Assembly: GCA_022784065.1 (NCBI GenBank)
Contig: JALFUO010000022.1
Span: 1-40,870 of the forward strand
DNA from: Bacteroidales bacterium
Lineage (GTDB): Bacteria > Bacteroidota > Bacteroidia > Bacteroidales > Bacteroidaceae
Reading direction: 5' to 3'
Length of the DNA: 40,870 nt
Shown here: positions 1-40,870 of the stretch, piece after piece
Numbering within the stretch: position 1 is the stretch's first letter
How the letters are laid out: every line of letters starts with the position of its first letter
Translations under genes and position numbers: made by a program
Notes under the pieces: model-generated
Database searches by the model: none
What the model saw: only the letters and a program-made list of their open reading frames with translations
Told to the model about the DNA's origin: nothing

Positions 1-22
1 GGGGGGTTTTGGGGGGGTTTTT

Positions 23-41
23 ACAAAACCGCCCCTACTCC
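23..41. repeat. Degenerate REP-like half element
   Basis: This stretch resembles the right end (AACGCCCCTACTCC) of the dispersed palindromic element described at 6232, 17014, 37419 and 39049. It is preceded by runs of G and T, so the left half is degraded or lies partly outside the window. A minus-strand TAACTTTG (45-52) follows directly and could serve a gene outside the window, but I find no matching -33 box. Confidence 0.4.
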
Positions 42-170
42 TCGCAAAGTTATGTATTTTTCCGCTATAAAAGCCGCTTTTCCGCGCTCCGCGTGCCCGT
101 TATGCGGCATTTTCTGTTTATTTTCGCCGAAAAATGTAGTTTTTGGGCGAAAAATGCGTCAATAGGTTAT

Positions 171-656
171 ATGAAAAGTACAAGCGAACAAGACTTTGAA
201 CGGTTGGTGCGCGACAACAAAGACACGATCTATACCGTTTGCTACATGTTCTCGAAAGACAGCGACGAAGTGGGCGACCTCTTTCAGGACATCCTTGTCA
301 ACCTGTGGCAGGGCTACGATAAGTTCCGTGGCGAGAGCAAGGAGCGTACGTGGGTGTGGCGCGTGAGTTTCAACACGTGCATCTCAGCCGAGCGCAAGAA
401 AAAGCGCCGCGAGGCCATACCCCTCGACATCGATACCGACCTCTACGACCCTGCCGACGACGACGGGCGGCAAATCAAGCAACTCTATGACCGCATTCAC
501 CGCCTCCGCCCCGTGGACCGCGCCATCGTGCTACTCTGGCTCGAAAGCATGACTTACGAAGAGATAGCCTCAATCATCGGCATCACACCGAAGAACGTCT
601 CGGTGCGCCTCTACCGCATCAAGGAAACTCTTAAAAATATGTCGGACCAAAACTAA
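171..656 (+). CDS. ECF-like sigma-70 family RNA polymerase sigma factor
   Basis: A 161-residue protein with the two-domain layout of small group 4 sigma factors. Region 2 is at about residues 8-75 (FERLVRDNKDTIYTVCYMFS and the acidic DEVGDLFQDILVNLW), and region 4 at about 105-155 (RPVDRAIVLLWLESMTYEEI followed by the helix-turn-helix segment GITPKNVSVRLYRIKETL). An open frame extends upstream to position 9, but residues encoded before 171 look like translated intergenic DNA and the ATG at 171 gives the normal family length. The next gene starts 17 bp downstream and encodes a small membrane protein, as often seen for sigma factors paired with a membrane-bound partner. Its target promoters cannot be read from this window. 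Confidence 0.85.
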   Translation: MKSTSEQDFERLVRDNKDTIYTVCYMFSKDSDEVGDLFQDILVNLWQGYDKFRGESKERTWVWRVSFNTCISAERKKKRREAIPLDIDTDLYDPADDDGRQIKQLYDRIHRLRPVDRAIVLLWLESMTYEEIASIIGITPKNVSVRLYRIKETLKNMSDQN

Positions 657-673
657 ACGCTGTCAAAAACACT

Positions 674-1267
674 ATGGATAATAATATGTTGAGTGCCGAA
701 TGGCAGGAAATGAAAGAGCAGATTGCCCTGCTCAAGAAGACCATCGAAAGGCAGGACATCGTCAACGACCGCCTCATGCGGAGCGCCATGAAGCGCAAGA
801 TGCGCAGCCTTAACCGAGAGGCGTGGTTCGCGTATGCCATGGGCGCATTTGCCCTTGTGTATTGCAACTATGTGTTCCTCGATATGGGCCTCTCGCTCGC
901 GTTCTCGCTCACCACCACCGTTTTCTTGCTTGTCGCCATCGGCTACACCGTGTGGGAGCATCGCGGATTGAGCACAGAGGAAATCGCCACGGGCCGCCTC
1001 GTGGAGGTGGGGCGCAAGGTGGCGCGCATGAAGCGGCTCGAACAGCAGTGGCTGCGCGGCGTGTTCCCGTTCCTCGCCCTATGGTTCGGCTGGTTCGTTT
1101 GGGAAATATGGCAGTACGAGGCGGATAAAGCCTATGCCCTCGGTATGATAGTCGGCGGCGCGGTGGGCGGCATTATGGGCGGCATCGTCGGATACATGCG
1201 CTACCGCAACAAGCAACGCCTCGCCGATGATATTTTAGACAATATCAAGGACGTGTGCGGGGAATAA
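674..1267 (+). CDS. Small membrane protein co-transcribed with the sigma factor
   Basis: A 197-residue protein of unknown function. The first 55 residues are charged and helical with coiled-coil character (EWQEMKEQIALLKKTIERQ). Then come hydrophobic segments at about residues 55-96 (two helices), 133-150 (FPFLALWFGWFVWEIW) and a glycine-rich helix at about 156-175 (GMIVGGAVGGIMGGIVGYM). The C-terminus is basic and cytoplasmic-like. The position 17 bp after a sigma factor gene suggests an operon partner that may control the sigma factor, but I see no classical anti-sigma zinc motif (HxxxCxxC), so that role is inference. A second in-frame ATG at 686 could also be the start. Confidence 0.7.
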   Translation: MDNNMLSAEWQEMKEQIALLKKTIERQDIVNDRLMRSAMKRKMRSLNREAWFAYAMGAFALVYCNYVFLDMGLSLAFSLTTTVFLLVAIGYTVWEHRGLSTEEIATGRLVEVGRKVARMKRLEQQWLRGVFPFLALWFGWFVWEIWQYEADKAYALGMIVGGAVGGIMGGIVGYMRYRNKQRLADDILDNIKDVCGE

Positions 1268-1340
1268 GAGCCGACTGGAATTTTCGCTCGCAACCATGCG
1301 GCCGGCCGCCATTGCCAGTCCGCGTCACAACCGGGCGCGT

Positions 1341-1372
1341 TTTGGCGAGACCGACGAAAAATCATATCTTTG
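1341..1372 (+). promoter_or_regulatory. Canonical Bacteroidetes promoter
   Basis: TTTG at 1341-1344, a 20-nt spacer and TATCTTTG at 1365-1372 match the TTTG-N19/21-TAnnTTTG consensus exactly. Transcription would begin near 1377-1380, right at the foot of the terminator-like hairpin at 1378-1421. Confidence 0.7.
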
Positions 1373-1377
1373 CATCA

Positions 1378-1421
1378 GCAGAAAGAGGAAGAGCGCGGGC
1401 TTTTCCTCTTTCTGCGTTTTT
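1378..1421 (+). terminator. Strong hairpin with U-tract
   Basis: A perfect 13-bp stem (GCAGAAAGAGGAA 1378-1390 pairing with 1403-1415), a 12-nt loop, then GTTTTTG. It could end the sigma-factor operon. It also lies immediately downstream of a perfect promoter, so it may define a very short RNA. Confidence 0.75.
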
Positions 1422-1804
1422 GGGGCAAACTATCCTATATGAGCGTAAAAATTTATCTTATAGGATAGTGAAAATTATCAGCAAGGGCGTAAAAATTTGC
1501 TCCTTTATAATTTTCCCGATGTGCTTGAAAGTGAAAATCTACCTGATTTCCATCGAATTTTTCTCGGAGCAAATTTCCATTGTCTTAATTATCCCTAAAC
1601 TTTCACGCCGCATAGCCTTAACGATTGCAAACGCGGCATAAACTCTCTGCGCAAAGCGCGAAACGGCATTAACAAGTTTTGCCTTTCTTCAATTAAGAAA
1701 CAGAAGCGGCGCGGGGGCGCGTTGTTTCCCGCCCGCCTATCCTGCACCGAGCATCGAAATACGCCCCCCATTGGAGCGGGAAACGGGAGAATGGCGGCGC
1801 GATG
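1422..1804. other. Gene-free AT-rich spacer with inverted repeat
   Basis: I see no convincing gene here. The stretch contains a perfect 11-bp inverted repeat (ACTATCCTATA 1429-1439 and TATAGGATAGT 1459-1469, 19-nt loop), which carries two copies of the TCCTATA-type motif seen in other intergenic regions. Short words such as GGCGTAAAAATTT recur. Confidence 0.5.
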
Positions 1805-1825
1805 TTACAAAATTGTAACGAAAAG

Positions 1826-1857
1826 TTTGCAAACCTTGGTTTTATTCCCTACATTTG
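1826..1857 (+). promoter_or_regulatory. Promoter of the VTC-DUF4956-DUF2490 operon
   Basis: TTTG at 1826-1829, a 20-nt spacer and TACATTTG at 1850-1857 match the Bacteroidetes consensus. The predicted transcription start (about 1861-1866) coincides with or just precedes the ATG at 1866. A dyad TTACAA-AA-TTGTAA sits just upstream at 1805-1818, a suitable position for an operator. Confidence 0.75.
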
Positions 1858-1865
1858 CCCGTGTT

Positions 1866-2648
1866 ATGGAAAAGCACGCAGAGGAATTAGCAGGGATTGT
1901 GAAAGATATGCCGCCCATCACGCTCGACGAAATGTCGTCCATCAGACTGATGAACAGAATGGACACGAAGTTCGTCACCAACGTGGAAACGCTCAAGAAA
2001 CTGCTGCAAATGGCTTGCGGCAGTTATTTCGCGCAAAACACGGGCGGACACCCTTACAGCCCCTATCAAACCACATATTGGGAAGACCCCGAGGAGCACG
2101 CCATGTTCCGCACGCATCAGTGCGGGCACAGGCCGCGCACCAAGGTGAGGGTGCGCACCTATCTCGACTCTAACCACACCTTCCTCGAAGTAAAGAAGAA
2201 GGACAACCACGGCAAGACCGCCAAGAAGCGCGTGGCTGTGCCCTCGCTCGAGGCCGTGATTAAGGAACATGCCGGCGAGGAGTTTCTCACGAAACTCACG
2301 GGCTACACTTTCGCCGACATCGTGCCCGCCCTCGGCAACCGCTTCAACCGCATCACGCTCGTGAACTACGGCAAGACGGAACGCCTGACCATCGACTTCG
2401 ACCTCCAATTCTTCAACTACGAAACGCAGGCGGAGTATGCTATGGATAATATTGCCATCATCGAACTTAAGCGCGACGGACGCGTGCCTTCGCCCATCTT
2501 GCCCCTGCTCAGAGAATTGCGCATCAAACCATCGGGGTTCAGCAAATACTGCATCGGCACGGCACTCACCAACGACCGCGTGCGCGTGAACCGCTTCAAG
2601 AAGCGCATCATCAAGATCAATAAGATTTTGGAGCGCGGGGCGCAATAA
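1866..2648 (+). CDS. VTC domain protein (polyphosphate polymerase-like)
   Basis: A 260-residue protein of the VTC family, the triphosphate-tunnel fold of the yeast polyphosphate polymerase Vtc4. Tunnel signatures visible are RLMNRMDTKF (about 27-36), the basic strand RTKVRVRTYL (91-100), FLEVKKK with an E-x-K pair (E108, K110), RLTIDFD (about 173-179), IIELKRDG (E200, K202) and KPSGFSKY (221-228). The basic and acidic residues expected to bind triphosphate and metal are therefore present and the protein is probably active or ligand-binding. There is no signal peptide or membrane helix, so it acts at the cytoplasmic face, probably with the DUF4956 membrane protein encoded next. The frame is open to 1722, but the ATG at 1866 fits the family start; an internal ATG at 1908 is an alternative if the mRNA begins at 1861-1866. 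The substrate has not been shown for bacterial members. Confidence 0.85.
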   Translation: MEKHAEELAGIVKDMPPITLDEMSSIRLMNRMDTKFVTNVETLKKLLQMACGSYFAQNTGGHPYSPYQTTYWEDPEEHAMFRTHQCGHRPRTKVRVRTYLDSNHTFLEVKKKDNHGKTAKKRVAVPSLEAVIKEHAGEEFLTKLTGYTFADIVPALGNRFNRITLVNYGKTERLTIDFDLQFFNYETQAEYAMDNIAIIELKRDGRVPSPILPLLRELRIKPSGFSKYCIGTALTNDRVRVNRFKKRIIKINKILERGAQ

Positions 2649-2725
2649 TATATCTATATCGCGAGGACCATCACAAAAATCATAACTTTACAAAAAAACC
2701 TTATTTCTTTCTCTTATTAAATGCC

Positions 2726-3406
2726 ATGAACAACCTTTTCGCAGACTTTTTCAGTTCAAGCAACTTCGCCTTTACGGCAGACATCGCACAGCTGTGCATG
2801 AGTTTCCTCATGAACCTCGTGGTCGTTTGGATCATCGTGCATTTCTTTTATTATCCCAAAGGTCACAGGCGCGACTATTACTTCACCTTTCTGATGCTCT
2901 CGGTGAGCATCTTCATGCTGATCGGCGTACTGCTCAAAGGCAGCAGCGACATGGGCATCGGCGCGGCGCTTGGGCTCTTCGCCATCTTCGGCATTATCCG
3001 CTACCGCACGGAGAGCGTGCCTATCCGCGAGATGACTTACCTGTTTTTCCTCGTGGCGCTTTCGGTGCTCAACGGGAAAGTTGACGAACTGAATTTCCTC
3101 GGGCGGCTCATCATCAACGCGCTGTTTGTCGTGGTGGTATGGGTGTCGGAGAATTTCCTCTCGGCCTACCGCGAGGGCTGCAAGTTTGTGAAGTATGATA
3201 ATATCGAACTCATCAAACCCGAACGCTACGACGAGCTTGTGGCTGACCTCGAAAAGCGCCTCGGACTGGAAATCCTGCGCGTGGACGTGGGCGCGGTGGA
3301 CTTCCTCACCGACATGACGATGCTGCGCGTGTTCTACAAAGACCCCAGCCACCGCATCAAAGCCGTGGACCGTATCCTTAAAGTGCCTGCCGACAATGCG
3401 TTTTAG
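2726..3406 (+). CDS. DUF4956 family membrane protein
   Basis: A 226-residue protein with the DUF4956 core GLFAIFGIIRYRTESVPIRE at about residues 85-104, flanked by hydrophobic helices at about 23-43, 52-72, 104-118 and 130-147. A soluble C-terminal domain (about 160-226) follows, so the protein probably sits in the inner membrane with a cytoplasmic tail. DUF4956 genes are usually found next to VTC-domain genes, as here (77 bp downstream). The stop overlaps the next gene start by 11 bp, which suggests translational coupling. The role is unknown; a transport or anchoring partner for the VTC enzyme is the simplest inference. Confidence 0.88.
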   Translation: MNNLFADFFSSSNFAFTADIAQLCMSFLMNLVVVWIIVHFFYYPKGHRRDYYFTFLMLSVSIFMLIGVLLKGSSDMGIGAALGLFAIFGIIRYRTESVPIREMTYLFFLVALSVLNGKVDELNFLGRLIINALFVVVVWVSENFLSAYREGCKFVKYDNIELIKPERYDELVADLEKRLGLEILRVDVGAVDFLTDMTMLRVFYKDPSHRIKAVDRILKVPADNAF

Positions 3407-4307
3407 ACATGTTGCTATATTATTATTGTCCGCCCTTTTCGCCGCGGTGCCGCAAATGCGCGCGGGCGACGACTTCGGGCTTTGGACGGAACTTTCGGTG
3501 GAGAAAAGCATCTGCAAGCATCTCTCCGCCGACTTCGGCTACGACTTCCGCACGGAGCAGAACCTCAATGCCATTTCGCGCCACGGCGTGTCGCTGGGGC
3601 TGAGTTACAAACCGTTCAAGACCATTAAGTTTGGCGATAAGAAAAACGCCTTCTCCGTGAAGTTCGGCACGGGCTACGCCTTCCTCCACGACCGCAACCC
3701 GCAGGAAGACAAGGGCATAAAGGCTAAGGAAAATTATACGCAGAAAGGCAAGCGCAACGGCTGGAACGTGGACTCCGTCATCGACCACGGCTATTGGCGC
3801 AACAAGCACCGCGCCTGGTTCGACGTGTCGGCAAAGCTCACGCTCGGCCGCTTCTCGCTCTCCGTGCGCGAACGCTATCAGTTCACGCGCTATAATGCCG
3901 CGACTTGCAACCGTGACACCTACCGCCAACGTTATCGCGACCTTGCCTCCCCAGGCTTTATCGGCGACACGTATGTTTATAATGGGGAGAAATATACAGA
4001 GTACGAGCAGGTTTATATTAAGGAAACCGACTACAAGGCTTCCAAAAACCGCCACTACCTGCGTTCGCGCCTTGCCCTCGACTACAACATTCCCCGCTGT
4101 CCCGTCGACCCGTTTGTCACGGTAGAGTTCAGCAACAACCTTTCCGAGGGCATGTATCTCGAAAAGACGCGCTACACCGTGGGGGCGGACTGGAAAATAG
4201 GCAAGAAGCACACGCTCTCGCTCGCCTATCTCTACGACGACGGGCAGGACGATGACAGCAACGGCAATCTGCACGTCTTGGAAATCGGATATAAATTTAA
4301 GTTCTGA
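3396..4307 (+). CDS. DUF2490 family outer-membrane beta-barrel protein
   Basis: A 303-residue protein with a signal peptide (RHVAILLLSALFAAVPQMRA), then GDDFGLWTELSVEKSICKHL, the usual opening of DUF2490 proteins. The rest is alternating beta-strand sequence rich in aromatic and polar residues (FSVKFGTGYAFL, FSLSVRERYQFTRY, HYLRSRLALDYNI, VEFSNNLSE, HTLSLAYLYDDG) and ends in LEIGYKFKF with a terminal aromatic residue, typical of barrels inserted by the Bam machinery. It is predicted in the outer membrane. The start codon lies inside the DUF4956 gene (11-bp overlap), so the cytoplasmic enzyme, inner-membrane protein and outer-membrane barrel are in one transcript. Confidence 0.82.
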   Translation: MRFRHVAILLLSALFAAVPQMRAGDDFGLWTELSVEKSICKHLSADFGYDFRTEQNLNAISRHGVSLGLSYKPFKTIKFGDKKNAFSVKFGTGYAFLHDRNPQEDKGIKAKENYTQKGKRNGWNVDSVIDHGYWRNKHRAWFDVSAKLTLGRFSLSVRERYQFTRYNAATCNRDTYRQRYRDLASPGFIGDTYVYNGEKYTEYEQVYIKETDYKASKNRHYLRSRLALDYNIPRCPVDPFVTVEFSNNLSEGMYLEKTRYTVGADWKIGKKHTLSLAYLYDDGQDDDSNGNLHVLEIGYKFKF

Positions 4308-4352
4308 CGATAAATTTCTCCCAAACTTAACTTCTTTGTAACAGATGCCGCC

Positions 4353-4360
4353 TAACTTTG
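4353..4360 (+). promoter_or_regulatory. -7 box upstream of the T9SS-sorted protein gene
   Basis: TAACTTTG matches the TAnnTTTG consensus. No TTTG is found at the ideal 19-21 nt spacing (TTTG at 4335-4338 is only 14 nt away), so the promoter is uncertain. It would yield a leader of about 80 nt containing the REP-like hairpin at 4402-4430. Confidence 0.4.
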
Positions 4361-4401
4361 CGGCGTACCTGTTCGTTTCTTTTTGCCAACTCGTTTATTT
4401 T

Positions 4402-4430
4402 GGCGGGCGTTCTGCGGAACGCCCCTACTA
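4402..4430. repeat. Single REP-like hairpin in the 5' leader
   Basis: GGCGGGCGTTCTGCGGAACG followed by CCCCTACTA is one half of the dispersed palindromic element. It forms a stem GGGCGTTC/GAACGCCC directly upstream of the gene starting at 4446. Confidence 0.65.
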
Positions 4431-4445
4431 AATTCCATTTTGCTT

Positions 4446-4895
4446 ATGAAAAGAATCCTACTCCTTCTGATGTGCCTGCCGGCCTTCGCGGCGCAGGCGC
4501 AGGACTACGGCTACCTCACGTTCCGCACGGCCGACGGCACCGAGCAGAGCATCGCCGCAGCCGGACTTAAAATCACGTTTGCCGACGGCAAGATGCTGGC
4601 TACCGCTGGCACGGAAACGCTCGACATTGCGCTCTCCGACCTCGCTTCAATGTTCTTCGCTTCAGAGCGCACCGGCATTGACACAGTCGGCGCAGGCGAT
4701 GCCGCCGCGCTGCACTGGCGCTTCGATGAGGGCGGCCTGCACGCCGCAGTTGCCGACGGCAATACTATGATCCGCCTTTACGATGCCTCGGGCAAGGCCG
4801 TGGCAAGCGGCAGAGGCGCGCTCTCCGCAAAGCTCGATAAGGGCATTTACGTGATGAAAGCAGCAGGTCAAACCATTAAAGTACTTGCACGATGA
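4446..4895 (+). CDS. Small secreted protein with T9SS-type C-terminal sorting domain
   Basis: A 149-residue protein. A signal peptide (MKRILLLLMCLPAFAAQAQ) is followed by a short module, FRTADGTEQSIAAAGLKITF, of the type found after the signal peptide in several other proteins of this window. The C-terminal ~75 residues have the look of a type A sorting domain: IRLYDASGKAVASGRG, then KGIYVMKAAGQTIKVLAR. The protein is expected to be exported by Sec and then by the type IX system to the surface. There is little sequence between module and sorting domain, so no enzymatic domain is apparent. Its stop overlaps the next start (ATGA at 4892-4895), so the two are translationally coupled. Confidence 0.75.
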   Translation: MKRILLLLMCLPAFAAQAQDYGYLTFRTADGTEQSIAAAGLKITFADGKMLATAGTETLDIALSDLASMFFASERTGIDTVGAGDAAALHWRFDEGGLHAAVADGNTMIRLYDASGKAVASGRGALSAKLDKGIYVMKAAGQTIKVLAR

Positions 4896-6142
4896 AAAAG
4901 ATATTTTCCGCAATAGCCCTTTTCTGCTGCCTCGCCCTCGCCGCTACGGCGCAGCAGCTCCGCGTGCATCAAGGCACGGTGACTTACGTGTACCCCGCCA
5001 GCCTGCTCGAAACCATGAACTATTCCGACGGCGGGCAGACGCTGACCATCTTGGGACGCTCGTTCGCCACGGCTGAAATCGACAGCATCAAGGTGACGAA
5101 CGTGCCCGGCACATTTACGCCAAACAGCATCAACGTAGATTATGCCGGCAACCGGGCGAACGTCACCGTTTCGGGCGACATTGCCGCCCTCGTCACGGTG
5201 AATGTTGACGGCGCGAACGTGAGCGTCCTTGCCGACGCCGCCTTGCAAGAGGAGGTGACCTATTACCTCTCTGGCACGTCGGCCAACGGCTCGTTCTTCA
5301 TGGACGGCGAATTTAAGAGCACCGTCGTACTCAACAATCTCAACCTCACCTCCACCACGGGCGCGGCCATCGACATTGAGAACGGCAAGCGCATCGCCGT
5401 GGTGCTGCCCGAAGGCACTGCCTCCACGCTCGCCGATGCAGCGGGCGGCATGCACAAGGCCTGCTTCTTCATCAACGGCCACGCCGAGTTTGGCGGCGCA
5501 GGCACGCTCAACCTCTCCGGCCGCACCAAGCACGCCTACGCTTCCGACGAGTACACGCAGTTTAAGAGCGGGTTCGGCACGCTTAACGTCACCTCCGCGC
5601 TTAGCGACGGCATGCACGTGGAGCAATACCTGCAAACCGACGGCGGCACGTTCAACATCACTGGCGTGCAGGGCGACTGCATCGACGTGTCGGCGACGAA
5701 GGACCCGCTCGACGAGTACAACGGCCAGACGTTCCTCAACGCCGGCACCTTCGTGCTCAACGTCGCAGCCGACGATACCAAGGGCATAAAGAGCGAAAAC
5801 GAACTGGCTTTCAGCGGCGGCAGCATCATCGCCACCGTGAGCGGCAACGGCGCGAAGGGCATCAGTGCAGGCACCAACCTGCTCGTGTCGCAAGCCGAGG
5901 GCGGCAGCACCAAGATCAAGATGACCGTGACGGGCACCACCTACATGCCCGGCGATGCCACGCTCGAATCGAAATGCCGCGGCATCAAGGTGAAGGGCAA
6001 CCTGACATTTGCCGGCGGCTTTATCGACATCTCTGCCACGGGCACCAAATCGAAAGCCATCTCCATCGACGGCGTCTTTTATTATAGCGGCGGTCAGATG
6101 ACTTGCACCGTAGATGCCGCCGGCGGTATGGTGCAAATCTAA
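4892..6142 (+). CDS. Cthe_2159-like beta-helix carbohydrate-binding protein
   Basis: A 416-residue secreted protein (signal peptide MKKIFSAIALFCCLALAATA). From about residue 95 it has the repeated short strands of the Cthe_2159/DUF4353 right-handed beta-helix: FKSTVVLNNLNLTSTTGAAI, IENGKRIAVVLPEGT, FFINGHAEFGGAGTLNLSG, DGMHVEQYLQTDGGTFNITG, DDTKGIKSENELAFSGGSI and KSKAISIDGVFYYSGGQ. Characterised relatives bind cellulose and acidic sugars. Genes of this family frequently occur with VTC and DUF4956 genes, so the context supports one surface system. It overlaps the preceding gene by 4 bp and is followed by a strong terminator at 6181-6217. No T9SS domain is evident. Confidence 0.8.
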   Translation: MKKIFSAIALFCCLALAATAQQLRVHQGTVTYVYPASLLETMNYSDGGQTLTILGRSFATAEIDSIKVTNVPGTFTPNSINVDYAGNRANVTVSGDIAALVTVNVDGANVSVLADAALQEEVTYYLSGTSANGSFFMDGEFKSTVVLNNLNLTSTTGAAIDIENGKRIAVVLPEGTASTLADAAGGMHKACFFINGHAEFGGAGTLNLSGRTKHAYASDEYTQFKSGFGTLNVTSALSDGMHVEQYLQTDGGTFNITGVQGDCIDVSATKDPLDEYNGQTFLNAGTFVLNVAADDTKGIKSENELAFSGGSIIATVSGNGAKGISAGTNLLVSQAEGGSTKIKMTVTGTTYMPGDATLESKCRGIKVKGNLTFAGGFIDISATGTKSKAISIDGVFYYSGGQMTCTVDAAGGMVQI

Positions 6143-6180
6143 ATCTAAACGATATTTTTCATTGTGAATAAAAAATAGGC

Positions 6181-6217
6181 GGGCTGCCTTGCCATAATGC
6201 AAGGCGGCCCCTTTTTT
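6181..6217 (+). terminator. Rho-independent terminator after the beta-helix gene
   Basis: A 12-bp stem (6181-6192 with 6199-6210, one G-U pair), a 6-nt loop and a run of seven T from 6212. It closes the plus-strand surface cluster. Confidence 0.85.
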
Positions 6218-6231
6218 TGGGGGGGGAAGGC

Positions 6232-6328
6232 AGTAGGGGCGTTCTGCAGAACGCCCGCCATGTGCGCTGCAAGGTATAAATCAATGAGGCAATCATATAC
6301 CGGGCGTTTTGCAAAACGCCCCTACTCC
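6232..6328. repeat. Bipartite REP-like palindromic element (copy 1)
   Basis: 97 bp. The left end AGTAGGGGCGTTCTGCAGAA plus CGCCC and the right end GGGCGTTTTGCAAAACGCCC plus CTACT are each hairpins and together form a larger inverted repeat. The right flank CCGATAAGGCG is shared with the copy at 17014. It lies between convergent genes. Confidence 0.85.
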
Positions 6329-6414
6329 GATAAGGCGGCCCGCTTTTTTTTGGCCCGCCCCGTGTAAGATGCCGATGCTTTTGCCGCAGGTAGGGTAAAT
6401 GATAGACAATAGAA

Positions 6415-6453
6415 ATCCGCATGGCGCACTCTTGCGAGCCGCGCCATGCGGAT
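6415..6453 (-). terminator. Terminator of the papain-like peptidase gene
   Basis: A perfect 13-bp stem (6415-6427 with 6441-6453), 13-nt loop, followed on the minus strand by TTTCTATT. It is 26 bp beyond the stop codon of the minus-strand gene. Confidence 0.75.
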
Positions 6454-6478
6454 AAACTTTTTGCCGCGTGCCGGAGCG

Positions 6479-9400
6479 TTATTTCACAATCGCCTTCTTG
6501 CCGTTCATGATATAGATGCCCGGCTCTGTGGGCTCGGCGATGCGGCGGCCGCTGAGGTCGTAGATGCCCGTGCGGCGGCTGTCGGTGGCTTGCGGGAGCG
6601 ATGCGGCGGGAAGGTTTTTGATGTCGGTGGAAATCACGCCATCGGTCACCGTGTCGCCGTCGTAGCGGGTGAGGGTGAAACTGTTGATGGCGAGGCAAAT
6701 CTTCTCGCTCATGTTCACCACGAGGCCGAGCGACACCTCCGTTTCATCGGCGATGGCGAAATCTACGCTGTTGCTCTTCACCGACGTGCTGCGCTCCTTC
6801 ATTTGCGTATAGGCCAGCGCATCGGCTTGCAGGTCTTCCGTGTCGGGCAGCCCGTTGCCTTCTGCCACGGCCACGTAAGAGCGTCCCGGCTGTCCTTCCC
6901 ACTTCGTGTGGTAGTTGGCAGAGAAGAGATAGTGTCCTGCGGGCAGTTTCACCTTTTGCCAAACCTTATGGTTCGAGAGCGTAGAGAAGCCGTCCCAAAT
7001 GGTCGTCATCGTCATCAGGCCGTCCTTTTGCGCGTCCACGTGAACGCCAGTCGTGATGTTGCCGCTCACGGTGGCGTTCTCCTGCTTCCAATCCGTGATG
7101 GCGTAGAAGCGGTTGCTCACGGTGGTGTTGGTCTGCGTCGACGTGTGCGTGTAGGGCGCTGTGTAGTTTTTGAGATAATTGGCCGTCACGTCCTGCGTGG
7201 TGCGCTCGCCGAAGTTGAGGCAGAACACGCCTTTCGACTGTCCCCAGGCGTCGCCGTCGGGACCGAAGCCTGAGCGCGTGCCGATGTTGCTGTTCGAGGT
7301 GGCATCCGTCACGTTGCCGCCCGTTTGGTTGAACTGATAGTAGAGTTGCAGGCCGAGATTGCTCTGTGCGGCGGCGATGTCCTTAATTGTCTCGTTGGCA
7401 TAGGTGCGGAGCTGCTCCTGCGAGAGTGCCTGCGTCCACACGCGGAATTCGTCGATCTGTCCGTTCATCGGTGCGCCGCTAGTGCCGATGCAGAACTTCG
7501 AGAGTGTGGGCAGCGAGGTGTTCCAGAGGTATTTTGAATAGCATTTCTCGCCGTCGCGGTAGAAGGCCACTTCGTAACCGTTGAGCGTAATGGCATAGTG
7601 GTGCCACTGACCGGGAATGATGAAATCGTTGTAAGTGGTCTTCGTCGACGTGCCGTTGATGCTCACTTCCATGCCGCCTCCTGCCGTGGTGGTGAGGAGC
7701 AGCGTGGAAGCGTCGTCGCCGATACCGTTGCACGTGTTGTCCACCGTGCCCGCTTGCATCCACCAGTCAATGGTGAATTGCGACGTGCCAGCCACTGTGG
7801 GGATTTTCGCGGCGGTCACCTTGGCGTTGCCCGAGAAGTAGAGACCGTTCTCGCTATCCTCATTGCACACGATGAGGGCGCGTTCCTGCTCTGCCTTTGC
7901 CGTTCCGCTGCCGTTGGCTGCTTCGAGCGTTGCCTTGTACACGCCCGGTTCTGTGGGCGTCACATATCCGTTTTGGCTGGTCATGATGTACTGCGTCGCG
8001 CCGTTATCGAGCGTCCAGCGCCAGCGATAGGGCGCGTTCTTGCTTTGGTCGGTGAGTTGCACGTTCTCGCCTTTCACGATGACGGCCGGCGTGATGAGCA
8101 TATCGGCTACGGGCGGCACTTCCGAGATGGTGATGGTGCGGCTGCTCGTGGCAGTGCGTCCGTCGGTGGCGGTAACTTTGAGCGTCACGGTGTAAGTGCC
8201 GTGTCTCAGGTAGGTGACGGGCGTGTTCACGCGGGTAGAAGTTTCCTCCTTTGCGCCCGGCATACTCCAATTATACAGATAGCCTTCCACGGGGTTGTCC
8301 GCAATGAGCGAGATCGGCGTCCCTGCCTGTGCGGTCTCCGTGCTGGGCGTGAACGATGCGTCGGGAGCGGGCGCAGCACCTACGGCGATGGTGCGGCTCA
8401 CGCTCTTCTCCGTGCCGTCCTTAGCGACAGCCGTGAGTGTCACGGTTTGCTGGCCTGTTGACGAGAAGGTAAGCGTGGGGCGGGTGGCGATGAGGTTGCT
8501 TGCCCCTGCGCCTGCCGCCGTCCATTTCAGCGTCTGCGCGCCGTCGGAGCAGGTGGCGGAGAATGCGGCGGGCACGCCGGCTTTCACTCCTGTGGCGGGC
8601 ACGTTGATTGCGAGCGTGGAGAGGTCGGCGGATGCCTGTATGGCGGGCTGCGTGCTGCTTACGTTCGTGGCTTTCGAGTCGTGGAGCGTGCCGTGGTTCT
8701 TGCCGAGCGCGTTGCGATACTTCGTTTCGCCGTTTTCCGTAATCATGTCGCCCTTGAAGTAGGCAATCAGCCCGTCGGGCAAGCCGGCCTCGCCGTATTC
8801 CTTATACATGTCGGCCTGGATTTGTGCGGCCGTGCGTGCCGTGCGCCATATCCGCACCTCTTCCATCCTGCCGTTCATGGCATTGCTCGCCACTGCGCCG
8901 GGCTGTGCGAAGCAGAGGTCGCCGAAGCCGCCGATGCCCGAGTAGCTGTCGGAGGTGATGGTGCCCGCCTGCGAGCCGTTGACGTAGACAGTGAAGGTGT
9001 TGCCGTCCACCACCACGGCGATGTGCTTCCACGTATTCGTTTTCAGCGTGCCCGCTGCCGTGTTCACGCGGTTGGAGGTGTCCCAGCCTGCGGTGAATGT
9101 GCCGTCGGCGTTGGCGTGCATCATAAACTGCCCCCAGCCCGGGCCGGCAGCCTGGTTCCAGTTCGACAGCGTCGTGGGCCGCAGCCAGTATTCTATCGTT
9201 GCCTTGTCGTAGCGGCTGTTGAACGCTCCGGGAATGGTGAAGCCCGACTGGTTGAAGTTCATCACCTTGTTCACGCTCGTCGCTGCGGGCACAGTGACCG
9301 TGGCCCTGGGGCTTTCGACGTCGCCGTAGAGCGCCGTCACGGCAAACACGTTGCCCGCCGCGTCGCCGAAGTCGTAGGTGCGCTGCGAGGCGGAGAGTGT

Positions 9401-10987
9401 GGCGAGCAGGTTCGTGCCCTTATATACCTTATATCCTGTCAGCGTGTGGGCGCAGCGCACCGGTGCCGACCACGCCAGCGTTGTGCCCGTGGCGGAGAGA
9501 TTTTGCGGAGCGTTGTACACCTCACCCTGTATCACCACGGAGATCACCGTCTGGTTGCCGGCGTTCTTGATGTCCACACTGCCGTCGATGGCGAAGGGTG
9601 TTTCCAGTCCCTGCTCGTAGTCGATGATGGAGGCATTATAAATATGTCCCGACCCGATGGCCCAACTCTTCGTCTGCACGATGAAGAAATATTTGAGCGG
9701 CTGGTCGCCGTAGGGCGCGGTGAGGTCGGTGAGGTCGTAACCAAACTCCATCGGTTCATGGTGCAGTTTGCCGTCGGCCCAGCGTCCGAGCATCGGAATG
9801 GCGGGTGCGGGGTTCGTGTTGCCGTAGTTGCCGTCGCCGGCAAACTTGAAGTGCTCGAAGGGCACGGTCACGTCGGGCTCCGTTGCGTTGAGGTCGGCCG
9901 ATACGCCGGCGCAGAGGAAGAGTTCGCTGCGGCGCGTGTAGTCCATTTTGAGTTTGATGGTACGTTTCGGCGTGTAGCCTTTGCGCACCTTGTAGATTTC
10001 GGGCTTCCACCAGGCTGTGCTGCCCAGTTTGCCGTCGCTCGTAAACCATGCACCGCCGTAAGCGTACGGGCAATAGATGAAGCCGTTGTTCATCCAGTTC
10101 GCGCCCCACGAGTTCACGATGATCCACGCGCCCACCTCGTCCTTAGCGGTTTCGCCCGCGATGCCGTTGCCGTCGAGGTCAAACTCGAGGCGGTCGTCGT
10201 AGCCCACGATTGTGAGGGCGTGGTCCACCGTCGTGCCCCATTTCTTCACATAATTCTTTCCGTCGGCGCCGGCGGCGATGTTTGCGGCGGTAGAGGGCAC
10301 CATGCCCGCTGTCAGGGCGCTTGCCACGCCGATGCCCGCGATGCCGCCGCTGTGGAAGTCGGTGTCGCCGTTGTGGTTCCACAGCCAGTTCTTCAGCGCC
10401 TCGCGTCCCGCCTTGGTGCTCACGTCTTGCGGGAAGTTGCAGGGTGCTTCCATGCGGTTTTGCATGGCGGCGTACCACTTGTCGTAGCCCTGCATCCAGC
10501 CGAAGTTGTTGGAGGCGCAGTCCTGGTTGCCGAAGAGCGAGGAGTAGGTCTGTCCGCCGTAGAGGGCGGCGGAGGGCACGCCCACTTTCGTCACGAACTC
10601 GTCCTTGCCCGAGTTGCCGTTGGTGAGCAGCCACACGAAGTGGGAGGGATAATAGTTTTCCGCCTTTTTGCCGTCGAGGTTGCGGAAAGAGTTGAGTTCG
10701 TGGGTAAACATGTAGCAGATGCGCGATGCCGAACCGCACGAACCGCCCGCCTGGTTAAACACGGGCGGGAAGTGCATCGTTTCCGCGTTGTTCACGTGGT
10801 CGGGGCGCGTGGCCGTCACGCCGTTAGTGCTCACCACCTTACGCGGCATGAGCAGCGAGTTGTCTGTGCGCGTCACGGGCGCATAGTCGCGGTACTTGCT
10901 GAGATCCACCTCGTATAACTGTGCCGAGGCCGTGAGCGGCGCGGCTGCGAGGCACAGGGCTGCGAGGCGATGAAAAATGTTTTTCAT
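6479..10987 (-). CDS. Secreted papain-like (C1) peptidase with LamG and PKD domains and T9SS sorting domain
   Basis: A 1502-residue protein. A signal peptide (about 1-22, ending TASA) precedes a C1 peptidase domain to about residue 330, with oxyanion Gln79 and nucleophile Cys84 in FNQAGGSCGSAS, His256 in VDHALTIVGYDD and Asn292 in IIVNSWGANW; the catalytic set is complete. Then come a beta-rich region, a LamG/concanavalin-like domain (about 570-760), Ig/PKD-type repeats (about 785-1040; for example SRTITISEVPP), a second LamG domain (about 1045-1220), another beta domain, and a C-terminal sorting domain (TGIYDLSGRRIAEPTEPGIY, then IMNGKKAIVK). It is predicted to reach the cell surface by T9SS and to act as an adhesive or nutrient-acquiring protease. 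The ATG at 10987 is chosen for its signal peptide; the frame is open to 11167 without coding character. Confidence 0.88.
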   Translation of the reverse strand: MKNIFHRLAALCLAAAPLTASAQLYEVDLSKYRDYAPVTRTDNSLLMPRKVVSTNGVTATRPDHVNNAETMHFPPVFNQAGGSCGSASRICYMFTHELNSFRNLDGKKAENYYPSHFVWLLTNGNSGKDEFVTKVGVPSAALYGGQTYSSLFGNQDCASNNFGWMQGYDKWYAAMQNRMEAPCNFPQDVSTKAGREALKNWLWNHNGDTDFHSGGIAGIGVASALTAGMVPSTAANIAAGADGKNYVKKWGTTVDHALTIVGYDDRLEFDLDGNGIAGETAKDEVGAWIIVNSWGANWMNNGFIYCPYAYGGAWFTSDGKLGSTAWWKPEIYKVRKGYTPKRTIKLKMDYTRRSELFLCAGVSADLNATEPDVTVPFEHFKFAGDGNYGNTNPAPAIPMLGRWADGKLHHEPMEFGYDLTDLTAPYGDQPLKYFFIVQTKSWAIGSGHIYNASIIDYEQGLETPFAIDGSVDIKNAGNQTVISVVIQGEVYNAPQNLSATGTTLAWSAPVRCAHTLTGYKVYKGTNLLATLSASQRTYDFGDAAGNVFAVTALYGDVESPRATVTVPAATSVNKVMNFNQSGFTIPGAFNSRYDKATIEYWLRPTTLSNWNQAAGPGWGQFMMHANADGTFTAGWDTSNRVNTAAGTLKTNTWKHIAVVVDGNTFTVYVNGSQAGTITSDSYSGIGGFGDLCFAQPGAVASNAMNGRMEEVRIWRTARTAAQIQADMYKEYGEAGLPDGLIAYFKGDMITENGETKYRNALGKNHGTLHDSKATNVSSTQPAIQASADLSTLAINVPATGVKAGVPAAFSATCSDGAQTLKWTAAGAGASNLIATRPTLTFSSTGQQTVTLTAVAKDGTEKSVSRTIAVGAAPAPDASFTPSTETAQAGTPISLIADNPVEGYLYNWSMPGAKEETSTRVNTPVTYLRHGTYTVTLKVTATDGRTATSSRTITISEVPPVADMLITPAVIVKGENVQLTDQSKNAPYRWRWTLDNGATQYIMTSQNGYVTPTEPGVYKATLEAANGSGTAKAEQERALIVCNEDSENGLYFSGNAKVTAAKIPTVAGTSQFTIDWWMQAGTVDNTCNGIGDDASTLLLTTTAGGGMEVSINGTSTKTTYNDFIIPGQWHHYAITLNGYEVAFYRDGEKCYSKYLWNTSLPTLSKFCIGTSGAPMNGQIDEFRVWTQALSQEQLRTYANETIKDIAAAQSNLGLQLYYQFNQTGGNVTDATSNSNIGTRSGFGPDGDAWGQSKGVFCLNFGERTTQDVTANYLKNYTAPYTHTSTQTNTTVSNRFYAITDWKQENATVSGNITTGVHVDAQKDGLMTMTTIWDGFSTLSNHKVWQKVKLPAGHYLFSANYHTKWEGQPGRSYVAVAEGNGLPDTEDLQADALAYTQMKERSTSVKSNSVDFAIADETEVSLGLVVNMSEKICLAINSFTLTRYDGDTVTDGVISTDIKNLPAASLPQATDSRRTGIYDLSGRRIAEPTEPGIYIMNGKKAIVK

Positions 10988-11030
10988 GATGGTTATTTTG
11001 GTTTTGATATAATATCTTTTCTTGCCCATT

Positions 11031-11063
11031 CGGGCGCGTTGATGCTTAATGAAACGCCCTAAT
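11031..11063. repeat. Degenerate REP-like palindrome
   Basis: GGGCGCGTT...AAACGCCCTAATC is a decayed match to the dispersed REP-like element. Like the fragment at 23-41, it is followed within a few bases by a minus-strand TAACTTTG box. Confidence 0.4.
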
Positions 11064-11068
11064 CTCTG

Positions 11069-11100
11069 CAAAGTTATGGATAAAAACCATAAAGCGCAAA
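11069..11100 (-). promoter_or_regulatory. Promoter of the papain-like peptidase gene
   Basis: On the minus strand TTTG (11097-11100), a 20-nt spacer and TAACTTTG (11069-11076) give a full consensus match. It predicts a leader of about 75 nt before the ATG at 10987. Confidence 0.75.
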
Positions 11101-11127
11101 CTATCAGCGCAGAAAAGGGCGAATATC

Positions 11128-11222
11128 TTATATGAGCGGGAACTGTATCATATAAGAAGCGCGGCACGGCCTACGCAGACAATTTTTCCTGTCCTATATG
11201 ATAGTTTTCCCGCTCCTATAAG
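11128..11222. promoter_or_regulatory. Cluster of TC(C/A)TATA-type motifs, possible operator
   Basis: CTTATATGA at 11128-11136 and TCATATAAG at 11149-11157 form an inverted pair 21 bp apart. TCCTATATGA at 11192-11201 and TCCTATAAG at 11214-11222 form a second set 22 bp apart. The cluster lies just upstream of the peptidase promoter. A binding protein is not identified. Confidence 0.4.
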
Positions 11223-11254
11223 AAACTTTTCATTATCTGCGCAGAAAAAGTTTG

Positions 11255-11332
11255 TTACAAACTTTGTAACACATATTACAAAGTTTGTAACACGTGTTAG
11301 CAAGTTTGTAATACGCGTTACAAAGTTTGTAA
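11255..11332. repeat. Array of four 15-bp palindromes at 21-bp pitch (array A)
   Basis: Units start at 11255, 11276, 11297 and 11318. The core is TTACAAAGTTTGTAA. Unit 1 has C at the centre and unit 3 is TTAGCAAGTTTGTAA. The 6-nt spacers are CACATA, CACGTG and TACGCG. A matching array lies at 40587-40664. The frame through it encodes only a repetitive NFVTRITN-like peptide and is not regarded as a gene. Confidence 0.9.
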
Positions 11333-11498
11333 TAAAAATTGTCTTGTGGATAGTAAAAACTTTCTGCGCATTCCGTAAAAACTTCCTTGCGGCAAATAAA
11401 AAATTCAACGCAGCAAATTCCACGAGTTCCACGTAGTATAGTTGCTGCGCTTGGCCGTGAAAGGCGGAAGGCACGGGCGTGAAACCCCGAAAACACAA

Positions 11499-11542
11499 AA
11501 AAGCGAGCCCCGAGCGCAGCGTTGCTTTCGGGGTTCGCTTTT
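11499..11542 (-). terminator. Strong terminator reading leftward
   Basis: A 15-bp stem (11499-11513 with 11528-11542, one G-U) whose minus-strand 3' arm runs into TTTTTTG. It implies minus-strand transcription from the right, where only the gene remnant at 11578-11740 is visible. Confidence 0.75.
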
Positions 11543-11577
11543 CAATGCCGGCGCAAGGCCGACATGGCCATGTTCGG

Positions 11578-11740
11578 TTAGCGCGCGTTTCGCAGAGACC
11601 GGTTGATTTCCTCTTGCTCAATCTTCAGCAGATCCATTTCAGTGGGCAGGATAGGCTTAAGTTTGGAAGCGAACTGCGCTTTTGCTTTTGCGGCGGCAGC
11701 CTGCACGGGAGAGAGGTAGAAGGTGAAGGCGGTGGTTCCG
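11578..11740 (-). pseudogene. Gene remnant: coding-like 3' end without a start
   Basis: The minus strand reads about 54 codons of normal-looking coding sequence (HSGTTAFTFYLSPVQAAAAK through LKPILPTEMDLLKIEQEE to INRSLRNAR) ending in TAA at 11578-11580. GC-rich third positions fit real genes here. Upstream the frame runs only to a TTG at 11778 in AT-rich DNA, with no ATG near the start of the coding-like stretch. A strong terminator follows 35 bp past the stop. I do not recognise the family. It looks like the C-terminus of a gene whose 5' part has been lost, or a very small unrecognised protein. Confidence 0.4.
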
Positions 11741-11975
11741 CTATGACGCAAGAACAAAGCCCACAATTCAACTCTCAAATCCTACAATTATCGCTCAAAT
11801 ATCATACAGATTAACTCACATATCGTACATATAATTAAGAACCAATAAATTAAATAGATACTATTTTCGCGGCTTTATAAGGCGGAAATGGGGAAAAAGC
11901 GAGATATTTGTATCGGAATTTCCAAACTTGCCTACCTGCCAACCCGTCTACTCGTCTACTAAAAATCTCTTAACG

Positions 11976-13040
11976 ATGCTTAGAACGCTGCTTAGTTTCA
12001 TACCATTCTATGTGTGCCTATTCTGGCTGATTGCCTTTATCGCGCACTATAGGAAGAGCGACCTGCCCAAAAAGATATTGACATTTTTTCTGGGCACATG
12101 CACCGTGCTCTATCTATGCCATGGGCTTTACTTCACCGTGGGGCTGCCGCACGAGATGGAGAGTCTCTGGACGCTGTGCTCGCTGTCGGTTTATCCGCTT
12201 TACTACATCTATATCTGCCACCTTGTGTCGCGGCCGAAAGCGTCGCGCAGGTTGCTCCTCATACTGCTGCCCGGCACCGCCGTGGCGGCAGCAAAATATC
12301 TCTTCCCGGGCGATGCGGCGGACGAGGCACGCAAGTTGCTCTTTGCCGTTCAGGTTTTCGCCGTAGTCTATTTCGGATATCGCAAACTTCGTGCCTTCGA
12401 CCGAGAGATAGCCAATGTGTATGCCGATACAGAAGGGCGCGACACATCGGCCGTGAAGCATCTGCTCATCGCGTTCATGATGACGTCGCTGTGCTCGGCC
12501 GTGGCAAATGCTTTGGGCAAGCAATACTTTGCACAGAGCGATTGGCTGGTGCTGGGCATTTTCACCCCATTCTCCGCGATGCTCTTCGCGTTGAGTTACA
12601 TCGGGTTTACCCGCGATTTCTCTTTCGAGCAGTTTGCCGCCGACAGAGAGGAGGACTCAGAGGAGCCTGCCGACAGCGCGCCGGCCGTTGAGAGAAGCGA
12701 GGCGGGGAGAAGCGTGGAACGGCTCCTTACCGCCCAAAAACTGTATCTCACCCCGAACATCAAGATCGGCGACGTGGCAAGAGCCTCGGGTATTTGCCGC
12801 ACCTATGTGTCAAACTACATCAATCAAACAAAGGGCATGTCGTTCTCCGACTATATCAACAGCCTGAGAATAGACCATGCGAAGATGCTCCTGACTTCAA
12901 ACACTGAAAACGTGAAAATATCTGCCATCGCCGCGCAATCGGGCTTCTCAAGCGAGCAATCTTTCTATCGCAATTTCCACAAGTTTACAGGTATGAAACC
13001 ATTGGAATGGCTGAAGGCGCAGCGCGCGGGGACGAAATAA
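11976..13040 (+). CDS. AraC-family transcriptional regulator with integral-membrane N-terminus
   Basis: A 354-residue protein. The N-terminal ~210 residues contain about six or seven hydrophobic helices (LLSFIPFYVCLFWLIAFIAH, ILTFFLGTCTVLYLCHGLYF, YPLYYIYICHL, LLLILLPGTAVAAAKYLF and later segments). An acidic linker follows (DREEDSEEPADSAPAVE), then an AraC-type DNA-binding domain at about 245-350 with two helix-turn-helix units (IKIGDVARASGICRTYVSNY and VKISAIAAQSGFSSEQSFYR, then FHKFTGMKPLEWLK). Membrane-embedded AraC regulators of this layout are common in Bacteroidales and probably sense a signal in the envelope. The start at 11976 is preferred over an upstream in-frame start at 11928. 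The target is unknown; the divergent peptidase gene and array A are the nearest candidates. Confidence 0.85.
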   Translation: MLRTLLSFIPFYVCLFWLIAFIAHYRKSDLPKKILTFFLGTCTVLYLCHGLYFTVGLPHEMESLWTLCSLSVYPLYYIYICHLVSRPKASRRLLLILLPGTAVAAAKYLFPGDAADEARKLLFAVQVFAVVYFGYRKLRAFDREIANVYADTEGRDTSAVKHLLIAFMMTSLCSAVANALGKQYFAQSDWLVLGIFTPFSAMLFALSYIGFTRDFSFEQFAADREEDSEEPADSAPAVERSEAGRSVERLLTAQKLYLTPNIKIGDVARASGICRTYVSNYINQTKGMSFSDYINSLRIDHAKMLLTSNTENVKISAIAAQSGFSSEQSFYRNFHKFTGMKPLEWLKAQRAGTK

Positions 13041-13133
13041 TAATGCCGGTAAAAATGCGCCAGGGGAAGCAGGGGCGTAAAAACGGCCGCTGCGTGCAGT
13101 TCGCGCGGCGGAAGAATTTGCAAGGCCGCGAAA

Positions 13134-13165
13134 TTTCATTATCTCGTATGAAAATCGTAATTTTG
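13134..13165 (+). promoter_or_regulatory. Promoter of purL
   Basis: TTTC at 13134-13137 (one mismatch to TTTG), a 20-nt spacer and TAATTTTG at 13158-13165. This would give a leader of about 35 nt before the ATG at 13206. No purine riboswitch fits in this space. Confidence 0.6.
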
Positions 13166-13205
13166 CAGACATATAATATTTACAAAAGCCCTTTTGTCAC
13201 CCCTT

Positions 13206-16200
13206 ATGAAGATTTTGTTTTTCCGCACACCCGCCGGCAGCGTCATTGCCACGCAGGTGGACCACATGCTTTCGGAAGAAGAAAGCAAGAAATTGTGCTG
13301 GCTTTACGGCAACGCCGAATTGCTTGAACATGAAACGCTCGCAGGACGCTTTGCCGGCCCGCGACGCGAAATGATAACGCCTTGGAGCACCAATGCCGTG
13401 GAGATCACCCAAAACATGAACCTCTGCGGCATTGCGCGTATTGAGGAGTTCTTTTCCGTGCCCGACGATGCCGCCGACGACTGCTGCGACCCGATGTTGC
13501 AACGCCTCTACGACGGACTGGATCAGGACATCTTCACCGTGCACCACACGCCCGCGCCCATCATCTACATCGAAGACCTCGAAACCTACAACGAGCAGGA
13601 AGGCCTCGCCCTCTCGCCCGCCGAGATAGAGTATCTCCACGGCGTGGAAGAGCAACTCGGGCGGAAACTCACCGACTCCGAGGTGTTTGGCTTCGCGCAA
13701 ATCAACTCCGAGCACTGCCGCCACAAAATCTTCGGCGGCTCGTTCATCATCGACGGCAAGGAAATGCCCTCCTCGCTCTTCGCGATGATCAAGAAAACCA
13801 CGCAGGAAAATCCGCATAAGATAGTCTCTGCCTACAAGGACAACGTGGCGTTTGCCGAAGGTCCGCGCATCGAGCAATTTGCTCCGAAGGACCACTCCAC
13901 GTCCGACTATTTCGCCGTGACGGACATCGACAGCGTGATTTCCATCAAGGCCGAAACCCACAACTTCCCCACCACCGTGGAGCCCTTCAACGGCGCGTCG
14001 ACGGGTACGGGCGGTGAAATTCGCGACCGCATGGGCGGCGGCGTGGGTTCCTGGCCGATAGCCGGCACGGCGGTCTACATGACCTCATACCGCTCCCCGC
14101 TCGCCACCTCATCCACCGAGAGCACCCATACGCTCGCCCCGCGCCCCTGGCTCTACCAGACGCCAGAGCAAATCCTCATCAAGGCCTCCAACGGCGCGTC
14201 GGACTTCGGCAATAAGTTCGGCCAGCCCCTCATCACGGGGTCCGTGCTCACCTTCGAACACGCCGAGAACGGCGAGCAGTACGGCTACGACAAAGTGATT
14301 ATGCTGGCCGGCGGCGTGGGTTACGGCACGCGCCGCGACTGCCTGAAAGGCACGCCGCAGAAGGGCAACAAGGTAGTGGTGGTTGGCGGCGACAACTATC
14401 GCATCGGACTGGGCGGCGGCTCCGTGTCGTCGGTCGAGACGGGACGCTATTCGAGCGGCATCGAGCTCAACGCCGTGCAGCGCGCCAATCCCGAGATGCA
14501 AAAGCGTGCCAACAACCTCGTCCGCGCCCTTTGCGAGGAGGAGGTGAATCCCGTGGTGTCGATCCACGACCACGGTTCGGCAGGCCACGTGAACTGCCTC
14601 TCGGAACTCGTGGAGGAATGCGGCGGCCGCATCGACATGGCAGCACTGCCTATCGGCGACCCCACGCTCTCGGCCAAGGAAATCATTGCCAACGAGAGCC
14701 AGGAACGCATGGGCCTGCTCATTCAGGAGGAACACCTCGACCACGTGCGCAAAATTGCCGAGCGCGAGCGCGCCCCGATGTACGTGGTGGGCGAGACGAC
14801 CGGCGACGCGCACTTCTCGTTTGTGCAGGCCGACGGGCAGCGACCCTTCGACCTCGACGTGGCGCAGATGTTCGGGCATTCGCCCAAGACGGTGATGACC
14901 GATGAAACCGTGGAACGCCGCTACGAGGACGTGAAATACTCCGTATCAGAATTAGACGAATATATCAACAACGTGCTCTGCCTCGAAGCCGTGGCCTGCA
15001 AGGACTGGCTCACGAATAAGGTGGACCGCAGCGTGACGGGCAAGGTGGCGTTCCAGCAGACGCAGGGCGAATTGCAACTGCCCTTGGCAGACTGCGGCGC
15101 CGTGGCGCTCGACTATCGCGGCCGCAGCGGCATTGCCACCGCCATTGGCCATGCCCCGCAGGCAGGGCTTATCGACCCCGCTGCAGGTTCCGTGCTGGCC
15201 GTGGCAGAGAGCCTTACCAACCTCGTGTGGGCGCCGCTGGCAGAAGGGCTCGACAGCGTGAGCCTCTCCGCCAACTGGATGTGGCCCTGCCGTGCGCAGA
15301 AGGGCGAGGACGCACGCCTCTATGCCGGCGTGAAGGCCTTGTCGGACTTCTGTATCGCCCTTAAAGTAAATGTGCCTACGGGCAAAGACTCGCTCTCCAT
15401 GACACAGAAATATCCCGACGGCACGAAGGTGGTGTCGCCGGGCACGGTCATCGTGAGCGCGGGCGGCGAGGTGAGCGACGTGCGCCGCGTCGTCGGTCCT
15501 GTGGTCAATGCCGACTGCATGGCTTCCACGCTCTATCACATCGACTTCTCCTACGACAGCCAGCGACTCGGCGGCTCCGCTTTCGCCCAAAGCCTCGGCT
15601 ACCTGGGAAGCGCCGCGCCCACCGTGGCTAACCCCGAATATTTCCGCGATGCGTTCAACGCCGTGCAGCAACTCGTGAAGGAAGGTCTCGTGCTCGCTGG
15701 CCACGACATCTCAGCCGGCGGCCTGATTACCTGCCTTTTGGAAATGTGTTTCGCCAACACAGAGGGCGGTCTCGACATCAACCTCGACGGCTTCGGCACG
15801 AGCGACCTCATCCACGCGCTCTTCGCCGAAAATCCCGGCGTAGTGGTGCAAGTGGCCGATGAGAACAAGGAGGCGTTCGAAGACATCATGGGAGAAGCCG
15901 GCGTGGCATATATGGCCATCGGCCGCCCGTCGGAAGAACGCCAGATTATGGTGGAGAAAGACGGCAAGACCTATCAGTTCCTCATCGACTATCTGCGCGA
16001 CGTGTGGTATGCCACGTCGTGCGAACTCGATGAAAAGCAGAGCATGAACGGCTGCGCCCGCCTGCGCTTCGAAAACTATAAGCAGCAGCCCCTCACCCTC
16101 GACATCAAGCACAACTCCTTGGACGGCAGACTCTTTGCCGGCACCTTCGCGCAACTGGGCATCGACCCCGACCGCCGCACGCCCTCCGGCGTGAAGGCCG

Positions 16201-16946
16201 CCATTATCCGCGAAAAGGGTACGAACGGCGAGCGCGAAATGGCATACGCCCTCTATCTCGCAGGCTTCGACGTGAAGGACGTGATGATGACCGACCTCAT
16301 CACCGGCCGCGAGACGCTCGACGACATCAACATGATCGTCTTCTGCGGCGGCTTCTCCAACTCCGACGTGCTTGGCTCCGCAAAGGGCTGGGCGGGCGCG
16401 TTCCTCTTCAACCCCAAGGCAAAGGCTGCGCTCGACCGCTTCTATGCGCGTCGCGACACGCTCTCGCTCGGCGTGTGCAACGGTTGCCAACTGATGATAG
16501 AACTGGGGCTCATCAATCCCGAGCACACAGAGCGTGCCCGAATGCTCCACAACGATTCCCATAAGTTCGAGAGCGCGTTTGTGGGCGTGCACGTGCCGCA
16601 GAACGAGAGCGTGATGTTCGGTTCGCTGAGCGGCGACACGCTCGGCATCTGGGTGGCGCACGGCGAGGGCAAGTTCAGTCTGCCGCTGCCTGAAAGCGCC
16701 TACAACGTGGTGCTGAAATATGCCTACGATGCTTATCCCGCCAACCCCAACGGCAGCGATTACGCCGTGGCAGGCATTGCCAGTCCCGACGGACGCCATC
16801 TCGCCATGATGCCCCACTTGGAGCGTGCCTTCTATCCCTGGCAGAATCCCTACTACCCCGCCGCTCGCCGCAGCGAGGACGTGACGCCGTGGATGGAAGC
16901 CTTTGTGAATGCCCGCAAATGGGTGGAGGCGCATAAGGAGGCCTAA
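13206..16946 (+). CDS. purL: Phosphoribosylformylglycinamidine synthase (fused large form)
   Basis: A 1246-residue enzyme for the fourth step of de novo purine synthesis: FGAR plus glutamine and ATP to FGAM. The length and layout are those of the single-chain enzyme. There is an N-terminal PurS-like part, a linker with the FAQINSEHCRHKIFGGSF motif (about 160-180), two AIR-synthase-type ATP domains (ETHNFPTTVEPFNGASTGTG and later PVVSIHDHGSAGHVNCLSEL), and a C-terminal class I glutamine amidotransferase with nucleophile Cys in LSLGVCNGCQLMIELGLI and a downstream His in WVAHGEGKFSLP. The ATG at 13206 is chosen; a TTG at 13194 would add four residues with no support. It is monocistronic with its own promoter and is cytoplasmic. 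Confidence 0.97.
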   Translation: MKILFFRTPAGSVIATQVDHMLSEEESKKLCWLYGNAELLEHETLAGRFAGPRREMITPWSTNAVEITQNMNLCGIARIEEFFSVPDDAADDCCDPMLQRLYDGLDQDIFTVHHTPAPIIYIEDLETYNEQEGLALSPAEIEYLHGVEEQLGRKLTDSEVFGFAQINSEHCRHKIFGGSFIIDGKEMPSSLFAMIKKTTQENPHKIVSAYKDNVAFAEGPRIEQFAPKDHSTSDYFAVTDIDSVISIKAETHNFPTTVEPFNGASTGTGGEIRDRMGGGVGSWPIAGTAVYMTSYRSPLATSSTESTHTLAPRPWLYQTPEQILIKASNGASDFGNKFGQPLITGSVLTFEHAENGEQYGYDKVIMLAGGVGYGTRRDCLKGTPQKGNKVVVVGGDNYRIGLGGGSVSSVETGRYSSGIELNAVQRANPEMQKRANNLVRALCEEEVNPVVSIHDHGSAGHVNCLSELVEECGGRIDMAALPIGDPTLSAKEIIANESQERMGLLIQEEHLDHVRKIAERERAPMYVVGETTGDAHFSFVQADGQRPFDLDVAQMFGHSPKTVMTDETVERRYEDVKYSVSELDEYINNVLCLEAVACKDWLTNKVDRSVTGKVAFQQTQGELQLPLADCGAVALDYRGRSGIATAIGHAPQAGLIDPAAGSVLAVAESLTNLVWAPLAEGLDSVSLSANWMWPCRAQKGEDARLYAGVKALSDFCIALKVNVPTGKDSLSMTQKYPDGTKVVSPGTVIVSAGGEVSDVRRVVGPVVNADCMASTLYHIDFSYDSQRLGGSAFAQSLGYLGSAAPTVANPEYFRDAFNAVQQLVKEGLVLAGHDISAGGLITCLLEMCFANTEGGLDINLDGFGTSDLIHALFAENPGVVVQVADENKEAFEDIMGEAGVAYMAIGRPSEERQIMVEKDGKTYQFLIDYLRDVWYATSCELDEKQSMNGCARLRFENYKQQPLTLDIKHNSLDGRLFAGTFAQLGIDPDRRTPSGVKAAIIREKGTNGEREMAYALYLAGFDVKDVMMTDLITGRETLDDINMIVFCGGFSNSDVLGSAKGWAGAFLFNPKAKAALDRFYARRDTLSLGVCNGCQLMIELGLINPEHTERARMLHNDSHKFESAFVGVHVPQNESVMFGSLSGDTLGIWVAHGEGKFSLPLPESAYNVVLKYAYDAYPANPNGSDYAVAGIASPDGRHLAMMPHLERAFYPWQNPYYPAARRSEDVTPWMEAFVNARKWVEAHKEA

Positions 16947-16960
16947 ATTAGGGCTTTTTA

Positions 16961-17161
16961 GACAAAGACAATCAAAACCGCTTGCCCCGTGTGAAGCCCA
17001 CGGGCACGCCGCCAGTAGGGGCGTTTTGCAAAACGCCCGGAAATCGGTTAACTGCATTAGTCATGCCTTTCGGCGTACACGGCGGGTGTTGAACGCCCCT
17101 ACTCCGATAAGGCGAGCGATAGCACACACAGGACAAGCAAGCGGCTTTGATTGTTTTTGCC
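16961..17161 (+). repeat. Long inverted repeat around a REP-like element, possible split terminator
   Basis: GACAAAGACAATCAAAACCG plus CTTG (16961-16984) is complementary at 21 of 24 positions to 17138-17161, which ends in GATTGTTTTTGCC. The 153-nt loop holds REP copy 2 (17014-17105). The T-run at the 3' arm suggests an intrinsic terminator of purL. The 3' arm can alternatively pair with ACAATC at 17168-17173. Confidence 0.6.
17014..17105. repeat. Bipartite REP-like palindromic element (copy 2)
   Basis: 92 bp. Left end AGTAGGGGCGTTTTGCAAAA plus CGCCCGG; interior GCCTTTCGGCGTACACGGCG; shortened right end GGGTGTTGAACGCCCCTACT plus CC. The interior word is shared with the copies at 37419 and 39049. 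Confidence 0.85.
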
Positions 17162-17200
17162 AAAAAAACAATCACCAGAAAAATAAGAAACACACGATAT

Positions 17201-18919
17201 ATGAATTATCAATGGAATTTCAAGACGGCTTCGGTGCAGGACGCCGCAGCGGCGGCGCAGTTGGCTGCCGATATAGGCATACATCCCGCACTCGGTAGCC
17301 TGCTCTTGGAACGGGGCATTCGCGACGCGGCGGCGGCGCGGCGCTTTTTCCACCCCCAGCTCTCCGAACTCCACGACCCCTTTCTCATGAACGACATGCA
17401 GACGGCCGTGGAGCGCATCAACAAGGCACTGGCGGGCAAGGAGCGCATACTCGTCTACGGCGACTACGACGTGGACGGCTGCACCGCCGTGGCACTCGTG
17501 TATAAGTTCCTGCGCCAATTCTGCTCCAACATCGACTACTATATCCCCGACCGATACGAGGAGGGCTACGGAATCTCTAAAAAAGGAATAGACTTCGCGG
17601 CTGCCACGGGCGTGCGCCTCATCATCGTGCTCGACTGCGGCATTAAGGCTGTGGAGGAGATTGCCTACGCCAAAAGCCTCGGCGTGGACTTCATCATCTG
17701 CGACCACCACGTGCCCGACAGCGAGTTGCCCGAAGCCGTGGCCATACTCAACCCCAAGCGCACCGACAACCGCTATCCCGACACCAACCTCTCGGGCTGC
17801 GGCGTGGGCTTCAAACTGATGCAGGCCTTCGCCCAGAGCAACGGCATAGCGCAGGGACGGCTCGTGCCCCTGCTCGACCTCTGCGTGGTGAGCATCGCCT
17901 CCGACATCGTGCCCATTACGGGCGAAAACCGCATACTCGCCTATCACGGCCTGCGCAGCCTGAACACCAACCCCGGCACGGGGCTTCGCGCCATAATCGA
18001 AGTGTGCGGACTGGGCGACCGCGAACTGACGATGAACGACATCATCTTCAAAATAGGCCCGCGCATCAACGCCTCGGGACGTATGCAGAGCGGCGGCGAG
18101 GCCGTGGCGCTGCTGGTGGAAAACGACTTCGCCGAGGCTATGGAGCAGGCGGAGCGCATCAACCTCTACAACGAGGCACGCAAGGACCTTGACCGGCAGA
18201 TGACGGAGGAGGCCGTGGAACTCGTGCGCGACCTCCCGGGGCTGGACGACCGCCGCGCCGTGGTGATTTACAACGAAGAGTGGCACAAGGGCATTATCGG
18301 CATCGTGGCCTCGCGCCTCACCGAGCAGTACTACCGCCCCGCCGTGGTGCTCACGCGCAGCGAGGACCTGGCCACGGGCTCGGCGCGCAGCGTGTCGGGC
18401 TTCGACGTTTACAAGGCCGTGCAGAGTTGCGAGGATTTGCTGGAAAATTTCGGCGGGCACACGTATGCCGCAGGCCTGTCGATGAAGGTGGCAAACGTGC
18501 CCGAGTTCTCCCGCCGCTTCGAAGCCTACGTGGCGGAGCACATCAAGGACGAGCAGACGCAGGCCACGCTCGACGTGGACGCCGTGCTGGATTTCAAGGA
18601 CGTGAATTTCGACTTCTACCGGCAACTCAAACGCTTCGCGCCCTTCGGCCCCGGCAATGAGCGGCCGGTTTTCTGCACTTTCCGCGTCTACGACTACGGC
18701 ACGAGCAAGGTGGTGGGGCGCGGGCAGGAGCACATCAAACTCGAACTCGTGGACAACAAGAGCAACACCGTGATGAACGGCATCGCCTTCGGCCAAAGCT
18801 CGCAGGCAAGGCTCATCAAGACGAAGCAGGCCTTCGACATCGTTTATTCGATAGAGGAAAACACCCACAAGCGCGGCGACGTGCAGTTGCAAATCGAGGA
18901 CATCCGCCCAAGTTCCTGA
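17201..18919 (+). CDS. recJ: Single-stranded-DNA-specific exonuclease RecJ
   Basis: A 572-residue DHH-family 5'-to-3' ssDNA exonuclease for recombinational and mismatch repair. Metal-binding motifs are visible: VYGDYDVDG (85-93), IVLDCGIK (142-149), CDHHVPDSELP (DHH at 168-170), the GCGVGFKLMQA helix (about 199-209), and DHHA1 motifs RINASGRMQSGGEA and KGIIGIVASRL. A C-terminal OB-like part follows (FAPFGPGNERPVF, then VGRGQEHIKLEL). The length agrees with the family. The ATG at 17201 is preferred over upstream in-frame codons from 17147, which lie in the inverted-repeat tail. The stop at 18917-18919 is one base from the recQ start. Confidence 0.95.
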   Translation: MNYQWNFKTASVQDAAAAAQLAADIGIHPALGSLLLERGIRDAAAARRFFHPQLSELHDPFLMNDMQTAVERINKALAGKERILVYGDYDVDGCTAVALVYKFLRQFCSNIDYYIPDRYEEGYGISKKGIDFAAATGVRLIIVLDCGIKAVEEIAYAKSLGVDFIICDHHVPDSELPEAVAILNPKRTDNRYPDTNLSGCGVGFKLMQAFAQSNGIAQGRLVPLLDLCVVSIASDIVPITGENRILAYHGLRSLNTNPGTGLRAIIEVCGLGDRELTMNDIIFKIGPRINASGRMQSGGEAVALLVENDFAEAMEQAERINLYNEARKDLDRQMTEEAVELVRDLPGLDDRRAVVIYNEEWHKGIIGIVASRLTEQYYRPAVVLTRSEDLATGSARSVSGFDVYKAVQSCEDLLENFGGHTYAAGLSMKVANVPEFSRRFEAYVAEHIKDEQTQATLDVDAVLDFKDVNFDFYRQLKRFAPFGPGNERPVFCTFRVYDYGTSKVVGRGQEHIKLELVDNKSNTVMNGIAFGQSSQARLIKTKQAFDIVYSIEENTHKRGDVQLQIEDIRPSS

Positions 18920-18920
18920 G

Positions 18921-21116
18921 ATGCTTCCCCCATGTGATAACATATCTTTCCCCGACAGCAAGGAACTGCCCGAATGCTTCGGGCGCGTCTTTGCCGATAT
19001 ACCTTTCGCGCCGGAAGACCGCCCCGCGCCGCCCTATTGCGTGCCGTTTTTTGAGGGCAGAAAGGACGAAGTGCGCAGCGGCGTGCTTTACGGCCACGCT
19101 TCCGAATTTTATCTCAACAACTATTACCCCGTGATAAACGGGGAGCAGGGCGATGCAACCGAAAACTACAACCCCGCCGAGCCGCCCTCCGACGACGATT
19201 GCCGCCGCCGCCTCAAAGAAATTTGGGGCTACGACGATTTTCGCGGCATTCAGCTCGACATCATTCGCAGCATTCTGCGCGGCAACGACACGCTCGGCCT
19301 CATGCCCACGGGCGGCGGCAAGAGCATCACATTTCAGTTGCCTGCCATGATGATGCCCGGCGTGTGCCTTGTCGTCACGCCGCTCATCTCCCTGATGGTC
19401 GACCAAGTGGAGCATCTGCTTCGCCGGGGCATCCGCGCCGCCGCCATTCACTCGGGGCTGAGCCGCGAGGACATTGTCACTATCCTCGAAAATGCCATCT
19501 TCGGGGCTTATAAATTCTTATACGTATCGCCCGAGCGGCTGGCCTCCGAACTCTTTTTGAAGAAAGCATCGCGTATTCCCGTTTCTTTCATTGCTGTGGA
19601 CGAGGCGCACTGCATCTCGCAGTGGGGCTACGATTTCCGTCCCCACTACCTGCGCATTGCCGAATTGCGCAAATTGCTGCCTTGTCCAGTGCTTGCCCTC
19701 ACCGCCACGGCGACCACCGAGGTGGTGGACGACGTGATGGAGCGCCTCGCCTTTCGCAGCAAGTGCGTCTGCCGCATGAGTTTCGCACGGAAAAACCTGC
19801 GCTACGTGGTGCGCCGCGCTGACGACAAGACAAAAGAGTTGCTGCACATCTTGCGCAGCGTGCCTGGCAGCGCGGTGGTGTACACCCGCAGCAGGAAAGG
19901 CACGCGCGAGTTGGCGGCCGTGCTCAATCAGGAAGGGATTGACGCGCATTTTTACCACGCCGGCCTATCGCCCCTCGACAAGGAACTGCGGCAGAAGGAC
20001 TGGATGGCGGGGCGCGTGCGCGTCATGGTGGCCACCAACGCTTTCGGCATGGGCATCGACAAGCCAGATGTTCGCCTCGTGGCGCACATGGACCTGCCCG
20101 ACTCTGTCGAGGCATACTTCCAGGAGGCGGGGCGTGCCGGGCGCGACGGCGCGACGGCGTATGCCGTGCTGCTCTACAACAACGGCGACCGCACGAAGAT
20201 GCGTCGACGCATACCCGACACCTTCCCCGAGAAAGACTACGTGCGCGGCGTTTATGAGAATCTATGCTGCTTTCTGCAAGTGGCCCTCGGCGATGGGCGC
20301 GGCGTGACCTACGAGTTCAGTCTTTCGGAGTTTTGCCGCCGCTTCCGCCTCTTTCCCGTGCCTGTGGAGAGTGCGTTGCAGCTGCTCACGCGGGCGGGCT
20401 ATATCAACTACCGCGACGAGAACGATGAAACCGTGTCGCGCCTCATGTTCCTCGTCACGCGCGATGCCCTCTACGACCTCCACTTCCTGCCGCGCGAGGA
20501 AGACCGCGCCCTGCGTGCCGTGCTGCGCCTCTACGGCGGCGTGTTTGCCGAGTATGTGCAGATAGAGGAGAAGCGGCTCGCTATGGTTTCGGGACTGACG
20601 GGCGACGAGGTGTACGAGGCCCTCAAAGCCCTGACGCGCCGCCGCGTGCTCCACTATGTGCCTCGCAAGCGCGTTTCGCGCGTCACTTTTACGCTGCGCC
20701 GCCTCGAGCGCGAGGAAATCAGCCTGATGCCCGACATCTACGACACGCGCCGCGAGCAATACGTGCGCCGCGTGGAGAGTATCCTCAGTTATGCCGAAAC
20801 TACGGGCGTGTGCCGCAGCCGCCTGCTCTTGGACTATTTCTCCGACCCCTCCGCCGCCGACTGCGGGCATTGCGATGCTTGCGTGGCCCGCCGCGCCCTA
20901 GATGAGGCGGCCTCTGCGATAGAGCCTGACTGCTCGCCCGAGGCGTTGGCAGAGACCTATGCCGCCATTTTGGCGGACGGCACGCCCCGCCCCGCCGATG
21001 CCCTGCCCCACGACGGCATTCCCTCCGACGTGCACCGCGCCGCCGTGCGCCTGCTCGTTGCAGACGGCCGAGCCGCGCTCGACCCCGCTACGATGACTCT
21101 ACTCGTGAGACCTTGA
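18921..21116 (+). CDS. recQ: RecQ-family ATP-dependent DNA helicase with N-terminal extension
   Basis: A 731-residue 3'-to-5' DNA helicase. SF2 helicase motifs are: motif 0 (WGYDDFRGIQLDIIRSIL, about 102-119), Walker A PTGGGKS (129-135), DEAHCISQWGYDFRP (227-241), TATATTEV (261-268), VMVATNAFGMGIDKPDVR (about 368-385) and QEAGRAGRDG (401-410). A C-terminal zinc site is formed by Cys631, 648, 651 and 654 (CGHCDAC), then a short tail. Residues 1-92 form an extension before the helicase core that I do not recognise. The start is one base after recJ, so the two are surely co-transcribed; RecJ and RecQ act together in resecting ends and stalled forks. Confidence 0.93.
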   Translation: MLPPCDNISFPDSKELPECFGRVFADIPFAPEDRPAPPYCVPFFEGRKDEVRSGVLYGHASEFYLNNYYPVINGEQGDATENYNPAEPPSDDDCRRRLKEIWGYDDFRGIQLDIIRSILRGNDTLGLMPTGGGKSITFQLPAMMMPGVCLVVTPLISLMVDQVEHLLRRGIRAAAIHSGLSREDIVTILENAIFGAYKFLYVSPERLASELFLKKASRIPVSFIAVDEAHCISQWGYDFRPHYLRIAELRKLLPCPVLALTATATTEVVDDVMERLAFRSKCVCRMSFARKNLRYVVRRADDKTKELLHILRSVPGSAVVYTRSRKGTRELAAVLNQEGIDAHFYHAGLSPLDKELRQKDWMAGRVRVMVATNAFGMGIDKPDVRLVAHMDLPDSVEAYFQEAGRAGRDGATAYAVLLYNNGDRTKMRRRIPDTFPEKDYVRGVYENLCCFLQVALGDGRGVTYEFSLSEFCRRFRLFPVPVESALQLLTRAGYINYRDENDETVSRLMFLVTRDALYDLHFLPREEDRALRAVLRLYGGVFAEYVQIEEKRLAMVSGLTGDEVYEALKALTRRRVLHYVPRKRVSRVTFTLRRLEREEISLMPDIYDTRREQYVRRVESILSYAETTGVCRSRLLLDYFSDPSAADCGHCDACVARRALDEAASAIEPDCSPEALAETYAAILADGTPRPADALPHDGIPSDVHRAAVRLLVADGRAALDPATMTLLVRP

Positions 21117-21152
21117 TTTATTATTATTATTTCTGTCCTTTTTCCTAAAAAT

Positions 21153-21186
21153 ACGGGGCTGTGTCCAAATTCAGACACAGCCCCGT
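21153..21186 (-). terminator. Terminator between convergent recQ and surface-protein genes
   Basis: A perfect 13-bp stem (ACGGGGCTGTGTC with its complement, 8-nt loop). On the minus strand it is followed by ATTTTTAGG, so it mainly serves the choice-of-anchor J gene, but the hairpin can also act on recQ transcripts. Confidence 0.8.
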
Positions 21187-21218
21187 GGCTTATCAGAGGT
21201 TTGCCCTCAGGCGGGCTT

Positions 21219-24200
21219 TTATTTCACAAGCACTTTGAGCGATTGGCTGCCGCTCTTCACTACGTAAACGCCGGGTGTTACGGGCAGTTCGCTGCGCGTA
21301 GCAGAGGTATTGACCAACTGCGTGCCGCCGGCGTTGTAAACGCTTATGGCCTTGCCGGAGGGATTGAGCACGAAGAGCTTGCCACCCTTGGCGTAGGCAT
21401 CGAAGGCCTTGGCCTCGGCCGTGGCTTTGCTGATGCCTTCGGCAGTGTACTCGGTGAAGTTGATGTCGTAGAGGTAGAGGTATTCGGAATAAGCGGGCGA
21501 GTAAGCATAGAAGCCGTAGAAATATGTGCCGCTATTCGTAATGGTGACGGGCAGGGTATAGGTGGCGATGCGGTTCTCCTCGTCTATTGTTGGCACTTCG
21601 GGAAGGTCGAGCAGTTCGTAGTCAAACTCTTCGGGGTCCTTGCCGTGGCCGAACATCACTTTCAATGCTTCGGGGAAATTCTCGTTCGAGGAGAAGGTGC
21701 TGAACGTGAGCGCGTAGTCCTTCTTGGCTTCAAGGCTGAGGCCCGGCGAGATAAACCAGTCGTCAGCGCCGAGCTGGTAGTTGTAGGGATAAACCGCCGC
21801 GCCGGAGCTGCTGTCGTGCGACCACGTGTAGCCGTCGTGGTTCTCGTCGAGAATGGTGTAATAATTGAACATCTCGTCGGACGTGGTGAAGATGCCGCCG
21901 TAAGGGGGCGTGAGCGGTGCGCCCACAACTACCGTGTTGCTGCGTTCACCCTTGATTTCAAGGCCGTCGGAGCAGGAATATACGGCATAGAAGTAGTAGG
22001 AATAATCCGCGCCGTGGCTCTCGGTGAAGGTGCGCTCGGTGAGACCCGTTGCTACCTTCACCTTATCGGGATAGCGCACTACGTTGTAAGTGACCTTAGA
22101 GGCATCGTATGCCTTGCCGTTGATGCCCAGTTCGGGCGCGTCCCAAGTGACAGTGGTGGTGAGGTCGCCGTTGTCGGTGAGTTTGATGTTGGCAGGCGCA
22201 TCGGGCATATCGTAGCCCACGAGGAAGGTACGCTCGATGGCCACGCTGGTGCCAGCGGCGTTGGAGGCGGTGAGCGTCACGGTGTGCAGGCCGTTGAACG
22301 ACTCGATGTGGCGGTTCACCGTTTCGCCGGGCTGGGCAGTGCCGGTGAGTTCCATCACTTCTTCCTCAACCACGGAGTAGTGCAGCGTGCCGGCGAGCGG
22401 CGAGCCGTCGTAGCACGTGGTGGGCATCTTGAAGGAAATAGTGCCCGTGACGAGGCCTTCGCCGTCTGGTTCATAATTGAAGTCAGAGGGAGAGGCGGGC
22501 ACGCTCATCGCAGGCTCTTCGAAGTATGCGCCGGAAACGGCCATAATGTTCGTGGCCCAGGTGCGCAGTGTGGCTGTGCAACTCACGGGGTCGAGCTCGA
22601 AGACGGGGGCGTACTGCGTGCCGAGTGCTGCGCTCGAACTGCCGAGCATCCAGAAGAGTTTGCCCGTGGCGTTGTCGAAGAAGAGCGACTGGCGGTATTT
22701 CATATTAACCAAGAAATCCTCGGTCATCAAGTTGCGTGCCTGGATTTCTCCCATTTCCACAATTTCGCCGGTTTCTTTGTTGATGCGGCCAATGTAGTTG
22801 TACTGGCCGCCCGTCTTGTAGTCTTCTACCAAATAGACGCAGACGAGCACGCCCTTGCTGTCGCAGCCGATGGCGAGGTAACGCTTGTTGGGGTCAAGTC
22901 CCGTGCCGAGGCGCTGCATAGCACCCGTTGCGGGGTCTACCACGGCGAGCCAGTCGTTAGTGTAGTCGCGGCCGATGGCAAAGATTTTCTCCGTGACGGG
23001 GTCGTAGGCGAGGGCGCGGGTGGTGCATTCAGCGTTAGAGGGCAGGCGATGCTCGCTAATCGTGGCGAGCGTCTTGGCATCCATCACGCGCCAAACGGGC
23101 ACTTCTTCCTGAATGTCGTTGCGATAGTCGTAGGCATTGGTGTAAAGCTTGCCGTCCCAATAAACCACGCCGCCGGCAAAGAGCATTTCGTAGTCGGGCG
23201 AGGCAAGGTTGGGCTGGTATTGCTTGGCAGGGTCCATTTTGAAGATGCCGTTGGGGCTGCTGGTATACTCATCAATCAAGCCCTGCGTAACTGCGCAGTA
23301 GAGATTTACGCCCTCCGCCCCGAGGCGTTCGTGATAGGGCGTGGTGAAAGTGAGGTCGGCGTTAATGCTGTCTTTCAATACCTCCTCTGCGGGCTCGGTG
23401 TAGGAGATTTCTTCCTCTTCTGTGCCTGCCGCCGTGGCCTCAATGTAATAAAGTTCCACGTTGCGCACTAACAGTTGATTCTTTACCATAGTGGCGTGGA
23501 ACGCGAAATAGGCTTCGCCGTCCTCGTTGGGCACGAACTGGCTGGTTTCGTAGTCGCCCCAACCGTTCTGCTCAACGCCCGTATGCGTATATACCACCTG
23601 CGTTTGCGCTGCTACCGTGGCGGCATTGCCCACCGTTACTTCCATATTGGCAGGGTAGCCTACATTGGTCTTGATTTGATATTTCAGGATGTAGCGCTTG
23701 CCTTTCTCCACGTTGGCGACGGGCGTGATGAGCCAGTCGTCGGCGGTGGCGGCGTAGGGAATGTAGGCTGAGCCGTAGTCGTATGCCCACACTGCACCCT
23801 TGTTGTCGTTGTTGATGACCGTCCATTCGGCAAAGGCCGCCTTGGTGCTCAAAGAGAACGATTTGAGTTTCACGGGGTCGCCGAGCACGTCCTCGAGGCT
23901 GATTGTCTTGTCGGCGCGGGCGGAGATTTGCGTGTCGTTGCGGAAGGCGATGCCGAAACGCGTTTGGCCGCTTGCGGCGGCAGGCGTGATTTCGTAGGAA
24001 GCCTCCACGCCCGGCGTGATGTCCTCGATAGTTGTAAGTTGCTGCTCGTCTTGATAGACGTTTGCGGTGAGTTTTCCTTGCAGGAGCGCGCCCTCGGTGT
24101 CGCGTTTGGGGGCGATCCATTTGAGTTTCACCTTGCCCGTTGCGCCGTTGTGGGACGCCGTGAAGGCTGAGGCAATTTGCGGGCACTGCTTGTTGGTGAG

Positions 24201-24713
24201 CGTCACCTTGACGGCTTTAATGGAAATAAGACCGTTGCCGGCTGTCGAGGTGAGTTTGAAACCGAGATAGAAAGTGCCCGACATCGGCGCAACGAAGTGG
24301 CACTTACGCGTCACGGTACCGGCGTGCACGTTGATGGTCTCCTCGGCACGGAGCTGCGTGAGGTTGTCCAACGTGGGGGTAGTCGAGAGATAGAGTTGGA
24401 GCTGGTCGGGACCGAATGCGCCGCGCTGCGCCACGGTGTACTCGATGACGTAGTCGCTGCTGTTTTTGAGCGTGAACTCGGGCGTGAAAGTCCAGTCCTC
24501 GGCGGGCGTGGTTGTGGCAAGTCCGTTGTAGACCATTCCCTTGAGGTTTTCCTGCGTGCCCCAAGTGTTGCCGTCGCCGTTGCCGTCGATAATGGTCCAG
24601 CCGGCATCGGTCGTGCCTTCGCGGAAGTCTTCCCAAAGCACGTCTTTAGACGACTGCGCACTGACTGGCAGCATCAGCAGCCAGCCTAAGACGAAAAGCG
24701 TAAAGTTTCTCAT
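21219..24713 (-). CDS. Surface protein with choice-of-anchor J domains and T9SS sorting domain
   Basis: A 1164-residue protein. A signal peptide (MRNFTLFVLGWLLMLPVSAQ) precedes jelly-roll choice-of-anchor J (cleaved-adhesin-like) domains at about residues 25-170 (AGWTIIDGNGDGNTWGTQEN), 280-425 (AEWTVINNDNKGAVWAYDYG) and 936-1085 (NYYTILDENHDGYTWSHDSS). In between are a propeller-like stretch at about 485-735 (ALAYDPVTEKIFAIGRDY, YLAIGCDSKGVLVCVY) and fibronectin III-like domains at about 735-935. The end is a type A sorting domain (AISVYNAGGTQLVNTSATRS, then GVYVVKSGSQSLKVLVK). The same jelly-roll fold forms the adhesin regions of gingipains. No protease motif is seen, so adhesion or glycan binding is the likely role. 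It sits between recQ and the str operon with its own terminator. Confidence 0.85.
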   Translation of the reverse strand: MRNFTLFVLGWLLMLPVSAQSSKDVLWEDFREGTTDAGWTIIDGNGDGNTWGTQENLKGMVYNGLATTTPAEDWTFTPEFTLKNSSDYVIEYTVAQRGAFGPDQLQLYLSTTPTLDNLTQLRAEETINVHAGTVTRKCHFVAPMSGTFYLGFKLTSTAGNGLISIKAVKVTLTNKQCPQIASAFTASHNGATGKVKLKWIAPKRDTEGALLQGKLTANVYQDEQQLTTIEDITPGVEASYEITPAAASGQTRFGIAFRNDTQISARADKTISLEDVLGDPVKLKSFSLSTKAAFAEWTVINNDNKGAVWAYDYGSAYIPYAATADDWLITPVANVEKGKRYILKYQIKTNVGYPANMEVTVGNAATVAAQTQVVYTHTGVEQNGWGDYETSQFVPNEDGEAYFAFHATMVKNQLLVRNVELYYIEATAAGTEEEEISYTEPAEEVLKDSINADLTFTTPYHERLGAEGVNLYCAVTQGLIDEYTSSPNGIFKMDPAKQYQPNLASPDYEMLFAGGVVYWDGKLYTNAYDYRNDIQEEVPVWRVMDAKTLATISEHRLPSNAECTTRALAYDPVTEKIFAIGRDYTNDWLAVVDPATGAMQRLGTGLDPNKRYLAIGCDSKGVLVCVYLVEDYKTGGQYNYIGRINKETGEIVEMGEIQARNLMTEDFLVNMKYRQSLFFDNATGKLFWMLGSSSAALGTQYAPVFELDPVSCTATLRTWATNIMAVSGAYFEEPAMSVPASPSDFNYEPDGEGLVTGTISFKMPTTCYDGSPLAGTLHYSVVEEEVMELTGTAQPGETVNRHIESFNGLHTVTLTASNAAGTSVAIERTFLVGYDMPDAPANIKLTDNGDLTTTVTWDAPELGINGKAYDASKVTYNVVRYPDKVKVATGLTERTFTESHGADYSYYFYAVYSCSDGLEIKGERSNTVVVGAPLTPPYGGIFTTSDEMFNYYTILDENHDGYTWSHDSSSGAAVYPYNYQLGADDWFISPGLSLEAKKDYALTFSTFSSNENFPEALKVMFGHGKDPEEFDYELLDLPEVPTIDEENRIATYTLPVTITNSGTYFYGFYAYSPAYSEYLYLYDINFTEYTAEGISKATAEAKAFDAYAKGGKLFVLNPSGKAISVYNAGGTQLVNTSATRSELPVTPGVYVVKSGSQSLKVLVK

Positions 24714-24783
24714 GTTGGTTGTTATGGTTGATAAATATTTGTTTTGTGTTGAAATCGTTTCCTAAAATGATGCTTTTGCACCG

Positions 24784-24826
24784 CAAATGTACTGATTTTC
24801 CTTCAATTTTCCACGTTTCATATAAG
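24784..24826 (-). promoter_or_regulatory. Promoter of the choice-of-anchor J gene with upstream TCATATAAG
   Basis: TACATTTG on the minus strand (24784-24791) is a full -7 match, but the -33 position is weak. TCATATAAG (24818-24826, plus-strand reading) lies just upstream, as near other promoters here. Confidence 0.5.
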
Positions 24827-24869
24827 AAAGGCGGCATTTTGCACCAGTAAATCGTACAAATAATAAAGA

Positions 24870-24901
24870 AATAAGCCCCACAAGTTTATGCGGGGCTTAT
24901 T
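24870..24901 (-). terminator. Terminator of the str operon after rpsJ
   Basis: A perfect 10-bp stem (AATAAGCCCC 24870-24879 with 24892-24901) and a 12-nt loop, followed on the minus strand by a T-rich TTTCTTTATTATT. It isolates rpsJ from the downstream gene. Confidence 0.75.
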
Positions 24902-24940
24902 ATTGGCGTTAGGCAACGCCTTAGAAGGAGGATGCTGTTA

Positions 24941-25246
24941 CTACACCTTGATTTCAACTTCCACGCCGCAGGGCAATTCGAGTTTCATCAGGGCATCAAC
25001 GGTCTTAGACGTTGAGCTGTAGATGTCGATGAGGCGCTTGTAGGTTGAGATTTCAAACTGCTCGCGGCTCTTCTTGTTTACGAACGTACTGCGGTTAACG
25101 GTGATGATGCGCTTGCGGGTGGGGAGGGGGATAGGACCGCTCACGATAGCGCCCGTAGCCTTCACGTTTTTCACGATCTTCTCAGCCGACTTTTCGACGA
25201 GCGTGTGATCGTAGCTTTTCAGCTTGATGCGAATTTTTTGACTCAT
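24941..25246 (-). CDS. rpsJ: 30S ribosomal protein S10
   Basis: A 101-residue protein of the usual S10 length ([20 protein letters not shown], then [20 protein letters not shown] and the extended-loop region, and [20 protein letters not shown]). It binds 16S rRNA in the 30S head and doubles as NusE in antitermination. An upstream frame to 25297 is untranslated leader. It is the last gene of the str operon, 80 bp after fusA, and is followed by a terminator instead of rplC, the usual next gene. Confidence 0.97.
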
Positions 25247-25326
25247 TGTATTGTTTGTTATTGATATTAGGCTTGCGGGTAGCAGGCTAAGAGTCATTCG
25301 TTAGCCTGCCCCCTTACAAACTATTT

Positions 25327-27447
25327 TTATTTAATGAGATCTACGCGACCCTTAACTTCTTCGAGCACAGCCTTGGCGATGCTGCTGGAAACGGGAGCGT
25401 GGTGGTCGTACTGCATGGAGCTGGTGGCACGGCCGGAAGTGATGGTACGCAGAGCGGTTACGTAGCCGAACATTTCTGCCAGGGGCACCATTGCTTTCAC
25501 GATACGTGCACCGCTGCGGCTGCTTTCCATGCCTTCCACCTGACCGCGACGCTTGTTCAAGTCGCCAATCACGTCACCCATGTTTTCTTCGGGCGTTACA
25601 ACTTCGAGCTTCATAATCGGCTCCATAAGCACGGGGCCAGCCTGTGCGCAAGCGTTCTTGTAAGCCTGGAGGGCTGCGATTTCAAACGAGAGCTGGTCGG
25701 AGTCAACGGGGTGGAACGAACCGTCGAGCAGTTCTACCTTGAGGCTGTCGAGGGGATAGCCGCCGAGCACACCGCTCTTCATGGCGTTCTCAAAGCCCTT
25801 CTGAACAGAGGGGATGAATTCCTTAGGAATGTTACCGCCAGTCACCTTGTTCACGAATTGCAGGCCGCCTTCCTTGAAGTCTTCGTCTACGGGACCTACG
25901 TTTACGATGATATCGGCAAACTTACCGCGACCACCCGACTGCTTCTTGTAGACCTCGCGGAGGTTGACAGTCTTCGTGATGGCTTCCTTATAGTTAACCT
26001 GAGGCTTACCCTGGTTACATTCAACCTTGAACTCGCGCTTCAGACGGTCGATAATGATATCGAGGTGCAACTCACCCATACCCGAGATAACGGTCTGACC
26101 GCTCTGCTCGTCGGTACGTACGGTAAAGGTGGGGTCTTCTTCGGCGAGCTTGGCAAGACCGTTGGAGAGCTTGTCGAGGTCTTTCTGCGTCTTGGGCTCA
26201 ACGGCGATACCGATAACGGGATCGGGGAAGTCCATAGATTCGAGAATGATGGGTGCATCTTCGTCGGCAAGCGTGTCGCCGGTGCGGATGTCCTTGAAAC
26301 CTACGCCTGCGCCGATGTCGCCTGCGCCGATTACCTCAACGGGGTTCTGGTGGTTGGAGTGCATCTGGAAGAGGCGGCTTACGCGTTCCTTCTTGCCAGA
26401 GCGTACGTTGTAAACGTAAGAACCGGCTTCCACCTTACCCGAGTAAACGCGGAAGAAGGTGAGACGACCTACGTACGGGTCGGTAGCAATCTTGAACGCC
26501 AAAGCAGCGGTCTTTTCGTCTTCGCTGGGCTTACGGTCTTCCTCTTCGCCCGTCTCGGGGTTCGTACCCTTGATGTTGGGCGTGTCAAGCGGAGAGGGGA
26601 GGAACATGCAGACGTAGTCGAGCAGCGTCTGTACACCCTTGTTCTTGAACGAAGAACCGCAGGTCATAGGAACGATGTCGAGCGCGAGCGTACCCTTACG
26701 GATAGCGGCGATGATTTCTTCTTCCGTGAGGCTGTCGGGATCTTCGAAATATTTCTCCATGAGGGTCTCGTCCTGCTCTGCAGCGAGCTCGATCATCTTG
26801 CCGCGCCATTCCTCGCATTCTGCGAGCATGTCAGCGGGAATTTCTTCGATGTCGTATTCTGCGCCCATAGTCTCATCGTGCCAAAGGATAGCCTTCATCT
26901 TGATGAGGTCAACGATGCCCTTGAACTTTTCTTCTGCACCGATAGGTACGGCAACGACACAAGGAGTTGCGCCGAGCACATCCTTCATCTGGCGCACAAC
27001 TTCGAAGAAGTCGGCACCGGAGCGGTCCATCTTGTTCACGTAGCCGATACGGGGTACGTTGTATTTGTCAGCCTGACGCCAAACCGTTTCACTCTGAGGC
27101 TCTACGCCGCCCACTGCGCAGTAGGTAGCAACAGCGCCGTCGAGCACGCGGAGCGAACGTTCTACCTCAGCGGTGAAGTCTACGTGTCCCGGAGTGTCAA
27201 TAAGGTTGAACTTATACTTGTTGCCATTCCAAGTCCAATAGGCGGTGGTGGCAGCAGAAGTGATGGTGATACCGCGCTCCTGCTCTTGCGCCATCCAGTC
27301 CATGGTTGCGCCGCCGTCGTGCACTTCACCGATTTTGTGCGTCTTACCCGTATAGAAAAGGATACGCTCCGACGTGGTAGTCTTACCGGCGTCGATGTGC
27401 GCCATAATACCGATATTGCGGGTCAGGTGTAAGTCTTGCTTTGCCAT
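25327..27447 (-). CDS. fusA: Elongation factor G
   Basis: A 706-residue translational GTPase that drives tRNA-mRNA translocation. GTP-binding motifs are [10 protein letters not shown] (G1, about 15-24), [10 protein letters not shown] (G2/switch I), DTPGHVDF (G3) and NKMDRSGAD (G4). Domains II-V follow with normal length, including the family segments [18 protein letters not shown] (domain III) and [20 protein letters not shown] near the end. It sits between rpsG and rpsJ in the classical str order, with 16 bp separating it from rpsG. Cytoplasmic; the target of fusidic acid in other bacteria. Confidence 0.98.
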
Positions 27448-27463
27448 TGTCTTAGTCTACGGA

Positions 27464-27940
27464 TTAAAATCTGAAGTGAGCGAAAGCACGGTTAGCCTCG
27501 GCCATACGGTGCATATCTTCTTTTCTCTTGAATGCGCCGCCCTGTTCGTTGTAAGCGTCCATAATTTCGGCAGCGAGCTTGTCGGCCATGGTTTTGCCGC
27601 CGCGCTTGCGTGCGTAACCGATCATGTTCTTCATTGAAACGGACTCTTTGCGGTCGGGGCGGATTTCCGTAGGAACTTGGAACGTGGCACCGCCGATACG
27701 ACGGCTCTTTACTTCCACCTGCGGCGTAATCTTGTCGAGGGCTGCCTTCCAAATTTCGAGGGCGGTCTTTTCTTGATCCTTCATCTTCTCGCCTACGATG
27801 TTGAGGGCGTTGTAGAAGATTTCGTAAGAAATGTTTTTCTTACCGTCGTACATCAGGTGGTTCACAAACTTGGAAACCTTGACGTCGCCGAAGACGGGAT
27901 CCGGGAGGATCTGTCTTTTCTTAGGTTTTGCTTTTCTCAT
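27464..27940 (-). CDS. rpsG: 30S ribosomal protein S7
   Basis: A 158-residue protein ([40 protein letters not shown], then [20 protein letters not shown] and [12 protein letters not shown]) of standard S7 length. It nucleates assembly of the 30S head and contacts the E and P sites. Second gene of the str operon, 120 bp after rpsL; in other bacteria S7 represses translation of its own operon by binding in such a gap. Confidence 0.97.
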
Positions 27941-28060
27941 TGTTGTTGTTAGTTTTGATTTGTTTAGGCTGCTGTTAAGTTCTTCAATTCCCCTTCGGGA
28001 GATTTACTCAACCTCGAGCAAACCAATTCTTTCATAATAATAAGATGATGGCGTCCTCGC

Positions 28061-28444
28061 TTACTTCTTAGCTGCTTTGGGACGCTTTGCGCCGTACTTG
28101 GAGCGGCGCTGCGTGCGGTTGGCAACACCGGCGGTATCGAGCGTACCGCGAACGATGTGGTAGCGCACACCCGGAAGGTCTTTCACACGGCCGCCGCGAA
28201 CGAGCACGATGCTGTGTTCCTGCAAATTGTGGCCTTCGCCAGGGATGTAGGAGTTCACTTCCTTAGAGTTTGTCAGACGCACACGGGCAACTTTACGCAT
28301 TGCCGAGTTAGGTTTCTTAGGCGTGGTGGTGTAAACACGCACACAGACGCCACGACGCTGGGGGCAAGAGTCGAGCGCCGGAGATTTGCTCTTGTCGGCG
28401 GCTACGCTTCTGCCTTTTCTTACCAATTGCTGAATTGTAGGCAT
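28061..28444 (-). CDS. rpsL: 30S ribosomal protein S12
   Basis: A 127-residue protein ([20 protein letters not shown], then [20 protein letters not shown] and [19 protein letters not shown]), close to the usual length. It forms part of the decoding centre. Lys43 and Lys44 in TPKKPNS and the lysine in GRVKDLP, where streptomycin-resistance changes arise in other bacteria, are all wild type. First gene of the operon, with a promoter about 80 bp upstream. Confidence 0.97.
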
Positions 28445-28525
28445 TTGTTTGATTTTTAATTTGTTATTATTGTATTTTCGTTGTTTTCATAGGAGAGAAA
28501 AGTGTACAATGCACCTTTCGGGCGG

Positions 28526-28557
28526 CAAAGTTACAAAGTTTTTTCCTTTCTAACAAG
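28526..28557 (-). promoter_or_regulatory. Promoter of the str operon
   Basis: On the minus strand CTTG (28554-28557), a 20-nt spacer and TAACTTTG (28526-28533). CTTATAGGA (28574-28582), a member of the TCCTATA-type motif family, lies 16 bp upstream of the -33 box. Confidence 0.65.
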
Positions 28558-28637
28558 GGCAAAACGCGCTTTTCTTATAGGATAACTGGCAAAAGGCGCA
28601 GAGAATAATACCGAGAATAAGGGATAATAATAACAGA

Positions 28638-28674
28638 AGAAAGACCAAAAAGGCGCGTCCTCTTTGGTCTTTCT
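28638..28674 (-). terminator. Terminator of the three-gene secreted-protein operon
   Basis: A perfect 12-bp stem (AGAAAGACCAAA 28638-28649 with 28663-28674), 13-nt loop; the minus strand continues TTCTGTTATTATTATCC. It lies 35 bp past the stop of the gene at 28709. Confidence 0.65.
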
Positions 28675-28708
28675 GAATATAGAGTTCAATTTTTAGCCTG
28701 TTGCTTGT

Positions 28709-30103
28709 TCAATGGCGGAAAGTATGTTTGCCGCCGTATTCCTTTGCTTGTTTCAAGCGTAGATTTACTGCTGAAAACTGCGGGGCGGGGAGCATTGCTG
28801 CTGGGGCGGCGAGGCGTGCCGGCAGGGCTTCGATGCCAATTTCCGAGACGGGGCGGGCGTTGGCTTTGTCGAAGGTTACGAGCAGGCGTTTCAGCACGCC
28901 GTCAATGCCGTCGGCATCGGCGGCAAAATAGAGGAAGGTGCAGGTGGTCCAATCGGCTTTGAACGTTTTGCTTTCCACGTTTATGCTGCCGGCTTGCAGC
29001 ACGGCCCTTTTGGTTTCCTCGTCGGGATAGAGCGTTTCGTCGGTGAGGTCGCCCTTTGCCAGTGCTATCGCCCAGGAGGTTGCCGTTTCGTTGGGCGTGA
29101 GGCGCGTCTGTACCAAAACCTTGCCTTGATAGCCGGCATAGGTTTCGGGATCTGCTTCATAGAGCGCATCGCCGTCGAAATAGCGATAACTGAGGCTGAC
29201 GGCGGCATCGGAGGGCAGCTCGGTCTGCGTGACGAAGCGCTTTTTGGTCACGGCTCCGGCGGCAGAGCCGTCGGGGTTCATGGCGTACACATATATATAA
29301 TATGGTGTCTCGGGCGTCAGTCCTGATTCTTCAAGCGCGATGTCGCCCGCGAAGGTCACTTTCTGCACGAGTTCCGCCACGTCCATGCCCGTAGAGGAAG
29401 CATAGTCGGCAATCTCTTGCTGCACCTGTGCCGTCAGTGCATAGTCGCCCGAGAAGTTTGCCACGGCCACGATGCCCATCCAATAGCGTACGGAGGGGTC
29501 GGAGGGCGTGACCACTACTGTCAAGGCCTCAGAAGAGAGGTTTTCGTAGCCCACATCAAAAGTGCAGTCGGCAGGATCGCCGCCGGGAAGGGTGGAGAAA
29601 GAGGCGGTTGCGGCTTCGCCATAGCATTTCCCCTCGTCGTCCACCGCAATGGCGTAGAACACGAACTCAGTTCCTGCGGGCAGGCCCGTGAGTTGGTCGC
29701 TGTCAGCACCCTGCGAAAGCGTGTTGCCGAGGATTTGCTCCATCGTGAGGGTAGGATAGCGCCCCTTGAGATATTCGATATAGGAGGTAACGATTTCTTC
29801 CACGCCGCCAGAAAGCGCATCGTATTGCTCGCGCGTGCAAACGTCGTAATAGTAGCGCACCGCATTGTCGTCTGGCGTGACGCTGAGCGTTGCGGAGGCG
29901 ATGCCGATGTTGCTCACCTCGAGTTGGAACTTGGGCGAGGGCTTCTCGGCGGGGATAAAGGTGAGGCTGTCCACGTCGGCGCAATTATACTCCAACGTCT
30001 CGCCGCCTTTCATGTGCAGGCGCATGGTTTGCGCGGTCATGGCCTGCGTGCCGAGCAGCAGGGCGAGCGCAATGCCTAAGATGTATTTTCCTAAAAATTT
30101 CAT
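28709..30103 (-). CDS. Secreted protein with fibronectin-like repeats, function unknown
   Basis: A 464-residue protein. The signal peptide (MKFLGKYILGIALALLLGTQ, cleaved near AMTA) is followed by the short module MKGGETLEYNCADVDSLTF (about 31-49) shared with its operon neighbour. Two fibronectin III-like repeats follow, about 57-170 (LEVSNIGIASATLSVTPDDN, ending TASFSTLPG) and 180-290 (VGYENLSSEALTVVVTPSD, ending KKRFVTQTE). Then comes a third domain with SLSYRYFDGDALYEADPETY. No catalytic motif or sorting domain is seen. It is the last gene of an operon (25 bp after its neighbour). Domains of this kind occur in Bacteroidales surface lipoproteins, but here no lipobox cysteine is present after the signal peptide. 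Confidence 0.75.
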   Translation of the reverse strand: MKFLGKYILGIALALLLGTQAMTAQTMRLHMKGGETLEYNCADVDSLTFIPAEKPSPKFQLEVSNIGIASATLSVTPDDNAVRYYYDVCTREQYDALSGGVEEIVTSYIEYLKGRYPTLTMEQILGNTLSQGADSDQLTGLPAGTEFVFYAIAVDDEGKCYGEAATASFSTLPGGDPADCTFDVGYENLSSEALTVVVTPSDPSVRYWMGIVAVANFSGDYALTAQVQQEIADYASSTGMDVAELVQKVTFAGDIALEESGLTPETPYYIYVYAMNPDGSAAGAVTKKRFVTQTELPSDAAVSLSYRYFDGDALYEADPETYAGYQGKVLVQTRLTPNETATSWAIALAKGDLTDETLYPDEETKRAVLQAGSINVESKTFKADWTTCTFLYFAADADGIDGVLKRLLVTFDKANARPVSEIGIEALPARLAAPAAMLPAPQFSAVNLRLKQAKEYGGKHTFRH

Positions 30104-30128
30104 GTGATTTTCTTGTTAAATCTCAACC

Positions 30129-31040
30129 TTAAAATGCCAGCATCGAGCGCACGCGCATGCCGCTGTTCTTACGATAGTCGGCAATGAAGCCGGCTTTGAA
30201 GGCGCGTTTGTCGAAATTGAAATAGTAAGCCCACGTGGAAAGTCCGTAGGAGTCTACCTTCTCCGTGCTTGTCCAATATTCTGCGTCGTCGTTATAAAGC
30301 GGCGTTGCGAGGCTTTCGCCGAGGGCGGCAAAGGAGTTTTCAAGGCAGGCGCGGCCAGAGTTGTCTTCGTCGAAATAGGCGCGGTCGTAAATATACTTGA
30401 ACTGGTATGCCGAGGGCAGGAACCAGCCGCTGCTCTGTGCGGGAGCGGGACAAGCCGCTTCGTATGCCACGATGGCGTAATAAGCTGCGGGGTAATTGTC
30501 ATCCTCGCCCGTGAGGCCGCCTTTCTTTGCTGCGGCATTGGCTACAATGGAACGCGAGTTGGTGTATCCGAGGAAGTCGGTGGTGGTAGTGGAGCAGCCC
30601 ATGCCCTCGTCGTTTGAGTTGTATGCGCTCCACCAAACGGTATGCTGTTCTCCGTCGAAATACGTGGCGTCGTTGAGTGCCACCACATAACCGTGGAACT
30701 CGCCGAGCGGCGCGTTGCCGTCCTTTTGCTTGTAGTAAGTGGCGTGGTCGCCGAAGTCTGTGGCTTCGCCCACGTAGAACACGATGCCTATCGGCGTGCC
30801 TTCGGCTTTGAGCGCGGTGCTCCAGGTGCCGTCGGCGTAATAGAAGTCGCCGATGCGCGGTGCTGCGGGTTGTTCGGGCGTTGCTGTTTCGTGGAACACA
30901 AGGCTGTCTACCTCGCTGATGTTGTATTCTATGGTCTCGCCGCTTTTCTTATGTACGGTGAACGACTGCGCCGTCATTTGCCCGCAAGTAAAGAGCGCGG
31001 CGGCGGCAAGAACTAAAAATCTTGACGTAAAATATTTCAT
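30129..31040 (-). CDS. Secreted protein with DUF1566/Lcl-like C-terminal domain
   Basis: A 303-residue protein with a signal peptide (MKYFTSRFLVLAAAALFTCG) and the short module KKSGETIEYNISEVDSLVF (about 31-49). The remainder (about 60-303) resembles the DUF1566/Lcl C-terminal domain, with the fold words IGIVFYVGEATDF, SSGWFLPSAYQFKYIYDRAY, AEYWTSTEKVDSYG and terminal SGMRVRSMLAF. In related proteins the W-LP...YW-S-T-E...VR pattern marks a surface domain of uncertain, possibly glycan-binding, role. Middle gene of the operon, 18 bp after 31059-31577. Confidence 0.7.
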   Translation of the reverse strand: MKYFTSRFLVLAAAALFTCGQMTAQSFTVHKKSGETIEYNISEVDSLVFHETATPEQPAAPRIGDFYYADGTWSTALKAEGTPIGIVFYVGEATDFGDHATYYKQKDGNAPLGEFHGYVVALNDATYFDGEQHTVWWSAYNSNDEGMGCSTTTTDFLGYTNSRSIVANAAAKKGGLTGEDDNYPAAYYAIVAYEAACPAPAQSSGWFLPSAYQFKYIYDRAYFDEDNSGRACLENSFAALGESLATPLYNDDAEYWTSTEKVDSYGLSTWAYYFNFDKRAFKAGFIADYRKNSGMRVRSMLAF

Positions 31041-31058
31041 GATGAACGGTTTTGAGAA

Positions 31059-31577
31059 TTAGTGTTTGAGGATTTTGAACGACTTGCCGCTTGAGAGCGA
31101 GATGATGTACGTGCCCACGGGCAAGCCTTGCAGGTTAAAGCTCACTGTGCCTGCGGCATCGGCTTTCGTTGTCTGGACTTTGCGCCCTGCCGTGTCGCAG
31201 AGCATGGCAGCCAAGCCGGTTTCCAGTCCGCTGACCGTGGCGGAGTTCCCTCCAATGAGGGTCAGGCGACACTCGCCGCCCTTTACGGTTTGGATACCCG
31301 ACAGGTCATGGGTCTCAAACACGAATTTCTTCACGTTTTCGTATTCGTACTTGTCGTCGACATACGGCGACTGAACGCAGAGATTTCGTGAATCGAATGT
31401 CACCTTGGGGCGCGTTTCGAGCACGTAACTCTGCGTCGTTCCGTCAGCGAATTGAATGATGAGCACGTTGTAGTCGTTGGCAAATGTTGCCACGCTGCCG
31501 AAGAGGCAGAGCGCCATGGCGAGGACGAGTCGCCTTAGGCGTGCAAAGTGTAGCTGCTTTTTCATTTCTTGTTTCAT
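31059..31577 (-). CDS. Small secreted protein with T9SS-type sorting domain
   Basis: A 172-residue protein. A signal peptide (RRLVLAMALCLFGSVATFAN within the first 34 residues) precedes the short module FADGTTQSYVLETRPKVTF. The C-terminus is a type A-like sorting domain (AAMLCDTAGRKVQTTKADA, then GTYIISLSSGKSFKILKH). Layout and size match the protein encoded at 4446-4895. First gene of the operon. The start may be 31577 or the in-frame ATG at 31565; both give a workable signal peptide. Confidence 0.72.
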   Translation of the reverse strand: MKQEMKKQLHFARLRRLVLAMALCLFGSVATFANDYNVLIIQFADGTTQSYVLETRPKVTFDSRNLCVQSPYVDDKYEYENVKKFVFETHDLSGIQTVKGGECRLTLIGGNSATVSGLETGLAAMLCDTAGRKVQTTKADAAGTVSFNLQGLPVGTYIISLSSGKSFKILKH

Positions 31578-31739
31578 GTTGGTTGTTTATAATTGGTTTT
31601 CTGTTGCAAAAAATACTTGTTTTGTTTGGATTTATTTTCTTTTTGCTAATGAATTTGTGGATTTTATGATGTTTCGGCTATAAGAAAAACTATATAAGCC
31701 ATATGATAATCCAACTCATTAGCTTTATTATAAATAAAA

Positions 31740-31761
31740 AGGCATTTCCGAAGAAATGCCT
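31740..31761 (-). terminator. Terminator of tRNA-Pro
   Basis: A 9-bp stem AGGCATTTC/GAAATGCCT with a TTCG tetraloop on the minus strand, followed by TTTTATTTA. It lies 14 bp past the tRNA 3' end. Confidence 0.85.
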
Positions 31762-31775
31762 CTCGTGACAATTAG

Positions 31776-31850
31776 TCGGGGTGACTGGATTCGAACCAGC
31801 GACCACACGCCCCCCAGACGCGTACTCTAACCGGGCTGAGCTACACCCCG
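31776..31850 (-). tRNA. tRNA-Pro (anticodon GGG)
   Basis: A 75-nt cloverleaf. The acceptor stem CGGGGTG/CACCCCG has the C1-G72 pair typical of bacterial proline tRNAs; then D arm GCTC...GAGT, anticodon stem CGCGT/GCGTG with loop CTGGGGG (U33, anticodon GGG, G37) and T arm GCTGG-TTCGAAT-CCAGT. The discriminator is A and CCA is not encoded. It reads proline CCC and CCU codons. Confidence 0.95.
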
Positions 31851-32102
31851 AATTGTCTGCAATTGTCTTTATCAAATTGCGAGTGCAAAAGTAGGGCTTT
31901 ATTTTGGGCTGACCAAGCTAAAACGCAATTTTTTGCGCAGAAAGTTGATGTTTTTGCGTAAAATGCCGCTTTCAATGCTGTGGCTGCGGCCGTAGGTGCA
32001 TGAATATGAACGTTTGTGCAAGGCGAGTGCAGAGGCCAAGCTTGCTTAGCCTCTGCCGAGCCGCTGCCAAAGGTCTGTTGAAAACGAACTTTAAAAAAGC
32101 GG
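31851..32102. other. Intergenic stretch without a gene
   Basis: I see no gene. A hairpin with stem GCAGAGGC (32029-32036 with 32049-32056) lies past the end of the DUF4405 gene and could act as its terminator, but there is no T-run. Confidence 0.4.
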
Positions 32103-32525
32103 TCACGGCTTCCTCCACTTGGCCGAAAGCCAAGGCAGGGCGGTCCAGAGGTGGCGGGCGGCGGTGGCAATCATAAAGAGGCCAAACCAGAAGTGCCAAA
32201 GCCCGATGTGCGGGATTCTGACAGGCGACAGTAGTTTCACCGTGCCCGTCAGGAGCACGGCCGTGCCGAAACCCAGTAAGGCCCACGTGAAGCGGCGGAA
32301 CCATGGTTTTGCTTTCATCTTTTGCAGCATGGGCAGGCACATCTGCACATGCAGCAGGGCGCAGAGCGTGAAAAAGTAACCCGTATAATAATGTATGGCT
32401 TTGAGCACGGCACGCGGTTCGATAACGATGCCGTGCTTTTTCAGATGAAGCAAGATGCCCGTTGCCGCCACAATGACGAGGCAGGCGGTGAGCACTGTGT
32501 CAATAATACGTTTGTGGCGTTTCAT
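32103..32525 (-). CDS. DUF4405 family membrane protein
   Basis: A 140-residue protein with four hydrophobic helices (about 8-28, 45-66, 78-98 and 108-130). Histidines lie within or near the helices: ILLHLKKHG, AIHYYTGYFFTLCALLHVQM, PHIGLWHFWFG and AARHLWTALPWL. The arrangement recalls membrane cytochrome b-type proteins and DUF4405 proteins are suspected to bind haem, but this is not shown. It is the last gene of a four-gene minus-strand operon, 19 bp downstream of the AAA+ ATPase gene. Confidence 0.75.
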   Translation of the reverse strand: MKRHKRIIDTVLTACLVIVAATGILLHLKKHGIVIEPRAVLKAIHYYTGYFFTLCALLHVQMCLPMLQKMKAKPWFRRFTWALLGFGTAVLLTGTVKLLSPVRIPHIGLWHFWFGLFMIATAARHLWTALPWLSAKWRKP

Positions 32526-32544
32526 ATAGCGTATTCAAAAAAGG

Positions 32545-34587
32545 TTATTTCACAATATCTTCTGCTTCAATGGTCGCAAGGTCGTGCTCGCTGACGTTTT
32601 CAATGCCGATGAGGCGGTCGGCCTGGTGTTGCAGGGTTTGCTCGAAGAGGTTGCGCACCTCGCGGGCGTTGCCGAAATGCTCGTCCTTGTGGAGTACCAT
32701 GTCGGTGAGCACGGTGTTGAGCCGTCGATCCGCGTCGGGCGAGAGCGTGTAGCCGTAGCGCTTGGCGTTGAGGCGGAAGATGCGGGCGAGTGCGAGGGCG
32801 TTGTAGTCCTCGAAGTTGATGTAGCGCGTGAAGCGCGACTGCAAGCCGGGGTTCATGTCGATAAACTTCTGCATCTCGTCCTTGTAGCCAGCGATGACGA
32901 CGATGAGGCGGTCGCGGTTGTCCTCCATGCGCTTGAGGAGGGTGGCAACGGCCTCGTGCCCGTAGTCGTTGCTGCCTCCGCTGGCGAGTGTGTATGCCTC
33001 GTCGATGAAGAGCACGCCGTCGAGCGCGCTGTCGATGATTTTGTTGGTCTTCACGGCCGTCTGCCCCACGTATTCCGCCACGAGGCCGGAGCGGTCGGTT
33101 TCTACGAGATGTCCTTTCGTCAGCAGCCCGAGGTCTTTGAAGATTTCGGCAAGTATGCGTGCCACAGTGGTTTTACCCGTGCCGGGGTTGCCCGTGAAGA
33201 CGCAGTGCACGGCGAGTGGCACGGATTGCATGCCGCAGGCTTCGCGCTTGCGCTGTATCTTCACATAGTTGTGCAGCTTATGGATTTCCGCTTTCACGCC
33301 TTCCAGCCCAATCAGTTCGTCAAGCTGTTCGAGGGCGGGCTTGGCAGGCTTGGGCTTTTCTGCTTCGTCCTGCTTGGTGTCAGGTTGCGCTTTATTTTGC
33401 TGAACAGGTTTTTCATCAGCGTGGGCATTGTCCGCAGGCTGTTTCGGTTTCTTGGGCTTTGGGGCAGGAAGTTCGGGTGGCAGGGGCAGGTAGTTTTCGT
33501 TCTTTTGGCTGCAAAACTCATTGACTTGCCTCTGAATTGCTTTAAGCTGGTCGGCTTCTTCTGTAGAGATGTTGCCGTCGGCCTTTGCCACCAACGAGGC
33601 AAAGCGATAAATCAGCCGCAGATATTCGTCCTCATGTCCGTAACCCGACTTTTGCAAGATGTAAATGCCGAAATACTCAACGCCCGCGTTGGCATTCTCG
33701 CCTACGCAATGCTGAATATCTTCGTAGTATTCTTCGGCTTTTGAATAAGGGCTACGCCAAGATAGGTCCTCATAATCCCATTCAGTATCAACATCAGGAT
33801 AAGAAATAGATAGAGAAACAAACGGGAAAAAAGAAAGGTTGAATATATCATAAGGATAGCCTAAGCGTTCGCATACTTTTAGCAAGTCAAGACCAACGAA
33901 GAGTTGGAAGATACGTCGCGTGGGCATCTTCAATCCACTTCCATATTCCACGCTATTATCTATAAAATAGTCTACACAGTGTTGCCGTGCGCTTTTCTTT
34001 ATGAACTTGCTGAATGCCCTTGTTACTTTTTGGGTTTCTTTGTAGAAATCCTCGGTTATGCGGGCCAAGGCTCTTTTCTCCGTGTCTCTTCTCTCGGCTT
34101 CTGCATCAAGTATCTTCTTGTTGGCGGCAAGAAATTCCTCACGGGCATTGGGGTGGCTTGCAAGATATTCATAAATCTTCTTGCGCGGGGAATTTTGTTC
34201 CACATAAGCATTCCCCGATTTATCAAGTCCAAGCACGAAACAGACAAAACTGATTATCCCGACAACCCATTTGAAAAATACGATGTCTATAAAAAGCATC
34301 AATACGGCAAAGACACAGCCACAACGCTTAAAAGACTTTCGGTTTTTCTTTTCGGTTTCGTCGTTCTTATATTTGTAGCGCAAGGAGTCTTCGCAATCTT
34401 TGAGCAAGAACTCGCGCTCTTCTTTTGTCAGCACGGCCACATATTCGGGCTTGCAATTCTGTATATCCTCTTTCTTCCAATCGTGAGAAAGAGGTTGCTG
34501 GGACAGCCAATCATATATGTTTTGCCTTTTGGCTATATTGCTAAAAACATTCCCAATATCTTCTGCCAACTTCTTATTGTCTGTCAT
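32545..34587 (-). CDS. CbxX/CfxQ-type AAA+ ATPase with membrane segment and TerB-like region
   Basis: A 680-residue protein with an unusual build. Residues 1-88 are charged; a hydrophobic hairpin follows at about 90-121 (FAVLMLFIDIVFFKWVVGII); 130-200 is coiled-coil-like; 325-358 resembles the TerB helix pair with an acidic site (LVAKADGNISTEEADQLKAI); 365-418 is a Pro/Lys-rich linker. The rest (420-680) is a CbxX-type AAA+ module: ELIGLEGVKAEIHKLHNYV, Walker A TGNPGTGKTTVA (465-476), Walker B GVLFIDEAY (524-532), arginine finger region GLQSRFTRYINF and FGNAREVRNLFEQ. Such ATPases remodel protein partners (Rubisco activase, EccA of type VII secretion). It shares an operon with a lipoprotein, DUF3108 and DUF4405 genes. 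The DNA for the N-terminal half is clearly more AT-rich than that for the AAA+ half. Confidence 0.85.
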   Translation of the reverse strand: MTDNKKLAEDIGNVFSNIAKRQNIYDWLSQQPLSHDWKKEDIQNCKPEYVAVLTKEEREFLLKDCEDSLRYKYKNDETEKKNRKSFKRCGCVFAVLMLFIDIVFFKWVVGIISFVCFVLGLDKSGNAYVEQNSPRKKIYEYLASHPNAREEFLAANKKILDAEAERRDTEKRALARITEDFYKETQKVTRAFSKFIKKSARQHCVDYFIDNSVEYGSGLKMPTRRIFQLFVGLDLLKVCERLGYPYDIFNLSFFPFVSLSISYPDVDTEWDYEDLSWRSPYSKAEEYYEDIQHCVGENANAGVEYFGIYILQKSGYGHEDEYLRLIYRFASLVAKADGNISTEEADQLKAIQRQVNEFCSQKNENYLPLPPELPAPKPKKPKQPADNAHADEKPVQQNKAQPDTKQDEAEKPKPAKPALEQLDELIGLEGVKAEIHKLHNYVKIQRKREACGMQSVPLAVHCVFTGNPGTGKTTVARILAEIFKDLGLLTKGHLVETDRSGLVAEYVGQTAVKTNKIIDSALDGVLFIDEAYTLASGGSNDYGHEAVATLLKRMEDNRDRLIVVIAGYKDEMQKFIDMNPGLQSRFTRYINFEDYNALALARIFRLNAKRYGYTLSPDADRRLNTVLTDMVLHKDEHFGNAREVRNLFEQTLQHQADRLIGIENVSEHDLATIEAEDIVK

Positions 34588-34611
34588 TTATATATTATAT
34601 GTATAGTCCGT

Positions 34612-35427
34612 TTACTTTATTCGCGAATCCTGCGGGTTGCGCAGGCCGCTTGCACCCGTAAGGAAGGCTTTGGCGGTGCCGAAGTTGAGGTTCATGTCGA
34701 GGCGCACGGGGATATGGTTTTTGTCGTCGGTGATGTAGAAGGTGATGACGTCCTCCTCCTTGCCTTTCTTGTTTTTCTCTACAAACGAGAAGACGAGGCA
34801 GCGGTAGGTGACGGGCTGGTTCTCCATTTTGAACTTCTTCTTGCCGCGATACACGATGCTGTTCCATTCGCACTTCTTGCCCTCCGCCATGAGGAAGTTG
34901 ATGCGGTGGCCCACCTTCATCTTCGAGGCGTCGAACGAGCGGGCGCGGAGCATCATCGAGAGCATGTCGTAGGCACAGTAGCGGCTCGAATACTGGTTGT
35001 CAATGACGTAGTCGTTGTTTCTTTGGAAACGCATCTTCATGGCGCACTGCCCCGAGGGGTAACTGTACCACACCTCGTCCTTTCGGTAGGTCTTGCCTTC
35101 GAGTGCGCCTTTGAAGTAGTAGCGCGGGGCGAGGTCGAGGCCCGTGTAGGTAATCAGCGTGTCGCGCATTACGAAGAAGCGGTCGGCCTTGGCGTTGCCG
35201 CGCGTGATGAGATAGGTGCGGTAAGCCGGTTCGCCTTGATAGGTGGCAGAAGAAACGTTCATCGAAGCCGTGCCAACTTTCACCCATACGAATTTCCAGT
35301 TGAAATACAAATCGTAACGCAGCGTTTCGCCGCTTTTGAACGCCGTGTTTTCAGCCGTGCATTGCGCCTGCGTCCGCAAGGCGGAGCACAGCGAAAGGAG
35401 GATTATAATGGACAAAAACTTTTTCAT
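34612..35427 (-). CDS. DUF3108 domain periplasmic protein
   Basis: A 271-residue protein with a signal peptide (MKKFLSIIILLSLCSALRTQ, cleaved after AQA) and a DUF3108 domain over nearly the full length. Visible segments are FKSGETLRYDLYFNWKFVWV, KVGTASMNVSSATYQGEPAY, YFKGALEGKTYRKDEVWYSY, AYDMLSMMLRARSFDASKMK and the closing HIPVRLDMNLNFGTAKAFLT. The family forms a beta-rich periplasmic or surface domain of unknown function. It lies 27 bp after the Ig-like lipoprotein gene and 24 bp before the AAA+ gene. It ends in LRNPQDSRIK. Confidence 0.85.
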   Translation of the reverse strand: MKKFLSIIILLSLCSALRTQAQCTAENTAFKSGETLRYDLYFNWKFVWVKVGTASMNVSSATYQGEPAYRTYLITRGNAKADRFFVMRDTLITYTGLDLAPRYYFKGALEGKTYRKDEVWYSYPSGQCAMKMRFQRNNDYVIDNQYSSRYCAYDMLSMMLRARSFDASKMKVGHRINFLMAEGKKCEWNSIVYRGKKKFKMENQPVTYRCLVFSFVEKNKKGKEEDVITFYITDDKNHIPVRLDMNLNFGTAKAFLTGASGLRNPQDSRIK

Positions 35428-35454
35428 GGAAAATCGTTTGGCTTATTTATATAG

Positions 35455-37386
35455 TTATTTCTTTGCCGCCGCTCTTTCGGAGTTGCGGCTTTTGGGCGTT
35501 GCCTTTCCGGCATCTTTCTGCTTGATGAGTTCCTTGGGCTTCTGCTGCGTGCGGGGCAGTTCGCGGGCGCGCCACGTCTGCTCGATGTCCCAGTTGGCTT
35601 TTACATCGAAATGCATGGGGCAGTAGAACACCTCCTCCGCCTGCCGCCCCTCGGCATAGCAGCCCTCGTCCCAACGCCCGTTGCCGTTGGCATCAACGAA
35701 GAGGCGCACGTAGTAAGTGTCGGTATTAAGGTAGAAGAAGTCCGCGCCGTGGCGGGCGTTCACCCTTTCGCGCCGCACCACCTTATCGCCCGAGAGCAGT
35801 TCCACGACGGCCGTGGTGTCGACGTCGGGGATAATGAGAAAGAGCGCGCCGTAAGAATCTTCGGAAGGTATATGTATGGATTGCGTGGTTTTCCTGTTCT
35901 CTAATCCGTACAGTCCCGTCACGGCCGCCGAGTCAATCGTCAGTTCGTATTCCTGCCCCGGCCGCCATTCGGCGTAGAGCGTATAGTCGAGCAAGGCTGC
36001 TGAGTCGCGCTCGAGGCGGAAAGGCGCGTCTTCAAACACGCTGTCGCGCTTGAGTTGCAGATGAAAGGCGGCGGTGTCGATGCGAGCGGGCGGTTCGGAA
36101 AATGAAAAGTGCACGTTGCCCAGTGGCGAAAGCGTGCCCGCGAGGCCTTTGCCGAGAGTGAGGTATTCCTTAGGCGGCTGCTCGTTGGAAAAGTCGCCGC
36201 GCTTGTGGCGCTTCTCGCGCTGCTTTTCCCATTTCTCCAATTCTTCGGCTTTCTGCTTGGCGCGTTTGGCAAAAGTGAGGCGCGGCACGAGTTCCAGCGT
36301 GTCGGTGCGGCTGATGGCCAAGCCTGTAGAGTCGTCTGTCGTTTCGTAAGTGTAGGCCATTTGCAGCGTGTCCTGCTCGAGCAGGCTGCCTGGGCGCAGC
36401 CAGTAGGTGAGGGTGTCGCCCGTGGCATTGCGCTGTTCCAAGAAGGCATCCTTTTCGTCGAAGTTAAGTCCTTTGATGACGGGCACGTCGGCCGAGGGGG
36501 CGGTGAAGTAGACGCGAAACCATTCCGGCGCGTCGCGCTGCGTCTTGAGCAGCATGCGGCTGTTGCGCTTTTCGGTGAAGGAGAGCAGCACCACGTCGTC
36601 GGGCGCATAGCGCGTGATGGGCGTGAGTTTCACGGTGTCGATATGCACCGTGTCGCGCCAGAGCGTATCGCGGCGCACGTCGGCTATGGCGCGGGGCACA
36701 ATCGTGTCGCGGCTGAATGCCAGCAGCTCACCCGGCGCGTAACGGAAGTCGCCGTCCATATCTTTTAGCGCATAGATGCGGTAGTTGCCGGGCGCAACGC
36801 CCTTGATGCAGAAGCGGCCGTTGCCGTCGGTGCGTGCCACGCGGTCGAAAGGCAACTTGACAAACGCCGAGTCCTCCAGGTTCTTGTGCAGTCCCACGAG
36901 CACGCCCTTTTGCGGCTCGAGGTCTTCGGCGTTCAGCACGTGCCCCGCCACCTCCATCGTGTCGATTTGCGTGCCTGTGGAGAAGTAATAGGTGAAGTTG
37001 CCGAACGGGTTGCCCTCGTTGTTGTCCACGATGGCGTCTGAGAAATCTATGGTGTAAGTGGTTTCGGGCTTGAGGCTGTCGATGAGCGACACGGAGATTT
37101 TGCGTCCCGTGGCCTTGATTTCAGGCATTTCTATCTGCGGCGGCGACACGATGACCTTTTCCGAAATGTTCTCCACCTTGATGAGTTCGTTGAAGAGAAT
37201 GCTCACCTTCTTGTCCGTCCTTTGCGTGGCACCCAGTTCGGGATACATCTTCACGATTTTCGGCGGCGTTTCATCGTAAGGGCCGCCGTCGGGCCCGCTG
37301 CCGGGGTTGGCGCAGCCATAAAGCGTGGCGAGTACCAAGGCGAAGCAGGAAGCGAGGAGGAGGGAAATATATATTTTTCTGTACAT
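35455..37386 (-). CDS. Lipoprotein with Ig-like (Big_5) domain
   Basis: A 643-residue lipoprotein. The signal peptide ends in the lipobox LYGC (Cys25), followed by a Gly/Asp-rich tether (NPGSGPDGGPYDETPP). The Big_5-type Ig domain at about 40-150 reads KIVKMYPELGATQR, KKVSILFNELIKVENISEK and TYTIDFSDAIVDNNEGNPFG. A carboxypeptidase-like beta domain (AGHVLNAEDLEPQKGVLVGL, GNGRFCIKGVAPGNYRIYAL) follows, then a long beta-rich remainder and a final domain with DANGNGRWDEGCYAEGRQ. Proteins of this build are conserved in Bacteroidetes as surface-exposed or periplasmic lipoproteins of unknown role. It is the first gene of the four-gene operon; its upstream region is REP copy 3. Confidence 0.85.
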   Translation of the reverse strand: MYRKIYISLLLASCFALVLATLYGCANPGSGPDGGPYDETPPKIVKMYPELGATQRTDKKVSILFNELIKVENISEKVIVSPPQIEMPEIKATGRKISVSLIDSLKPETTYTIDFSDAIVDNNEGNPFGNFTYYFSTGTQIDTMEVAGHVLNAEDLEPQKGVLVGLHKNLEDSAFVKLPFDRVARTDGNGRFCIKGVAPGNYRIYALKDMDGDFRYAPGELLAFSRDTIVPRAIADVRRDTLWRDTVHIDTVKLTPITRYAPDDVVLLSFTEKRNSRMLLKTQRDAPEWFRVYFTAPSADVPVIKGLNFDEKDAFLEQRNATGDTLTYWLRPGSLLEQDTLQMAYTYETTDDSTGLAISRTDTLELVPRLTFAKRAKQKAEELEKWEKQREKRHKRGDFSNEQPPKEYLTLGKGLAGTLSPLGNVHFSFSEPPARIDTAAFHLQLKRDSVFEDAPFRLERDSAALLDYTLYAEWRPGQEYELTIDSAAVTGLYGLENRKTTQSIHIPSEDSYGALFLIIPDVDTTAVVELLSGDKVVRRERVNARHGADFFYLNTDTYYVRLFVDANGNGRWDEGCYAEGRQAEEVFYCPMHFDVKANWDIEQTWRARELPRTQQKPKELIKQKDAGKATPKSRNSERAAAKK

Positions 37387-37418
37387 GCGGTAAGAGGAGG
37401 ATAGTGTAAATATATAGG

Positions 37419-37497
37419 AGTAGGGGCGTTTTGTAAAACGCCCGGTTAATGGTTGCCTTTCGGCGTACAGGGCGGGCGTTTTTCAAAACGCCCCTAC
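37419..37497. repeat. Bipartite REP-like palindromic element (copy 3)
   Basis: 79 bp, the shortest copy. Left end AGTAGGGGCGTTTTGTAAAA plus CGCCCGG; interior GCCTTTCGGCGTACAGGGCG; right end GGGCGTTTTTCAAAACGCCC plus CTAC. Its right end contains the stop codon of the GH3 gene (37494-37496). Confidence 0.88.
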
Positions 37498-38996
37498 ATC
37501 ATCCCCAGCACCTCGTCCATGATGCGCCGGTCATTGCAGAGGCGGGGCACTTTGTGCTGTCCGCCGAGCTTGCCCTTGCTTTTCAGCCAAAGGTCGAACA
37601 GTCCCTTTGGGGCGGCGATTACTTCGAGGCGTTGCAGCGTGAGGTTCTTGTAGCGCTTTGCCTCATAGTCGGAGTTGAGCGTTTGGAGGGCCTGGTCCAG
37701 CTTTTCGGCAAAAGCTTCAAGGCTTTGTGGCGGGCGGTCGAACTCAATGAGCCACTGGTGGCGGCAGCTGCCTCGGTCGTTCATAAAGACCGGCGCGGCG
37801 GTGTAGTCCTTCACCTGCGCCCCCGTGGCGGCGCAGGCAGCTTGCAAACCGCGCTCGGCGTTGTCCACAATCAGTTCCTCGCCGAAGGCGTTGATAAAAC
37901 TCTTGGTGCGTCCCGTGATGACAAACTTGTAAGGGTCGGTCTGCGTGAAGCGCACCGTGTCGCCTATCATGTAGCGCCACAGTCCGCCCGTAGTGGTAAT
38001 CACCATGGCGTAGTTGCGCCCCGTCTCAACCTCCCAGAGCGGCACTGCCTGCGCCTCGGGCATGCCCACGTCTTCCAAGGGGATAAACTCGTAGAACACG
38101 CCGTAGTCTATCATCAAGAGCATGGCGGGGTCGGCAGGGTCGTCCTGCAAACCGAAGAAACCCTCCGAGGCGTTGTAGGTTTCCATATAGTGCATGCCGG
38201 GATTGGCGATGAGGCGGCGATATTGCTCGCGATAGGGCGTAAACGCCACGCCGCCGTGGAAGAACACCTCCAAGTTTGGCCATACCTCGCATATCGGCTT
38301 GCCGGTGAGCTCTATCACGCGGTTGAGCACCGCCATCATCCACGACGGCACGCCGCTGAGGTTCGTGACGTTCTGCCGTGAGGCGACTGCGGCGATGCGG
38401 TCGCGCTTTTCTTCGAAGTCGCTCAGCAGCGCAACCTTTTTCGAGGGTGTGCGCACGAGGTTCACGAGCGGGTTGATGTTTTCGATGAGGATAGAACTAA
38501 GGTCGCCCACGAGCGAGTGGGGGAGGTTGTAGTTCGGCGCGTGCGACCCGCCGAGTATCAGGGCGCGGCCGTCGAAGAGGCGGCTTTTGGGGTTGTTGCG
38601 CAGGTAGAGTGCCACGGCGTCTGTGCCGCCGGCATAGTGCGTGTCACGCAAGTATCGTGCGCTCACGGGGATAAACTTGCTTTTGTCGTTGGTCGTGCCC
38701 GAAGATTTGGCGTACCATTTCACGCGCCCCTTGCACAGCACGTCGGCCTCGCCCCGGCGCATACGGTCGATGTCGTCTTTGAAATCATCGTATGTAGAGA
38801 TAGGCGTGCGCTCCGCGAAGCGGTCGTAGTCCATTCCCGGCGCATAGCGGTGCGCCGCTGCCCACTGCGTGCCGGCGGCATCGGCGAGCAGCCTTGCCAG
38901 CACGCCGAGCTGAATGTCCTTGGCCTCGGTTTCGTATCGCCCTATGGCTTTGAGGCGGGCGTTGAAAAACGGGCGGATTATTCTTGTGATGCTCAT
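37494..38996 (-). CDS. GH3 family acyl-adenylating enzyme (acyl acid-amido synthetase-like)
   Basis: A 500-residue member of the GH3 auxin-responsive promoter family, in the ANL superfamily. The ATP-binding motifs are present: motif I WYAKSSGTTNDKSKFIPVS (about 95-112, SSGTT at 98-102), motif II METYNASEGFFG (271-282) and motif III RYMIGDTVRF (341-350), then FVITGRTKSFINAFGEELIV. Plant members conjugate carboxylic acids to amino acids; bacterial substrates are generally unknown. The length is slightly below the plant enzymes and normal for Bacteroidetes. No signal peptide, so cytoplasmic. It is bracketed by two REP-like elements in the same orientation, and its TAG stop lies within one of them. 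An LpxL-like acyltransferase gene is upstream. Confidence 0.9.
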   Translation of the reverse strand: MSITRIIRPFFNARLKAIGRYETEAKDIQLGVLARLLADAAGTQWAAAHRYAPGMDYDRFAERTPISTYDDFKDDIDRMRRGEADVLCKGRVKWYAKSSGTTNDKSKFIPVSARYLRDTHYAGGTDAVALYLRNNPKSRLFDGRALILGGSHAPNYNLPHSLVGDLSSILIENINPLVNLVRTPSKKVALLSDFEEKRDRIAAVASRQNVTNLSGVPSWMMAVLNRVIELTGKPICEVWPNLEVFFHGGVAFTPYREQYRRLIANPGMHYMETYNASEGFFGLQDDPADPAMLLMIDYGVFYEFIPLEDVGMPEAQAVPLWEVETGRNYAMVITTTGGLWRYMIGDTVRFTQTDPYKFVITGRTKSFINAFGEELIVDNAERGLQAACAATGAQVKDYTAAPVFMNDRGSCRHQWLIEFDRPPQSLEAFAEKLDQALQTLNSDYEAKRYKNLTLQRLEVIAAPKGLFDLWLKSKGKLGGQHKVPRLCNDRRIMDEVLGMM

Positions 38997-39048
38997 AGAA
39001 GATTATTTTTCTCGCGTTGGGTGACTTGACTGAATTTCAGGTCTCACG

Positions 39049-39143
39049 AGTAGGGGCGTTTGGCAAAACGCCCGGAAAATGATTGACACATTGATATTTG
39101 CCATTCGGCGCACACGGCGGGCGTTTTGCAAAACGCCCCTACT
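39049..39143. repeat. Bipartite REP-like palindromic element (copy 4)
   Basis: 95 bp. Left end AGTAGGGGCGTTTGGCAAAA plus CGCCCGG; interior GCCATTCGGCGCACACGGCG; right end GGGCGTTTTGCAAAACGCCC plus CTACT. It lies between the acyltransferase and GH3 genes, both on the minus strand, in the same orientation as copies 2 and 3. Confidence 0.88.
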
Positions 39144-39152
39144 TGCAACGAA

Positions 39153-40037
39153 TCATTTTCTTCTCGCGTGCTTCCACCTGTTGTGGCTCCACAGCCAGAG
39201 GTGCGGCGCGCGGCGTATCATGTCCTCCAGTTCCTTCATGTAAGCCTCCGTGAGCTTGTAGTCGGGAAAGTCCTGCGGGCGGTCGGTCATGCGGCGCATC
39301 ACGCAGCGGTAATAGCCCCGGTGCGGACGCGTCACGTCGGCGAAGTACACCGCCGCATTCACCTTCTTGGCAATGCGTTCCGTGCCCGTGAGCACCGGCG
39401 TGTCGTGGTTGAGAAAGTTAGTCCAGTCGTGCGTGTTGATTTCTCCCGGAGCCTGGTCGGAGATAAAGCCGATAATAGAGCGCTCCCCCTGCCTCCGCAT
39501 ATTGAGCACGCGGCGCATAGCGTCGTACTTAGGGATGTTTTCGGCTCCGAAGCGCGTGCGCAGATCGTTGAAAAGGCCGTCAAACAAGCGGTCGTTGAGC
39601 GGGCGGTAAAGCTGCGCGCAGTGTGTCTCGGGATTTTTCATCCAGGCTGGCAGCGTGCTTATCCATTCCCAGTTGCCGTAATGCCCGAGGTAGACAAACA
39701 CGAAGGGGTGGTCCTTTAAGTCGCGCTCCAAGTCCTCGATGCCCTCAAACGACATGCGGCGCATGATTTCCTCGCGGCTCACCGTGAGCAGCTTGAGCGT
39801 TTCAAAAGCATAGTCGCAGAAGAAGCGGTAAAACCTACGTTCAATCTGCCTGATACGCTTCGGCGATGCGTCGGGGAACGACGTTACAAGGTTCTTGCGC
39901 ACCACCTTGCGGCGGTAACGCACCACGAAATAGACCACTGGACAACAGAGGTCCGAGATGAGGTAAAGCAATTGCAGGGGTAAGCGCGAGCACGCGCGCA
40001 ATATATTGATCAGGAATTTTTCAAGGTGTTTTTTCAT
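39153..40037 (-). CDS. LpxL/HtrB-like lysophospholipid acyltransferase
   Basis: A 294-residue membrane-associated acyltransferase. A hydrophobic N-terminal anchor (about 19-41) is followed by the catalytic HX4E motif in YLGHYGNWEW (His119, Glu124), then GAENIPKYDAMRRVLNMRRQ and GFISDQAPGEINTHDWTNFL, typical of the family, and a C-terminal HLWLWSHNRWK. LpxL/LpxM-type enzymes add secondary acyl chains to lipid A at the inner face of the inner membrane. The Bacteroidales homologue probably does this, though another lipid acceptor is possible. Its leader contains one copy of the promoter-bearing direct repeat. Confidence 0.9.
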   Translation of the reverse strand: MKKHLEKFLINILRACSRLPLQLLYLISDLCCPVVYFVVRYRRKVVRKNLVTSFPDASPKRIRQIERRFYRFFCDYAFETLKLLTVSREEIMRRMSFEGIEDLERDLKDHPFVFVYLGHYGNWEWISTLPAWMKNPETHCAQLYRPLNDRLFDGLFNDLRTRFGAENIPKYDAMRRVLNMRRQGERSIIGFISDQAPGEINTHDWTNFLNHDTPVLTGTERIAKKVNAAVYFADVTRPHRGYYRCVMRRMTDRPQDFPDYKLTEAYMKELEDMIRRAPHLWLWSHNRWKHARRK

Positions 40038-40090
40038 ACGGTCGCAAATTCTTTGATTGCCGACAGGGGGGACTCGTTAATTATTTTCCC

Positions 40091-40315
40091 TGAGCCGCCG
40101 CCTATCTTATGCAAAGGTAGTGCAAGGTAAGCGCAATAAAACTTGTTTTAATTTCTTGGCATTTTCGGCTGCGCTCGGCAATTCAAGCAAACTTGATTGC
40201 GCTCGCTTGCACGAAAATTGCCGAGCCGCAGCCTATCTTATGCAAAGGTAGTGCAAGGTGAGCGCAATAAAACTTGTTTTAATTGCCGAACCGCAGCCTA
40301 TCTTATGCAAAGGTA
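40091..40315 (-). repeat. Promoter-bearing direct repeats
   Basis: Two nearly identical 63-bp units (40091-40153 and 40222-40284) and a truncated third (40287-40315). Each carries CAAAGGTA, i.e. TACCTTTG on the minus strand (40112-40119, 40243-40250, 40308-40315), a match to the -7 consensus directed toward the acyltransferase gene. A GTTT is found 19 nt upstream in units 1 and 2. The spacer between units 1 and 2 contains a near-perfect inverted repeat (GGCTGCGCTCGGCAATT and its complement with one inserted base). Confidence 0.75.
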
Positions 40316-40567
40316 TATATTTTTGTGCGAAACGGCCGCTTGCTGCGCAGCAAAAGCGGAAAAAAGAAGAAAAGTATGTTGCTTTTGGATAGATTTTGGA
40401 TAGAAGTAGAGAGGCCGCGCTCCCCGCGAAACCCCATTCCCCCATACGGATTATTTCCGAGGCCGGCACTTAGCAAGGGCTAATCCACGTGGGCACCGAC
40501 GCTATCTTAAAGATAGTTTTTATTTTCTCGGAGTAATTTTTTCCTTCCTGCCTGAAAGTTTTTGCGC
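40316..40567. other. Gene-free spacer
   Basis: I see no gene, tRNA or strong hairpin. Short frames here continue across the neighbouring repeats and lack coding character. Confidence 0.4.
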
Positions 40568-40576
40568 TCCTATAAG
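40568..40576. promoter_or_regulatory. TCCTATAAG motif beside array B
   Basis: The same word occurs at 11214-11222 beside array A. It starts 19 nt before the first unit of array B and 41 nt before that of array A. Confidence 0.35.
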
Positions 40577-40586
40577 AGATTTTTTA

Positions 40587-40664
40587 TTACAAAGTTTGTA
40601 ATATGCGTTACAAAGTTTGTAACACGTATTAGAAAGTTTGTAACAAGCGTTACAAAGTTTGTAA
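40587..40664. repeat. Array of four 15-bp palindromes at 21-bp pitch (array B)
   Basis: Units start at 40587, 40608, 40629 and 40650. Units 1, 2 and 4 are exactly TTACAAAGTTTGTAA; unit 3 is TTAGAAAGTTTGTAA. Spacers are TATGCG, CACGTA and CAAGCG. Both arrays are followed by GATAGT(A/G)AAAACTTTC within 30 bp, so the loci are related beyond the units. Confidence 0.9.
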
Positions 40665-40870
40665 CAAAAAATTCCCAGCAGATAGTGAAAACTTTCAAGG
40701 GCTTAGTAAAAAATTGCTCGGGCTTAGGAAAAAACATCAGCCCGAAATCTTTTGTCTTTTCCTGATTTTACTAGACACTTTTTGCTCTTATTATCTGAAA
40801 CGGTAGACAGTTTTTTTATGCCATACTGATTCAATAGACACAATGCAGGAAGTTGTGCTGTTTTTATTGA
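40665..40870. other. Gene-free tail of the window
   Basis: AT-rich, with phrases resembling those around array A (GATAGTGAAAACTTTC). I see no gene; a gene may start beyond the window. Confidence 0.4.

Follow-up and report, generated by a model that had tools for sequence, protein, structure and literature searches.

Organization of the palindromic arrays in the window

The window, a 40,870-nucleotide stretch of Bacteroidales DNA analyzed as a whole, harbors two palindromic arrays of the same design. Array A (11255-11332) consists of four 15-bp palindromes that start at positions 11255, 11276, 11297 and 11318, with a pitch of exactly 21 bp. Three of the four units match TTACAAASTTTGTAA exactly, with a central C in unit 1 (TTACAAACTTTGTAA, 11255-11269) and a central G in units 2 and 4 (TTACAAAGTTTGTAA, 11276-11290 and 11318-11332, respectively). 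Unit 3 (TTAGCAAGTTTGTAA, 11297-11311) is imperfect, its left arm being changed by two mismatches. The array is flanked on each side by four outward-reading A-tract units of 21-22 bp, on the minus strand at the left (11166-11254), with the A-tract followed by a TC-N6-GA-like core, and on the plus strand at the right (11333-11418), the outer borders of both flanks being approximate. The neighboring genes, both outside the element, encode a large protein with C1-peptidase, Laminin_G_3, PKD and DUF5013 matches (6479-10987, minus strand) and an AraC-type regulator (11976-13040, plus strand).

Array B (40587-40664) has units at 40587, 40608, 40629 and 40650, the third of which reads TTAGAAAGTTTGTAA. 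It is likewise embedded between four outward A-tract units at the left (40500-40586, minus strand, outer border approximate) and four at the right (40665-40752, plus strand). Just beyond the last flank unit begins the end of a repeated, insertion-sequence-like element that reaches the contig end (40754-40870, plus strand). Upstream of a lipid A acyltransferase gene, AGCCTATCTTATGCAAAGGTAGTGCAAGG-type segments recur within 40104-40310, where a GGCTGCGCTCGGCAATT module is also present.

At up to three mismatches, the window contains 18 strand-matches to the palindrome, compared to 0.49 expected from shuffled sequence; none of 100 shuffles reached 18, and arrays A and B account for 16 of the 18. 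The four 15-bp palindromes at exact 21-bp spacing described in an earlier note on this DNA are thus borne out, whereas that reading had missed array B, the A-tract flank units and, beyond the window, some 80 more arrays of the genome.

A family of four-unit elements across the genome

The window belongs to an Alloprevotella metagenome-assembled genome (G000; 2.23 Mb, 103 contigs, 85% complete). It contains at least 209 exact copies of the palindrome, compared to none of a reversed-pattern control, grouped into at least 75 array clusters of the TTACAAASTTTGTAA core. Exactly four units are present in 68 of these 75 arrays. Free variation of the spacing, named in the earlier note as a sign against a functional array, is not seen, as 220 of the 223 unit spacings equal 21 bp. 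A pattern search for a sister core, TTCNAAASTTTNGAA, added seven loci of equal pitch, some of which are mixed with the first core. The total of about 82 loci, or one per ~27 kb, is a lower bound, as are all array counts in this genome, since the array lists are pattern-based and incomplete.

Each element has an array at its center and A-tract flanks on both sides, spanning ~250 bp overall. The copies differ in their linkers and flank cores and keep their half-sites. In 71 clean arrays of 78 bp, the arms at the two outer ends are nearly always intact (70 of 71 for the left arm of unit 1 and 68 of 71 for the right arm of unit 4), compared to 36-62 of 71 for the inner arms, with the left arm of unit 3 being the lowest (36 of 71). 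Units with a changed arm occur in 70 of the 71 arrays (exactly one such unit in 43 arrays, two in 24 and three in 3), and none in the remaining one; the arm affected most often is the left one of unit 3. The linkers are variable, and 167 of 213 alternate between pyrimidine and purine.

The flank units of 21-22 bp read outward on both sides, starting with an A-tract followed by a TC-N6-GA-like core, and share a similar consensus on the two sides. Exactly four such units were found in 113 of 150 flanks; the remainder have one to six, some being cut by contig ends, and the flank of L062 was trimmed by a decayed unit in the parsing. By eye, the unit cores extend further out without an A-tract in several elements. 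The first flank unit differs in type between the two ends in 29 of 35 typeable elements (74 examined; P 8e-5), so the elements have a polarity. An AAACT end is present on one side in 45 of 73 elements and on both sides in none. The polarity of the arrays in this genome shows no relation to GC skew. Three arrays of the second type or of mixed type, the flanks of which were read, also possess A-tract flanks, more degenerate in two of them by eye.

The same geometry with different sequences in relatives

The exact two-unit pattern of G000 had no match in 300 further genomes from the family, including 20 congeneric ones, and a looser three-unit pattern was absent from 57 other genomes of the genus. 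A narrower two-unit pattern gave no hit among 84,980 species genomes, among which the window's own record is perhaps not included. The two-unit pattern is also absent from viral contigs, and a phage origin was rejected.

When the relatives were scanned for sequence that repeats itself at short periods of any length, they proved to have arrays of other sequence. Alloprevotella tannerae (G043) carries GTTTG-N7-CAAAC units in 13 arrays within 280 kb, 10 of which have four units when up to three half-site mismatches are allowed and the linker is left unconstrained. At a stricter cut there are nine four-unit arrays, with a spacing of 21 bp in 40 of 41 cases. Among the 84,980 species genomes, the GTTTG pattern was found in A. 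tannerae only (28 of 28 stretches). The genome G184 has TCCATCCCATGGA units in 18 arrays within 400 kb, spaced by 21 bp in 33 of 35 cases, with three recognizable units in 12 of the 18 arrays. In G226, 14 arrays were found in 260 kb, with weakly palindromic units and a spacing of 21 bp in 17 of 33 cases. No 21-bp family was found in 400 kb of G082, the one 21-bp match being apparently a coding repeat, and none of three matches in 50 kb of G064, a member of the same genus, is at 21 bp. The 21-bp arrays are not universal within Alloprevotella. In a cross-check, each motif was matched against the remaining four genomes. The motifs of G000 and A. tannerae gave no array, and per genome one to two two-unit clusters were obtained with the G184 motif and two to nine with the looser G226 motif, nearly all at other spacings.

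In addition, A. tannerae has separate 22-bp A-tract arrays, so the two parts that are joined in the window's species exist apart there. This second family, with 22-bp units like TCGTGAGCGCAAACYYTTTTTA and T-tracts, is located at L210 14704, L212 3627, L229 9503, L229 16705 and L231 4882. Several other repeats were observed in these genomes: a sequence at L230 14256 of A. tannerae (TCTTATAGGATA) that is similar to the G000 flank units, a second family at 21-bp pitch in G184 (GGCCTTGGAAACGCARMAACA, at L163 9910 and L168 12817), 33-bp-pitch repeats of three to four units in G082 (L182 15768 and L183 5195) and CRISPR-like repeats GTCGCAGCCCGCTTGGGCTGCGTGAATTGAAAC spaced by 66-67 bp in G226 (L202 9522-9900).

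Arrays of a similar geometry were also found in another genus of the family. The genomes G002 and G091, from sister species, carry 18-bp palindromes of the unrelated sequence GTTTCCCN4GGGAAAC at a 22-bp pitch, with 64 and 71 forward pair matches, respectively; the G002 array, which has four units by eye, is one of five matches in 80 kb. This sequence is absent from eight other genomes of that genus and from four Alloprevotella genomes. Moreover, one of four matches in 60 kb of G010, which represents another genus, is a palindromic array at 22-bp pitch (TTTGACTCGAGTCAAA-like, L242 268). A 20-kb sample of G005 gave no match, and a 15-kb sample of G014 gave one match, an AT-rich simple repeat.

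Comparison of G002 and G091 showed that the array is kept in place in five of five orthologous pairs. Nine candidate pairs had been collected, four of which were non-orthologous by their flanks and were dropped, one dropped G002 stretch (L295) being without an array. Changed positions are rarer in the half-sites than in the flanks (3 of 245 compared to 102 of 2457; P 0.022). Within the array, the half-sites do not differ significantly from the remaining positions (P 0.47). For this comparison, five units were present in L288 and four in L289, four of six units were compared in L284/L285, and one decayed outer unit was excluded in L290/L291.

Distribution of the arrays along the chromosome

The array centers fall inside an open frame of at least 200 aa in 4 of 75 cases in G000, compared to 488 of 600 random positions, which does not agree with palindromes that are common and unclustered in coding DNA, the second sign against a functional array named in the earlier note. 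Arrays lie inside long open frames at 1 of 36 loci in A. tannerae, taken with a pattern that fixes half-sites and linker (background 318 of 400), and at 0 of 8 in G226 (background 308 of 400). In G184 the same test did not separate the arrays from the background (11 of 14 and 364 of 400).

Tandem palindromes of this size are typical of operators, and an AraC-type gene lies near array A, which favors operators of a single transcription regulator with a large regulon. However, arrays are no rarer between convergent genes than between divergent ones (20 and 17, in addition to 21 on the same strand and 17 with one side unclassified, by rough ORF calls in G000), the distances between arrays and genes vary widely, and ~82 loci of a fixed four-unit design are unlike a regulon. 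We therefore regard this explanation as highly unlikely. An operator for a local gene, one of the functions raised in the earlier note, fares no better, given ~82 loci in every gene orientation and no link to one gene. The same holds for replication iterons, as the ~82 loci lie on many contigs and the neighbors of array A encode a large multidomain protein and an AraC regulator.

The 16 contigs of G000 with at least two arrays provide 23 inter-array gaps, with a mean of 19.3 kb and a CV of 0.38. One gap is shorter than 10 kb, compared to 9.7-11.3 expected (P <= 1e-4, also with the arrays near contig ends fixed). The arrays are more evenly spaced than chance on shared contigs, as seen in G000 alone, a fragmented assembly for which the array lists are incomplete. 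Distances as short as 4.2-6.6 kb between arrays of A. tannerae weaken even spacing as a general rule. Array positions relative to orthologous genes showed no clear enrichment in the other Alloprevotella, with small numbers: for the distant species, a homologue at the G000 array loci was found for 8 of 65 array-adjacent ORFs compared to 48 of 605 other ORFs. No conservation of array position is visible across distant species.

Preferred sites of gyrase or another topoisomerase, with A-tracts aiding DNA wrapping as at the gyrase sites in E. coli BIME-2, would be compatible with A-tract-phased elements of ~250 bp at a mean gap of 19 kb on shared contigs, and the title of a work cited in PMC12306157 states that BIME-2 repeats are cleaved by gyrase. 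Yet the enzyme is conserved whereas the letters of the sites differ between species, and the strict dyad half-sites would point to a specific dimer, making such topoisomerase sites improbable in our view.

The insertion-sequence-like end TGTCTTTTCCTGATTTTACTAGACAC adjoins an array in 10 of its 11 copies in G000, which are located at 40754-40870 of the window and at the contig ends of C1, C10, C19, C40, C42, C53, C66, C86 and C90, in addition to the copy on C73, which has no array within the 1.2 kb read. In seven of nine measured copies the end starts ~88-90 bp from the array; the other two are shifted inward or outward by about one unit, as would be expected from three or five flank units. A tenth copy (L075) is also further out. 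The array elements look like a preferred target of this insertion-sequence-like element.

Half-sites, but not arm pairing, are conserved

Changes at positions 4 and 12 of the palindrome in 71 arrays of G000 affect a single arm in 92 cases and both arms in 3. In the 280 kb of A. tannerae, conservation is 95-100% in the half-sites GTTTG/CAAAC, whereas the inner 7 bp are variable, and the linker AT, although left free in the detection, was found in 42 of 42 cases. Among 67 distinct A. tannerae units, the inner base pairs pair no better than shuffles (z -2.8, -1.2 and -1.0), one of them being worse. Conserved half-sites with unpaired, variable inner bases fit contacts of a putative protein dimer with duplex DNA rather than a hairpin. 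A conserved RNA structure was rejected as well, as there is no covariation in the flanks, no conserved arm pairing and no Rfam match at the arrays, tRNA-Pro being the sole family in the window that reached the gathering score.

These data also bear on repeats of the REP/BIME type, which would be mobilized by a RAYT transposase and form hairpins in single-stranded DNA or RNA. REPs are extragenic, palindromic, species-specific and of high copy number and can be targets of insertion sequences (PMC2817692, PMC1525189), and the arrays resemble them in being extragenic, palindromic and species-specific, in their many dispersed copies and in lying beside an insertion-sequence-like end. In addition, the first flank-unit cores exceed column shuffles in palindromic pairing (1.85 of 3 pairs compared to 1.08). 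This excess derives partly from a mixture of two core types and would be explicable by a dyad-binding protein too, and no reverse-complement covariation was seen between neighboring flank units (z -1.8 to 1.1). The arrays differ from REP/BIME in their strict 21-bp pitch, their four units and the arm pairing described above, which is not conserved.

A RAYT link was sought among the Y1_Tnp genes of G000, G184 and G226 and was not found; A. tannerae has a Y1_Tnp gene as well. G000 has one such gene, which agrees with a RAYT-mobilized family, but no array unit was present in the 6.5 kb read around it; another palindromic repeat lies beside it by eye. The one read of two Y1_Tnp matches in G184 likewise has other repeats beside it, and G226 has arrays yet no Y1_Tnp match. 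Altogether, we consider a REP/BIME nature of the arrays very unlikely. The G000 gene itself, of RAYT type and the sole one found (C18:31331-31642; L196 2800-3400), is flanked by the palindromic repeat GCCCAGGGCAACGCCCTGGG, which is a second, REP-like repeat family in this genome.

Mobile repeats and known systems of dispersed sites

The main rival to a docking-site reading is a selfish, MITE-like origin, in which the arrays would be non-autonomous dispersed repeats, spread by a transposase, whose transposase-binding sites happen to come four at a time at two-turn pitch, without a host function. Tn7 ends contain several 22-bp TnsB sites and show target immunity, and immunity of this kind could also cause the even spacing. 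The array copies are dispersed and limited to the species, a subset of the G000 elements has a longer outer sequence in common, and those of G184 have long arms in common to the left and right of their array. By contrast, the G000 elements have no common terminal repeats and no fixed outer borders by eye, the linkers and flank cores vary between copies while the half-sites are kept, and the array stays in place in all five orthologous pairs of the sister species. A search for the Mu/Tn7-type transposase family PF09299 gave no match in G000 and none in all 14 control genomes either, so that its result speaks neither for nor against a mobile origin. We judge a MITE-like origin possible, albeit on the unlikely side.

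A precedent for such an origin is BrickBuilt of Porphyromonas gingivalis (PMC4596501), which is an intergenic, species-limited Bacteroidales family of tandem units of about two turns (23 nt) in many copies (19). Unlike the arrays, it is not fixed at four units, its repeat number varying between 1 and 22.8, and it is described as a MITE that has inverted ends (leader and tail), promoter activity and stem loops by prediction. The terms palindrom-, bend- and curv- are absent from its main text (PMC4596501).

The arrays are also palindromic sites at many chromosomal places, a feature that recalls the 13-bp matS sites of MatP in E. coli (PMC3330122) and the SegB sites of Sulfolobales (PMC12284271), which are short chromosomal sites at tens of places served by a dedicated chromosome-organizing protein. 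Neither is described there as forming four-unit arrays (PMC3330122, PMC12284271). Moreover, the SegB motif is reported in that account to be well conserved across genera and mostly intragenic, whereas the arrays differ in their letters and lie nearly all outside long frames (PMC12284271). As judged from these descriptions, none of BrickBuilt, REP/BIME, matS and SegB matches the pitch, the unit number and the sequence replacement together, and the open-access literature yielded no family with recurrent unit number, pitch and chromosomal density but exchanged sequence. Species-specific intergenic repeats are already known; constant geometry with exchanged sequence is what sets the arrays apart.

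Some plasmid centromeres consist of tandem 20-bp repeats bound by ParR-type proteins, with one centromere per plasmid beside the par genes. They resemble the arrays as tandem dyad sites at a pitch of about two turns that build a nucleoprotein superstructure, but differ in being single and next to par genes, compared to ~82 loci on a chromosome. The partition site suggested in the earlier note is not supported in its classical kind, although the mode of working may be similar.

A proposed role in chromosome organization

From the architecture and number of the arrays, their placement outside long frames, their even spacing in G000 and the new letters set in the same geometry in the relatives, we infer a protein, its cooperativity, a curvature of the flanks and an architectural role. 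We propose that the arrays are cooperative docking sites for a putative dimeric protein, distributed chromosome-wide and probably of architectural function, a reading to which we give about an even chance. A dimeric protein acting cooperatively had been envisaged from array A; the two-turn pitch, the dyad symmetry, the strict spacing and the recurrence of the geometry with unrelated sequences support this mode of binding, the protein itself being putative.

According to this docking-site proposal, the sequence-specific dimer would dock on double-stranded array DNA, so that four dimers, placed at two-turn intervals along the same face of the helix, would act together. The DNA to either side may be curved or phased by its A-tract units. 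The arrays would serve chromosome folding, the bordering of supercoil domains or segregation, rather than the control of single genes; a structural role seems most likely because the arrays lie all over the chromosome. The putative protein and its sites would change together, the letters being replaced between species while four dyads at 21-22 bp are mostly kept. A combination with the rival origin is conceivable, in which a once-mobile site family was adopted by the host.

More tentatively, and with somewhat less than even confidence, we suggest that a chromosome-organizing system is present in several species of Alloprevotella and in one or more further genera of the family, and that its sites are set by their geometry, in most cases four dyads spaced 21-22 bp, with one array about every 20-30 kb. 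The letters, and presumably the reading head of the protein, would have been repeatedly replaced, making the system a fast-evolving counterpart of centromere-like satellite DNA. Under this satellite-like reading, the two core types and the mixed arrays of G000 would reflect a replacement that is still under way. Selfish repeats that spread independently would likewise show unrelated letters in each species.

A. tannerae ATCC 51259 is a named strain with a clean version of the arrays. If the arrays bind a protein, they would offer a convenient case in which to follow the joint change of a DNA-binding protein and its scores of sites on the chromosome, and would open up chromosome organization in Bacteroidota.
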